The position numbers and the translations under genes are program-made. The notes below the pieces were generated by a model. The model saw only the letters and a list, made by a program, of their open reading frames with translations, was not told the origin of the DNA and made no database searches. This document shows, in pieces, positions 1-39,482 of a stretch of DNA of 39,482 bases. Source of the DNA: Deltaproteobacteria bacterium. GTDB taxonomy: Bacteria; Desulfobacterota; DSM-4660; Desulfatiglandales; Desulfatiglandaceae. The DNA lies in the NCBI GenBank assembly GCA_019307945.1, contig JAFDIS010000024.1:1-39482 (forward strand). Reading direction: 5' to 3'. The number at the start of each line of letters is the position of its first letter. Within the stretch, counting starts at the first letter, position 1.

Positions 1-138
1 AGTCGCATGGTGCGTGGGCGGACGTTTTGGGCGCGTGGCTACTGCGTAAGCACTGTGGGCCTTGATGAAGAAACGATCCGAGAATACATCAGAAACCAAG
101 AAAAAGCAGAGCTTGTCCAAGAGCACTACGGCCCATAA
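1..138 (+). CDS. tnpA: IS200/IS605-family transposase TnpA, C-terminal end (partial)
   Basis: The frame is open from base 1 to the TAA at 136-138 and gives the last 45 residues of a protein whose beginning lies outside the window. The peptide contains FWARGYCVSTVGLDEET followed by IREYIRNQE, the typical C-terminal end of small single-strand HUH transposases. In this family the catalytic tyrosine sits four residues before a metal-binding glutamine, and the YIRNQ segment fits that spacing. The protein would cut and rejoin single-stranded DNA at the element's hairpin ends. No clear subterminal right-end hairpin was found in 139-323, so the element boundary is undefined. Whether the 5' part is intact cannot be seen. 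Confidence 0.85.
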   Translation, partial: SRMVRGRTFWARGYCVSTVGLDEETIREYIRNQEKAELVQEHYGP

Positions 139-323
139 CCAAAGCAAAGAGTAGCTGGTGGTATTCATTTAATCCAGTTTTTAACCGCCTGTTAATTCCG
201 AGCAATAACAAATCTCTTGTCGCCACTTCTTGCTAGTCCTGACAAGAAACTTGTAGCATGCTAAGGTAACTACGGTGCCCTTTTACATATTATTCTGCTG
301 TCTGTGAATGGAGGTGGTTAAAC

Positions 324-1295
324 ATGTTACTGATTGTTTCCATGGGCATTCCTGCGAGCAATTATCGTACCGCCAAAGAAGGATTTCGCTACAGTGGCGC
401 AATTATACAGATCATAGACTGGGAAAGGAAAAAGATTGTCAAGGAAATTTCATACACCTCCCCTCCTGAGCATCTTGGTGAAGGATTGAGTATGCAGTTC
501 AAAGGGGCAACAATTTTCAATGATGAATACTATGTAGTTACCAACACCGAAATCATCGAATATGACTTGGCGACCTGGACCCTCGAAAGAGTTGCATCTG
601 ATAAGACATTTAATGATTTGCACGGCCTAATGGTCACTGACGACTCGATCTACCTTTGCAATACGGGTCTTGAGATGATTCAGGTTCTGAATCATGACTT
701 TGAAATTATCGAGGAGATAAATCTTGCATCTAAACCCACCTGGACTCGTTTTGACAAGGATACGGATTACAGAAAATTAGCCACGACTAAACCCCACGAA
801 ATCCATGTTAATCATGCATTTATGATTCACGATAACCTTTGGGTCACGAGGCTACATAAATTCGATGCAGCCAATGCTTTGGATCCCAGCGAAAAGATCT
901 CGCTTAGATCAGATGCAGGCTGTCACGACGGAATTGTGCAAGGTGGTTCCATTTACTTTACCTCAGTAAATGGACACATACTGAAGGTTGATATGGAAAA
1001 ACGGGAAGTAGTCCAAGATATCGATATCGGCAACCTCGTGAAAGGGCCGCTTGGCTGGACAAGGGGTCTGGAAGTCGTAGGCAATCAGGCCTTTGTTGCT
1101 ACAACAGCTCTACGCCATTCAAGATTCAAAAGATATTTGAAATGGATCACTGATCCAAAAAGCGAGGGCAAAATCCCTAGCACCATCTTTCAGATCGATT
1201 TATCAAAAGAGGTGGTGGTGGATTCATATGAAATTGGGACATATACCGCCGCGGCAGTATATACGATTCTCAAGCATCCGGATAGTGATAGTTGA
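324..1295 (+). CDS. Predicted beta-propeller-like protein of unknown function
   Basis: The 323-residue product has no signal peptide and no membrane segment, so it is probably cytoplasmic. It shows repeated short beta-strand/turn blocks, such as DSIYLCNTG, GSIYFTSVNGHILKVD and NQAFVATTA, typical of YVTN/WD-like propellers. Several histidine motifs (DLHGL, KPHEIHVNHAF, GCHDG) fall at regular places and could bind a metal or ligand, but this is inference. The ATG is preceded by a good Shine-Dalgarno sequence, GGAGGTGG at 310-317. It lies directly downstream of an IS200/IS605 tail and 148 bp upstream of an ATP-grasp gene, at the edge of a polysaccharide cluster. I do not recognise a specific named family. 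A role in sugar or peptide modification with the ATP-grasp neighbour is only a guess from context. Confidence 0.6.
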   Translation: MLLIVSMGIPASNYRTAKEGFRYSGAIIQIIDWERKKIVKEISYTSPPEHLGEGLSMQFKGATIFNDEYYVVTNTEIIEYDLATWTLERVASDKTFNDLHGLMVTDDSIYLCNTGLEMIQVLNHDFEIIEEINLASKPTWTRFDKDTDYRKLATTKPHEIHVNHAFMIHDNLWVTRLHKFDAANALDPSEKISLRSDAGCHDGIVQGGSIYFTSVNGHILKVDMEKREVVQDIDIGNLVKGPLGWTRGLEVVGNQAFVATTALRHSRFKRYLKWITDPKSEGKIPSTIFQIDLSKEVVVDSYEIGTYTAAAVYTILKHPDSDS

Positions 1296-1443
1296 TGACC
1301 TCCCAAAAATTGCGAGATTCTCATAAGCTATCTTATGATTTCAACGGGGTATTTGGCGTATAATTGCCCGAAACAGAGTCTTTACAAGGCCGTTAAGAAT
1401 AATTCCTCTGATAAACAAGACTTGAGGACAGGACGGGGCAAGG

Positions 1444-2472
1444 ATGAATTTTAGAATTGCGATTCATAACCGACCAGGAAGCTTTTCTGATCGTTGGATA
1501 GAATACTGTTCCGAACATAAGTTATCTTACAAAGTTGTAAATTGCTATGACTCTGATATAGTGGCGCAGGTCAAGGGCGTTAAGGTTCTCTTATGGCATT
1601 GGTCACACTACGAGTATGCCGCGCAGCTTGTAGCCAGACAGATAATACAATCCTTAGAAAAGATGGGTATAAAGGTTTTTCCTAATATATCTACCTGCTG
1701 GCATTATGATGATAAAGTCGGGCAAAAATACCTGTTAGAATCCATTGGAGCTCCGCTTGCCCCGTCTTATGTTTTTTTTGATAAGTTTAAGGCGATGGAA
1801 TGGATAGATAAGACAGAATTTCCCAAGGTTTTTAAGTTACGCTCAGGAGCTGGTTCCCAAAACGTAATGCTGATTAAGACTAAGAGAGAGGCGAGGAAAC
1901 TGTGCAGAAAGAGTTTTGGGAGTGGATTTACTCCTATAAGCGGTTATTTCGCAGACGTAAAGACAAAGTCCAGGAGAATCAGAACCAGGGCTCAATTTAT
2001 GGAAAAGGTCAAACGTATGCCGAGTTCTCTTGCTAATGTCATAGCTGCAAGGCGTCTTTTTCCGAAACAAAACGGGTACATCTATTTCCAGGATTTTGTG
2101 CCTGGTAACAAGTTTGACACAAGAATCACTATAATTGGAGATAGGGCATTTGGTTTTACGCGAAATACCAGGCCAAATGATTTTCGTGCGTCTGGAAGTG
2201 GTGATATTGATTACAATTTGGACAAAATTGACGAAAGATTTGTTAAAGTAGCTTTTAATGCGGCTAAGACAATAAAAGCTCAAAGCCTTGCGTTTGATTT
2301 TCTTTTTGACGAAGAGAAGAATCCGATAATCGTTGAAATAAGTTATTGCTATCAAAACAAGGCGGTTTACGACTGTCCGGGGTATTGGGATCATGAATTG
2401 AACTGGCATGAAGGTCACATGTGGCCGGAAGATGCTATCATAGAGGATTTGTTGAATGAGATATCCTCCTAG
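1444..2472 (+). CDS. ATP-grasp domain protein (carboxylate-amine ligase-like)
   Basis: The product is 342 residues and soluble. Residues 1-110 look like a pre-ATP-grasp domain. FKLRSGAGSQ, with K131 and the glycine-rich turn around G135-G137, fits the nucleotide-binding lysine and loop. FDTRITIIGDRAFGF and the acidic pair D285 (AFDF) and E298 (IIVEIS) fit the magnesium-binding part of the fold. ATP-grasp enzymes activate a carboxylate as an acyl-phosphate and join it to an amine or thiol. The substrate cannot be read from the sequence. In a polysaccharide cluster such enzymes may amidate uronic acids or attach amino acids to sugars, which is inference. The gene is strongly AT-rich compared with genes beyond 14 kb. 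A 256-bp gap with no convincing gene separates it from the polymerase. Confidence 0.75.
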   Translation: MNFRIAIHNRPGSFSDRWIEYCSEHKLSYKVVNCYDSDIVAQVKGVKVLLWHWSHYEYAAQLVARQIIQSLEKMGIKVFPNISTCWHYDDKVGQKYLLESIGAPLAPSYVFFDKFKAMEWIDKTEFPKVFKLRSGAGSQNVMLIKTKREARKLCRKSFGSGFTPISGYFADVKTKSRRIRTRAQFMEKVKRMPSSLANVIAARRLFPKQNGYIYFQDFVPGNKFDTRITIIGDRAFGFTRNTRPNDFRASGSGDIDYNLDKIDERFVKVAFNAAKTIKAQSLAFDFLFDEEKNPIIVEISYCYQNKAVYDCPGYWDHELNWHEGHMWPEDAIIEDLLNEISS

Positions 2473-2728
2473 CATCTAAAAGAATACGTTCTGCTTGACG
2501 AGGTAAAGTGGATTGCATTGCCAGGAACACTTTTGTGCAGTATTTGAAATGCGGCCAAGGAAAGGGTGAGCTGTTAAACGTTCGACCGTTCTTTGCTCCA
2601 GGAACAAGATGCCAGGTCGTTTGGGTGCGTTCAACAACATTGGTTCCGGCTTTCCTTGCCACGACGGGCATTAGTCGGCATACGCAGCTATTGAATTCAT
2701 CGAGTCTGAAAGTGATGAGCCGTTTCCC

Positions 2729-4033
2729 ATGAGCAATAGAGCCTTTTCAGGAGAGATACCGGGAGTTTTGGTTTTCATGGCCTCAGCATATGTAATTTCG
2801 GCCGTCGCGGTATCTCAAATGCCTGGTTGGAATGTGGCAGTTCGTGTAATCGCTGCCGTTTATGCCATTATCCATTTATTATGTTTCTTGGCCAGGCGTA
2901 TTCGAATGGTTAAGCCGAACGCTGTACACGTTCTTATTATTATTTGGAGCGTGGTCGGTGTTATAGGTGGGTACGAAACGCTTAATCTTTCCTCTTTGTT
3001 TGCAAGGCTTTGGACTATGGTACAGCTTATTGGTGTATCGTACCTACTTTATTCTCTGGCAGTTGAGATGAAGTCCCTCAAATGGCTTGAGTGGAGTTTT
3101 TTATTGGGGGTGTTCGTGAGCTTGCTATGGCTGATCGTAACAACTGGCGGTCATTTAGGCTCAGAACGTATTTCCGGTACGGAAGGGAACCCAAATGTTC
3201 TAGCATTTATTCTTCTGTTAAACTGTGTAATCTCGCTAGATTTACTATGGCAATATCGGAACATGATTTTAAAGGGGATATTTTTGGCTAATATAGCATT
3301 CTCTTACCCTTTTCTTTTGGCAACAGGTTCTAGAAAAGGCATCCTTGGCTTCTTTTTGATTGTTGGAATATCTTGGATGCTCACTGGCACCATTCGAAAC
3401 AGAGGAAAACGTTTGCTATCAATGATGTGCGCTGGATTGGCCGTCATTTTGGCTTTGGGGCTTTTTATATCTCGGCTTGAGGAGAGCCCATATTTCGGTC
3501 GCATTCAGAACATAGAGAGATTTGTAAAAGGCGAGAGGTTGGTTAAGCAAGAAAGAAGCCTGCCAGGGAGAGCCGAAATGATAAAAAGGGGGACGGAGCT
3601 TGCGCTCAAAAATCCGTTTTTTGGTGTTGGGCTCGATCAATTTAGATATTACAATAATAGCTTATCGTTAACAAGCATTGATCAGTCATATTCTCATTCG
3701 AATGTAATCGAAGTATTGGCCGATACAGGTTTTATTGGTTTTGCTATTTACTATAGCGCATATGTCATAATCCTGCTAAAACTCTTATATCTCCGGAAGA
3801 AATGTCCTTTTGGCCCAGCAAGAAGGTACTTGCATTTGAGTTTTCTGATTGGGATTATAGTGGTGATTTATGATCTTTTTTCTGTTACTTACTATACTAA
3901 GGGATACTGGTTTGCTTTAACCCTCATATTGTGCGCGATTGTTTTGGCCAGAGGCCAAATCGAGCACAGACGGGTTAATAACGCTGTTGGCAGTTTTAAA
4001 CGATTTCCAGTTTCACAAACTGATGTAAAGTAG
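2729..4033 (+). CDS. O-antigen ligase/polymerase family membrane protein (WaaL/Wzy-like)
   Basis: The 434-residue protein has about ten to twelve hydrophobic segments spread over its length and one large extracytoplasmic loop at roughly residues 250-325. The loop holds the hallmarks of the Wzy_C/O-antigen ligase family: an arginine-rich stretch (LPGRAEM), NPFFGVGLDQFR and SHSNVIEVLADTGFIG. Family members work on the periplasmic side of the inner membrane. They either polymerise undecaprenyl-linked repeat units or transfer the glycan to lipid A core, and the sequence does not separate these roles. The ATG at 2729 has only a weak ribosome-binding site, and the frame upstream closes near 2673 without another standard start. 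The 192-bp gap to the deacetylase suggests a separate transcript or an insertion boundary. Composition is AT-rich like its upstream neighbours. Confidence 0.85.
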   Translation: MSNRAFSGEIPGVLVFMASAYVISAVAVSQMPGWNVAVRVIAAVYAIIHLLCFLARRIRMVKPNAVHVLIIIWSVVGVIGGYETLNLSSLFARLWTMVQLIGVSYLLYSLAVEMKSLKWLEWSFLLGVFVSLLWLIVTTGGHLGSERISGTEGNPNVLAFILLLNCVISLDLLWQYRNMILKGIFLANIAFSYPFLLATGSRKGILGFFLIVGISWMLTGTIRNRGKRLLSMMCAGLAVILALGLFISRLEESPYFGRIQNIERFVKGERLVKQERSLPGRAEMIKRGTELALKNPFFGVGLDQFRYYNNSLSLTSIDQSYSHSNVIEVLADTGFIGFAIYYSAYVIILLKLLYLRKKCPFGPARRYLHLSFLIGIIVVIYDLFSVTYYTKGYWFALTLILCAIVLARGQIEHRRVNNAVGSFKRFPVSQTDVK

Positions 4034-4225
4034 GTGATAACGTTTAAACAGCGTTAATAGGAAGGTATGAAGTTATATAGTGATCATCCACAAATGACGA
4101 TTACTGTTATTTGCGGAAATGAGCGTGCTGTGTGATAGCGTGGCCCACTACTCTCAATCAAGGAAACCGCCTTTCTAGAGGGGCTCGTGTAGAGATGATT
4201 GACATGAAAGGGATAGAAATAGCAG

Positions 4226-5281
4226 ATGGTTGAGTTGACGGTTGCCGAGTATCTTAAGGTTGGCCTGAAAAGACTTGTGGCAGCTGTATTCTATTACTTT
4301 TTCCCATGGCGGTCATTTCTTTCACGTTTGGGGCGAAAGGCTATATTTATTGTCGTCTACCACAGAATCCTACCGGATGGCAAGCAGTCAGTGCTTCCTT
4401 ATATATCAGTGGATCCGAAAGAATTCGAGAAGCACCTAGTATTTCTAAAGGCCAATTTCCGTGTTATTTCCCTTAATACCGCAGTGGATTTGTTGGCCCG
4501 AGCTGAACAATTAAAGGAAAATTACGTTGTTATCACTTTCGATGACGGGTATAGTGACAACTACGATTACGCATTTCCACTTTTGACTCGACACAAGATT
4601 CCAGGCGTTTTTTATGTTACCACCGGATTGATAGGTTCAAATAAGCTGCTATGGGCGGACGCGGTTCGCTATATCAGTTACGGAGCCCAGCTGACTGCAT
4701 GTCCCTCCAACGAGACCAAGCCAGGACATCCTAAACACTACGAATTCAGATTATGGAAGCGCATCGCCGAGGCGAAGCGCGACATTGCGCGCCTTAAGAA
4801 GGTTGACGAGAAGAAAAAGTGGGAATGGATCAGTGCTGCCGCCCAAACTCGAGGATTGAACTTAGATAAACTGAAGGGCTTTGAAATGATGAACTGGAAT
4901 GATCTCCGGGAGATGGCAGGACATGGGATGATCATCGGATCTCATACTGTTAGTCATCCCATTCTTCGCAACTTGGGTATTGGGGAACTCCAGAAAGAGA
5001 TCGGGCACTCAAAGAGGGGAATTGAAGAGAAGCTTGACAAGAACATCGCCCACTTTGCTTACCCTAACGGGACGAGGGATGACTTGACCAGCATAGTCAT
5101 TGAAACCGTAAAGAAAACGGGGTACCGATCCGCCGTCACAACCATTCGCGGCGCTAACTACCCGGGAGCGAACCCCTTCACGCTGCGAAGGACAGGCGTC
5201 TACCGGACTGATGGTGTGCGTGAAATTGTATTGAAATTTTGTATCGAGAAAGCGCTTGGCGAGAGAAATAAACACAATTAA
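4226..5281 (+). CDS. Polysaccharide deacetylase (NodB homology domain, carbohydrate esterase 4-like)
   Basis: The 351-residue protein starts with a hydrophobic stretch (residues 15-28) that could act as a membrane anchor. It carries the CE4 motifs: VITFDDGY with D106 as likely catalytic base and D107 as metal ligand, then SHTVSHP with H240 and H244 completing the metal triad, and FAYPNG further on. An early YHRI motif near residue 45 is common in PgaB-like and exopolysaccharide deacetylases. The family removes N-acetyl groups from glycans, and in this cluster the substrate is probably the locus's own polysaccharide or its lipid-linked precursor. There is an insertion of about 70 residues rich in Lys and Glu between the two motif halves. 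The 3' end overlaps the next gene by 26 bp, suggesting translational coupling. Confidence 0.87.
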   Translation: MVELTVAEYLKVGLKRLVAAVFYYFFPWRSFLSRLGRKAIFIVVYHRILPDGKQSVLPYISVDPKEFEKHLVFLKANFRVISLNTAVDLLARAEQLKENYVVITFDDGYSDNYDYAFPLLTRHKIPGVFYVTTGLIGSNKLLWADAVRYISYGAQLTACPSNETKPGHPKHYEFRLWKRIAEAKRDIARLKKVDEKKKWEWISAAAQTRGLNLDKLKGFEMMNWNDLREMAGHGMIIGSHTVSHPILRNLGIGELQKEIGHSKRGIEEKLDKNIAHFAYPNGTRDDLTSIVIETVKKTGYRSAVTTIRGANYPGANPFTLRRTGVYRTDGVREIVLKFCIEKALGERNKHN

Positions 5282-6410
5282 AAAGGGTGTTTATCTCATC
5301 GACTCGCTGACATCGGGGGGTGCTCAGCGCCAGTTAGTTGAACTAGTTAAAGGCCTCGACAAGAAAACAGTGAGTCCTACTGTAGTAGCTTACCACGACA
5401 TACCATTCTTCAGGAAAGAATTGCTAGATGCTGATATCCCCTTTTCTTTGATTGAGAAAAAGGACAAACTTGGGATTTCATTTTTTCGCCAATTTCTTGT
5501 GGCGTTGAAGCGGAATCCTCCGGATTTCATTCACAGTTTCCTGAATGTTCCCAATATATATGCCAGAGTCGCTAAACTTTTCGGAGGGGTGAAGGGTGTG
5601 GTGACAAGCGATCGGAATATATCCCTTACCCAGCGATTTGGCCTGACATTGGGAGAAAAAATGACCTGGAGGCTATCTGACGTTATCATCACGAACGCCC
5701 ATGCCGTAAGGGATGTTCTTATCAATAGAATAGGTGTTCCACCATCAAGAATCAGGGTGGTCTATAACGGCGTTCAGGCGGAGCGATTCTCGATGGCGGA
5801 TCGAGAAAAGGTCGCCGAGATACGGAAAAGATGCCGAGCCAATAAGAAGGGGACTTTGTTGATTGGCCTTGTAGGGAGGGTAGCCCCTCAGAAGAACCAT
5901 CTTGCGCTTCTTGTGGCCATGAGGCGTATCCTCGACATAAGGGCCGATCTGGATATCCGAGTTGGGTTTTGCGGAGCAGAAGCGGATCCGATTTATGCGC
6001 AGAAAGTCAGACATGCGGTGAGTGAGCTCCGTTTGAATGAAAAGGTATTTTTTTTGGGGGTGGAGAAAGATATGGCAAGCGTTTACCAGGCATGTGATGT
6101 CTTAGTTCTTCCATCCCTCTGGGAGGGATTCCCAAATGTTGTCTTGGAGGGAATGAGCGCCAGACGTCCGGTGATTGCATCTGACATTGTAGATAATTCC
6201 CAAATCATCTTGAATGGAAAGGACGGTTTCCTCGTTGAACCAAATAACGTTGAGAGCTTGGCCTATGTAATCCTCACGGTCATCACACTTAATGAAGACG
6301 AGCGGAGGGCTATCTGCGAGCGGGCCTGGAAAAAGGTGGTATCGGAGTATTCGATTGACAAGATGGTTCAAAACACGATGCAGGTATACCGAGAGTTCGG
6401 GCTGTGTTAA
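5256..6410 (+). CDS. Glycosyltransferase, GT4 family (GT-B fold)
   Basis: The 384-residue protein has the GT-B pattern of the GT4 family. An N-terminal acceptor domain begins GVYLIDSLTSGGAQRQ, with the usual glycine-rich GGAQ turn. The C-terminal nucleotide-sugar domain begins near residue 205 at LIGLVGRVAPQKNH, and E290 and E298 in WEGFPNVVLEGM form the E-x7-E motif. It would transfer a sugar from an NDP- or UDP-donor onto a lipid-linked acceptor at the cytoplasmic membrane. The start is a TTG lying within the deacetylase gene (26-bp overlap). No ATG is available before the conserved N-terminal strand, so a non-AUG start coupled to the upstream gene is the best reading. The 3' end overlaps the acetyltransferase by 7 bp. 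Donor and acceptor are unknown. Confidence 0.88.
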   Translation: MAREINTIKKGVYLIDSLTSGGAQRQLVELVKGLDKKTVSPTVVAYHDIPFFRKELLDADIPFSLIEKKDKLGISFFRQFLVALKRNPPDFIHSFLNVPNIYARVAKLFGGVKGVVTSDRNISLTQRFGLTLGEKMTWRLSDVIITNAHAVRDVLINRIGVPPSRIRVVYNGVQAERFSMADREKVAEIRKRCRANKKGTLLIGLVGRVAPQKNHLALLVAMRRILDIRADLDIRVGFCGAEADPIYAQKVRHAVSELRLNEKVFFLGVEKDMASVYQACDVLVLPSLWEGFPNVVLEGMSARRPVIASDIVDNSQIILNGKDGFLVEPNNVESLAYVILTVITLNEDERRAICERAWKKVVSEYSIDKMVQNTMQVYREFGLC

Positions 6411-6847
6411 AGGTTCTGAAAGATCCACTTATTTCTTATAGAATGGCTAGATGGCTTTATCTAAGACGGGTACCAATCTTTCCACGTCTCATCACCTATT
6501 GGATTAGATTTTTCTGGGGTGCATTCATTCCACATACGGCCACGATCGGATTGGGTACCCGGGTTGGATACGGCGGCCTTGGTGTTGTAATCCATGAAAG
6601 GGCTATCATCGGATCAGGGTGTGTGATTTCTCAGCACGTTACCATTGGCGGAAACGGCTCCGAAGTGGGGGTTCCGGTGATCGGCGATAGAGTGCAGATA
6701 GGGGTAGGAGCTAAGGTTCTTGGGCCGATCAGGGTAGGCGATGACGCGGTGGTTGGGGCGAATGCTGTGGTGATCTCGGACGTTTTGCCGCATCAAGTAG
6801 TAGGTGGTGTGCCCGCTAAGGTTTTGAAAAATCGGGAAAAGTGTTGA
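6404..6847 (+). CDS. Serine O-acetyltransferase-like hexapeptide-repeat acyltransferase
   Basis: The 147-residue product carries a short helical N-terminus (YRMARWLYLRRVPIFPRLI), then a left-handed beta-helix of hexapeptide repeats (IGLGTRVGYGGLGVVI, then IGSGCVISQHVTIGG) and a C-terminal VGGVPAKVLKN segment. This is the compact CysE-like type often found in capsule and O-antigen loci, where it acetylates a sugar hydroxyl using acetyl-CoA. It is shorter than true CysE (about 270 residues), so a sugar substrate is more likely than serine. Translation appears to start at a GTG that overlaps the end of the GT4 gene by 7 bp. A second GT4 gene follows 13 bp later, so these genes are almost certainly co-transcribed. 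Confidence 0.85.
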   Translation: MLKVLKDPLISYRMARWLYLRRVPIFPRLITYWIRFFWGAFIPHTATIGLGTRVGYGGLGVVIHERAIIGSGCVISQHVTIGGNGSEVGVPVIGDRVQIGVGAKVLGPIRVGDDAVVGANAVVISDVLPHQVVGGVPAKVLKNREKC

Positions 6848-6860
6848 TGGGGCAGGCTTC

Positions 6861-7976
6861 ATGAGACGGAAATTACCGACTTCCATCCTCATAGTGGGGC
6901 CTGATTCTGACTCCGGCATTGTTGGGGGAGTTACTAACCATATGCATTTCTTGAAGGCCTTAAACGCCACAAGGGGAGCTTCCTTTTTTGATCCGGGCTC
7001 AAGCAACGGTCGGCATGATCTTCTGGCGGTTTCCTCGGCAGTGCGGTGCGCGAGACTCGGTAGTCTTGCCAGGAAGAAAAATGTAACACAGGTTTGGATT
7101 AATAGCTCTATTTATGATACGGCCATTGTTAAGCTTGGAATTTTGTTATTTTCCTTGCGTAAGTATCGTGCCCCCCTGGTTCGAGTTTTTTTCCATGGGG
7201 GGAGGTTTGACAGACTAAAGTGGCTGCGTTATGGATTGATGAAAAGGTTTGTGTTGAAAGCCCTTGAGCGAGCAGACGTTTTTCATTTCTTGAGTCGGGA
7301 GCAGGGCGAGGGCTTTCAAAAGGTGTGTGGTCAGAGACGCTGGGAACTGTTTCGCAATTTTTCGTCGAGCGCTACGCTTCTTGATAGAAATCCGCCTGGG
7401 GTGAAGGCGTTCCTTTTTGTTGGGAGGCTTGTCAGGGAAAAGGGAATTCGCGAGGTCGTCGCCGCCATTGATCATCTCTCTCATATGGGTTTAAGGGTAG
7501 GTGGTGTTGGAGGACTTGAGTTCTGGTTTGCCGGAGGAGGACCCGAGTCGGCATACCTGAAAGAAGAATCTTTGCGGAGAACACCCGGAACTATTCGGTT
7601 ATTCGGACACCTTCGAAAAAAAGGACTTGATGAGGTTTACACGAAAGCAATTGCTCTGCTTCTGCCCTCCCGGTCCGAGGCTTTTCCCTATGTTATCATT
7701 GAGGCGATGCGGGCTGGTCTTCCGATTATCGCCTGTCCTACTGGGGCAGTGTCTGATTTGATTAAGCATAACCAAAACGGCTTTCTGGTGCCAGTCGGAG
7801 ACTTCGTTGCTTTGGCTCAGGCTATCGGGAATTTGCTTGAAGATGAAGGCCTATGGACTAAAATGTCTAATAATAATAAAGAGTTTTTCTTGCGATACTT
7901 ATCAATGCCGGTGGCAGAAAAGTACTATGAAAAACTTGTAACAGAGTCGACTACGCCTTGCATTGAGTCGGGATGA
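6861..7976 (+). CDS. Glycosyltransferase, GT4 family
   Basis: The 371-residue protein matches the GT4 GT-B pattern: an N-terminal SILIVGPDSDSGIVGGVTNH strand-loop, a donor domain opening with FLFVGRLVREKGIREV near residue 186, and E273 and E281 within SEAFPYVIIEAMR forming the E-x7-E motif. The sequence PIIACPTGAVSDLI that follows is typical of the donor-binding pocket. It should act at the inner membrane in assembly of the polysaccharide repeat unit. It begins at an ATG 13 bp after the acetyltransferase, with GGGGCAGG upstream as a moderate ribosome-binding site. Its stop overlaps the start of the DUF4091 gene by 4 bp. The sugar specificity cannot be told from sequence. Confidence 0.87.
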   Translation: MRRKLPTSILIVGPDSDSGIVGGVTNHMHFLKALNATRGASFFDPGSSNGRHDLLAVSSAVRCARLGSLARKKNVTQVWINSSIYDTAIVKLGILLFSLRKYRAPLVRVFFHGGRFDRLKWLRYGLMKRFVLKALERADVFHFLSREQGEGFQKVCGQRRWELFRNFSSSATLLDRNPPGVKAFLFVGRLVREKGIREVVAAIDHLSHMGLRVGGVGGLEFWFAGGGPESAYLKEESLRRTPGTIRLFGHLRKKGLDEVYTKAIALLLPSRSEAFPYVIIEAMRAGLPIIACPTGAVSDLIKHNQNGFLVPVGDFVALAQAIGNLLEDEGLWTKMSNNNKEFFLRYLSMPVAEKYYEKLVTESTTPCIESG

Positions 7977-10195
7977 TGCTATCTATGAAACTCAGTGCCC
8001 TTGCAATTTGCCTGCTCGCAATGAGCATTGTCATCCCATTTGTGCCCGAAAAATCTGCCGCGGAGGGACGTCTTGAGGTTTATAGATTAATGCCGCATCC
8101 TAATTACCCCCTTTGTACCGGTAAGAGGGACCTCCTCGACCTTACCGATGGGGTGCTCTCGCATTATCCTATGTGGGTGCATTCCGAATGTGTGGGGTGG
8201 ACAGACCAGGGCCCTGTCAAAATCTTTATCAAGGTCAAGAACTGCCTCAAAAAAGTTTCGGGAGTGCTGAGCATTCATACGGCCAAGGGCTCTTTTGCAG
8301 GGGTGAAGATCCCTCTTAGAGTTGACGTGTACGGGGACCTTGGGAATGGGAAATACCATCATGCTGGGGATTTGGAAATAGAAGAACAGGCTTTTCAGGA
8401 CCGAGAATCGCATTGGCTGAACGTCAGCGTTGACTCCGTCAGTCCTCGGATGATGGTAATCGTGCGTCCTAGTGGACGCTATCTGTTTATCGATGAGTTG
8501 CGGTGGAAAAACATAAGCAATAGCAGACCCAGAGACTTGGAGGTGATTGGAGATGCTCACGCTTGCGAGCTGGACAGTGTGAAGAGGCACCGCCATAGCC
8601 TTCTTGGCAAAATTCGACCTGAGAAAGAAGTCGTGAAGTCTTGGGTAGGGGCGTTTGGGAAGTTCGGTATCGCAACATGGGTCGTAGAAAACCCTTTCGA
8701 TTCCTTTCCTGCTTTCCCGCCCGTGGAGAATATTCACCGTTGTGGAAACAAAATTGAGCTCTGGGGATCCAAAAGCGAGTTGGAGTGCGGGTGCATTGGG
8801 ATGTTAACAAACGGGAAAGACAAAAGAAAGATAGAGGTAGCGGTGGAAGGTTATGCGGACATTGTTAACTCGATAAGCCTCAGCCGCGTGCAGGGCATTT
8901 TGAGTGCGGAGGGGCAACTCGTGTTTGATCCACTGATTCCATTGGTCTCCGGGGATCAGATAGATATTCCTGGAAGGTGTGCTGTTTATATTTGGGTTCA
9001 AGTGGATTTCCACAATATTCCGCCCGGCCATCACGGGGTGGCCATCAAGTTGCGTGAAAATGCGAAAGCGTGGAATGTAATTGTGCCAGTCTCCATAAAC
9101 GTTGCACCGGTTAAGCTTAAGACTAAACATCGCCCGGCTGCTACCAACTGGGCGTACACCTCGGATCGTCCCATTTGGCGTAACCGGAAGTTAATCCTTA
9201 AAGACTTAATAAAACATGGGATTAATGTCTTTGTCGTTCACCCTTCCGCTATTCCAATGCCATCTATTAAGGATGATTGGGATAATCGGGCAGCACAGAG
9301 GTTTGTCAAGGATCTATCACTATTTCAAGGAAAAGGACTAATCCTGTTGTATCTGGAGTGGGGGCGCGGGCGGGGGCCAGCTTGGCTTGACCCACTGTAC
9401 GGGAAAGATTTAGAGAGGCAGAAGGTTGCAGTTCAGCGCTGGGTAAGGAGGATCCGGCAAGTTCTTGAGTCCCTGGGCATTTCACATTCAGAGTGGGCCC
9501 TGTACCCGATCGATGAGCCGTGCGGAGAGAACTTGCATTTTCTGCGGGAGATAGCGGCTTGGGTGAAGGAAGAGGATCCTGCTATCCAGCTTTATGCCAA
9601 CCCGATTACGTCATCATCTGCCCACACAAGCCCCGAAGATTTAATATCTTTAAAGGGGCTGGTGGACTTCTGGCAGCCGAGTTTAAGATTTGCGACCAAT
9701 GATGGAGCGCCATTCTTTGCCGGCCTCAAACACCTATGGTGGGTCTATGTCGGCATACCCCGACCTGCCAAGTCGGCATCGCCGTGGTATTATTACAGGC
9801 TGATGGCCTGGAGGGCCTGGGAAGCCGGGGCATCAGGCGTCGGATTTTGGTCCTATAGCGATACTTCGGGAACCAGTGCTTGGGACGATCTCGATGGCCG
9901 ACGTCCTGATTATGCGGTTGTATATGAAGGTAGAGACAGCTCGGAGACACCTATTAGTAGTCGCAGGTGGGAGGCTTTTCGTGAAGGTGTTGAGGACTTT
10001 CAATTACTTGAAACAGTGGCAAAAGGAGATATCCCATCTAGTTCTAAAATGGACGGGATTCTGAAAGCCAGAGTTAAGAACTTATTGGAAAAACAAGAAG
10101 TCTCCTTTGATATTTTAAATGGCTTGCGGAAAGAGATGTTGCAAGGTTTGCCAGACAAGCTTTTAGCTCCAGTGGCTTTGCCTCTTTCTAACTAA
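7973..10195 (+). CDS. Secreted DUF4091 (GH123-like) glycoside hydrolase-family protein
   Basis: The 740-residue protein starts with a signal-peptide-like segment (residues 5-31, ALAICLLAMSIVIPFVP then small residues near SAAEG), so it is probably exported. Residues about 35-380 are beta-rich. The C-terminal half looks like the DUF4091 domain that shares the GH123 TIM-barrel: YPIDEP with D514-E515 as the likely catalytic acidic pair, WQPS, SPWYYYRLMAWRAWEAGASG, GFWSYSDT, and the family ending RRWEAFREGVEDFQLLE. GH123 enzymes cleave N-acetylgalactosaminides with substrate assistance, but most DUF4091 proteins are uncharacterised. Its place in the operon suggests it trims or degrades the locus's own glycan in the periplasm or outside. 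It overlaps the GT4 gene by 4 bp (ATGA). Confidence 0.82.
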   Translation: MMLSMKLSALAICLLAMSIVIPFVPEKSAAEGRLEVYRLMPHPNYPLCTGKRDLLDLTDGVLSHYPMWVHSECVGWTDQGPVKIFIKVKNCLKKVSGVLSIHTAKGSFAGVKIPLRVDVYGDLGNGKYHHAGDLEIEEQAFQDRESHWLNVSVDSVSPRMMVIVRPSGRYLFIDELRWKNISNSRPRDLEVIGDAHACELDSVKRHRHSLLGKIRPEKEVVKSWVGAFGKFGIATWVVENPFDSFPAFPPVENIHRCGNKIELWGSKSELECGCIGMLTNGKDKRKIEVAVEGYADIVNSISLSRVQGILSAEGQLVFDPLIPLVSGDQIDIPGRCAVYIWVQVDFHNIPPGHHGVAIKLRENAKAWNVIVPVSINVAPVKLKTKHRPAATNWAYTSDRPIWRNRKLILKDLIKHGINVFVVHPSAIPMPSIKDDWDNRAAQRFVKDLSLFQGKGLILLYLEWGRGRGPAWLDPLYGKDLERQKVAVQRWVRRIRQVLESLGISHSEWALYPIDEPCGENLHFLREIAAWVKEEDPAIQLYANPITSSSAHTSPEDLISLKGLVDFWQPSLRFATNDGAPFFAGLKHLWWVYVGIPRPAKSASPWYYYRLMAWRAWEAGASGVGFWSYSDTSGTSAWDDLDGRRPDYAVVYEGRDSSETPISSRRWEAFREGVEDFQLLETVAKGDIPSSSKMDGILKARVKNLLEKQEVSFDILNGLRKEMLQGLPDKLLAPVALPLSN

Positions 10196-10261
10196 TGACT
10201 GAATAAATACTCTTTTTTTGCGCCTATTTCACAATCACCCAATCGGAAATGCTTTTTATTT

Positions 10262-10655
10262 AGCAGACTGTTGAAAAACTGGGTTAATTTGTTTTGCCTC
10301 TTTTTCGAAAAAGGGGAATCGTTCTTTGATAAGAGAGATTGAATCGTTGTTGAGGTCAATCAAACCATCGAATTTTAAGTTTTGGCCTGCTCTGAGGCCT
10401 ATTGAAGATGAAGTGGTTGCCACAGTGGGTCATTTTTCGATTGCCATTTACATTTATATCCGGAGCAGGTTGTAGGCAGGGAGGGCTGTTGCCAGTGTTG
10501 TATAGACTGCATCGACCCGTTTGCGACGCCGATGATGGAGCTTTACAAGGCATCCGATGGTCTTGAGCCAGCCGAAGACTTCCTCCATCCGTTTGCGAAT
10601 TCTCAAGCCGATGCAGTATCCTTTAAACTTCACGCCTTCGGTTGGCCCCGATTCA
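10262..10655 (-). mobile_element. Remnant of an IS5-like insertion sequence
   Basis: This stretch contains the end of a transposase gene on the minus strand (10454-10655). Near 10266-10283 lies a GTTGAAAAACTG motif that, read on the minus strand, gives the common IS terminus type with TTTTTCAACAG. The other end of the element is missing: at about 10655 the transposase reading frame stops matching, and from 10661 the plus strand encodes an unrelated oxidoreductase tail. The bases from 10196 to 10261, between the DUF4091 gene and the element, hold no recognisable gene. The exact ends are estimates, because no second inverted repeat or target duplication is present. Confidence 0.6.
10454..10655 (-). 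pseudogene. IS5-like transposase, C-terminal fragment
   Basis: Read on the minus strand, about 65 residues up to the TAA at 10454-10456 include GYCIGLRIRKRMEEVFGWLK, then TIGCLVKLHHRRRKRVDAVY and a final YNLLRI. This is the usual end of DDE transposases of the IS5-like group, where the glutamate in EEVFGWLK is the last residue of the catalytic triad. The N-terminal two-thirds with the DD part is absent, so the fragment cannot be active. The upstream part of the open frame (10656-10900) does not resemble a transposase and is antisense to the oxidoreductase tail and heparinase start. Confidence 0.75.
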
Positions 10656-10660
10656 AGTAG

Positions 10661-10813
10661 ATGAACCTGTGGCGCGAGGACAAAGGTCATCAGGCGGGGG
10701 TTGATGCCTTTATCGATGCCATCCGCAAAGGAAGCCCTAGCCCAATACCGTTTGAAGAACTTGAGGAGGTCATGCAGGTGTGTTTGGACCTGGACCTTCA
10801 GGTGCGGAGCTGA
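10661..10813 (+). pseudogene. Gfo/Idh/MocA-type oxidoreductase, C-terminal fragment
   Basis: The plus strand codes for 50 residues ending at TGA 10811-10813. The peptide includes DKGHQAGVDAFIDAIRKGSP followed by SPIPFEELEEVMQVCLDL, typical of the C-terminal end of Gfo/Idh/MocA dehydrogenases and of the bi-domain oxidoreductases seen beside heparinase-like genes in polysaccharide clusters. The NAD-binding and catalytic parts are missing and the sequence upstream belongs to an IS remnant. This is therefore the stump of a gene destroyed by insertion and deletion. Its stop is 12 bp before the heparinase-family gene, consistent with a former operon. Confidence 0.75.
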
Positions 10814-10825
10814 TCTCTGAGCACC

Positions 10826-12562
10826 ATGCGTTTTATGACTCCCCGGCTTCAAACGGCCGCTCGAATCGTTCGGTCTCTTCGCTATTACAGGGCTGAGCAA
10901 CTCTTATTCAAAGTCTGGTTCACGCTGAGGTCCAGGTTCCCACGGATTCCAGGACCGAAGGTGACACGTGTTCCGATGCAACTGTCATGGGAACCCATCC
11001 TCCATGCTGTGCCTTTTCCATCCAATCCGTACACGGTCATCGCCAGCATCGAAGAAGGACGGTTTACCTTTCTCAACGAAACAAAGGATCTGGGGGAGGA
11101 CATTCAATGGTGTCCGAAGAACGCGGGAAGGCTTTGGATCTACAATCTTCATTACTTTGACTATTTACAAAATCTAATCGAAGTGAACCTGGAGGGTGCC
11201 TGGCAGCTTTTGGAGAGATGGATCGCCCACAATCCGCCCGGGACCTCGGATGCGTGGGATTCTTACCCCTTATCCTTGAGAATCGTAAACTGGATACAAG
11301 CCTTTTCTTCATCTCCTATCGGCCTCGAGGTGCAGCCTGTCGTGATGCGGTCGCTCTACCAGCAGTGCCTTTGGTTGGAAAGATGGCTGGAATGGCACCT
11401 TCTTGCCAACCACCTTTTCAAAAATGCAAAGGCCCTTGTTTTCGCCGGGCTTTTCTTTTCGGGAGGGGATGCGCATCGTTGGCTGAAGTCGGGTTTGAAA
11501 ATCCTCCATGAGCAACTTGAAGAGCAGGTTCTGTCGGACGGGGGGCATTTCGAAAGGAGCCCTATGTACCACGCCATGATCCTCAAGGACTGCCTTGATC
11601 TTTTTAATGGATTGAAAAGACCTCGGGAAGGTTTCGATAAAGAGATTTTAGCCAGTTGCATAGGGCTCAAAGAGCATCTGAGGCGAATCGTGCCGGAAAT
11701 GGGCTTTTTCCTTGCTGGCATGACCCATCCGGACGGAAAAATCGCTCTTTTCAATGATGCGGCCCATGGGATCGAGCCTGATTTTGAGCATCTCGAAGCC
11801 TATTCTCAGCGCGTGACGGGAAATGCTTTACCGAAAATTCCAATAGGAACCACGGCCTTCCCTGATTCCGGTTATTTCATTATGGCGAAAGGATCGGAAG
11901 ATCGCCTCATCGTGGATGCAGGACCCATTGGCCCTGACTATCAGCCCGGTCATTCCCACTGTGACACGCTCAGTTTTGAGCTTTCATTGCGGGGTATTCG
12001 CGTTGTCGTCGATTCGGGGTGTTACGAATACGAAGATACGCCTATTCGTCAATACAATCGAGGGAACCCAGGCCATAACACGGTTACAGTGGATGGAGAA
12101 AATCAATCGGAGGTATGGGGAAGCCACAGGTGTGCTAGAAGAGCAAAACCGATATATGCCAGAATGCGGTCAAACGGTAACAAAGTTCTGTGTTTCGAAG
12201 GTGCGCATGACGGGTACCGAAGACTGAGCGGCTCGCCTGTGCATCATCGGAGAGTGGAGTGGTACCCGGAGCGCATTCAGATTGAGGACCGGGTCGAAGG
12301 TTCGGGCTACCATGGAATCGAATCTCGCCTTCACTTCAATCCGTCTCTAGACGTGGATTTCGATGGCAAGACCGCGACGGTTACCGCAAATGGGCAACGT
12401 TTATTGAGCGTCTCGTGGTTGGGTGAGGGGTGTATGGAGAAAATCTACGGTTGGTATTGTCCGGAATTCGGAATGAAATTCAAGTGCGTTGTACTTTGTG
12501 TGACCCATCGTTGCGATCTGCCCTTCAGAGGGAGTTGGATTCTGTCGCTTCACTCGCATTGA
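10826..12562 (+). CDS. Heparinase II/III family protein (alginate lyase-like)
   Basis: The 578-residue product has an alpha-helical N-terminal half (toroid-like, with WIYNLHYFDYL and LLANHLFKNAKALV) and a beta-rich C-terminal half from about residue 350. The latter contains GHSHCDTLSFELSLRG, VVVDSGCYEY and NPGHNTVTVDG, the hallmarks of the Heparinase II/III C-terminal domain. Related enzymes are polysaccharide lyases that cleave uronic-acid polymers. Copies inside biosynthesis clusters may trim or turn over the product. No clear signal peptide is visible, which is usual for this clustered group and leaves the location open. ATG 10826 is used; ATG 10838 is an alternative, and neither has a strong ribosome-binding site. 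It follows an oxidoreductase stump by 12 bp and precedes a GT4 gene by 16 bp. Confidence 0.87.
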   Translation: MRFMTPRLQTAARIVRSLRYYRAEQLLFKVWFTLRSRFPRIPGPKVTRVPMQLSWEPILHAVPFPSNPYTVIASIEEGRFTFLNETKDLGEDIQWCPKNAGRLWIYNLHYFDYLQNLIEVNLEGAWQLLERWIAHNPPGTSDAWDSYPLSLRIVNWIQAFSSSPIGLEVQPVVMRSLYQQCLWLERWLEWHLLANHLFKNAKALVFAGLFFSGGDAHRWLKSGLKILHEQLEEQVLSDGGHFERSPMYHAMILKDCLDLFNGLKRPREGFDKEILASCIGLKEHLRRIVPEMGFFLAGMTHPDGKIALFNDAAHGIEPDFEHLEAYSQRVTGNALPKIPIGTTAFPDSGYFIMAKGSEDRLIVDAGPIGPDYQPGHSHCDTLSFELSLRGIRVVVDSGCYEYEDTPIRQYNRGNPGHNTVTVDGENQSEVWGSHRCARRAKPIYARMRSNGNKVLCFEGAHDGYRRLSGSPVHHRRVEWYPERIQIEDRVEGSGYHGIESRLHFNPSLDVDFDGKTATVTANGQRLLSVSWLGEGCMEKIYGWYCPEFGMKFKCVVLCVTHRCDLPFRGSWILSLHSH

Positions 12563-12578
12563 AACGCCTATTGCTTTA

Positions 12579-13832
12579 ATGCACATCCTTTTTCTGACTC
12601 ACTACTTCCCCCCGGAAGTGAACGCTCCTGCTTCTCGCACCTATGAAAACGCCATACGTTGGGTGGGAGAAGGGCAGCAGGTTTCAGTGATAACTTGCGT
12701 ACCGCATCATCCTAAGGGGGTGGTTTATGACGGTTATCAAAACCGATGGCGTCAGTGGGAACTGATGGAGGGCATACATGTCCTTCGTGTGAAGACATAT
12801 CTTGGTCCGAACGCAGGTTTTTTCAGAAGAATTGCAAACTACGTATCCTATCTCTTGGCAGCGACTTTGTTCTGTCGTTCGGTAAAGGATGTCGATATTG
12901 TTGTGTCTACATCGCCCCAGTTTTTTTGTGGTTTGGCGGGATATGCGGTATCTAAAAGGCTCAATGTTCCTTGGTTGCTCGAGATCAGGGACCTGTGGCC
13001 GGAATCCATTGTTGCGGTGGGTGCCCTAAAGAGCCGGTCAATAATCAGCCTATTGGAGGGAATTGAATCGTTCATGTATCGTAAGGCCGACGGGATCGTA
13101 TCGGTAACACGGTCGTTTGTTGATCATATTGTGTCGAGAGGTGTTGAGAGGGAGAAGGTCTCTGTTGTTACGAACGGCGCAGATTTGCGTCGGTTTGATC
13201 CCCTGCCCAAAGACAATCCGGTTGCCCGCGAACTAGGTCTGGCCGATAGGTTCGTAGCAGCGTTTATCGGTACCCACGGAATGGCCCACGGTCTGGAGAC
13301 CGTCTTGCTGGCTGCTGAAAGACTGCGGAAGGAGAATAATATCCTGTTCCTTCTTGTGGGCGATGGGGCTGAACGTGAGAATATCTTGCGGCAAAAGGAG
13401 CGTCTCCAGCTCGACAACGTGCTCATGCTCCCCCAGCAGTCAAAGGACAGAGCAGTGAAACTGCTGGCCTCTGCCGACGTCTCCCTGGTTCTCCTGAGGA
13501 AGAATCGGCTTTTCAGGACGGTTATCCCCTCTAAGATTTTCGAGGCCATGGCTATGGAGAGGCCGATCATTTTGGGGGTTGATGGCGAAAGCAAAGAGAT
13601 TATGCTTGAGAGCGGGGCTGGAATTTGCATTGAACCGGAAAATGACCGAGAACTGGCCGATGCTGTTCTCACCCTTTATCGTGACCGCGAAAGGTGTCGG
13701 GAAATGGGTCAAAGAGGAAGGCGATTTGTTGAAAGGAATTATAGCAGGGATATACTCGCCAGGCGGTACTTGTCGCTGATTGAGGAAGTTATATCGGGGA
13801 AGAGGAGCGACGGAAGAGAGGAAGTGGTTTGA
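12579..13832 (+). CDS. Glycosyltransferase, GT4 family (WbuB-like)
   Basis: The 417-residue protein opens MHILFLTHYFPPEVNAPASR and contains ITCVPHHPKG, LLEIRDLWPESIVAVGA and NGADLRRFDP. This set is typical of WbuB/WcaI-like GT4 enzymes, which transfer amino sugars such as N-acetyl-fucosamine during O-antigen or capsule repeat assembly. The donor domain contains FIGTHGMAHGL and IPSKIFEAMAMERPI. It should act on the cytoplasmic face of the inner membrane. The gene lies 16 bp after the heparinase-family gene, and its TGA overlaps the probable TTG start of the exosortase gene, so the three are likely co-transcribed. The WbuB comparison rests on motif similarity; the actual sugar is not known. Confidence 0.87.
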   Translation: MHILFLTHYFPPEVNAPASRTYENAIRWVGEGQQVSVITCVPHHPKGVVYDGYQNRWRQWELMEGIHVLRVKTYLGPNAGFFRRIANYVSYLLAATLFCRSVKDVDIVVSTSPQFFCGLAGYAVSKRLNVPWLLEIRDLWPESIVAVGALKSRSIISLLEGIESFMYRKADGIVSVTRSFVDHIVSRGVEREKVSVVTNGADLRRFDPLPKDNPVARELGLADRFVAAFIGTHGMAHGLETVLLAAERLRKENNILFLLVGDGAERENILRQKERLQLDNVLMLPQQSKDRAVKLLASADVSLVLLRKNRLFRTVIPSKIFEAMAMERPIILGVDGESKEIMLESGAGICIEPENDRELADAVLTLYRDRERCREMGQRGRRFVERNYSRDILARRYLSLIEEVISGKRSDGREEVV

Positions 13833-15418
13833 GTATGATACGAAGGACTTACTTTTTCAACTTCGCCCAGGCGTTGATTTTGGCCGTAGTTCTGGTAATC
13901 CTTTACTATCCTTCTCACCGAATCATGGTGGCCTGGTGGAAGGGAGGCGACTATAATTATTGCTACCTGATTCCCTTTATTGTTTTGTACCTGTTGTGGG
14001 AAAAAAGGGACGAATTCCGGCTTGTACCTTCCTATGCTTCCTGGTTTGGCCTCATTCCATTGCTTCTGGGAATAAGTTTCTATTGGCTTGGTGAGCTCGG
14101 CGGCGAGTTTTATACTCTCTACCTGTCGTCATGGCTCGTCCTGGTGGGCGTTTGCTGGATGAATTTGGGGTGGAAGAAGATAAAAACGATAGCCTTCCCC
14201 CTGATCATGATCTTGACCATGTTCCCGCCCCCCAATTTTATTTACTTTAGGCTTTCCCTGAATCTCAAACTCCTATCCTCCAAGCTGGGCGTGTGGATGA
14301 TGCAGGCATACGGAATGTCCGCATACAGGGAGGGGAACATCATCGACCTGGGCTTCACCCAGCTCCAGGTGGTTGATGCGTGCAGCGGGCTGAGATTTCT
14401 TTTCCCCATGATCGTCATGGGCCTGATTCTGGCCTATTTCTACAAGACATCCTTCTGGAAAAGGGCGATCATCGTTGTTTCCACCGTTCCCCTGACGGTG
14501 GTGACCAACAGCCTACGGATCGCGCTTACCGGAATTCTTTACGAGGTGTGGGGGCCGGCTGTGGCCGAGGGGTTTTTTCACGGGTTTTCCGGGTGGTTCA
14601 TCTTCATGGTCACCCTACTGATTCTCCTCGGGGAGATGTATGTCCTTGGGTTTCGACTCCGATCCGCCAGGCCTTCGCCGGGAACAGAGCCGGATGCGAC
14701 CCCGGCTGAAGATTATGGGGAGCAGGTGCCTGCACCTGACGCTGGAAGCTCCCTTCGCGGTTGGAAGGCCTTGTTTTATCCCCCCCAGTTCGTGGTGGCA
14801 AGCGGCCTGCTCCTGCTTACCTTCGGACTTTCCTACGGAGTGGAGTTTCGGGAAAAGATTCCTATGAACAAGCCTTTCAGCCGGTTTCCCATGGCCGTGG
14901 GCGAGTGGCGGGGCACCAGGGAGACCCTGGGAAAGCAGTTCATTGATGCCCTTGATTTGAGCGATTACGTGATCGTGGATTTTGAGAACCGCGAGAACAA
15001 GCACGTAAACCTGTATGTTGCCTATTACGAAAGCCAGCGCAAGGGCGAGTCGATCCACTCGCCCAGCACTTGCCTTCCGGGGAGTGGATGGGTGTTCAAC
15101 GAGGCCGGGGAAATCAGAGTACCCACCCCGGGCTATGGAAAGGGGAGCATCCCGGTAAGACGGGCCTACATGCAGAAGGGAGCCTACCGACAGCTTTCCT
15201 ACTACTGGTTCCCCCAGCGGGGAAGGATCCTGACCAACGCGTATCAGCTCAAGATCTACAACTTCTGGGACGCGCTGACCCGGCAGCGTACCGACGGAGC
15301 ACTTGTGCGGCTTATCACGCCGGTCTACGACAGGGAGGAACCGGCGGATGCGGAAAGGCGCCTCCAGGCCTTCACGCGAGAAATCCTGCCCGTGCTTTCG
15401 CAATTCCTTCCGGGCTGA
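13829..15418 (+). CDS. xrtD: Exosortase fused to EpsI domain (XrtD-like, VPLPA-CTERM type)
   Basis: The 529-residue protein has about eight membrane segments in residues 10-275, followed by a soluble C-terminal domain from about residue 310. The exosortase catalytic triad is visible: C185 in DACSGLRF, R230 in TNSLR and H251 in FFHGFSGW. The C-terminal part (PFSRFPMAVGEWRG, YVAYYESQRKGESIHSPSTC, YYWFPQRGR) is an EpsI/DUF3485 domain. Exosortases are membrane transpeptidases that process proteins with a C-terminal PEP-CTERM-like sorting signal, and EpsI accompanies them in exopolysaccharide loci. The one-chain fusion is characteristic of the XrtD group, which recognises VPLPA-CTERM tails; this subgroup call is from architecture and length. 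Start TTG 13829 overlaps the GT4 stop; ATG 13835 is an equally good alternative. No substrate protein is encoded in this window. Confidence 0.85.
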   Translation: MSMIRRTYFFNFAQALILAVVLVILYYPSHRIMVAWWKGGDYNYCYLIPFIVLYLLWEKRDEFRLVPSYASWFGLIPLLLGISFYWLGELGGEFYTLYLSSWLVLVGVCWMNLGWKKIKTIAFPLIMILTMFPPPNFIYFRLSLNLKLLSSKLGVWMMQAYGMSAYREGNIIDLGFTQLQVVDACSGLRFLFPMIVMGLILAYFYKTSFWKRAIIVVSTVPLTVVTNSLRIALTGILYEVWGPAVAEGFFHGFSGWFIFMVTLLILLGEMYVLGFRLRSARPSPGTEPDATPAEDYGEQVPAPDAGSSLRGWKALFYPPQFVVASGLLLLTFGLSYGVEFREKIPMNKPFSRFPMAVGEWRGTRETLGKQFIDALDLSDYVIVDFENRENKHVNLYVAYYESQRKGESIHSPSTCLPGSGWVFNEAGEIRVPTPGYGKGSIPVRRAYMQKGAYRQLSYYWFPQRGRILTNAYQLKIYNFWDALTRQRTDGALVRLITPVYDREEPADAERRLQAFTREILPVLSQFLPG

Positions 15419-15651
15419 AGAATTTAGGCGAAATTTTCCTTCTTCATTCCTTTTCTTCGTTCTTCTGTGTTATATTGCGCTCATGCCCTGGCCGCCAAAA
15501 AGGCATGATAAATCCAGAGGTCCTTCACCGCCGTTGACGTCCGGCCCAGTGGAAGGCCGACAGAACGGTTGCGCAGACGGGGTCGCCTGAGGTGCGAGGA
15601 GGTTGACGCCGGACGATATGCCTTGTTGCCAAGTCCCGAGGAGGAATTGCC

Positions 15652-16047
15652 ATGGTCGAATGGAAGGGCACGGAAAAGTTCACCCGGGTGTACCAGAAAG
15701 GCCAGGTTATTTTTGAGGAAAACAGCCTTGGAACCGAGATGTTCGTGGTTCAGTCCGGGAAGGTGAGGCTCACGACGAACCAACCCGGCTCCGAGGTGGA
15801 CTTGGGGATCGTTGGGCCCGGAGAATTTTTCGGGGAAATGGCCCTGGTAGACAGATCGCCCCGCACCGCCACGGCAACCGCGGACGAGGACGATACAAAG
15901 CTGGTGGTCCTGGACGAAGAGCGGTTCCTTTACCTGGCGGGTCAACAACTGCCTTTCGCCATGACGATCATGCAGGGACTCTGCCGGCGAATCAGGGACC
16001 GTTGGGATCTGTATTCAAAGGTATCCAAAACCATACGGTGCGAGTAG
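15652..16047 (+). CDS. Stand-alone cyclic nucleotide-binding domain protein
   Basis: The 131-residue protein is a single CRP-type cNMP-binding beta-roll. The phosphate-binding cassette is FFGEMALVDRSPRTATA, with E62 and R71 in the positions that contact the ribose and cyclic phosphate, so binding capacity looks intact. Unlike CRP/FNR regulators (about 200-230 residues) it has no helix-turn-helix; the chain ends shortly after the C-helix. It therefore probably works as a ligand-dependent partner protein rather than as a transcription factor. The ATG is preceded by GAGGAGG with good spacing. The 233-bp upstream gap contains a short inverted repeat (TCATGCC/GGCATGA, 15480-15506) but no clear promoter. 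An MBL-fold gene follows 32 bp later. The ligand (cAMP, cGMP or other) is unknown. Confidence 0.85.
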   Translation: MVEWKGTEKFTRVYQKGQVIFEENSLGTEMFVVQSGKVRLTTNQPGSEVDLGIVGPGEFFGEMALVDRSPRTATATADEDDTKLVVLDEERFLYLAGQQLPFAMTIMQGLCRRIRDRWDLYSKVSKTIRCE

Positions 16048-16079
16048 GGTCGTACGCCCCCCTCTTACAGGTAGAAATT

Positions 16080-16868
16080 GTGTCTTCACAAGAATCCAAG
16101 ATCACGGAATTGAGGCCCGGGATATACCAGATTCGGGCGGTTAGACCCGGGAGCCACGTCTATCTGATTCAGGGACGCTGGAAAAACGTGTTGATCGACA
16201 CCGGCCTGGGCGCCGGGTTTCCCAACGTCAAAGAGTCTCTTTCGGAAGTGGGCCTCACCCCCGAAGATATCCATTTGATCATCCTGACCCACGAGCACTT
16301 CGACCACATCGGAGCGACCGCCGTCTCCTTTGATTCGGCCGTGGTTGCCGCACACCGTTTCGCGGCAAACAAGATCCAGCTCCAGGACGAATTCGTGATG
16401 ATGAACAAGTACTTTGACCTCCCTGCAAAGCCCTTTCACGCGGATATCTGGCTCGAGGGAAACACGCGCATCGAGCTGGGCAACTACAGCCTCAGCATCA
16501 TCCATACGCCCGGGCATTGCTCGGGTTGCATCAGCCTCTACGAGCCTGAGCATAAACTCCTATTCACCGGCGATACCGTCCTGGCCGGGGGCCTGCTGTC
16601 CGACGTTTGTCCCTCGGGAAGTCTCAGCGACTATGTGAACTCCCTCGAACGGTTGAGGACCCTGAACGTGGAGGAGATGTACCCCGGACACGGAAAGATA
16701 TCACACGCGCCCGCGGAGGACATCCAGGCGGCGCTGGAAAAGGCGAGAACGCTCCTGGAAGAATCCAAGATGCTTTTCGAGAGTCTGGACACCAAGTCGA
16801 CTTTCAGGCGGCTTTTCGAGGCCGCAAGGAAGTATCCCGCCCAGAAAAAGTCTGAGAAGAAGAGCTGA
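16080..16868 (+). CDS. MBL-fold metallo-hydrolase
   Basis: The product (262 residues from GTG 16080) has the complete metallo-beta-lactamase-fold metal site: THEHFDH (H71, H73, D75, H76), H146 in TPGHCSGC, D165 in FTGDTVL and H204 in YPGHG. This pattern fits the glyoxalase II/hydrolase branch with two metal ions. The substrate is not evident. The reading frame extends upstream to 16002, but that would overlap the cyclic-nucleotide gene by 46 bp and add residues unlike the family start. GTG 16080 lies 9 bases after AGG in CTTACAGG and is preferred. Close linkage to a cNMP-binding protein suggests a shared signalling or metabolic role, which is inference. Confidence 0.83.
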   Translation: MSSQESKITELRPGIYQIRAVRPGSHVYLIQGRWKNVLIDTGLGAGFPNVKESLSEVGLTPEDIHLIILTHEHFDHIGATAVSFDSAVVAAHRFAANKIQLQDEFVMMNKYFDLPAKPFHADIWLEGNTRIELGNYSLSIIHTPGHCSGCISLYEPEHKLLFTGDTVLAGGLLSDVCPSGSLSDYVNSLERLRTLNVEEMYPGHGKISHAPAEDIQAALEKARTLLEESKMLFESLDTKSTFRRLFEAARKYPAQKKSEKKS

Positions 16869-17247
16869 CACCAAGGCCTTCACCCTCTACGTTCGAGCCC
16901 TGTTGATCTCCCGTATTCCTGAAATCACGCTGAAGAATGGGATCCGCTAAGCGGGGGCGCAGAGCGCGGGTCCGCAATTTGCCGACTGAGAACTCGGAAC
17001 CCGGTCATTGAAAATGGCTAATAAAGTCTTGATGTTATCTGTTAAATCTGCTAAAATAAAAATTAAATGAAAAACGGCAGGGTTAAAAAAATCTTCATCC
17101 GGAAATATGATCCCCCCCTTGCCTATCTCCTTTACGGGGGTAAGTCGGGAAGACGGCAGCATGCCGGAAAGGAGGTCAGGTTTCTGCCCCTTTATGCTGC
17201 CCATCTAATGGATTTTTCGTCTTGAAGTCGGCTGATTCACTCGTTAG
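16869..17247 (+). other. Intergenic leader upstream of the WecA-like gene
   Basis: This 379-bp gap holds no gene that I can support. It includes a good sigma70-type promoter near 17029-17057 and, downstream of it, a transcribed leader of about 180 bases. The leader contains an 8-bp inverted repeat (GGCAGCAT 17155-17162, ATGCTGCC 17194-17201) and a Shine-Dalgarno-like GGAAAGGAGGT inside its loop. A small CCGCTAAGCGG palindrome at 16945-16955 lies just after the MBL gene but has no T-run, so I do not call a terminator. I looked for known riboswitch cores such as c-di-GMP-I and saw no convincing match. Confidence 0.5.
17029..17057 (+). promoter_or_regulatory. Probable sigma70-type promoter for the WecA-like gene
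   Basis: TTGATG at 17029-17034 and TAAAAT at 17052-17057 are separated by exactly 17 bp. They match the -35 and -10 consensus at four and five of six positions. The surrounding sequence is much more AT-rich than the neighbouring genes. Transcription would begin near 17064 and give a leader of roughly 180 bases before the coding region. Confidence 0.55.
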
Positions 17248-18915
17248 GTGCGACGCCAACCTTTTATGATTTTTTTCACCACCCTTCTTATCTCCATGTT
17301 CATCACCATTGCGGTGATGCCTGTTTTCCGCACCCTGGCCGTGAAGCTGCACGCCATGGACATCCCGGACCCCCGGAAAGTGCATCCCCGGCCCATGCCC
17401 AAAAGCGGCGGCATCGCCATGACCATAGGTGCCCTGATTCCAGTGCTGGTCTGGGCGCCCAGGGGGGATCTCATGCGAGCCATTCTAGCAGGGTCCGGCA
17501 TAGTGGTGGCGCTTGGCATCCTGGACGATTTCCGCAACCTGGGGTACAAGGCCAAGTTCGCGGGACAGCTTGCGGCGGCCCTGCTGGTGGTCTTTTACGG
17601 GGGGCTGAAGATCACAAACCTGGGCATGCTGCTGCCCGATGATGTGTGCCTTCCTGACTGGATGGCAATCCCCCTTACGGTGGTGGTGATCGTCGGGGTG
17701 ACCAACGCCATCAATCTGGCAGACGGGCTGGACGGACTCGCCGGTGGGATTTCCCTGCTGAGTTTCCTCTGTATCGGATACCTTGCCTATTCGACGGGCC
17801 AGCTTCCAATCGCGATCATCTCTGTGGCGACTGTGGGAGCAATCTTCGGATTCCTGCGCTTCAACACGTATCCTGCCTCGCTGTTCATGGGAGACGGAGG
17901 AAGTCAACTCCTGGGGTTCCTGGCCATCACCCTGTCCCTGGCGCTCACCCAGAGGAATACCCCCCTGAGTCCCCTTCTGCCTCTGATCATCCTGGGTTTC
18001 CCGGTCCTGGACACGCTGACGGTCATGCTGGAGAGGATTCGCGAGGGCCGTTCCCCGTTTGTGGCGGACAAGAAGCATTTCCATCACAAGCTCATGAACC
18101 TCGGGCTGTTCCACCGGGATGCGGTCCTGGCCATCTATGCAATCCAGGCCTGGCTCGTGACGTGGGCATTCGTGTTTCGGTTTCATTCGGAGTGGTTCCT
18201 GCTACTGTCCTATCTCCTGTTTTCCGGCGCCGTCATTACCGGATTCCTGGTGGCCGAAAAGACCGGATGGCGTTTCAAGCGGTACGATCTGGTGGACAGC
18301 CTGATCAAGGGAAGGCTCAGGGCCCTCAAAGAGCGACAGGTCCTGATCCGGTTCTCGTTCAGAATCGTGGAGTACGGCGTTCCACTCCTCCTCCTCTTCA
18401 CCTGTGCAGTACCCGACCATCCTCCCGTGGTTTTATCCTATCTCGGCTTCACACTGATTTTGCTGATCCTGCTGACGCTGGTGTTTCGCGACAAGTGGCT
18501 GGGAGGTTCCCTAAGGCTTGCCCTCTATCTCGTCATCCCCTTGCTGGTGTATCTCAGCGAGGCGGACATGGCCCCGTGGCTGGTGGGCCGCACTGAAGCG
18601 ATCTACAACCTCTCGTTCGGGATCCTTGTCTTTTTTGTCATCTTGACACTCAAGTACACACGAAGGGAAAAGGGTTTCAAGACCACCCCGATGGATTTCC
18701 TGATCCTGTTCATCGCGCTTGTGGTCCCGTACCTGCCGGACGAGCGGATCAGGAGTTTTCACATGGGACTGATCGCGGCCAAGATCATCGTGTTTTTCTT
18801 CAGCTACGAGGTGCTCCTGGGAGAACTACGGGGCGAATTCAGAAAGGTGGCGGTGTGGACCATGTCGGCCTTGGCGGTGGCCGCGGCCAAGGGCCTGGTG
18901 GGTGCTTGGCTGTGA
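17248..18915 (+). CDS. WecA/TagO-like polyprenyl-phosphate phosphoglycosyl transferase with extended C-terminus
   Basis: The 555-residue membrane protein belongs to the MraY/WecA family, which transfers a sugar-1-phosphate from UDP-sugar to undecaprenyl phosphate and so starts lipid-linked glycan synthesis. Visible signature parts are HPRPMPKSGG, GILDDF, NAINLADGLDGLAGG (D159, D162), FMGDGGSQ (D216) and the KKHFHHKL motif (H277, H279, H280) that marks GlcNAc-1-phosphate-type WecA enzymes. The core occupies residues 1-310. A further 240 residues with about seven more membrane segments follow, longer than typical WecA (about 365 residues), and their job is unknown. GTG 17248 is the outermost start and ATG 17266, just before the first helix, is an alternative; neither has a clear ribosome-binding site. 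It probably primes the polysaccharide made by this locus. Confidence 0.85.
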   Translation: MRRQPFMIFFTTLLISMFITIAVMPVFRTLAVKLHAMDIPDPRKVHPRPMPKSGGIAMTIGALIPVLVWAPRGDLMRAILAGSGIVVALGILDDFRNLGYKAKFAGQLAAALLVVFYGGLKITNLGMLLPDDVCLPDWMAIPLTVVVIVGVTNAINLADGLDGLAGGISLLSFLCIGYLAYSTGQLPIAIISVATVGAIFGFLRFNTYPASLFMGDGGSQLLGFLAITLSLALTQRNTPLSPLLPLIILGFPVLDTLTVMLERIREGRSPFVADKKHFHHKLMNLGLFHRDAVLAIYAIQAWLVTWAFVFRFHSEWFLLLSYLLFSGAVITGFLVAEKTGWRFKRYDLVDSLIKGRLRALKERQVLIRFSFRIVEYGVPLLLLFTCAVPDHPPVVLSYLGFTLILLILLTLVFRDKWLGGSLRLALYLVIPLLVYLSEADMAPWLVGRTEAIYNLSFGILVFFVILTLKYTRREKGFKTTPMDFLILFIALVVPYLPDERIRSFHMGLIAAKIIVFFFSYEVLLGELRGEFRKVAVWTMSALAVAAAKGLVGAWL

Positions 18916-19167
18916 AAGACTGGAATTCCGAGGATTTTGGGGATGCTGCGCAATTTGTTCTGGTACGCTGCGGATCCAGTCGTTTCCCGCCCTGCGGGAT
19001 CACCTGAAACCTCGCGGGCCCGGAACGCGTCTGCCGCGGGCAGATCCGGCGCAGGCGCGAAAACCGCTCCATTTTTGGACAAGTGCGGAACTCACCGGCC
19101 GTCAGGCCGCCGGGATATCAAACCCCATGGCCTCCGTTTCTCGGGAAGCCTCCATTTATCGTCCACA
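18916..19167. other. Gap between WecA-like gene and tandem array, no gene seen
   Basis: These 252 bp, together with the array that follows, separate the WecA-like gene from prsT (444 bp in all). The sequence is GC-rich and contains short inverted repeats such as CCCGC/GCGGG near 18987-18999 and TCTGCC/GGCAGA near 19029-19043. It has no T-run terminator and no clear promoter. Two reading frames run through it into the array and into prsT, but their translations resemble no family. Confidence 0.4.
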
Positions 19168-19340
19168 CCAGACAGACCAGACAGACCAGATAGACCAGAC
19201 AGACCAAACAGACCAGACAGACCAGATAGACCAGACAGACCAAACAGACCAGACAGACCAGATAGACCAGACAGACCAGACAGACCAAACAGACCAAACA
19301 GACCAGACAGACCAGACAGACCAGACAGACCAAACAGACC
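19168..19340. repeat. 9-bp tandem array (CCAGACAGA family), copy 1, upstream of prsT
   Basis: Nineteen consecutive 9-bp units occupy 19168-19338, with two more bases of a partial unit. Only three unit forms occur: CCAGACAGA, CCAGATAGA and CCAAACAGA. A four-unit order (36 bp) repeats near the left end, a sign of recent unequal crossing-over or slippage. The plus strand has almost no T, so a transcript would be poorly structured. The array stops five bases before the GGAGAGG ribosome-binding site of prsT. The same unit family recurs at 24494-24718. Confidence 0.95.
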
Positions 19341-19359
19341 AGGTGGAGAGGTAAGGGTG

Positions 19360-21765
19360 ATGTTTCAGAAGAAAAGAATCGCGTTCATGGGGATCATCGT
19401 GGTGTTCATGCTCACTGCGGCCTTTTTGGCCGGCTGCGGCGGGCCCGAGGAGAAGAAGGCCAAGTTCTTCCAAAAGGGAAAGGCCCTCTATGAGAAGGGC
19501 GAATATGTCAAGGCGCGCCTGGAGTTCAAGAACGCCCTTCAGATCGATCCGCATTTCGCCAGGGCCTATTACATGCTTGGTCTGGTGGAGCTCAGGCAGA
19601 AACGGTGGAAGAACGCTTACGGGGCCCTGGCCAAGGCCGTCGAACTGGACCCTGACATGTTGGACGCCCAGGCGGCCATGGGGAAGCTCTTGCTCGCGGC
19701 CAAGGAAAAGGAAAAGGCCCGTGAAAAGGCTGACCTCGTACTGGCCAAAGATCCGGAGAACATAGAAGGCCTGCTTCTCAAGGCGGCATGCCTCCTGGCC
19801 GGGAACAAGGATGCCGAGGCGGAAAAGATTATTCGTTCGGTTATCCAAAAGAGCCCCCAAAACCAGGAACCCTACCTGATGATGGCCCGCCTGCGAGTGA
19901 AACAGAAGGACCTCAAGGGGGCCCGGAAGGTCCTCGAGGATCTTTTACAACAGGACGAAGCTAACAAGATCGGACGAATACTCCTGGCCGAGATCCTCGA
20001 AAAGTCCAAAGACTTCAAAGCGGCGGAGGCCCAGTACCAAACCCTCATAGAGCAGGAACCGGAAAAGCCCGCCCTCAGGCTGGCCCTGGCGCGCTTCTAC
20101 GGGCGAACGGGAAAACCTGAAAAGGCCGAGTCCATCCTGAAGGACCTGGTGAAAAGGGCGCCCGAGGAAGAAAACTATCGCCTTGCCCTGGCCCAGTTTT
20201 ACGCTGAAACCCGCCGTCCGGAGCGGATGGAAGCGGTGCTCAAGCAGGCTATTTCAGATCTTCCCGACAAATACGGCCCCGTGAGGATGCTCGCAGCCTA
20301 TTACCTGTCCAGGAAAAAGGCGCCGGAGGCCATGAAGGTCCTGGACCGGTTTGCGGATCGGGTCAAAACCGGGCCGCTTTTTCTTCAGGCGCGCCTGCTC
20401 AAGGCCCGAATCCATTTCCAGGAGGGAGACAGGGACAAGGCGCTTGAACTGGTGGAGGTCGTCCTCAAGGAGAACCCGGGCGACGTGGCGGCCCACGCCC
20501 TCAAGGGCGATATCCTGGCCACCAAACGGGATTTCGTTGGTGCCGTCGCCGAATATCGCACGGTTCTCCACGAAGAGCCCCGCAATGTGCGCGCGGCCCT
20601 GAACCTGGCAAGGGCCCATTTCATGAACGGTGAGCAGGCCCTGGCGGAGGAGACCTACAAACGTCTTCTGGAGGCGAACCCCCGTGTCAAGGAGGCTCGG
20701 CTGGCTCTTGTGGACATTTATAGGCGCAAGGGCAAGGTGGACCTCGCCCGGGACCAGCTCGAAGAGATGGTCAAACAGGACCCCAAGGACAAGGCCGCCC
20801 TCACGGCACTGGGAGATCTCTACCTTGCTCGCCGCGACGTTCGTAAGGCCAAGAAATATCTGACTCGACTGGCCAGGCTGGCCCCCGAGTCTCCCGCCGT
20901 CATTACCAAGATGGGCGTGGTGGACCTCCTGGAGCGACGGCCAGCCACGGCCAAGCAGTTTTTCGAGGAGGCCTTGAAAAAGGACCCGGACTATGTGCCG
21001 GCTCTCAGGCAATTGGCCAATACCCTGGTGGCGGAAAAGAAAGAAAAACGGGCCATCGCGCGGTGCAAGAAGCAGGTGGCCGCGAGGCCCAAGAACGACT
21101 CCTTCCGTGTGCTGTTGGGCAGGCTATACCTGCGGAACCGGAATTTTTCCGCGGCCCGCAAGCAGTTCGAAAAGGCCCTGGCCCTCAACCCGGACAGCCA
21201 GGAGGCCCTCTTCAGCCTGGCGCAGCTCGAGCAGACCCAGGGTTCCGTGGAAAAGGCCCTGAAAAAGTACCGGGAGGTGTGGGCGAAAAACCCCGCAAAC
21301 CTTGGGGTGGCCATGCTGATCGCCACCTTGCTTGAGCAGCAGGGAAGGCCGAGGGAGGCCAAAGCCCTATATGAGAAGATCCTGGACCGGAACCCCAACG
21401 TTTCGGCGGCCGCCAACAACCTGGCCTTCTACTATGCAGAATATGAGCCTACGACCCAAAACCTGATGCGTGCCAAGGCCCTGGTGGGTCCCCTGCTGGA
21501 CCGGCACAAGGACAACCCCAACGTGATGGATACGGCCGCATGGATCGCCTACCGCCAGGGGGAATTCAAAAAGGCCAGGGATCTCATGGCGGGAATGGAG
21601 GAGAAGAGCAAGAATATCCCGGTGATCAATTACCACCTGGGAATGATCTACCTCCGGCTGGATCGCAAGGCGCTGGCCAGGAAATACTTGAGCAGGGCGC
21701 TCAAAGGAAAGGATCGTTACCCGGGCCGCAAGGAGGCGGAGAAGGCTTACAAGCAACTCACCTAA
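19360..21765 (+). CDS. prsT: PrsT-like TPR-repeat lipoprotein (PEP-CTERM/exosortase system)
   Basis: From ATG 19360 the product is 801 residues. A lipoprotein signal is clear: MFQKKRIAFMG, a hydrophobic run, then FLAGC with C26 as the lipidation site. The rest is a long chain of tetratricopeptide repeats with the usual spacing of A, G, Y and P (ARAYYMLGLVELRQKRWKNA; the DPENIEGLLLKA type recurs). Length, lipid anchor and linkage to an exosortase fit the PEP-CTERM system TPR lipoprotein family. Such proteins are thought to act as periplasmic scaffolds in exopolysaccharide export or assembly. GGAGAGG lies 8 bases before the ATG. The frame is open upstream to 18937, but those codons run through a tandem array and precede the lipoprotein signal, so the longer start is rejected. 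Confidence 0.85.
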   Translation: MFQKKRIAFMGIIVVFMLTAAFLAGCGGPEEKKAKFFQKGKALYEKGEYVKARLEFKNALQIDPHFARAYYMLGLVELRQKRWKNAYGALAKAVELDPDMLDAQAAMGKLLLAAKEKEKAREKADLVLAKDPENIEGLLLKAACLLAGNKDAEAEKIIRSVIQKSPQNQEPYLMMARLRVKQKDLKGARKVLEDLLQQDEANKIGRILLAEILEKSKDFKAAEAQYQTLIEQEPEKPALRLALARFYGRTGKPEKAESILKDLVKRAPEEENYRLALAQFYAETRRPERMEAVLKQAISDLPDKYGPVRMLAAYYLSRKKAPEAMKVLDRFADRVKTGPLFLQARLLKARIHFQEGDRDKALELVEVVLKENPGDVAAHALKGDILATKRDFVGAVAEYRTVLHEEPRNVRAALNLARAHFMNGEQALAEETYKRLLEANPRVKEARLALVDIYRRKGKVDLARDQLEEMVKQDPKDKAALTALGDLYLARRDVRKAKKYLTRLARLAPESPAVITKMGVVDLLERRPATAKQFFEEALKKDPDYVPALRQLANTLVAEKKEKRAIARCKKQVAARPKNDSFRVLLGRLYLRNRNFSAARKQFEKALALNPDSQEALFSLAQLEQTQGSVEKALKKYREVWAKNPANLGVAMLIATLLEQQGRPREAKALYEKILDRNPNVSAAANNLAFYYAEYEPTTQNLMRAKALVGPLLDRHKDNPNVMDTAAWIAYRQGEFKKARDLMAGMEEKSKNIPVINYHLGMIYLRLDRKALARKYLSRALKGKDRYPGRKEAEKAYKQLT

Positions 21766-21771
21766 GGGGTT

Positions 21772-22229
21772 TTTGGGTTGGTTGGGTTTGTTGGGTCTGT
21801 GGGTCTGTTGAGTCATTGGGTCTGTTGGGTCGTTGGGTCAGTGGGTCTGTTGGGTCTGTTGGGTCATTGGGTCTGTTGGGTCATTGGGTCGTTGGGTCAG
21901 TGGGTCTGTTGGGTCGTTGGGTCAGTGGGTCGTTGGGTCAGTGGGTCCATTGGGTCTGTTGGGTCAGTGGGTCCATTGGGTCGTTGGGTCTGTTGGGTCG
22001 TTGGGTCGTTGGGTCGTTGGGTCTGTGGGGTCAGTGGGTCTGTGGGTCTGTTGGGTCGTTGGGTCAGTGGGTCTGTTGGGTCGTTGGGTCAGTGGGTCTG
22101 TTGGGTCGTTGGGTCTGTGGGTCAGTGGGTCTGTTGGGTCTGTGGGTCTGTTGGGTCAGTGGGTCCATTGGGTTGGTTGGGTTGCTTGGGTTTGTTGGGT
22201 TACTTGGGTTCATTGGGTTTGTTGGGTTA
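21772..22229. repeat. GGGT tandem array (about 54 units) between convergent genes
   Basis: About 54 units of 8-9 bp follow one another, each GGGT plus a short spacer: CTGTT, CGTT, CAGT, CCATT, CATT or, at both edges, TTGTT and similar. GGG runs spaced by 5-6 bases give this plus strand strong G-quadruplex potential over the whole 458 bp. It fills nearly all of the gap between the prsT stop (21765) and the pcm stop on the other strand (22246). Mixed unit lengths mean that no reading frame is kept, and the open frames through it are not genes. The GGTCTG core is the reverse complement of the CAGACC core in the two 9-bp arrays. Confidence 0.95.
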
Positions 22230-22245
22230 ATCCGCGGGGAGCGCA

Positions 22246-22896
22246 TCAGTCCTTCCAGCCGTGGATGCCCACCAGGTTTACGAACCGGCACCCGCCGAGG
22301 CTCTTCTGTACGAGCTTGCCCTTGATCTTGGTGATCTTGATCAGTTCCTGGCTGAAGCGGTTACCGGTGGGGATGACCAGTCTGCCCCGTTCGGCGAGCT
22401 GTTCGATGAGGGGCTCGGGGATCTTGGGGGCCCCGGCCGTGACTATGATGGCGTCGTAAGGTGCGTGTTCTTCCCACCCCAGGGTGCCGTCGAAGGCCTT
22501 GAAAAGGATGTTGGTGTAACCCAGTTCAGCTAGAATTTTCCTGGCCTGAAGCATGAGCGCCCGGATGCGCTCCACCGTGCATACCTTTCCGGAGAGTTCC
22601 GCCAGGATGGCGGTCTGGTAGCCGCTGCCCGTTCCGATCTCCAGGGTTTTTTCCCGGCCTGTCAGTTCAAGGGCCTCGGTCATGAGCGCCACGATGTAGG
22701 GCTGTGAGATGGTTTGCTTGTGCCCGATGGGCAGGGGGTGATCGTTGTAGGCCTCGCCCACCAGGGCTTCTTCCACGAAGCGGTGCCTGGGGATCTTCTC
22801 CATTGCGGCGAGGACCCCTTTGTCCTTGATCCCGCGCGGTATGAGCTGGGTCCGTACCATGCGTTCCCTGGCCAGCCTGTAGTCGTGGTTGTTCAC
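22246..22896 (-). CDS. pcm: Protein-L-isoaspartate O-methyltransferase
   Basis: The 216-residue soluble enzyme repairs damaged proteins by methylating L-isoaspartyl residues with S-adenosylmethionine. Family motifs are [20 protein letters not shown] and [10 protein letters not shown] at the N-terminus, the substrate-site segment [15 protein letters not shown], the SAM-binding loop [16 protein letters not shown], and [20 protein letters not shown] near the end. Length is normal for the family. Translation starts at a GTG (minus strand, 22896) preceded by AAGGAG at suitable spacing. The gene faces prsT tail to tail across the GGGT array and is divergent from glyQ. No terminator other than the array itself separates the convergent 3' ends. 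Confidence 0.93.
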
Positions 22897-22966
22897 GGGC
22901 GGACTCCTTCGAAAGACCGGTTCTGGTCCTGAATGTTCCGGACTTCCCGGCCGGTATACATACCCC

Positions 22967-23051
22967 GAGACCTTTGAAAAATATTCAATCTTGTCCCCAG
23001 CGCCGCTGGGACGACGAAATTGGGCGATAAGGGGAGTTTTTCAAAGGTCTC
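22967..23051. repeat. MITE-like palindromic element with 15-bp terminal inverted repeats
   Basis: GAGACCTTTGAAAAA at 22967-22981 is matched perfectly in inverse orientation by TTTTTCAAAGGTCTC at 23037-23051. Inside lies a second hairpin, CCCAGCG/CGCTGGG, with one central base. The nested palindromes and 85-bp length resemble small non-autonomous elements or dispersed intergenic palindromes. No reading frame fits inside and there is no obvious target-site duplication. It could also affect expression of pcm or glyQ as an RNA structure. Confidence 0.7.
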
Positions 23052-23113
23052 ACCCCTGTGCCGGAGATGATACGACAAATTTTATGCTAGCATACCTCCC
23101 CTTGAACTGCAAA

Positions 23114-23152
23114 TCGGACCGCCCCAAAAAACGGGGTTTTGGAGAGGTCCGA
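23114..23152 (+). promoter_or_regulatory. Hairpin in the glyQ leader region
   Basis: TCGGACC (23114-23120) pairs with GGTCCGA (23146-23152), and inside it CCAAAA pairs with TTTTGG around a loop containing ACGGGG. A second small stem, CCGGGG/CCCCGG, follows at 23168-23186. Neither ends in a T-run, so they are not simple terminators. Whether they are transcribed depends on where the glyQ promoter lies, which is not established. Confidence 0.45.
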
Positions 23153-23302
23153 ACATGCCTTCCTGTCCCGGGGTTTTCAGCCCCGGTCTGCCGTCCTTGA
23201 CAATCCGCCCGTCCGGGTGCTAAGTTTCCCTCCTTTCAGGTTTGTGGTGCGACCCTAGCGGGTCTAGCGCCGGGGTGATTTTCGGGTCCCGGGCCTTGAT
23301 TT

Positions 23303-23327
23303 CCGGGATCCGTGTGATCCCGGGAGG
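23303..23327 (+). promoter_or_regulatory. Hairpin overlapping the glyQ ribosome-binding site
   Basis: CCGGGATC (23303-23310) and GATCCCGG (23316-23323) form a perfect 8-bp stem with a CGTGT loop. The last two paired bases are the first two of the Shine-Dalgarno run GGGAGG (23322-23327), and the glyQ ATG follows at 23333. In the mRNA the stem would sit against or partly cover the ribosome-binding site and may limit or tune initiation. Confidence 0.6.
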
Positions 23328-23332
23328 AACCC

Positions 23333-24202
<870 letters not shown>

Positions 24203-24216
24203 AGGGGAGGGATAGA

Positions 24217-24440
24217 GGCACAAAGGGGCAGAGGCACAAAGGGACAGAGGGACAGAGGGACAGAGGGACAGAGGGGCAGAGGCACAGAGGCACAAAGGGG
24301 CAGAGGCACAAAGGGACAGAGGGACAGAGGGACAGAGGGACAGAGGGGCAGAGGCACAGAGGCACAAAGGGACAGAGGCACAAAGGCACAAAGGCACAAA
24401 GGGGCAGAGGGACAGAGGGGCAAAGGGGCAGAGGCACAGA
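24217..24440. repeat. 8-bp tandem array with a perfect 72-bp duplication, downstream of glyQ
   Basis: Twenty-eight consecutive 8-bp units run from 24217 to 24440, beginning 15 bp after the glyQ stop. Unit forms are GGGACAGA, GGGGCAGA, GGCACAGA, GGCACAAA and one GGGGCAAA. The first nine units (24217-24288) are repeated exactly, in the same order, by the next nine (24289-24360), so a 72-bp block has duplicated recently. The plus strand is purine-rich and lacks T. With 8-bp units the frame shifts at every unit, so encoded peptides are meaningless. Confidence 0.95.
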
Positions 24441-24493
24441 GGTAAAAGGGCTGAAGGCAAGAGGATGCGCCGCCTGGCCGCTGACTCCACAGA

Positions 24494-24718
24494 CCAAACA
24501 AACCAGATAGACCAAACAGACCAGACGGACCAGACAGACCAGATAGACCAAACAGACCAGACAGACCAAACAGACCAGACAGACCAGACAGACCAGATAG
24601 ACCAAACAGACCAGACAGACCAGATAGACCAAACAGACCAGATAGACCAAACGGACCAGACAGACCAAACAGACCAAACAGACCAGACAGACCAAACAGA
24701 CCAGACAGACCAAACAAA
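24494..24718. repeat. 9-bp tandem array (CCAGACAGA family), copy 2, upstream of glyS
   Basis: Twenty-five 9-bp units fill 24494-24718. The same three main forms as at 19168-19340 occur (CCAGACAGA, CCAGATAGA, CCAAACAGA), plus single-base variants CCAAACAAA, CCAGACGGA and CCAAACGGA. The array ends 24 bp before the glyS ATG, again just ahead of the ribosome-binding site. Unit order differs from copy 1, so the two arrays have evolved separately since they were seeded. Confidence 0.95.
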
Positions 24719-24742
24719 CCAAAGGTACCCAAAGGACGGAAC

Positions 24743-26821
24743 ATGGCATCAGACTTGCTTCTGGAAATCGGCACGGAAGAGATCCCTTCAGGATACCTGC
24801 AGGGGGCCCTGGAGGCCTTCGCCGGATTGGCGGAATCGGCTCTAAAAGAGGCGAGGGTAAGGGTGGAGGGCAAATTCTCTACGTGCGGCACACCCAGAAG
24901 ATTGGTCCTCATGGGCAGTGGAATCGCGGAAAACCAGGATGATCAGGTCCTGGAGGTGACAGGTCCGCCCAAGAAAGTGGCCTTCGATGCGGAAGGCAAC
25001 CCCACCAAGGCGGCCCTGGGTTTTGCGGCGAAACAAGGGATCACGGTGGAGGAGATCGGTTTCATCGAAACCCCCAAGGGTGAATACCTCTTTTGCCGCC
25101 GTGTGGTGCCGGGAAGACCTACGCTGGAAATTCTTTCCGAGATACTGCCCGGGATCATCTCCTCCATTCCCTGGCCCAAGTCCATGAGGTGGGGATCGCT
25201 GGATTTTGCCTTTGCCAGGCCCATCCACTGGATCGTGGCCCTGTTCGGCGGGAAGGTGGTGCCCTTTGAAACGGCCGGTGTTCGGAGCGGAGACGAGACC
25301 CGCGGGCATCGTTTCATGGCACCGGAGCCTCGGCGTGTCAAAGACACGGAAGATTACCTGCAAGCCATGCGTGAACTGCACGTGCAGGTGGACCCGGCCC
25401 AACGTGAGCGAACCGTTTGGGAAATCGCCCGGCAAGCGGCAAAGAGCGTGGGCGGGGTCCCGTCGGAAGACCCGGGGCTGGTCTCCACCGTGGCCAACCT
25501 GGTGGAAAAGCCTTCGGCTGTTTGCGGGGGATTCGAGGATCGCTTCCTGGACCTGCCTGATGTGGTCCTGATCACCGCCATGCGGGAACACCAGAAATAT
25601 TTTGCGGTCTACGACCAGGAAGGGCGCCTGATGCCCCATTTCGTGGCCGTCAACAACACCGAAGCGCGCAATGAGCAGGTGGTCCGGAGGGGGCACGAGC
25701 GGGTCCTCCGGGCGAGGTTGTCGGATGCGGAATTCTTTTTCAAGGAGGATCGGAAGCGGGCCCTGGCCGACCGGCTGGAGGACCTAAAGGAGGTTATCTA
25801 CCAGGCGGAGCTGGGGACTTCATTTGACAAGGTTGAGCGGTTCACGGCCCTGGCCGAATGGCTGGCCCGAGAGATTCTGCCGGAGCGGGTGGAGGAGGTC
25901 GGGCAGGTGGCAAGGCTCTGCAAGTGCGACCTGGTGACCCAGATGGTGGATGAATTTCCGTCGCTCCAGGGCGCCATCGGGCGGGAATACGCACTCCTGG
26001 AAGGATACCCCGGGGCGATCTGCGACGGCATCAGGGACCATTACCGGCCCGCCAGGGCGGAAGACGCCTTGCCTGCATCCGACCTGGGGGCCGTCGTAGG
26101 CCTGGCCGACCGCATGGACACCATCGCCGGGTGCTTTGCCATCGGGCAGGAGCCCACAGGGACGGCCGACCCTTACGCCCTGCGCAGGAACGCCCTGGCC
26201 GTGCTGCGGATCCTGGAAGATCGTGCCTGGACCGTGGGGCTGGTGGGCTTCATCCACAAGTCACTGGAACTGCTATCCGCGAAACTCACCGTGGACATGG
26301 AAAATACGGCCACGGCCGTGCTGGCCTTTTTCCGGGAACGGTATAAGCAGATGATGCTCCGGGGGGGCTATGAGACCGAATTGGTGGAGGCCGTGATCTC
26401 CGCTGGTTTTGACCGGGTGGACTCACTCCGCTCCCGCATCGAGCAGCTCAAGCGATTCAAGGAGGACTCGGCGGTTTTCGAGCCCCTGGCCCTCACGGCC
26501 AAGCGGGTCAACAACATCCTCAAAAAGCAAGTGCAACCCCTGAAAGTGGACGAGGATCTATTCCGCGAACCCTGCGAGACGGTGCTATGGCAGGCCTACC
26601 TGAAGTTGCAGGGGCAGGTGGCGGACCTCATGGAACAGGGCTCCTACGGCGAAGCACTGATGAAACTCTCGGGGCTTCAGAAACCGGTGGACGATTTTTT
26701 CGAGGGAGTCGAAATCCTCACCAAAGAGAGCGAGGCCCTCCGGAACAACCGCGTGGCCGTTCTCCAATCCCTCCAGGGGCTTTTCATGAGCGTGGCCGAT
26801 TTCTCCAAGTTCGCCCTTTAG
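24743..26821 (+). CDS. glyS: Glycyl-tRNA synthetase beta subunit
   Basis: The 692-residue protein is the tRNA-binding partner of GlyQ. It begins with the family signature ASDLLLEIGTEEIPSGYLQ and contains FSTCGTPRRLVL, KSMRWGSLDFAFARPIHWIV, TRGHRFM, HQKYFAV and VVGLADRMDTIAGCFAIGQ, as expected for GlyS. Its C-terminus has the anticodon-binding type region (AKRVNNILKK). Length is typical (about 690). ATG 24743 is preceded by AAAGGACGG. The gene is separated from glyQ by 540 bp filled with two tandem arrays, which lie in its untranslated leader if the two genes share a transcript. It ends 28 bp before the convergent mltA stop with no visible terminator. Confidence 0.97.
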   Translation: MASDLLLEIGTEEIPSGYLQGALEAFAGLAESALKEARVRVEGKFSTCGTPRRLVLMGSGIAENQDDQVLEVTGPPKKVAFDAEGNPTKAALGFAAKQGITVEEIGFIETPKGEYLFCRRVVPGRPTLEILSEILPGIISSIPWPKSMRWGSLDFAFARPIHWIVALFGGKVVPFETAGVRSGDETRGHRFMAPEPRRVKDTEDYLQAMRELHVQVDPAQRERTVWEIARQAAKSVGGVPSEDPGLVSTVANLVEKPSAVCGGFEDRFLDLPDVVLITAMREHQKYFAVYDQEGRLMPHFVAVNNTEARNEQVVRRGHERVLRARLSDAEFFFKEDRKRALADRLEDLKEVIYQAELGTSFDKVERFTALAEWLAREILPERVEEVGQVARLCKCDLVTQMVDEFPSLQGAIGREYALLEGYPGAICDGIRDHYRPARAEDALPASDLGAVVGLADRMDTIAGCFAIGQEPTGTADPYALRRNALAVLRILEDRAWTVGLVGFIHKSLELLSAKLTVDMENTATAVLAFFRERYKQMMLRGGYETELVEAVISAGFDRVDSLRSRIEQLKRFKEDSAVFEPLALTAKRVNNILKKQVQPLKVDEDLFREPCETVLWQAYLKLQGQVADLMEQGSYGEALMKLSGLQKPVDDFFEGVEILTKESEALRNNRVAVLQSLQGLFMSVADFSKFAL

Positions 26822-26849
26822 CAATCGCGGTCTTGAGCATCCCGCGGCG

Positions 26850-28055
26850 TCAGGGCTTACGGACCAGTATGTAAAGATCCCCCTCCTCTTTCATATGCCC
26901 GGCGGAGACTTCCGCAACGGTTCCGCTTCCCCAGAACAGGTCGGCCCTGCCCGCCCCCCTGATAGCCCCTCCCGTGTCCTGGTTCAGGACAAACCGGGAA
27001 AAGGGCTCCCACCCCGTGATACGGCCCGTTCGGTCCACTCTGGGTTTCCTCGACCGGATGAACGCAAGGGCCCCCGCCGGAAACAGCCTCCTGTCCAGCG
27101 CAATGGACCTTCCGGGCGTCAATGGAACGTTGATGTTGCCAAAGGGTCCGTTTTCGATCTTCCTGAAAAAGACGTAAGATGGGTTGTGGTTGAGCACCTC
27201 GTGCAGGAGTTCGGGATGCTCCCGGAGGAACCGGCGGATGTTCTGCATGGACATGTCCTCCAGGCGCATCAGGTCGTTTTCCACGAGGTACCGCCCGATG
27301 CTCCGGTAGGGGCGGCCGTTGGAGGCGGCGTAACCCACCGAGAGACTGCTGCCGTCAGGGAGCAGGATCCGGCCCGAGCCCTGGATCTGCAGGAAGGTGA
27401 CGTCCAGCGGGTCCTTCAACCAGGCGATCTCAAGGCCACGGCCCGCCAGGGCCTTATCCAGATCGATCTGAGTTCGGGAGTAATAAGGCACCACATCTCC
27501 GTCTGCTATCCTGGCCACGATGCTCTGCCCGGAGAACCGGGGGTGAAAACGGGACAGATCGATCTTGAGCAGGTCGGGGGGTCGGCGGTAGATGGGGAAG
27601 CGGTAGGTTTCGTCGGGCTGTAGACTCCCTTGGAACACTGGTTCATAATAGCCGGTGAAAAGGACCTTTCGGTTTCCCACACGGCCCTTGGCACGAAATA
27701 CCAGGAAGCGGTCCCTGATCATCCTGTCGAGTTCCTGCGGGTCCGAGCTGGACCGGAGGATCTCCAGGAACGTTTCGAGGCTGCGGGTCACCTGATCCCT
27801 TGTGAGGCGAAGGGATCCGTATTCAAATGTCGTATCAGGGTTGGCCCGCTCCAGGTAACGCAGGCTCATATTAACCGCCCGAATCAGGGATTCCCGATCA
27901 AGATCGTCGCGGAAAACGGGGTAGAAAAAGCGGATTCTTTCGAGCGCCTCCCGCGGGGCGCGGGGCTCGTAGCGCAGGGCCGGATAGCAGCCGGAAAGAG
28001 CTGCGAGCGCCAGGAGCAGGAAGCCCCGCAGGAATCTCCGGCAACGTCTTTTCAT
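26850..28055 (-). CDS. mltA: Membrane-bound lytic murein transglycosylase A (MltA), lipoprotein
   Basis: Read from ATG 28055 on the minus strand, the product has 401 residues. It starts MKRRCRRFLRG, continues with a hydrophobic run and the lipobox LSGC, so it should be an outer-membrane lipoprotein facing the periplasm. The MltA domain follows (VLFTGYYEPVFQGSL, YRFPIYRRPPDL, FLQIQGSGRILLPDG, VGYAASNGRPYRSIG). The 3D domain at the end has the catalytic aspartate D360 in NQDTGGAIRG and WGSG. MltA cleaves peptidoglycan strands, leaving 1,6-anhydro-muramyl ends. The open frame continues upstream to 29219, antisense to lpxC, but nothing there resembles a protein. The start given is where the lipoprotein signal begins. 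Confidence 0.92.
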   Translation of the reverse strand: MKRRCRRFLRGFLLLALAALSGCYPALRYEPRAPREALERIRFFYPVFRDDLDRESLIRAVNMSLRYLERANPDTTFEYGSLRLTRDQVTRSLETFLEILRSSSDPQELDRMIRDRFLVFRAKGRVGNRKVLFTGYYEPVFQGSLQPDETYRFPIYRRPPDLLKIDLSRFHPRFSGQSIVARIADGDVVPYYSRTQIDLDKALAGRGLEIAWLKDPLDVTFLQIQGSGRILLPDGSSLSVGYAASNGRPYRSIGRYLVENDLMRLEDMSMQNIRRFLREHPELLHEVLNHNPSYVFFRKIENGPFGNINVPLTPGRSIALDRRLFPAGALAFIRSRKPRVDRTGRITGWEPFSRFVLNQDTGGAIRGAGRADLFWGSGTVAEVSAGHMKEEGDLYILVRKP

Positions 28056-28430
28056 CTTTCCAGCTCGCTCGTAGCGCAATCGTCCTCGTTCCTCCCCCCC
28101 TCGGGGGGCAAATGGGCGTTGGGGTCGATTCGGCATTTTGTAAACCACTCCATTGCAATTTTCAAGGGCCACTGCTCCCGCGGGCCCGCTCTCCCGGGGT
28201 GGCATGTGTTCCCCAAAGGGGACGCATGTGGCGTTTGCAACACAATCCTGCCCGGGTTTACATGGAAGCAGGAGTCCTGGAAATAGAATCCAACATATAA
28301 TAAACTCAGTGATATCGAACAGATCCTCTTTTTTGGACCGGGCGGTCGGTATGTTCGCAGGAATTGGCAAGATCTTTGCACCGAAAAGAGCCGAACGGTA
28401 CGAGCCGGTCAGGAAAGAGAGGATTCGAAC
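28056..28430. other. Divergent intergenic region between mltA and lpxC
   Basis: This 375-bp gap holds no gene. TATAAT at 28296-28301 is a perfect -10 box facing lpxC, but no good -35 box lies 16-18 bp upstream. A TCCCC/GGGGA stem with an AAA loop near 28209-28221 is flanked by direct copies of GCATGTG. The sequence close to lpxC (28340-28430) has no obvious structure except the GAGAGGA ribosome-binding site. Confidence 0.4.
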
Positions 28431-29360
28431 TTGGATTACAGACAAAGGACGTTGAGCAGGGAGACGGGTTGTACCGGCATCGGGCTTCACTCCGGTGAAA
28501 AGATCCATCTGAATCTTAGACCTGCCCCCCCCAACACCGGCATTCGATTCGTGCGCACGGACGTTGACGGACATCCCATGATCGAGGCCGGATTCGAGAA
28601 CGTGGTTGACACCACCCTGGCCACCACCATTGGTTTCAACGGATGCACGGTGTCCACTGTGGAACACCTGATGGCCGCGCTTTTCGGCCTGGGAATCGAC
28701 AATGCAGTGGTGGAGGTGGACGGCCCGGAAGTGCCCATAATGGACGGCAGTGCCGCGCCTTTCGTGTTCCTGATCCAGGGAGCCGGGATCCAGGAGCAGC
28801 GAGAGCCCAAGCGGTTCATCGTGATCCGCAGGCGCTTTGAACTCAAGGACGGCGACCGGTCCGTATGTATCCAGCCTTCCAAAGAACTCAAGATTACCTA
28901 TACCATTGATTTTCCTCATCCTCTCCTCAAGAACCAGACCTATGAACTGGGATTTTCGGGCAAGGATTTCGTCCGGGAGATCAGCAAGGCGAGGACCTTC
29001 GGGTTCCTGAAAGACATCGAAACCTTGAAGGAGAACGGCCTGGCCCGTGGAGGGTCCCTGGACAATGCCATCGTACTGGACGATTTTCGAATCCTGAACG
29101 AGGACGGACTGCGTTACCGGGACGAGTTCGTCAAGCACAAGATCCTCGACTTTCTCGGCGATTTGTCCATAATCGGTGCCCCGGTGATCGGCCATTTCAT
29201 TGTGAAGAAGTCCGGACACTTCCTCAACCAGTACATGCTCAAGAAACTGGTGAGAGAGAAGAAGTGCTGGCAGGAACTTGTCTTTGAAACGCCCGAGGCC
29301 TGTTGCGAGACCAACGTGAACATCCCGGCCTTCGGGACCCTGGAGGCGGCGGTGGGCTAA
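28431..29360 (+). CDS. lpxC: UDP-3-O-acyl-N-acetylglucosamine deacetylase
   Basis: The 309-residue zinc enzyme carries out the first committed step of lipid A synthesis, removing the acetyl group from UDP-3-O-acyl-GlcNAc in the cytoplasm. The zinc and catalytic residues are visible: H79 in STVEHLMAAL, H236 and D240 in HKILDFLGDL, and H263 in KKSGHF. They match the spacing of the E. coli enzyme (H79, H238, D242, H265). EVPIMDGSAAPF and TGIGLHSGEK are further family marks. The start is TTG 28431, eight bases after GAGAGGA. It places DYRQRTL at the same position as the conserved KQRTL of other LpxC proteins, so this non-AUG start is well supported. A strong terminator follows 38 bp after the stop. 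Confidence 0.95.
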   Translation: MDYRQRTLSRETGCTGIGLHSGEKIHLNLRPAPPNTGIRFVRTDVDGHPMIEAGFENVVDTTLATTIGFNGCTVSTVEHLMAALFGLGIDNAVVEVDGPEVPIMDGSAAPFVFLIQGAGIQEQREPKRFIVIRRRFELKDGDRSVCIQPSKELKITYTIDFPHPLLKNQTYELGFSGKDFVREISKARTFGFLKDIETLKENGLARGGSLDNAIVLDDFRILNEDGLRYRDEFVKHKILDFLGDLSIIGAPVIGHFIVKKSGHFLNQYMLKKLVREKKCWQELVFETPEACCETNVNIPAFGTLEAAVG

Positions 29361-29398
29361 GGCGGATCCAGGAGAACATCAGGAATCTTTGTCGACCG

Positions 29399-29440
29399 CG
29401 GGAGGCCCTGCGAATCCATTTCGCAGGGCCTCCCGTTTTT
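29399..29440 (+). terminator. Strong rho-independent terminator after lpxC
   Basis: A perfect 16-bp stem is formed by CGGGAGGCCCTGCGAA (29399-29414) and TTCGCAGGGCCTCCCG (29420-29435) with a TCCAT loop, followed directly by TTTTT (29436-29440). It ends lpxC transcription, so the DUF4390-to-trm112 run needs its own promoter in 29441-29636. No clear promoter is visible there. Confidence 0.93.
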
Positions 29441-29636
29441 CGGGCCGCAAATGCGTGACGCCTTCCAGGAGGGGGCCCATGCGTACTCCTCCTAAGTCCT
29501 TGCATTTCAACCGCTGCTTCACTATTATATCTGCTCAGAATTTTTGGGGTTTTGTGACGAATCGTCTCTTGTTCCGCGAGGGCGCCCTGCGGGTTGGGCC
29601 GCCCCGGACCCGGAGACCGGAAGGATCGGGCCACAG

Positions 29637-30206
29637 ATGCGCAAACAGTGGAAAATGAAATGGGTGGCGGTCATCTTGATCCTGGTTTGCCTGGGGCCCT
29701 GCACGGGCTGGGCGCAGGAGGCCAGGCTCACCGATGTGGTGGTAACGAACACGAAAGAGGATCTCCTGGTCTATTTCACCGTGGCCGAGTGCTTCAACCA
29801 AGAGATGAGGCAGGCCATCGACAACGGCATTCTGACGCGTTTCACGTTTTTTGTGAAGCTCTATCAGGTGCGCAGATTCTGGTGGGATCGTCAGATCGCG
29901 GACCTCAAGGTTAGCCATGACATCCAGTATGACAACCTGAAGAGGGTCTACCGCGTCCACCTTCATGAAAAAAGCACCAAGCCGGTGGAAGTGGAAGACT
30001 TCCAGGAAGCCAAACGGCTCATGGCGGAAATCGTCGGACTACGAGTCACGGACCTCAAGAAACTCCAGCGGGGATTCCATTACCGGATCAAAATGATGGC
30101 CGAGCTGGACAAGATTCGCCTTCCATTTTACCTCCATTACGTGCTTTTCTTTCTTTCCCTTTGGGACTTTGAGACCGACTGGTATACGGTGGATTTCCGG
30201 TACTGA
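29637..30206 (+). CDS. DUF4390 domain-containing exported protein
   Basis: From ATG 29637 the product has 189 residues with an N-terminal signal peptide (KWVAVILILVCLGPCTGWAQEA, cleavage likely after WAQ). The mature part, including VVVTNTKEDLLVYFTVAECF, IDNGILTRFTFFVKLYQVRR and a final WDFETDWYTVDFRY, fits the DUF4390 family, whose function is unknown. Proteins of this family are often encoded next to an NtrY-like histidine kinase, as here (30 bp gap). It may therefore be a periplasmic partner or sensor for that kinase, which is inference from context. ATG 29655 is a second possible start. The open frame reaches back to 29544, but that would bury the signal peptide. Confidence 0.8.
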   Translation: MRKQWKMKWVAVILILVCLGPCTGWAQEARLTDVVVTNTKEDLLVYFTVAECFNQEMRQAIDNGILTRFTFFVKLYQVRRFWWDRQIADLKVSHDIQYDNLKRVYRVHLHEKSTKPVEVEDFQEAKRLMAEIVGLRVTDLKKLQRGFHYRIKMMAELDKIRLPFYLHYVLFFLSLWDFETDWYTVDFRY

Positions 30207-30236
30207 TTGGGGGGAGCCCCGGGATTTTTCTGACAG

Positions 30237-32468
30237 ATGACCGATTACCAAGAGGCGCAAATTCGGGACCAGCGAAGGAGGAGGCGGGAACGATACCTTA
30301 TCATCCTCCTTTTTCTGGTGATCTCTTTCTTGACCTACCTGGGTACCAAGGTCTTTGACCTGGGTCTGGACTTGCCCTTTTCCAGCAGTATCCTGATTTT
30401 CGCTCTCATCAACATCAACGTGATCCTGCTGCTCCTTCTGCTCTTTCTCACGGTACGTAATCTTGTCAAACTCCTGTTCGAGCGAAAAAAGAACATCATG
30501 GGTGTCAGGCTGAGGACCAAACTGGTCCTGGCCTTCATGATTCTGTCCCTGCTACCGACCATCATCCTGTTTTTCGTCTCGGTGCAGTTTATCGCTACGT
30601 CCATTGAGTACTGGTTCGACCTTCAGATCGAAAAATCCCTCAAGAACTCCCTGGAAGTGGGGCAGGACTACTACAACCGGATCGGGGAAGAAATGCTTTC
30701 CTTGGGCAACAACTTGAGCCGGGTCATAACTTACGAGGGATACATGCTCGTGAGCCGGAAAGACCTGCTCGAGAAATTTCTGATGGAAAAGCGCAGAGAG
30801 TACCGTCTGAGCACGGTCTGTGTGTACTCCAAGAAACTGGTGGAAAGGGCCGTCCAGAAGGACCATCGGGTGGATTTGAGCTCTTTCAAGGGGCCCGGTG
30901 TCGATGTCCTGAAGAAGAGCTTCGGCATGGGTACGGACAGCCAATTCGTGGAGTCCTCGGCCCACGGGGATCTGGTCTACGGGATCGTGCCGGTGTTTTC
31001 GAGGACCGAAACAAAGGCGGTGGTGGGTCTCGTGGCCGCCAGCAGATTCATCCCGGGCGCCTTTGTAAACCGCCTGCGGGCCATCTCCAGGGGGCTTCAG
31101 GAATACAGGCAGCTCAAGATGCTCAAGAAGCCCATGAAGATCAGTCACCTGATCATGCTGTCCATCGTAACCCTTCTCATCATTTTCTCCTCGGTCTGGT
31201 TCGGGTTTTATGTGTCCCAGGGCATTACCGTTCCCATCAAGGAACTGGCCGAAGGCACCAATCGCATCGCTTCCGGAGATTACGACTTCTTCATCGATAT
31301 GGAGTCCAAGGACGAGATCGGGATCCTGGTCAATTCCTTCAACCGCATGACCATGGATTTGAAGACCAGCAAGAACCAACTGGAAGCGGCCAACCTGGAG
31401 CTGAGAAAAAGCAACATCGAACTGGAACAGAGAAGGCTGTATATGGAAATCGTTCTCGCCAATGTGGCCGCGGGCGTGATATCTGCGGACAGCCGGGGCA
31501 AGATCCTGACCATGAACAAATCGGCCGAGGACATGCTGGATATCCAGGCCGGAGAAATCATCGGCAAGAATTATAGGGATGTCCTTTCTCCCGATTACGT
31601 GGAAACCGTGGATGGGTTCCTCCGCGACAAGAACCTGTTCCAGAAGGGTTCCCTCAAGAAGCAGGTGCGGATCCACCTCAAGCAAAAGGTGCTGACCGTA
31701 CTCATTTCCCTCAATGTACTGAGGGACGATGGAGGAAATTATCTGGGCCTCGTTGCCGTTCTGGAGGACCTCAGCGAGATTGAGAAGGCCCAGCGTATGG
31801 CGGCCTGGCGCGAAGTGGCCCGACGTATCGCCCACGAGGTGAAAAATCCGCTGACACCCATCCAGTTGTCCGCTCAGCGTTTGAAGAAACGTTACGGGGA
31901 GGTGCTGGGCCAGGATGACGGCAAGGTCTTCAACGACTGCACGGAGATGATCATCCGCCAGGTGGACGAATTGAAGCGTCTGGTGAACGAGTTTTCGAGC
32001 TTCGCCAGGATGCCGGCGGCAAATTTTGCTCTCGAGGACATCAGCAAGATCATCCGGGAGGCGCTGGACCTTTACAAGGAGGCTCACAGGGATGTCACCA
32101 TCCGCCTTCATGATTCCAAGGACGTGCCGCAATTCAATCTGGATCGGGAGCAGATCAAGCGGGTCATGATCAACCTCCTTGACAACGCCATTGCGGCCAT
32201 GGACGGCAAGGGGGAAGTGGTCATAGATCTGTCTTACAACGCGGGGCTTCAGATGGTAAAAATCGAGGTGGCCGATTCGGGCAAGGGCATTCCTCCGGAA
32301 AACAAGATGCGCCTCTTCGAGCCCTACTTTTCCACAAAGAAGCAGGGAACGGGGCTGGGCCTGGCCATTGTGAACACGATCATAACGGACCACAACGGGT
32401 TCATCAGGGTCCACGACAACGAGCCCAAGGGGACGAAGTTCATCATCGAACTCCCCGTCAGGGTGTGA
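30237..32468 (+). CDS. NtrY-like sensor histidine kinase (HAMP-PAS-HisKA-HATPase)
   Basis: The 743-residue kinase has membrane segments at about residues 20-40, 50-75, 95-120 and 303-326. An extracytoplasmic sensor region lies between the last two. It then has a HAMP linker (330-380), a coiled-coil stretch, a PAS domain (400-510), the HisKA helix with phospho-accepting H533 in IAHEVKNPLTPIQL, and the ATPase domain with N646, DSGKGIP from D680 and GTGLGLA at 704-710. This order matches NtrY-type kinases that signal envelope or nitrogen status. No response regulator (NtrX-like) is next to it; it sits between DUF4390 and waaA, 9 bp before the latter. Co-expression with LPS core genes suggests a signal tied to the cell envelope, which is inference. 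Confidence 0.92.
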   Translation: MTDYQEAQIRDQRRRRRERYLIILLFLVISFLTYLGTKVFDLGLDLPFSSSILIFALININVILLLLLLFLTVRNLVKLLFERKKNIMGVRLRTKLVLAFMILSLLPTIILFFVSVQFIATSIEYWFDLQIEKSLKNSLEVGQDYYNRIGEEMLSLGNNLSRVITYEGYMLVSRKDLLEKFLMEKRREYRLSTVCVYSKKLVERAVQKDHRVDLSSFKGPGVDVLKKSFGMGTDSQFVESSAHGDLVYGIVPVFSRTETKAVVGLVAASRFIPGAFVNRLRAISRGLQEYRQLKMLKKPMKISHLIMLSIVTLLIIFSSVWFGFYVSQGITVPIKELAEGTNRIASGDYDFFIDMESKDEIGILVNSFNRMTMDLKTSKNQLEAANLELRKSNIELEQRRLYMEIVLANVAAGVISADSRGKILTMNKSAEDMLDIQAGEIIGKNYRDVLSPDYVETVDGFLRDKNLFQKGSLKKQVRIHLKQKVLTVLISLNVLRDDGGNYLGLVAVLEDLSEIEKAQRMAAWREVARRIAHEVKNPLTPIQLSAQRLKKRYGEVLGQDDGKVFNDCTEMIIRQVDELKRLVNEFSSFARMPAANFALEDISKIIREALDLYKEAHRDVTIRLHDSKDVPQFNLDREQIKRVMINLLDNAIAAMDGKGEVVIDLSYNAGLQMVKIEVADSGKGIPPENKMRLFEPYFSTKKQGTGLGLAIVNTIITDHNGFIRVHDNEPKGTKFIIELPVRV

Positions 32469-32477
32469 GCCACGGCC

Positions 32478-33779
32478 ATGAAGATCCTGTTCTGGTGCTA
32501 TCAAGCGCTCTGGACCGTCGCCGTCCTCCTTTCCATGCCCGTCCTTCCCTTCGTGCGGAAGGGGAGACTCCTGGCGCGACTCTTCCAGGACCCACGACCG
32601 GGACCTGAGGTGGGTGGAGTGATATGGGTGCACGCCCTGTCTCTCGGGGAGGTGGTTTCGGCCGTTCCACTGGTTCGGGCCCTGGGGGAAGGGTTCCCGC
32701 AAAGGAAGATCCTCTTTACCGCCACCACGGCCCAGGGAATGGAGACGGCCGAAAAAGAACTGGGCGGGACCGTATGGGCCCTGCGGCCCATGCCCCTGGA
32801 CTTCTGGTGGAGCGTGAGGCGCTTTGTCCGGCGCACGAACCCGTCGGTTTTTCTGCTGGTGGAAACTGATATCTGGCCGGGTCTGCTGGCCCATCTCAAA
32901 AACAAAGGCGTTTCCGCCATCCTGGTGAACGGCAGGGTGTCTCCCCGAACCATGCGTTCCTATGCCAGGTTCAAGCCGGTATTCCGCCATATATATAAAG
33001 GATTTCACCGGTGTCTGATGCAGACCGACCTGGATCGAGACCGGCTCTTGCGTCTGGGCCTGGATCAGGGGCGGGTGGTCACCGCCGGGAATCTCAAGTT
33101 CGACCGGGCGTGGGAGCCCCTGAGCCCCGAGGAGCGGTCGGGATGGTTTCGGACCCTTGGCCTGGAGCCGGAGCGGCCGGTCTTGGTGGCGGGGAGCACG
33201 CACCCGGGGGAAGAAGAGATGGTGCTCGAAGCCTGTGAAAGGGCCCGAAGGGTTGCCGGGGACTTCTGCCTGATCATCGCGCCGAGGAGGGTGGAGCGGG
33301 CCGAGGAGGTGGCTCGCGCGGCCGGTGCCCGCGGGTTTAGGACCGCCATGCGAAGTGCCGGGCCCCGGCGGGGGCCTCCTTGGGACGTATTGATCCTCGA
33401 CACCATCGGTGAACTGGGCAGAGTGTACGGGCTGGGTCACGCTGCCTTTGTAGGCGGGAGCCTCGTTCCCTTTGGGGGGCACAATCTCCTGGAGCCCGCA
33501 TCCTTTGGATCTCCGGTCCTGTTCGGGCCCTACACCCACAATTTCGAGGAAATGGCCGAAGCGCTTCTTCGCGCGGGCGGGGGCAGGCGGGTCCGGGATG
33601 AAGAAGAAATGGCTGCCGCATTGAGAGACATTTTCAGGGAACCTGATGCGGCCCGAGCCATGGGCGCCAGGGCCAGGGGTTTCGTGGAGGAGAACCGCGG
33701 GGCCCTGGCCAGGGTGCTCGACGTGGTGGCGCAAGTCCTCGAGAATGCGGAGGGGACCTCCACCGGAGGGGCCTCATGA
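32478..33779 (+). CDS. waaA: 3-deoxy-D-manno-octulosonic acid (Kdo) transferase
   Basis: The 433-residue enzyme attaches Kdo from CMP-Kdo to the lipid A precursor at the cytoplasmic face of the inner membrane. It begins with a short membrane anchor (residues 1-25). WVHALSLGEV, with E58 at the position of the catalytic base in the GT30 family, and LLVETDIWPGLL, VNGRVS and AGSTHPGEEE follow. The C-terminal GT-B domain has AAFVGGSLVPFGGHNLLEPA, the CMP-Kdo-binding signature. Length is typical (about 420-430). The ATG lies 9 bp after the kinase stop, and the stop overlaps lpxK by 4 bp, so it is part of a tight operon. How many Kdo residues are added cannot be told. Confidence 0.95.
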   Translation: MKILFWCYQALWTVAVLLSMPVLPFVRKGRLLARLFQDPRPGPEVGGVIWVHALSLGEVVSAVPLVRALGEGFPQRKILFTATTAQGMETAEKELGGTVWALRPMPLDFWWSVRRFVRRTNPSVFLLVETDIWPGLLAHLKNKGVSAILVNGRVSPRTMRSYARFKPVFRHIYKGFHRCLMQTDLDRDRLLRLGLDQGRVVTAGNLKFDRAWEPLSPEERSGWFRTLGLEPERPVLVAGSTHPGEEEMVLEACERARRVAGDFCLIIAPRRVERAEEVARAAGARGFRTAMRSAGPRRGPPWDVLILDTIGELGRVYGLGHAAFVGGSLVPFGGHNLLEPASFGSPVLFGPYTHNFEEMAEALLRAGGGRRVRDEEEMAAALRDIFREPDAARAMGARARGFVEENRGALARVLDVVAQVLENAEGTSTGGAS

Positions 33780-34894
33780 CGCTGCGGGGCGTGAGGGAAA
33801 GGGACTGGTACGATGAAAAGCCCTCCCAGGGGCGGGCGTTTTCATCAGGGTTCCTGGATCTGCTCTCCTTCCTTTACGGCATCGGGGTCCGGGCGGCGTT
33901 CACCGCGAGGCGCAAGGGGCTCTTGAAGACGAAGAACCTGCCGGGGTTCGTGTTGAGTGTCGGGAATCTGACCGTGGGAGGGACGGGGAAAACGCCTGCT
34001 GCGGTCATGATAGCCCGCTGGGCCAGGGACCGTGGACACAGGGTGGCCGTGCTTTCCAGGGGTTATGGCGGCGCCACCAGGCAGCGCACCCTGGTGGTCT
34101 CGGATGGGACCAGGGTGCTGGCGGGTCCTGACCAGGCGGGCGATGAGCCTTGTCTTATGGCGCGACGCCTGGAAGAGGTCCCGGTGGTGGTGGGCAGGAA
34201 ACGGTATGATGCCGGAGTCAAGGCCCGAAAGATCTTTGGGTCCGATTTTTTTGTGCTGGACGATGGGTTTCAACACCATGGGCTTGCGCGTGACCTGAAC
34301 CTGCTGCTCCTGGATGCGACCCTGCCTTTCGGGAACGGAAGACTCTTGCCGGCAGGTCCGCTCAGGGAGCCTACCTCGGCGGTGAGTCGGGCGCACGCGT
34401 TGATTCTGACCCGGGCGGAGGAGGGTGAAAGGGCTTTCAAAAACGCCGCCCGGTTGAGACGGGAATGGGCCCCGCGTCCGGTCTTCCTGGGAAGACACGT
34501 GGCGCGGCGCGTGGTATTGCCGGGGGGTGAAAAACATGCCGTCCCGGGGATATTGAAAGGAATGCGGGTCGCCGCGTTTGCGGGGATCGGCAGGCCCGCG
34601 TCTTTCATGCGGACACTGGATGCGTGCGGCGCACAGACGGTGCTGTTCGAGTCGTTCCGGGATCACCATGAATTCAGGGCCCGTGAGATTCGAGCCCTCC
34701 TGGACCGGGCTCGGGCCCTGGGGGCGGAACTTGTTCTCACCACGGAAAAAGATTGGATCAGGCTTTTTCATCTGTCCTGGGCCCGGGAGCGGATCGGGTA
34801 CCTGAGGATCCGGTTTGAAATGTCGAAAGAGGATGATGGATTTTTTGAATGGCTCGAAGCGATTGTTCCGCCTCCCGGTAAGGCGGGGAGGTAG
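33776..34894 (+). CDS. lpxK: Tetraacyldisaccharide 4'-kinase
   Basis: The 372-residue kinase phosphorylates the 4' position of the lipid A disaccharide at the inner membrane. The P-loop is VGNLTVGGTGKTP with K72 and T73, preceded by an N-terminal hydrophobic helix that anchors the family in the membrane. The catalytic DDGFQHH motif (D162, D163, H167, H168) is complete. LLLLDATLPFGNGRLLPAGP and TTEKDWIRL are also diagnostic. The length is slightly longer than E. coli LpxK (328), mainly at the N-terminus. The ATG overlaps the waaA stop by 4 bp (ATGA) and waaF starts 6 bp after the stop. Lipid A precursor phosphorylation precedes Kdo transfer in the pathway, so the gene order does not follow reaction order. 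Confidence 0.95.
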   Translation: MTLRGVRERDWYDEKPSQGRAFSSGFLDLLSFLYGIGVRAAFTARRKGLLKTKNLPGFVLSVGNLTVGGTGKTPAAVMIARWARDRGHRVAVLSRGYGGATRQRTLVVSDGTRVLAGPDQAGDEPCLMARRLEEVPVVVGRKRYDAGVKARKIFGSDFFVLDDGFQHHGLARDLNLLLLDATLPFGNGRLLPAGPLREPTSAVSRAHALILTRAEEGERAFKNAARLRREWAPRPVFLGRHVARRVVLPGGEKHAVPGILKGMRVAAFAGIGRPASFMRTLDACGAQTVLFESFRDHHEFRAREIRALLDRARALGAELVLTTEKDWIRLFHLSWARERIGYLRIRFEMSKEDDGFFEWLEAIVPPPGKAGR

Positions 34895-34900
34895 GATTTC

Positions 34901-35965
34901 ATGAGCAAGGGTCCGGAGGGCCCGGGGCTTGAAGGGGTGGAGCGAATCCTGGTCCGTGCCACCAACTGGGTGGGGGATGCGGTCATGACGCTTCCCGCCC
35001 TGGAAGCCCTGCGGGAGAACTTCCCTCGCAGTCTGATCACCGTGCTGGCGACGCCCTGGGTGGCGCCCCTCTTCATGAATCACCCGGTCGTGGACGATGT
35101 GATGATCCTGGAGAAGGGAGAGGGCCTCGTGGGCAATCTCCTGCGCATGGCGCGGATTATCCGGGCTGTGCGGCGGAGGCGTTTCGACCTGGCCGTGCTT
35201 TTTCAGAATGCCTTCGAGGCCGCCCTCATTGCTTTCTTAGGCCGTGTCCCCGTGCGCGTGGGATACAATACGGACGCTCGAGGATTCCTGCTGACGCACC
35301 CGGTCCCGAGAGACGCCTCGGTCCTGGGTGTGCATCAGGTGGAGTATTACCTGTCCCTGTTGCATGGGGTGGGCTGGCGCGCCCGTGGCGGAGACCCGTG
35401 TCTCCGCGTGCCGGCGGAGGAGGCCGCCTGGGCGGAACGTGCCCTGTCCAGCGCAGGGGTAGGGCCCGGGGTGTTTCTTGTGGGGCTGGGCCCGGGCGCA
35501 GCCTTCGGCGAGGCCAAGCGCTGGCCTGCGGACCGGTTCGCGGGCGTGGCCGACCGGGCGGCCACGAGGTGGGGTGCCAGGGTTCTGCTCTTCGGCAGTC
35601 CCAAGGAGGCGCCCATCTGCCGGGAGTTGAAAGAGAGGATGGAGAATCCCCCCGTCGATTTCTGCGGGAGCACCTCCCTGACCGAGGCAATGGCCCTGAT
35701 GGCGCGCTGCGGGCTCTTCGTGACCAATGACTCGGGACTCATGCATATGGCGGCGGCACTTGGGGTGCCTACGGTGGCTGTTTTCGGGTCCACGGACCCC
35801 GAGGCCACGGGTCCCCGGGGGCCCCGGACCGCGGTGGTGCGACGCGAAGTGGCCTGCGCCCCGTGCCTCAGGCGGTCCTGTCCAACGGACTTTTCCTGCA
35901 TGCTCTCGGTCACCGAGGACGATGTGTGGGAGGCCATGGAACGATTGAAGAAGGAGATACAATGA
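34901..35965 (+). CDS. waaF: ADP-heptose:LPS heptosyltransferase II
   Basis: The 354-residue GT9-family enzyme adds the second heptose of the LPS inner core. Its N-terminal RATNWVGDAVMTLPALEAL matches the WaaF signature, in which an asparagine-tryptophan pair takes the place of the WaaC type. The C-terminal donor site has FVTNDSGLMHMAAALGVPTV and FGSTDPEATGP. A CAPCLRRSCP cysteine motif near the end is common in this family. A clear ribosome-binding site (GGGGAGGTAGGA) precedes the ATG. Its stop overlaps the gmhB start by 4 bp. With waaC and gmhB nearby it completes most of the ADP-heptose/core branch; the isomerase (GmhA) and HldE are not in this window. Confidence 0.94.
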   Translation: MSKGPEGPGLEGVERILVRATNWVGDAVMTLPALEALRENFPRSLITVLATPWVAPLFMNHPVVDDVMILEKGEGLVGNLLRMARIIRAVRRRRFDLAVLFQNAFEAALIAFLGRVPVRVGYNTDARGFLLTHPVPRDASVLGVHQVEYYLSLLHGVGWRARGGDPCLRVPAEEAAWAERALSSAGVGPGVFLVGLGPGAAFGEAKRWPADRFAGVADRAATRWGARVLLFGSPKEAPICRELKERMENPPVDFCGSTSLTEAMALMARCGLFVTNDSGLMHMAAALGVPTVAVFGSTDPEATGPRGPRTAVVRREVACAPCLRRSCPTDFSCMLSVTEDDVWEAMERLKKEIQ

Positions 35966-36549
35966 AACCCGCGGTTTTTCTTGACCGGGACGGCACGGTC
36001 AACGAACAGATGGGGTACATCAACCACCCCTCCCGGTTCGTCATGCTGCCGGGCGCGGCGGAGGCCATCGCCCGGCTCAACCATGCAGGGTACCTGGTCA
36101 TAGTGGTCACGAATCAGTCGGGGGTTGCGCGCGGCTATTTCCCCGAGGAATTGGTGGTTGAGGTCCATGCAATGCTGAAACAAATGCTCGGCCGGCGCGG
36201 AGCCCACGTGGACGGCATCTATTACTGCCCCCATCATCCCAGGGGCAAGGTGGAAGGGTACAGGAAAACCTGTGAATGCCGGAAGCCCGGTACCGGCCTG
36301 GTGAAGCGCGCGTGCAAGGATTTCGAAATCGATATGGCGTGTTCGTTCATGGTGGGCGATCGGTACTCGGACGTGGAAATGGGCCACAGGTTGGGGCTGC
36401 CGAGCGTCATGGTGAAGACGGGCTACGGCAGGGGGGACCTGCGGTACGTGGTACCCACCATGGCTAACGGACCCGATTTCGTGGCCGACGACCTGAAGGG
36501 TGCTGTGGACTGGATCCTGAACCACGGCAAGGCCGGGGCGGGGAAATGA
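35962..36549 (+). CDS. gmhB: D-glycero-beta-D-manno-heptose 1,7-bisphosphate 7-phosphatase
   Basis: The 195-residue HAD-superfamily enzyme removes the 7-phosphate from heptose bisphosphate in ADP-heptose synthesis. It has FLDRDGTVN with nucleophile D8 and acid/base D10, VTNQSGVARGYF, the zinc-binding motif YYCPHHP followed by CECRKPGTGL, and MVGDRYSDVEMG holding the magnesium-binding aspartates. Length fits the family (about 185-195). An in-frame extension to 35863 exists, but it lies inside waaF. ATG 35962, eight bases after AAGGAG and overlapping the waaF stop, is clearly the start. The waaC gene follows 25 bp later. Confidence 0.95.
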   Translation: MKPAVFLDRDGTVNEQMGYINHPSRFVMLPGAAEAIARLNHAGYLVIVVTNQSGVARGYFPEELVVEVHAMLKQMLGRRGAHVDGIYYCPHHPRGKVEGYRKTCECRKPGTGLVKRACKDFEIDMACSFMVGDRYSDVEMGHRLGLPSVMVKTGYGRGDLRYVVPTMANGPDFVADDLKGAVDWILNHGKAGAGK

Positions 36550-36574
36550 GGCGGAACTGCCGGAAACAAGGAAA

Positions 36575-37660
36575 ATGACGGGACCTCGAGAAATCCTCAT
36601 CATCAAGCTGAGCGCCATCGGCGACGTAGTCCATGCGCTTCCCTTCCTGGATGTTCTGGGACGCCGATTCCCCGAAGCCCACATCGATTGGATCGTGGAG
36701 GATGCTGCGTACCCCATTGTGGAGGGCCATCCCAGGCTCCGCCGGATCCTGGTCTCCCATAGAAAATACTGGCTGACGGCACGTCCCTGGCGCAGGGGCA
36801 GTGCGGGGTTGGCGGCGGAAGCGGTGCGATTCGTCAGGGAACTCAGGGCCCGGACATATGATCTCGTAGTGGACCTGCAAGGGCTTCTCAAGAGCGGTAT
36901 CCTGGCAGGCATCTGTCGGGGGAGGCGTAAGGTGGGTATGAGCGGAAGCCGCGAGGGGGCCCGGGCTTTCCTGACCGAGCGACCGGTTCCGGTGGATTAC
37001 GAACAGCACGCCATAGAGCGGTATCTCCAGGTGGCGGAATACCTCGGCTGCCGGGTGGCGCAATGGTCGGGGCGCATCCCCTTGCCCGATGGTGTGGGTG
37101 CCGCAGTGGAACCGCTCATCGAGGCGGAGTCGAGGGAGCGGCCGCTGGTGGCGGTGAACCCCATGGCTCGCTGGGACACGAAGCTCTGGGATCCCAACGG
37201 GTTTGTGGAGGTCGCCCGGAGGCTCCAGGAGGAGATGCAGTGCCGGGTGGTCTTCACGGGAAGCGGCCTGGACCGCCGGATGCTTGAGGATCTCAATTCG
37301 CGATTGAAGCGGCCTGCCCTGAACCTTGCCGGCCGCACCACGCTCAAGGAACTGGCCTATCTATATTCGCGGTGTGCGGTCCTGCTCACCACCGACACGG
37401 GGCCCATGCACATCGCTGCGGCTATGGGATGCCCGGTGGTGGCGCTTTTCGGTCCTACAGCGCCGTGGCGTACGGGGCCTTATGGCGCCGGGCACCGGGT
37501 GGTGCGGGTGGATATCGAATGCGCGCCCTGTTTCAAAAAGGCATGTGAGCATTTGACGTGCATGAGATCCATTACCGTGGATGCGGTGGTGGAGGCTGTG
37601 GAAAGTGTTTTGGAGGCCGGGGCAACGGACTCAACGAACCGGCTGGAAGGAGAGATTTGA
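36575..37660 (+). CDS. waaC: ADP-heptose:LPS heptosyltransferase I
   Basis: The 361-residue GT9 enzyme adds the first heptose to Kdo. Its start EILIIKLSAIGDVVHALPFL is the classical WaaC signature, and TTDTGPMHIAAAMGCPVVAL with FGPTAPWRTGPYG forms the ADP-heptose site. A CAPCFKKACEHLTCM cysteine cluster lies near the C-terminus, as in many family members. The ATG follows AAGGAAA closely. It is the last glycosyltransferase of the LPS run. The 157 bp between its stop and the Trm112-like gene contain no gene and no terminator that I can see. Confidence 0.93.
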   Translation: MTGPREILIIKLSAIGDVVHALPFLDVLGRRFPEAHIDWIVEDAAYPIVEGHPRLRRILVSHRKYWLTARPWRRGSAGLAAEAVRFVRELRARTYDLVVDLQGLLKSGILAGICRGRRKVGMSGSREGARAFLTERPVPVDYEQHAIERYLQVAEYLGCRVAQWSGRIPLPDGVGAAVEPLIEAESRERPLVAVNPMARWDTKLWDPNGFVEVARRLQEEMQCRVVFTGSGLDRRMLEDLNSRLKRPALNLAGRTTLKELAYLYSRCAVLLTTDTGPMHIAAAMGCPVVALFGPTAPWRTGPYGAGHRVVRVDIECAPCFKKACEHLTCMRSITVDAVVEAVESVLEAGATDSTNRLEGEI

Positions 37661-37817
37661 GGCGGAAGTCCTTTCCCCTCAGGCTTCCATGGGACAAACT
37701 GCGGGTTCCGTGGAGATTCGCGGCTTGGGAGGGGCGGAGGTGTCCGTCCGGGATCCGTCACGACCTGGGTACCCATTTCATGAGCAGGCCGTAGAGAGAC
37801 GGCTTACGGAGGAAGAT

Positions 37818-37991
37818 ATGGCGTTGAGCAAAGAACTGCTGGATATCCTGGCATGTCCCAAATGCAAAGGAGAAATCCACCTGAATGAAAAGGGAGACGG
37901 ACTTATTTGTAATGCCTGTAAACTGCTTTACGAGATACGCGACGATATCCCCGTGATGCTGATCGATGAGGCCAAACCCATCAAGGATTGA
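37818..37991 (+). CDS. Trm112-family small zinc-ribbon-like protein
   Basis: The 57-residue protein begins MALSKELLDILACPKCKGEI, continues LICNACKLLYEIRDDIPVML and has the CPKC and CNAC pairs of the Trm112/YcaR fold (cysteines that can bind zinc). In other organisms Trm112 proteins activate methyltransferases. The bacterial forms are often found beside LPS genes such as lpxK and kdsB, but their role there is not settled. ATG 37818 has an excellent ribosome-binding site (GGAGGAAG). The open frame continues upstream to 37581, overlapping the end of waaC, but the extra residues are unlike the family. It closes the envelope operon. Confidence 0.9.
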   Translation: MALSKELLDILACPKCKGEIHLNEKGDGLICNACKLLYEIRDDIPVMLIDEAKPIKD

Positions 37992-38301
37992 AAGGCCTGC
38001 CGGGCCCCATGGAGGCCGGGGCACGGCGTGGGTGGATCACCGAAGCACCGTGCGCCCGGACATGACTTCGTCAGGTGATCTTACGGCGTCAGGCCGTTTC
38101 CGAGCGGATTGAGGCAGAACAGGAGAGGTATGCCCTGAGTTGGCGATGAACGCCATTCATTGTCAATGCTGGTTACACCGCAGCCCAAATAGCCCCCGCT
38201 GAGAGGAACAAAGCTCCGGGAGTAAACTTTCCGTTGCCATCAGCCACCAAACCAGCAGCCCACACAAAACCAATCGCGGATTTTGGGGGATTTAATTTTT
38301 C

Positions 38302-38331
38302 TTGACAAGAAGATATTTAAAATGCTAAATA
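38302..38331 (+). promoter_or_regulatory. Probable promoter of the TetR-family gene
   Basis: TTGACA at 38302-38307 is a perfect -35 box. TAAATA at 38326-38331 lies 18 bp downstream and is preceded by TG one base upstream, giving an extended -10 element. Transcription would begin near 38338, just before the operator-like palindrome, leaving a leader of about 100 bases. Confidence 0.6.
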
Positions 38332-38346
38332 GCGCTCACTTGGCGA

Positions 38347-38368
38347 ACCAAACAACCGGTTGGTAGGT
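38347..38368. promoter_or_regulatory. Operator-like palindrome upstream of tetR gene (site 1)
   Basis: ACCAAACAACC (38347-38357) and GGTTGGTAGGT (38358-38368) form a 22-bp inverted repeat with 9 of 11 positions matching. It lies just after the predicted transcription start, where a bound TetR dimer would block its own gene. A closely similar site lies at 39315-39336. Confidence 0.65.
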
Positions 38369-38440
38369 AATTTCACCTCGCTTTTCTTTTCTGATTCCTG
38401 AATCTGTTATTATCATAAATTGCATCCATAGTGTACAAAC

Positions 38441-39046
38441 ATGACAAATAAAAAACGTTCAAGCAAAAAAATAGATAACCCTCGTTATCAATCCATTTTG
38501 GATGCAGCGGCAAAGATCTTCAGAGAAAAGGGATATCACCATGCAAATATCTCTGAGATAGCCAGGGAAGTCGGCTTACAGAAGGGTAGCCTCTATCATC
38601 ACATAAAAAGCAAAGAGGAGCTTTTGTATGAAATAGTCATCTCGGCCGTTGATCTTTATATAGAATCACTGAGAGAGATATTAACCTCCAAAAAGATTCC
38701 CGGTGCTGCAATAAGAGAGGCCATTATAGCCCATCTGCATCCCATAGATATCCAGTTTGATCGGATTTATGTTTTTTTGAATGAAATGCAGAATCTTTCG
38801 GATCAATACAGAAAAGAGGTAGACGTTCAGATCGAAAAATACGAAAGGCTGTGGGTTGACATTCTGGAACGTGGGAAAAGCACGGGCGTGTTCAGGGCTG
38901 ACCTTGATACGAAAATCACAGTGCTTTCTATATTCGGGATGTGTAACTGGTCGCTGAGGTGGTACAGACCTGGGGGCAAATATGATACAAGAGAATTGGC
39001 GGAGATGTATGCCCGCACCATCTTAGACGGGATCAAAAGGGTTTAA
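38441..39046 (+). CDS. TetR/AcrR-family transcriptional regulator
   Basis: The 201-residue protein has the TetR N-terminal helix-turn-helix: SILDAAAKIFREKGYHHANI, then SEIAREVGLQKGSLYHHIKS and KEELL (about residues 18-62). The C-terminal ligand and dimer domain ends SIFGMCNWSLRWYRPGGKY, typical of the regulators linked to fatty-acid or acyl-CoA metabolism; this functional hint is by resemblance only. A TTGACA promoter and an operator-like palindrome lie upstream, so self-repression is likely. A second copy of the palindrome lies downstream before another probable gene, which is the likely target. The gene and its flanks are much more AT-rich than the LPS genes, suggesting a different origin. 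Confidence 0.9.
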   Translation: MTNKKRSSKKIDNPRYQSILDAAAKIFREKGYHHANISEIAREVGLQKGSLYHHIKSKEELLYEIVISAVDLYIESLREILTSKKIPGAAIREAIIAHLHPIDIQFDRIYVFLNEMQNLSDQYRKEVDVQIEKYERLWVDILERGKSTGVFRADLDTKITVLSIFGMCNWSLRWYRPGGKYDTRELAEMYARTILDGIKRV

Positions 39047-39441
39047 CAGCCACATTGTCAGATTCCTTAAAAGAAAATAGCCATATTTGGCTTTGGCATT
39101 ATGGGAAGAGGTACTGCTATCGACATTTTGGGGCGTAGGATTAGATGGTTTCAGAGCCGAAAGTTGATACGAATGAATCAAGAAGCATATTGCTAAAGGG
39201 TATATAACCCGAATTGCCAGGCGAGATGGGGGTAAGTCGAGAAATAAAATTATAGTAAGTCCTTAACATAATTTATGCGTGATGGGGGAGCCGAAAAGAT
39301 TTTTTTGATATGCAACCTACCAATCGTTTGGTAGTCAATTTTATCTTGCTGTCGCCATGATTCCAGATGCGCAAGTAAAGCAGGGCCCCAGGGCCTATCT
39401 TTAAGATAAACAACATCATTTCAGTTACAGGAGGTGGCAGC
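39047..39441. other. Intergenic region downstream of the tetR gene
   Basis: This 395-bp gap has no supported gene. A small AGCCA/TGGCT stem near 39087-39100 follows the regulator but lacks a proper T-run. The main recognisable feature is the second operator-like palindrome at 39315-39336. A GGAGGT ribosome-binding site at 39430-39435 leads to the probable start of the next gene. Confidence 0.45.
39315..39336. promoter_or_regulatory. Operator-like palindrome (site 2), upstream of next gene
   Basis: ACCTACCAATC (39315-39325) and GTTTGGTAGTC (39326-39336) form an imperfect 22-bp inverted repeat (8 of 11 positions) with the same TACCAA/TTGGTA core as site 1. The bases after it (AATTTTATCTTGCT, then TGATTCC) also resemble those after site 1 (AATTTCACCTCGCT, then TGATTCC), so the whole promoter-proximal segment appears duplicated. 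Confidence 0.6.
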
Positions 39442-39482
39442 TTGGGAAATAGGAACAAGATGCAGCATCAGGCATTACTAAG
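39442..39482 (+). CDS. Probable start of a gene cut by the window end
   Basis: TTG 39442 follows the strong ribosome-binding site GGAGGT by six bases and the frame stays open to the last base, giving (M)GNRNKMQHQALL. Only 13 codons are present, too few to name a family; ATG 39460 in the same frame is another possible start. Its position behind the second operator-like site makes it the probable target of the TetR-family regulator. Confidence 0.4.
   Translation, partial: MGNRNKMQHQALL

Follow-up and report, generated by a model that had tools for sequence, protein, structure and literature searches.

A G-rich array between prsT and pcm is one of dozens of short-unit, gene-edge arrays in a deltaproteobacterial genome and its relatives

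The spacer between the convergent genes prsT and pcm in a Desulfatiglandaceae genome (contig JAFDIS010000024.1, 39,482 nucleotides, the whole of which we call the window) is occupied by an array of G runs about 460 bp long. The array is not a device specific to this locus but one of dozens in the genome and in its relatives. We consider it probable that it is an expanded, heterogeneous G-run minisatellite, a member of a population of dispersed 7–9 bp arrays that this genome and others of its order carry at gene edges, with strand filtered by gene expression. A class of minisatellites with surviving members sorted by strand is the best-supported account of the data that follow.

The array itself is a real sequence feature. 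The composite extends over 463 bp, from 21,767 to 22,229, with the G-rich strand on the plus strand, and consists of two unit types. Its core (21,783–22,165), delimited by TRF, the sequence itself and a pattern search of the genome, is built of 8- and 9-mers in which GGGTC is followed by two to three variable bases and a T (type C); the tails after GGGTC are TGTT, GTT, AGT, TGT, ATT or CATT. The right end (22,168–22,229), defined by TRF and a table of units, is built of 9-mers of TTGGGTT plus two variable bases (type D). TRF alone calls an array at 21,767–22,227 and the right part at 22,168–22,229. Upstream, the plus-strand gene prsT (19,360–21,765), encoding an XrtA/PEP-CTERM TPR lipoprotein, has the G-rich strand as its sense strand and ends 1 bp before the array. 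From the other side, pcm (22,246–22,896, minus strand), encoding a protein-L-isoaspartate methyltransferase, converges on prsT and has its stop 16 bp past the far end. Both assignments are above the NCBIfam cut-offs (PrsT against TIGR02917, 358 bits, cut-off 312; Pcm against PRK00312, 249 bits, cut-off 188), as are those of GlyQ, GlyS and an exosortase elsewhere in the window. That exosortase, at 13,829–15,418, is of the XrtD (VPLPA-CTERM) type and is fused to an EpsI domain.

The preliminary description counted about 54 GGG runs spaced 5–6 bases apart, with dense G-quadruplex potential, and the recount bears this out. Between 21,772 and 22,229 the plus strand carries 53 runs of three or more Gs and no CCC run. 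The loops between them comprise 27 of 5 nt, 24 of 6 nt and one of 14 nt, so 51 of the 52 gaps are 5 or 6 nt; the single long loop is a GAG unit. These 458 bp hold 13 non-overlapping G3+N1-7 motifs, whereas sampled stretches of the genome have roughly 1.1 for every 10 kb of strand, and mononucleotide shuffles of the array contain on average 23 GGG runs and at most 32. Quadruplex formation by the array is plausible in view of its motifs and of prior CD work on other oligonucleotides.

Arrays of this kind are spread across the genome. By TRF, the window contains three more, all with units other than those of the focus array; neither these nor the composite make-up of the focus array figured in the preliminary description of it. 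One, of type A (a 9-mer that reads ACAGACCAG on the plus strand), lies at 19,167–19,342, 14 bp before the prsT start, with its GG strand on the minus strand and antisense to the gene. The other two lie between glyQ and glyS, where a type B array (the 8-mer GAGGSACA; 24,207–24,442, plus strand) starts 4 bp after the glyQ stop with its GG strand sense, and a second type A array (24,489–24,721, minus strand) ends 21 bp before the glyS start with its GG strand antisense. In the 540-bp glyQ–glyS spacer (24,203–24,742), the two arrays are thus unrelated and have their GG-rich strands facing one another; contig C96 shows this arrangement, B followed by A, twice. Pattern searches and sampled stretches together revealed more than 20 arrays in the genome, often with two types per spacer, and four unit types: A (ACAGACCAG), B (GAGGSACA), C (GGGTC) and D (TTGGGTTNN). 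A second kind of repeat, with units of 48–51 bp resembling TTTGTCCTCGCCTGTGGGCTCGG..., was also seen in this genome (L091, 3,583–3,684; L100, 3,225–3,319; L107, 11,066–11,334).

Almost all arrays of this genome are intergenic, and most have co-directional genes on either side. An initial sample of 869 kb contained 20 arrays, none inside a called gene; this sample was partly picked for holding arrays, and among the blindly picked stretches only that of contig C25 held any. In fresh stretches, one of 33 arrays lay inside a gene. Arrays are clustered on some contigs, and an exception to the intergenic position is genome G008. There, eight type D arrays occupy 6 kb of contig C44 (L314, 2,616–8,619), most of them lying in frame within genes that belong to an exosortase locus (EpsI, exosortase, a DegT-like aminotransferase, FemAB and a polysaccharide deacetylase), where they encode Asn-Pro-Thr repeats; the FemAB model match is broken into two stretches. 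We considered a link to exosortase loci, as arrays adjoin XrtA/PEP-CTERM genes on contigs C182 and C35 and in G008. However, they also adjoin unrelated genes, such as those for RecG, SelA, adenylate kinase and formate-THF ligase, and therefore the association is not specific. Overall, the flanking genes are mixed and largely housekeeping. No known RNA family was found in the arrays searched.

Unit types differ in how widely they are shared. Within the order, 14 of 85 genomes have type D, which is rarer across the phylum (8 of 247 genomes, the focus genome included). Type C is nearly private, with 54 pattern matches in the focus genome and at most eight in each of nine others in a 395-genome sample of the phylum, and type A is nearly private as well. 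Across 304 units of type D, drawn from several genera, the TT, GGG and TT positions are nearly fixed (entropy 0.3–0.65 bits), and the two variable positions reach 1.7 and 1.8 bits, being mostly TG, TA, AC, GC, CA or CG; the commonest change in the core is GGG to GAG. We rejected an element bound to the prsT–pcm locus, since in the relatives examined that have orthologues of these genes, pcm has other neighbours and no GGGTC array. Around prsT, no short-period arrays were seen in L111 or L113–L115. A distant prsT relative in L112 has arrays on both sides (5,577–5,656 and 8,455–8,521), made of the perfect heptamers AAGCTCA and CAAAGCT. In L271 (G018, contig C5, 28,000–47,000), a stretch of 45% G+C with many small genes, several unit types occur in successive spacers.

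What most of the arrays share is their orientation. Read in the direction of the G runs, an array has its 5′ end near a gene and its 3′ end far from one, such that the nearest edge is either a stop with the G runs sense or a start with the G runs antisense. Pooling all sets, 71 arrays lie no more than 40 bp from a gene, and in 64 of them the strand with the G runs points away from that gene, whether at its start or at its stop (p=1.3e-12). The rule holds for 21 of 25 arrays of all types in the focus genome (median distances 20 and 251 bp) and for 43 of 52 in relatives (21 and 148 bp); type D alone gives medians of 21 and 159 bp, and type D arrays of relatives within 40 bp of a gene follow it in 12 of 14 cases at stops and 20 of 20 at starts. 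Because the rule was derived from these same data, we collected fresh ones. New stretches from two genomes of the order, with any GG-skewed type admitted, gave 15 of 17 (p=0.002). The tests share data and were partly designed after looking, so this is the cleanest number. An earlier fresh test that pooled own and outside arrays gave 9 of 14, with poor gene calls in one AT-rich contig, and in a small set of arrays taken outside the order the rule did not hold (6 of 12). All these distances rest on a simple codon-score gene caller whose starts may be off. The focus array conforms, lying 1 bp from the prsT stop with its G runs sense; as it fills the spacer, the pcm stop is also near.

Two other sources of the rule were rejected. 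Generic composition does not produce it, as ordinary spacers of the focus genome show no GG bias after stops and, before starts, a GG excess that is the opposite of what the arrays show. The predictor of array strand is GG skew; where this skew is absent, RNA structure of the strand predicts nothing (13 of 28), so the filter is not RNA structure in general.

The class and its placement rule have been reported before. Rehm et al. 2015 (PMC4692102) described G-rich heptameric simple sequence repeats in Xanthomonas (GGGAATC) and Nostoc (GGGGA(C/T)T) that are heterogeneous, mostly intergenic and quadruplex-forming in vitro, with the G strand antisense to a gene when immediately ahead of its start and sense when immediately behind its stop. 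In Xanthomonas the average distance to the neighbouring ORF is 28 nt on the 5′ side and 160 nt on the downstream side; no tie to gene function was found, and their role was left unexplained (PMC4692102). The arrays of the present order are likewise heterogeneous short tandem units with conserved G runs and variable positions, dispersed and mostly intergenic, not tied to gene function, at times paired face to face in one spacer, and placed so that a gene lies nearest to where the G strand has its 5′ end. The distances are also alike, although ours are medians (21 and 159 bp) and theirs averages. They differ in that units are 8–9 bp rather than 7, of different sequence and of several types per genome; the arrays are often longer and occur in other bacteria, and their quadruplexes are predicted from the motif, those of the heptamers having been observed in vitro. 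The tested features therefore match except for unit length and sequence, and because the GGG run is conserved but the units are not heptamers, we regard the arrays as a variant of the class described by Rehm et al. rather than as members of it. Another set of repeats, the TAACTGA heptamers of Beggiatoaceae, Cyanobacteria and Bacteroidetes, for which a translational role was proposed (MacGregor 2015, PMC4679880), also consists of intergenic, short-unit direct repeats near start codons of unrelated genes. Unlike the present arrays, they lack G runs, have one unit, mostly in two to six copies, and lie mainly at start codons. The cyanobacterial STRR heptanucleotide repeats are short tandemly repeated units too, and differ from ours in unit length, sequence and host group. 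Calothrix repeats are cited in PMC4692102. Our literature search, of limited reach, found no report of such arrays in Desulfobacterota or Deltaproteobacteria.

The preliminary description had suggested that the array could stop transcription or replication forks from one side in the prsT–pcm spacer, as a form of termination or insulation not described before. Its sequence premises stand. The array does lie between the two 3′ ends; no hairpin-plus-T terminator candidate is present on either strand of 21,766–22,245, so an intrinsic terminator was not found there; and read-through RNA would be G-rich from prsT and C-rich from pcm. The prsT-side RNA has a predicted fold of −87.9 kcal/mol for 300 nt (z=−9.8 against shuffles, quadruplexes not counted), and the pcm-side RNA is predicted to be open (z=−1.2). 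When quadruplexes were permitted in ViennaRNA, ordinary pairing beat them in the G-rich RNA, an outcome that depends on the model and to which we give no weight for or against. On the pcm side, C exceeds G by 22–31 per 78 nt, where the 99.9th percentile for sampled stretches of the genome is 24. C-rich, G-poor, unstructured RNA, as expected of a Rho-dependent terminator, is thus predicted for the pcm-sense strand only, and a rho gene is present in the genome. By these models, the pcm-side RNA would resemble a Rho site and the prsT-side RNA would be strongly self-structured, and unequal effects of the array on the two transcripts are plausible.

One could read these features as a functional two-way insulator, in which quadruplexes in the G-rich RNA or the non-template strand would slow polymerase leaving prsT, and the C-rich pcm RNA would load Rho, each transcript being stopped before the other gene. 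The dense quadruplex motifs, the missing hairpin, the contrast between a strong fold on one side and open RNA on the other, and a C excess around or above the 99.9th percentile would all suit it, and other convergent spacers of the genome (L309, L310) have similar arrays nearer a stop on the G-sense side. However, arrays are not clearly enriched in convergent spacers (5 of 25 arrays of this genome, compared with 40 of 280 sampled spacers over 100 bp), and at the two glyQ–glyS arrays a block to transcription would come at a cost if glyS had no promoter of its own. Both points argue against a dedicated terminator, and we find the insulator unlikely. With similar arrays at many loci, and with the class and rule known since 2015 (PMC4692102), neither a device dedicated to this convergent pair nor its novelty could be upheld.

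The minisatellite account would accommodate the same features as a by-product of the array sequence rather than as a dedicated device. Arrays would grow in spacers by slippage and recombination, and selection on gene expression would pick which of them survive. G runs directly before a start codon would be purged, as they could act as pseudo-Shine-Dalgarno sequences, form quadruplexes or create TTG starts; after a stop they would be tolerated, or even be mildly useful as a 3′-end barrier. Between prsT and pcm, such an array may give the prsT mRNA a structured 3′ end and the pcm mRNA a Rho-accessible, C-rich tail. Counting against this account, the rule applies to both kinds of gene edge, and purging of G runs ahead of start codons accounts for the starts only; the out-of-order set weighs in the same direction.

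It is worth asking if a single general process, be it directional array growth checked by genes or the shielding of genes from incoming transcription, lies behind the outward rule in unrelated bacteria and units, with the focus array as an example. We regard this as a speculative option with a minor share of our confidence. Another unlikely candidate is a directional process at the level of DNA, whereby array growth would have a single polarity with respect to the G-run strand and would be halted or seeded at gene edges whatever the gene direction. Two points speak for it: the rule is symmetric between starts and stops, an outcome that is not predicted by any single selection on RNA, and our medians come close to the Xanthomonas averages. 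However, no enzyme was found for it, and a test that treated both array ends alike showed no gradient in unit decay (24 versus 18 arrays, p=0.44); an apparent polarity, in which units closer to the gene looked cleaner, was due to asymmetry of the array finder and was gone in the symmetric repeat. Without decay polarity along the arrays, there is no direct sign of their mode of growth. An assembly artefact or binning error, with a foreign array or contig or a wrong length, is very improbable: the assembly is fragmented (185 contigs), contig C34 starts inside a GGGTC array and type D arrays on C26 and C159 lie within about 120 bp of contig ends, indicating that arrays trouble assembly and leaving array lengths uncertain, but at many loci the arrays are internal to contigs and have intact genes on both sides, and related ones recur in other genera.

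The strand rule for G-rich arrays at gene edges is precise, and it was reported ten years ago in Xanthomonas and Nostoc with no explanation given. Finding the same rule and similar distances with different unit lengths and sequences in other bacteria suggests a general cause. For annotation, such arrays are a source of spurious open reading frames, and they can also run in frame through part of a gene. Genomes in which many array types stand side by side, such as the focus genome, G018 and G034, offer the variation with which selection on RNA could be separated from a directional process on DNA.
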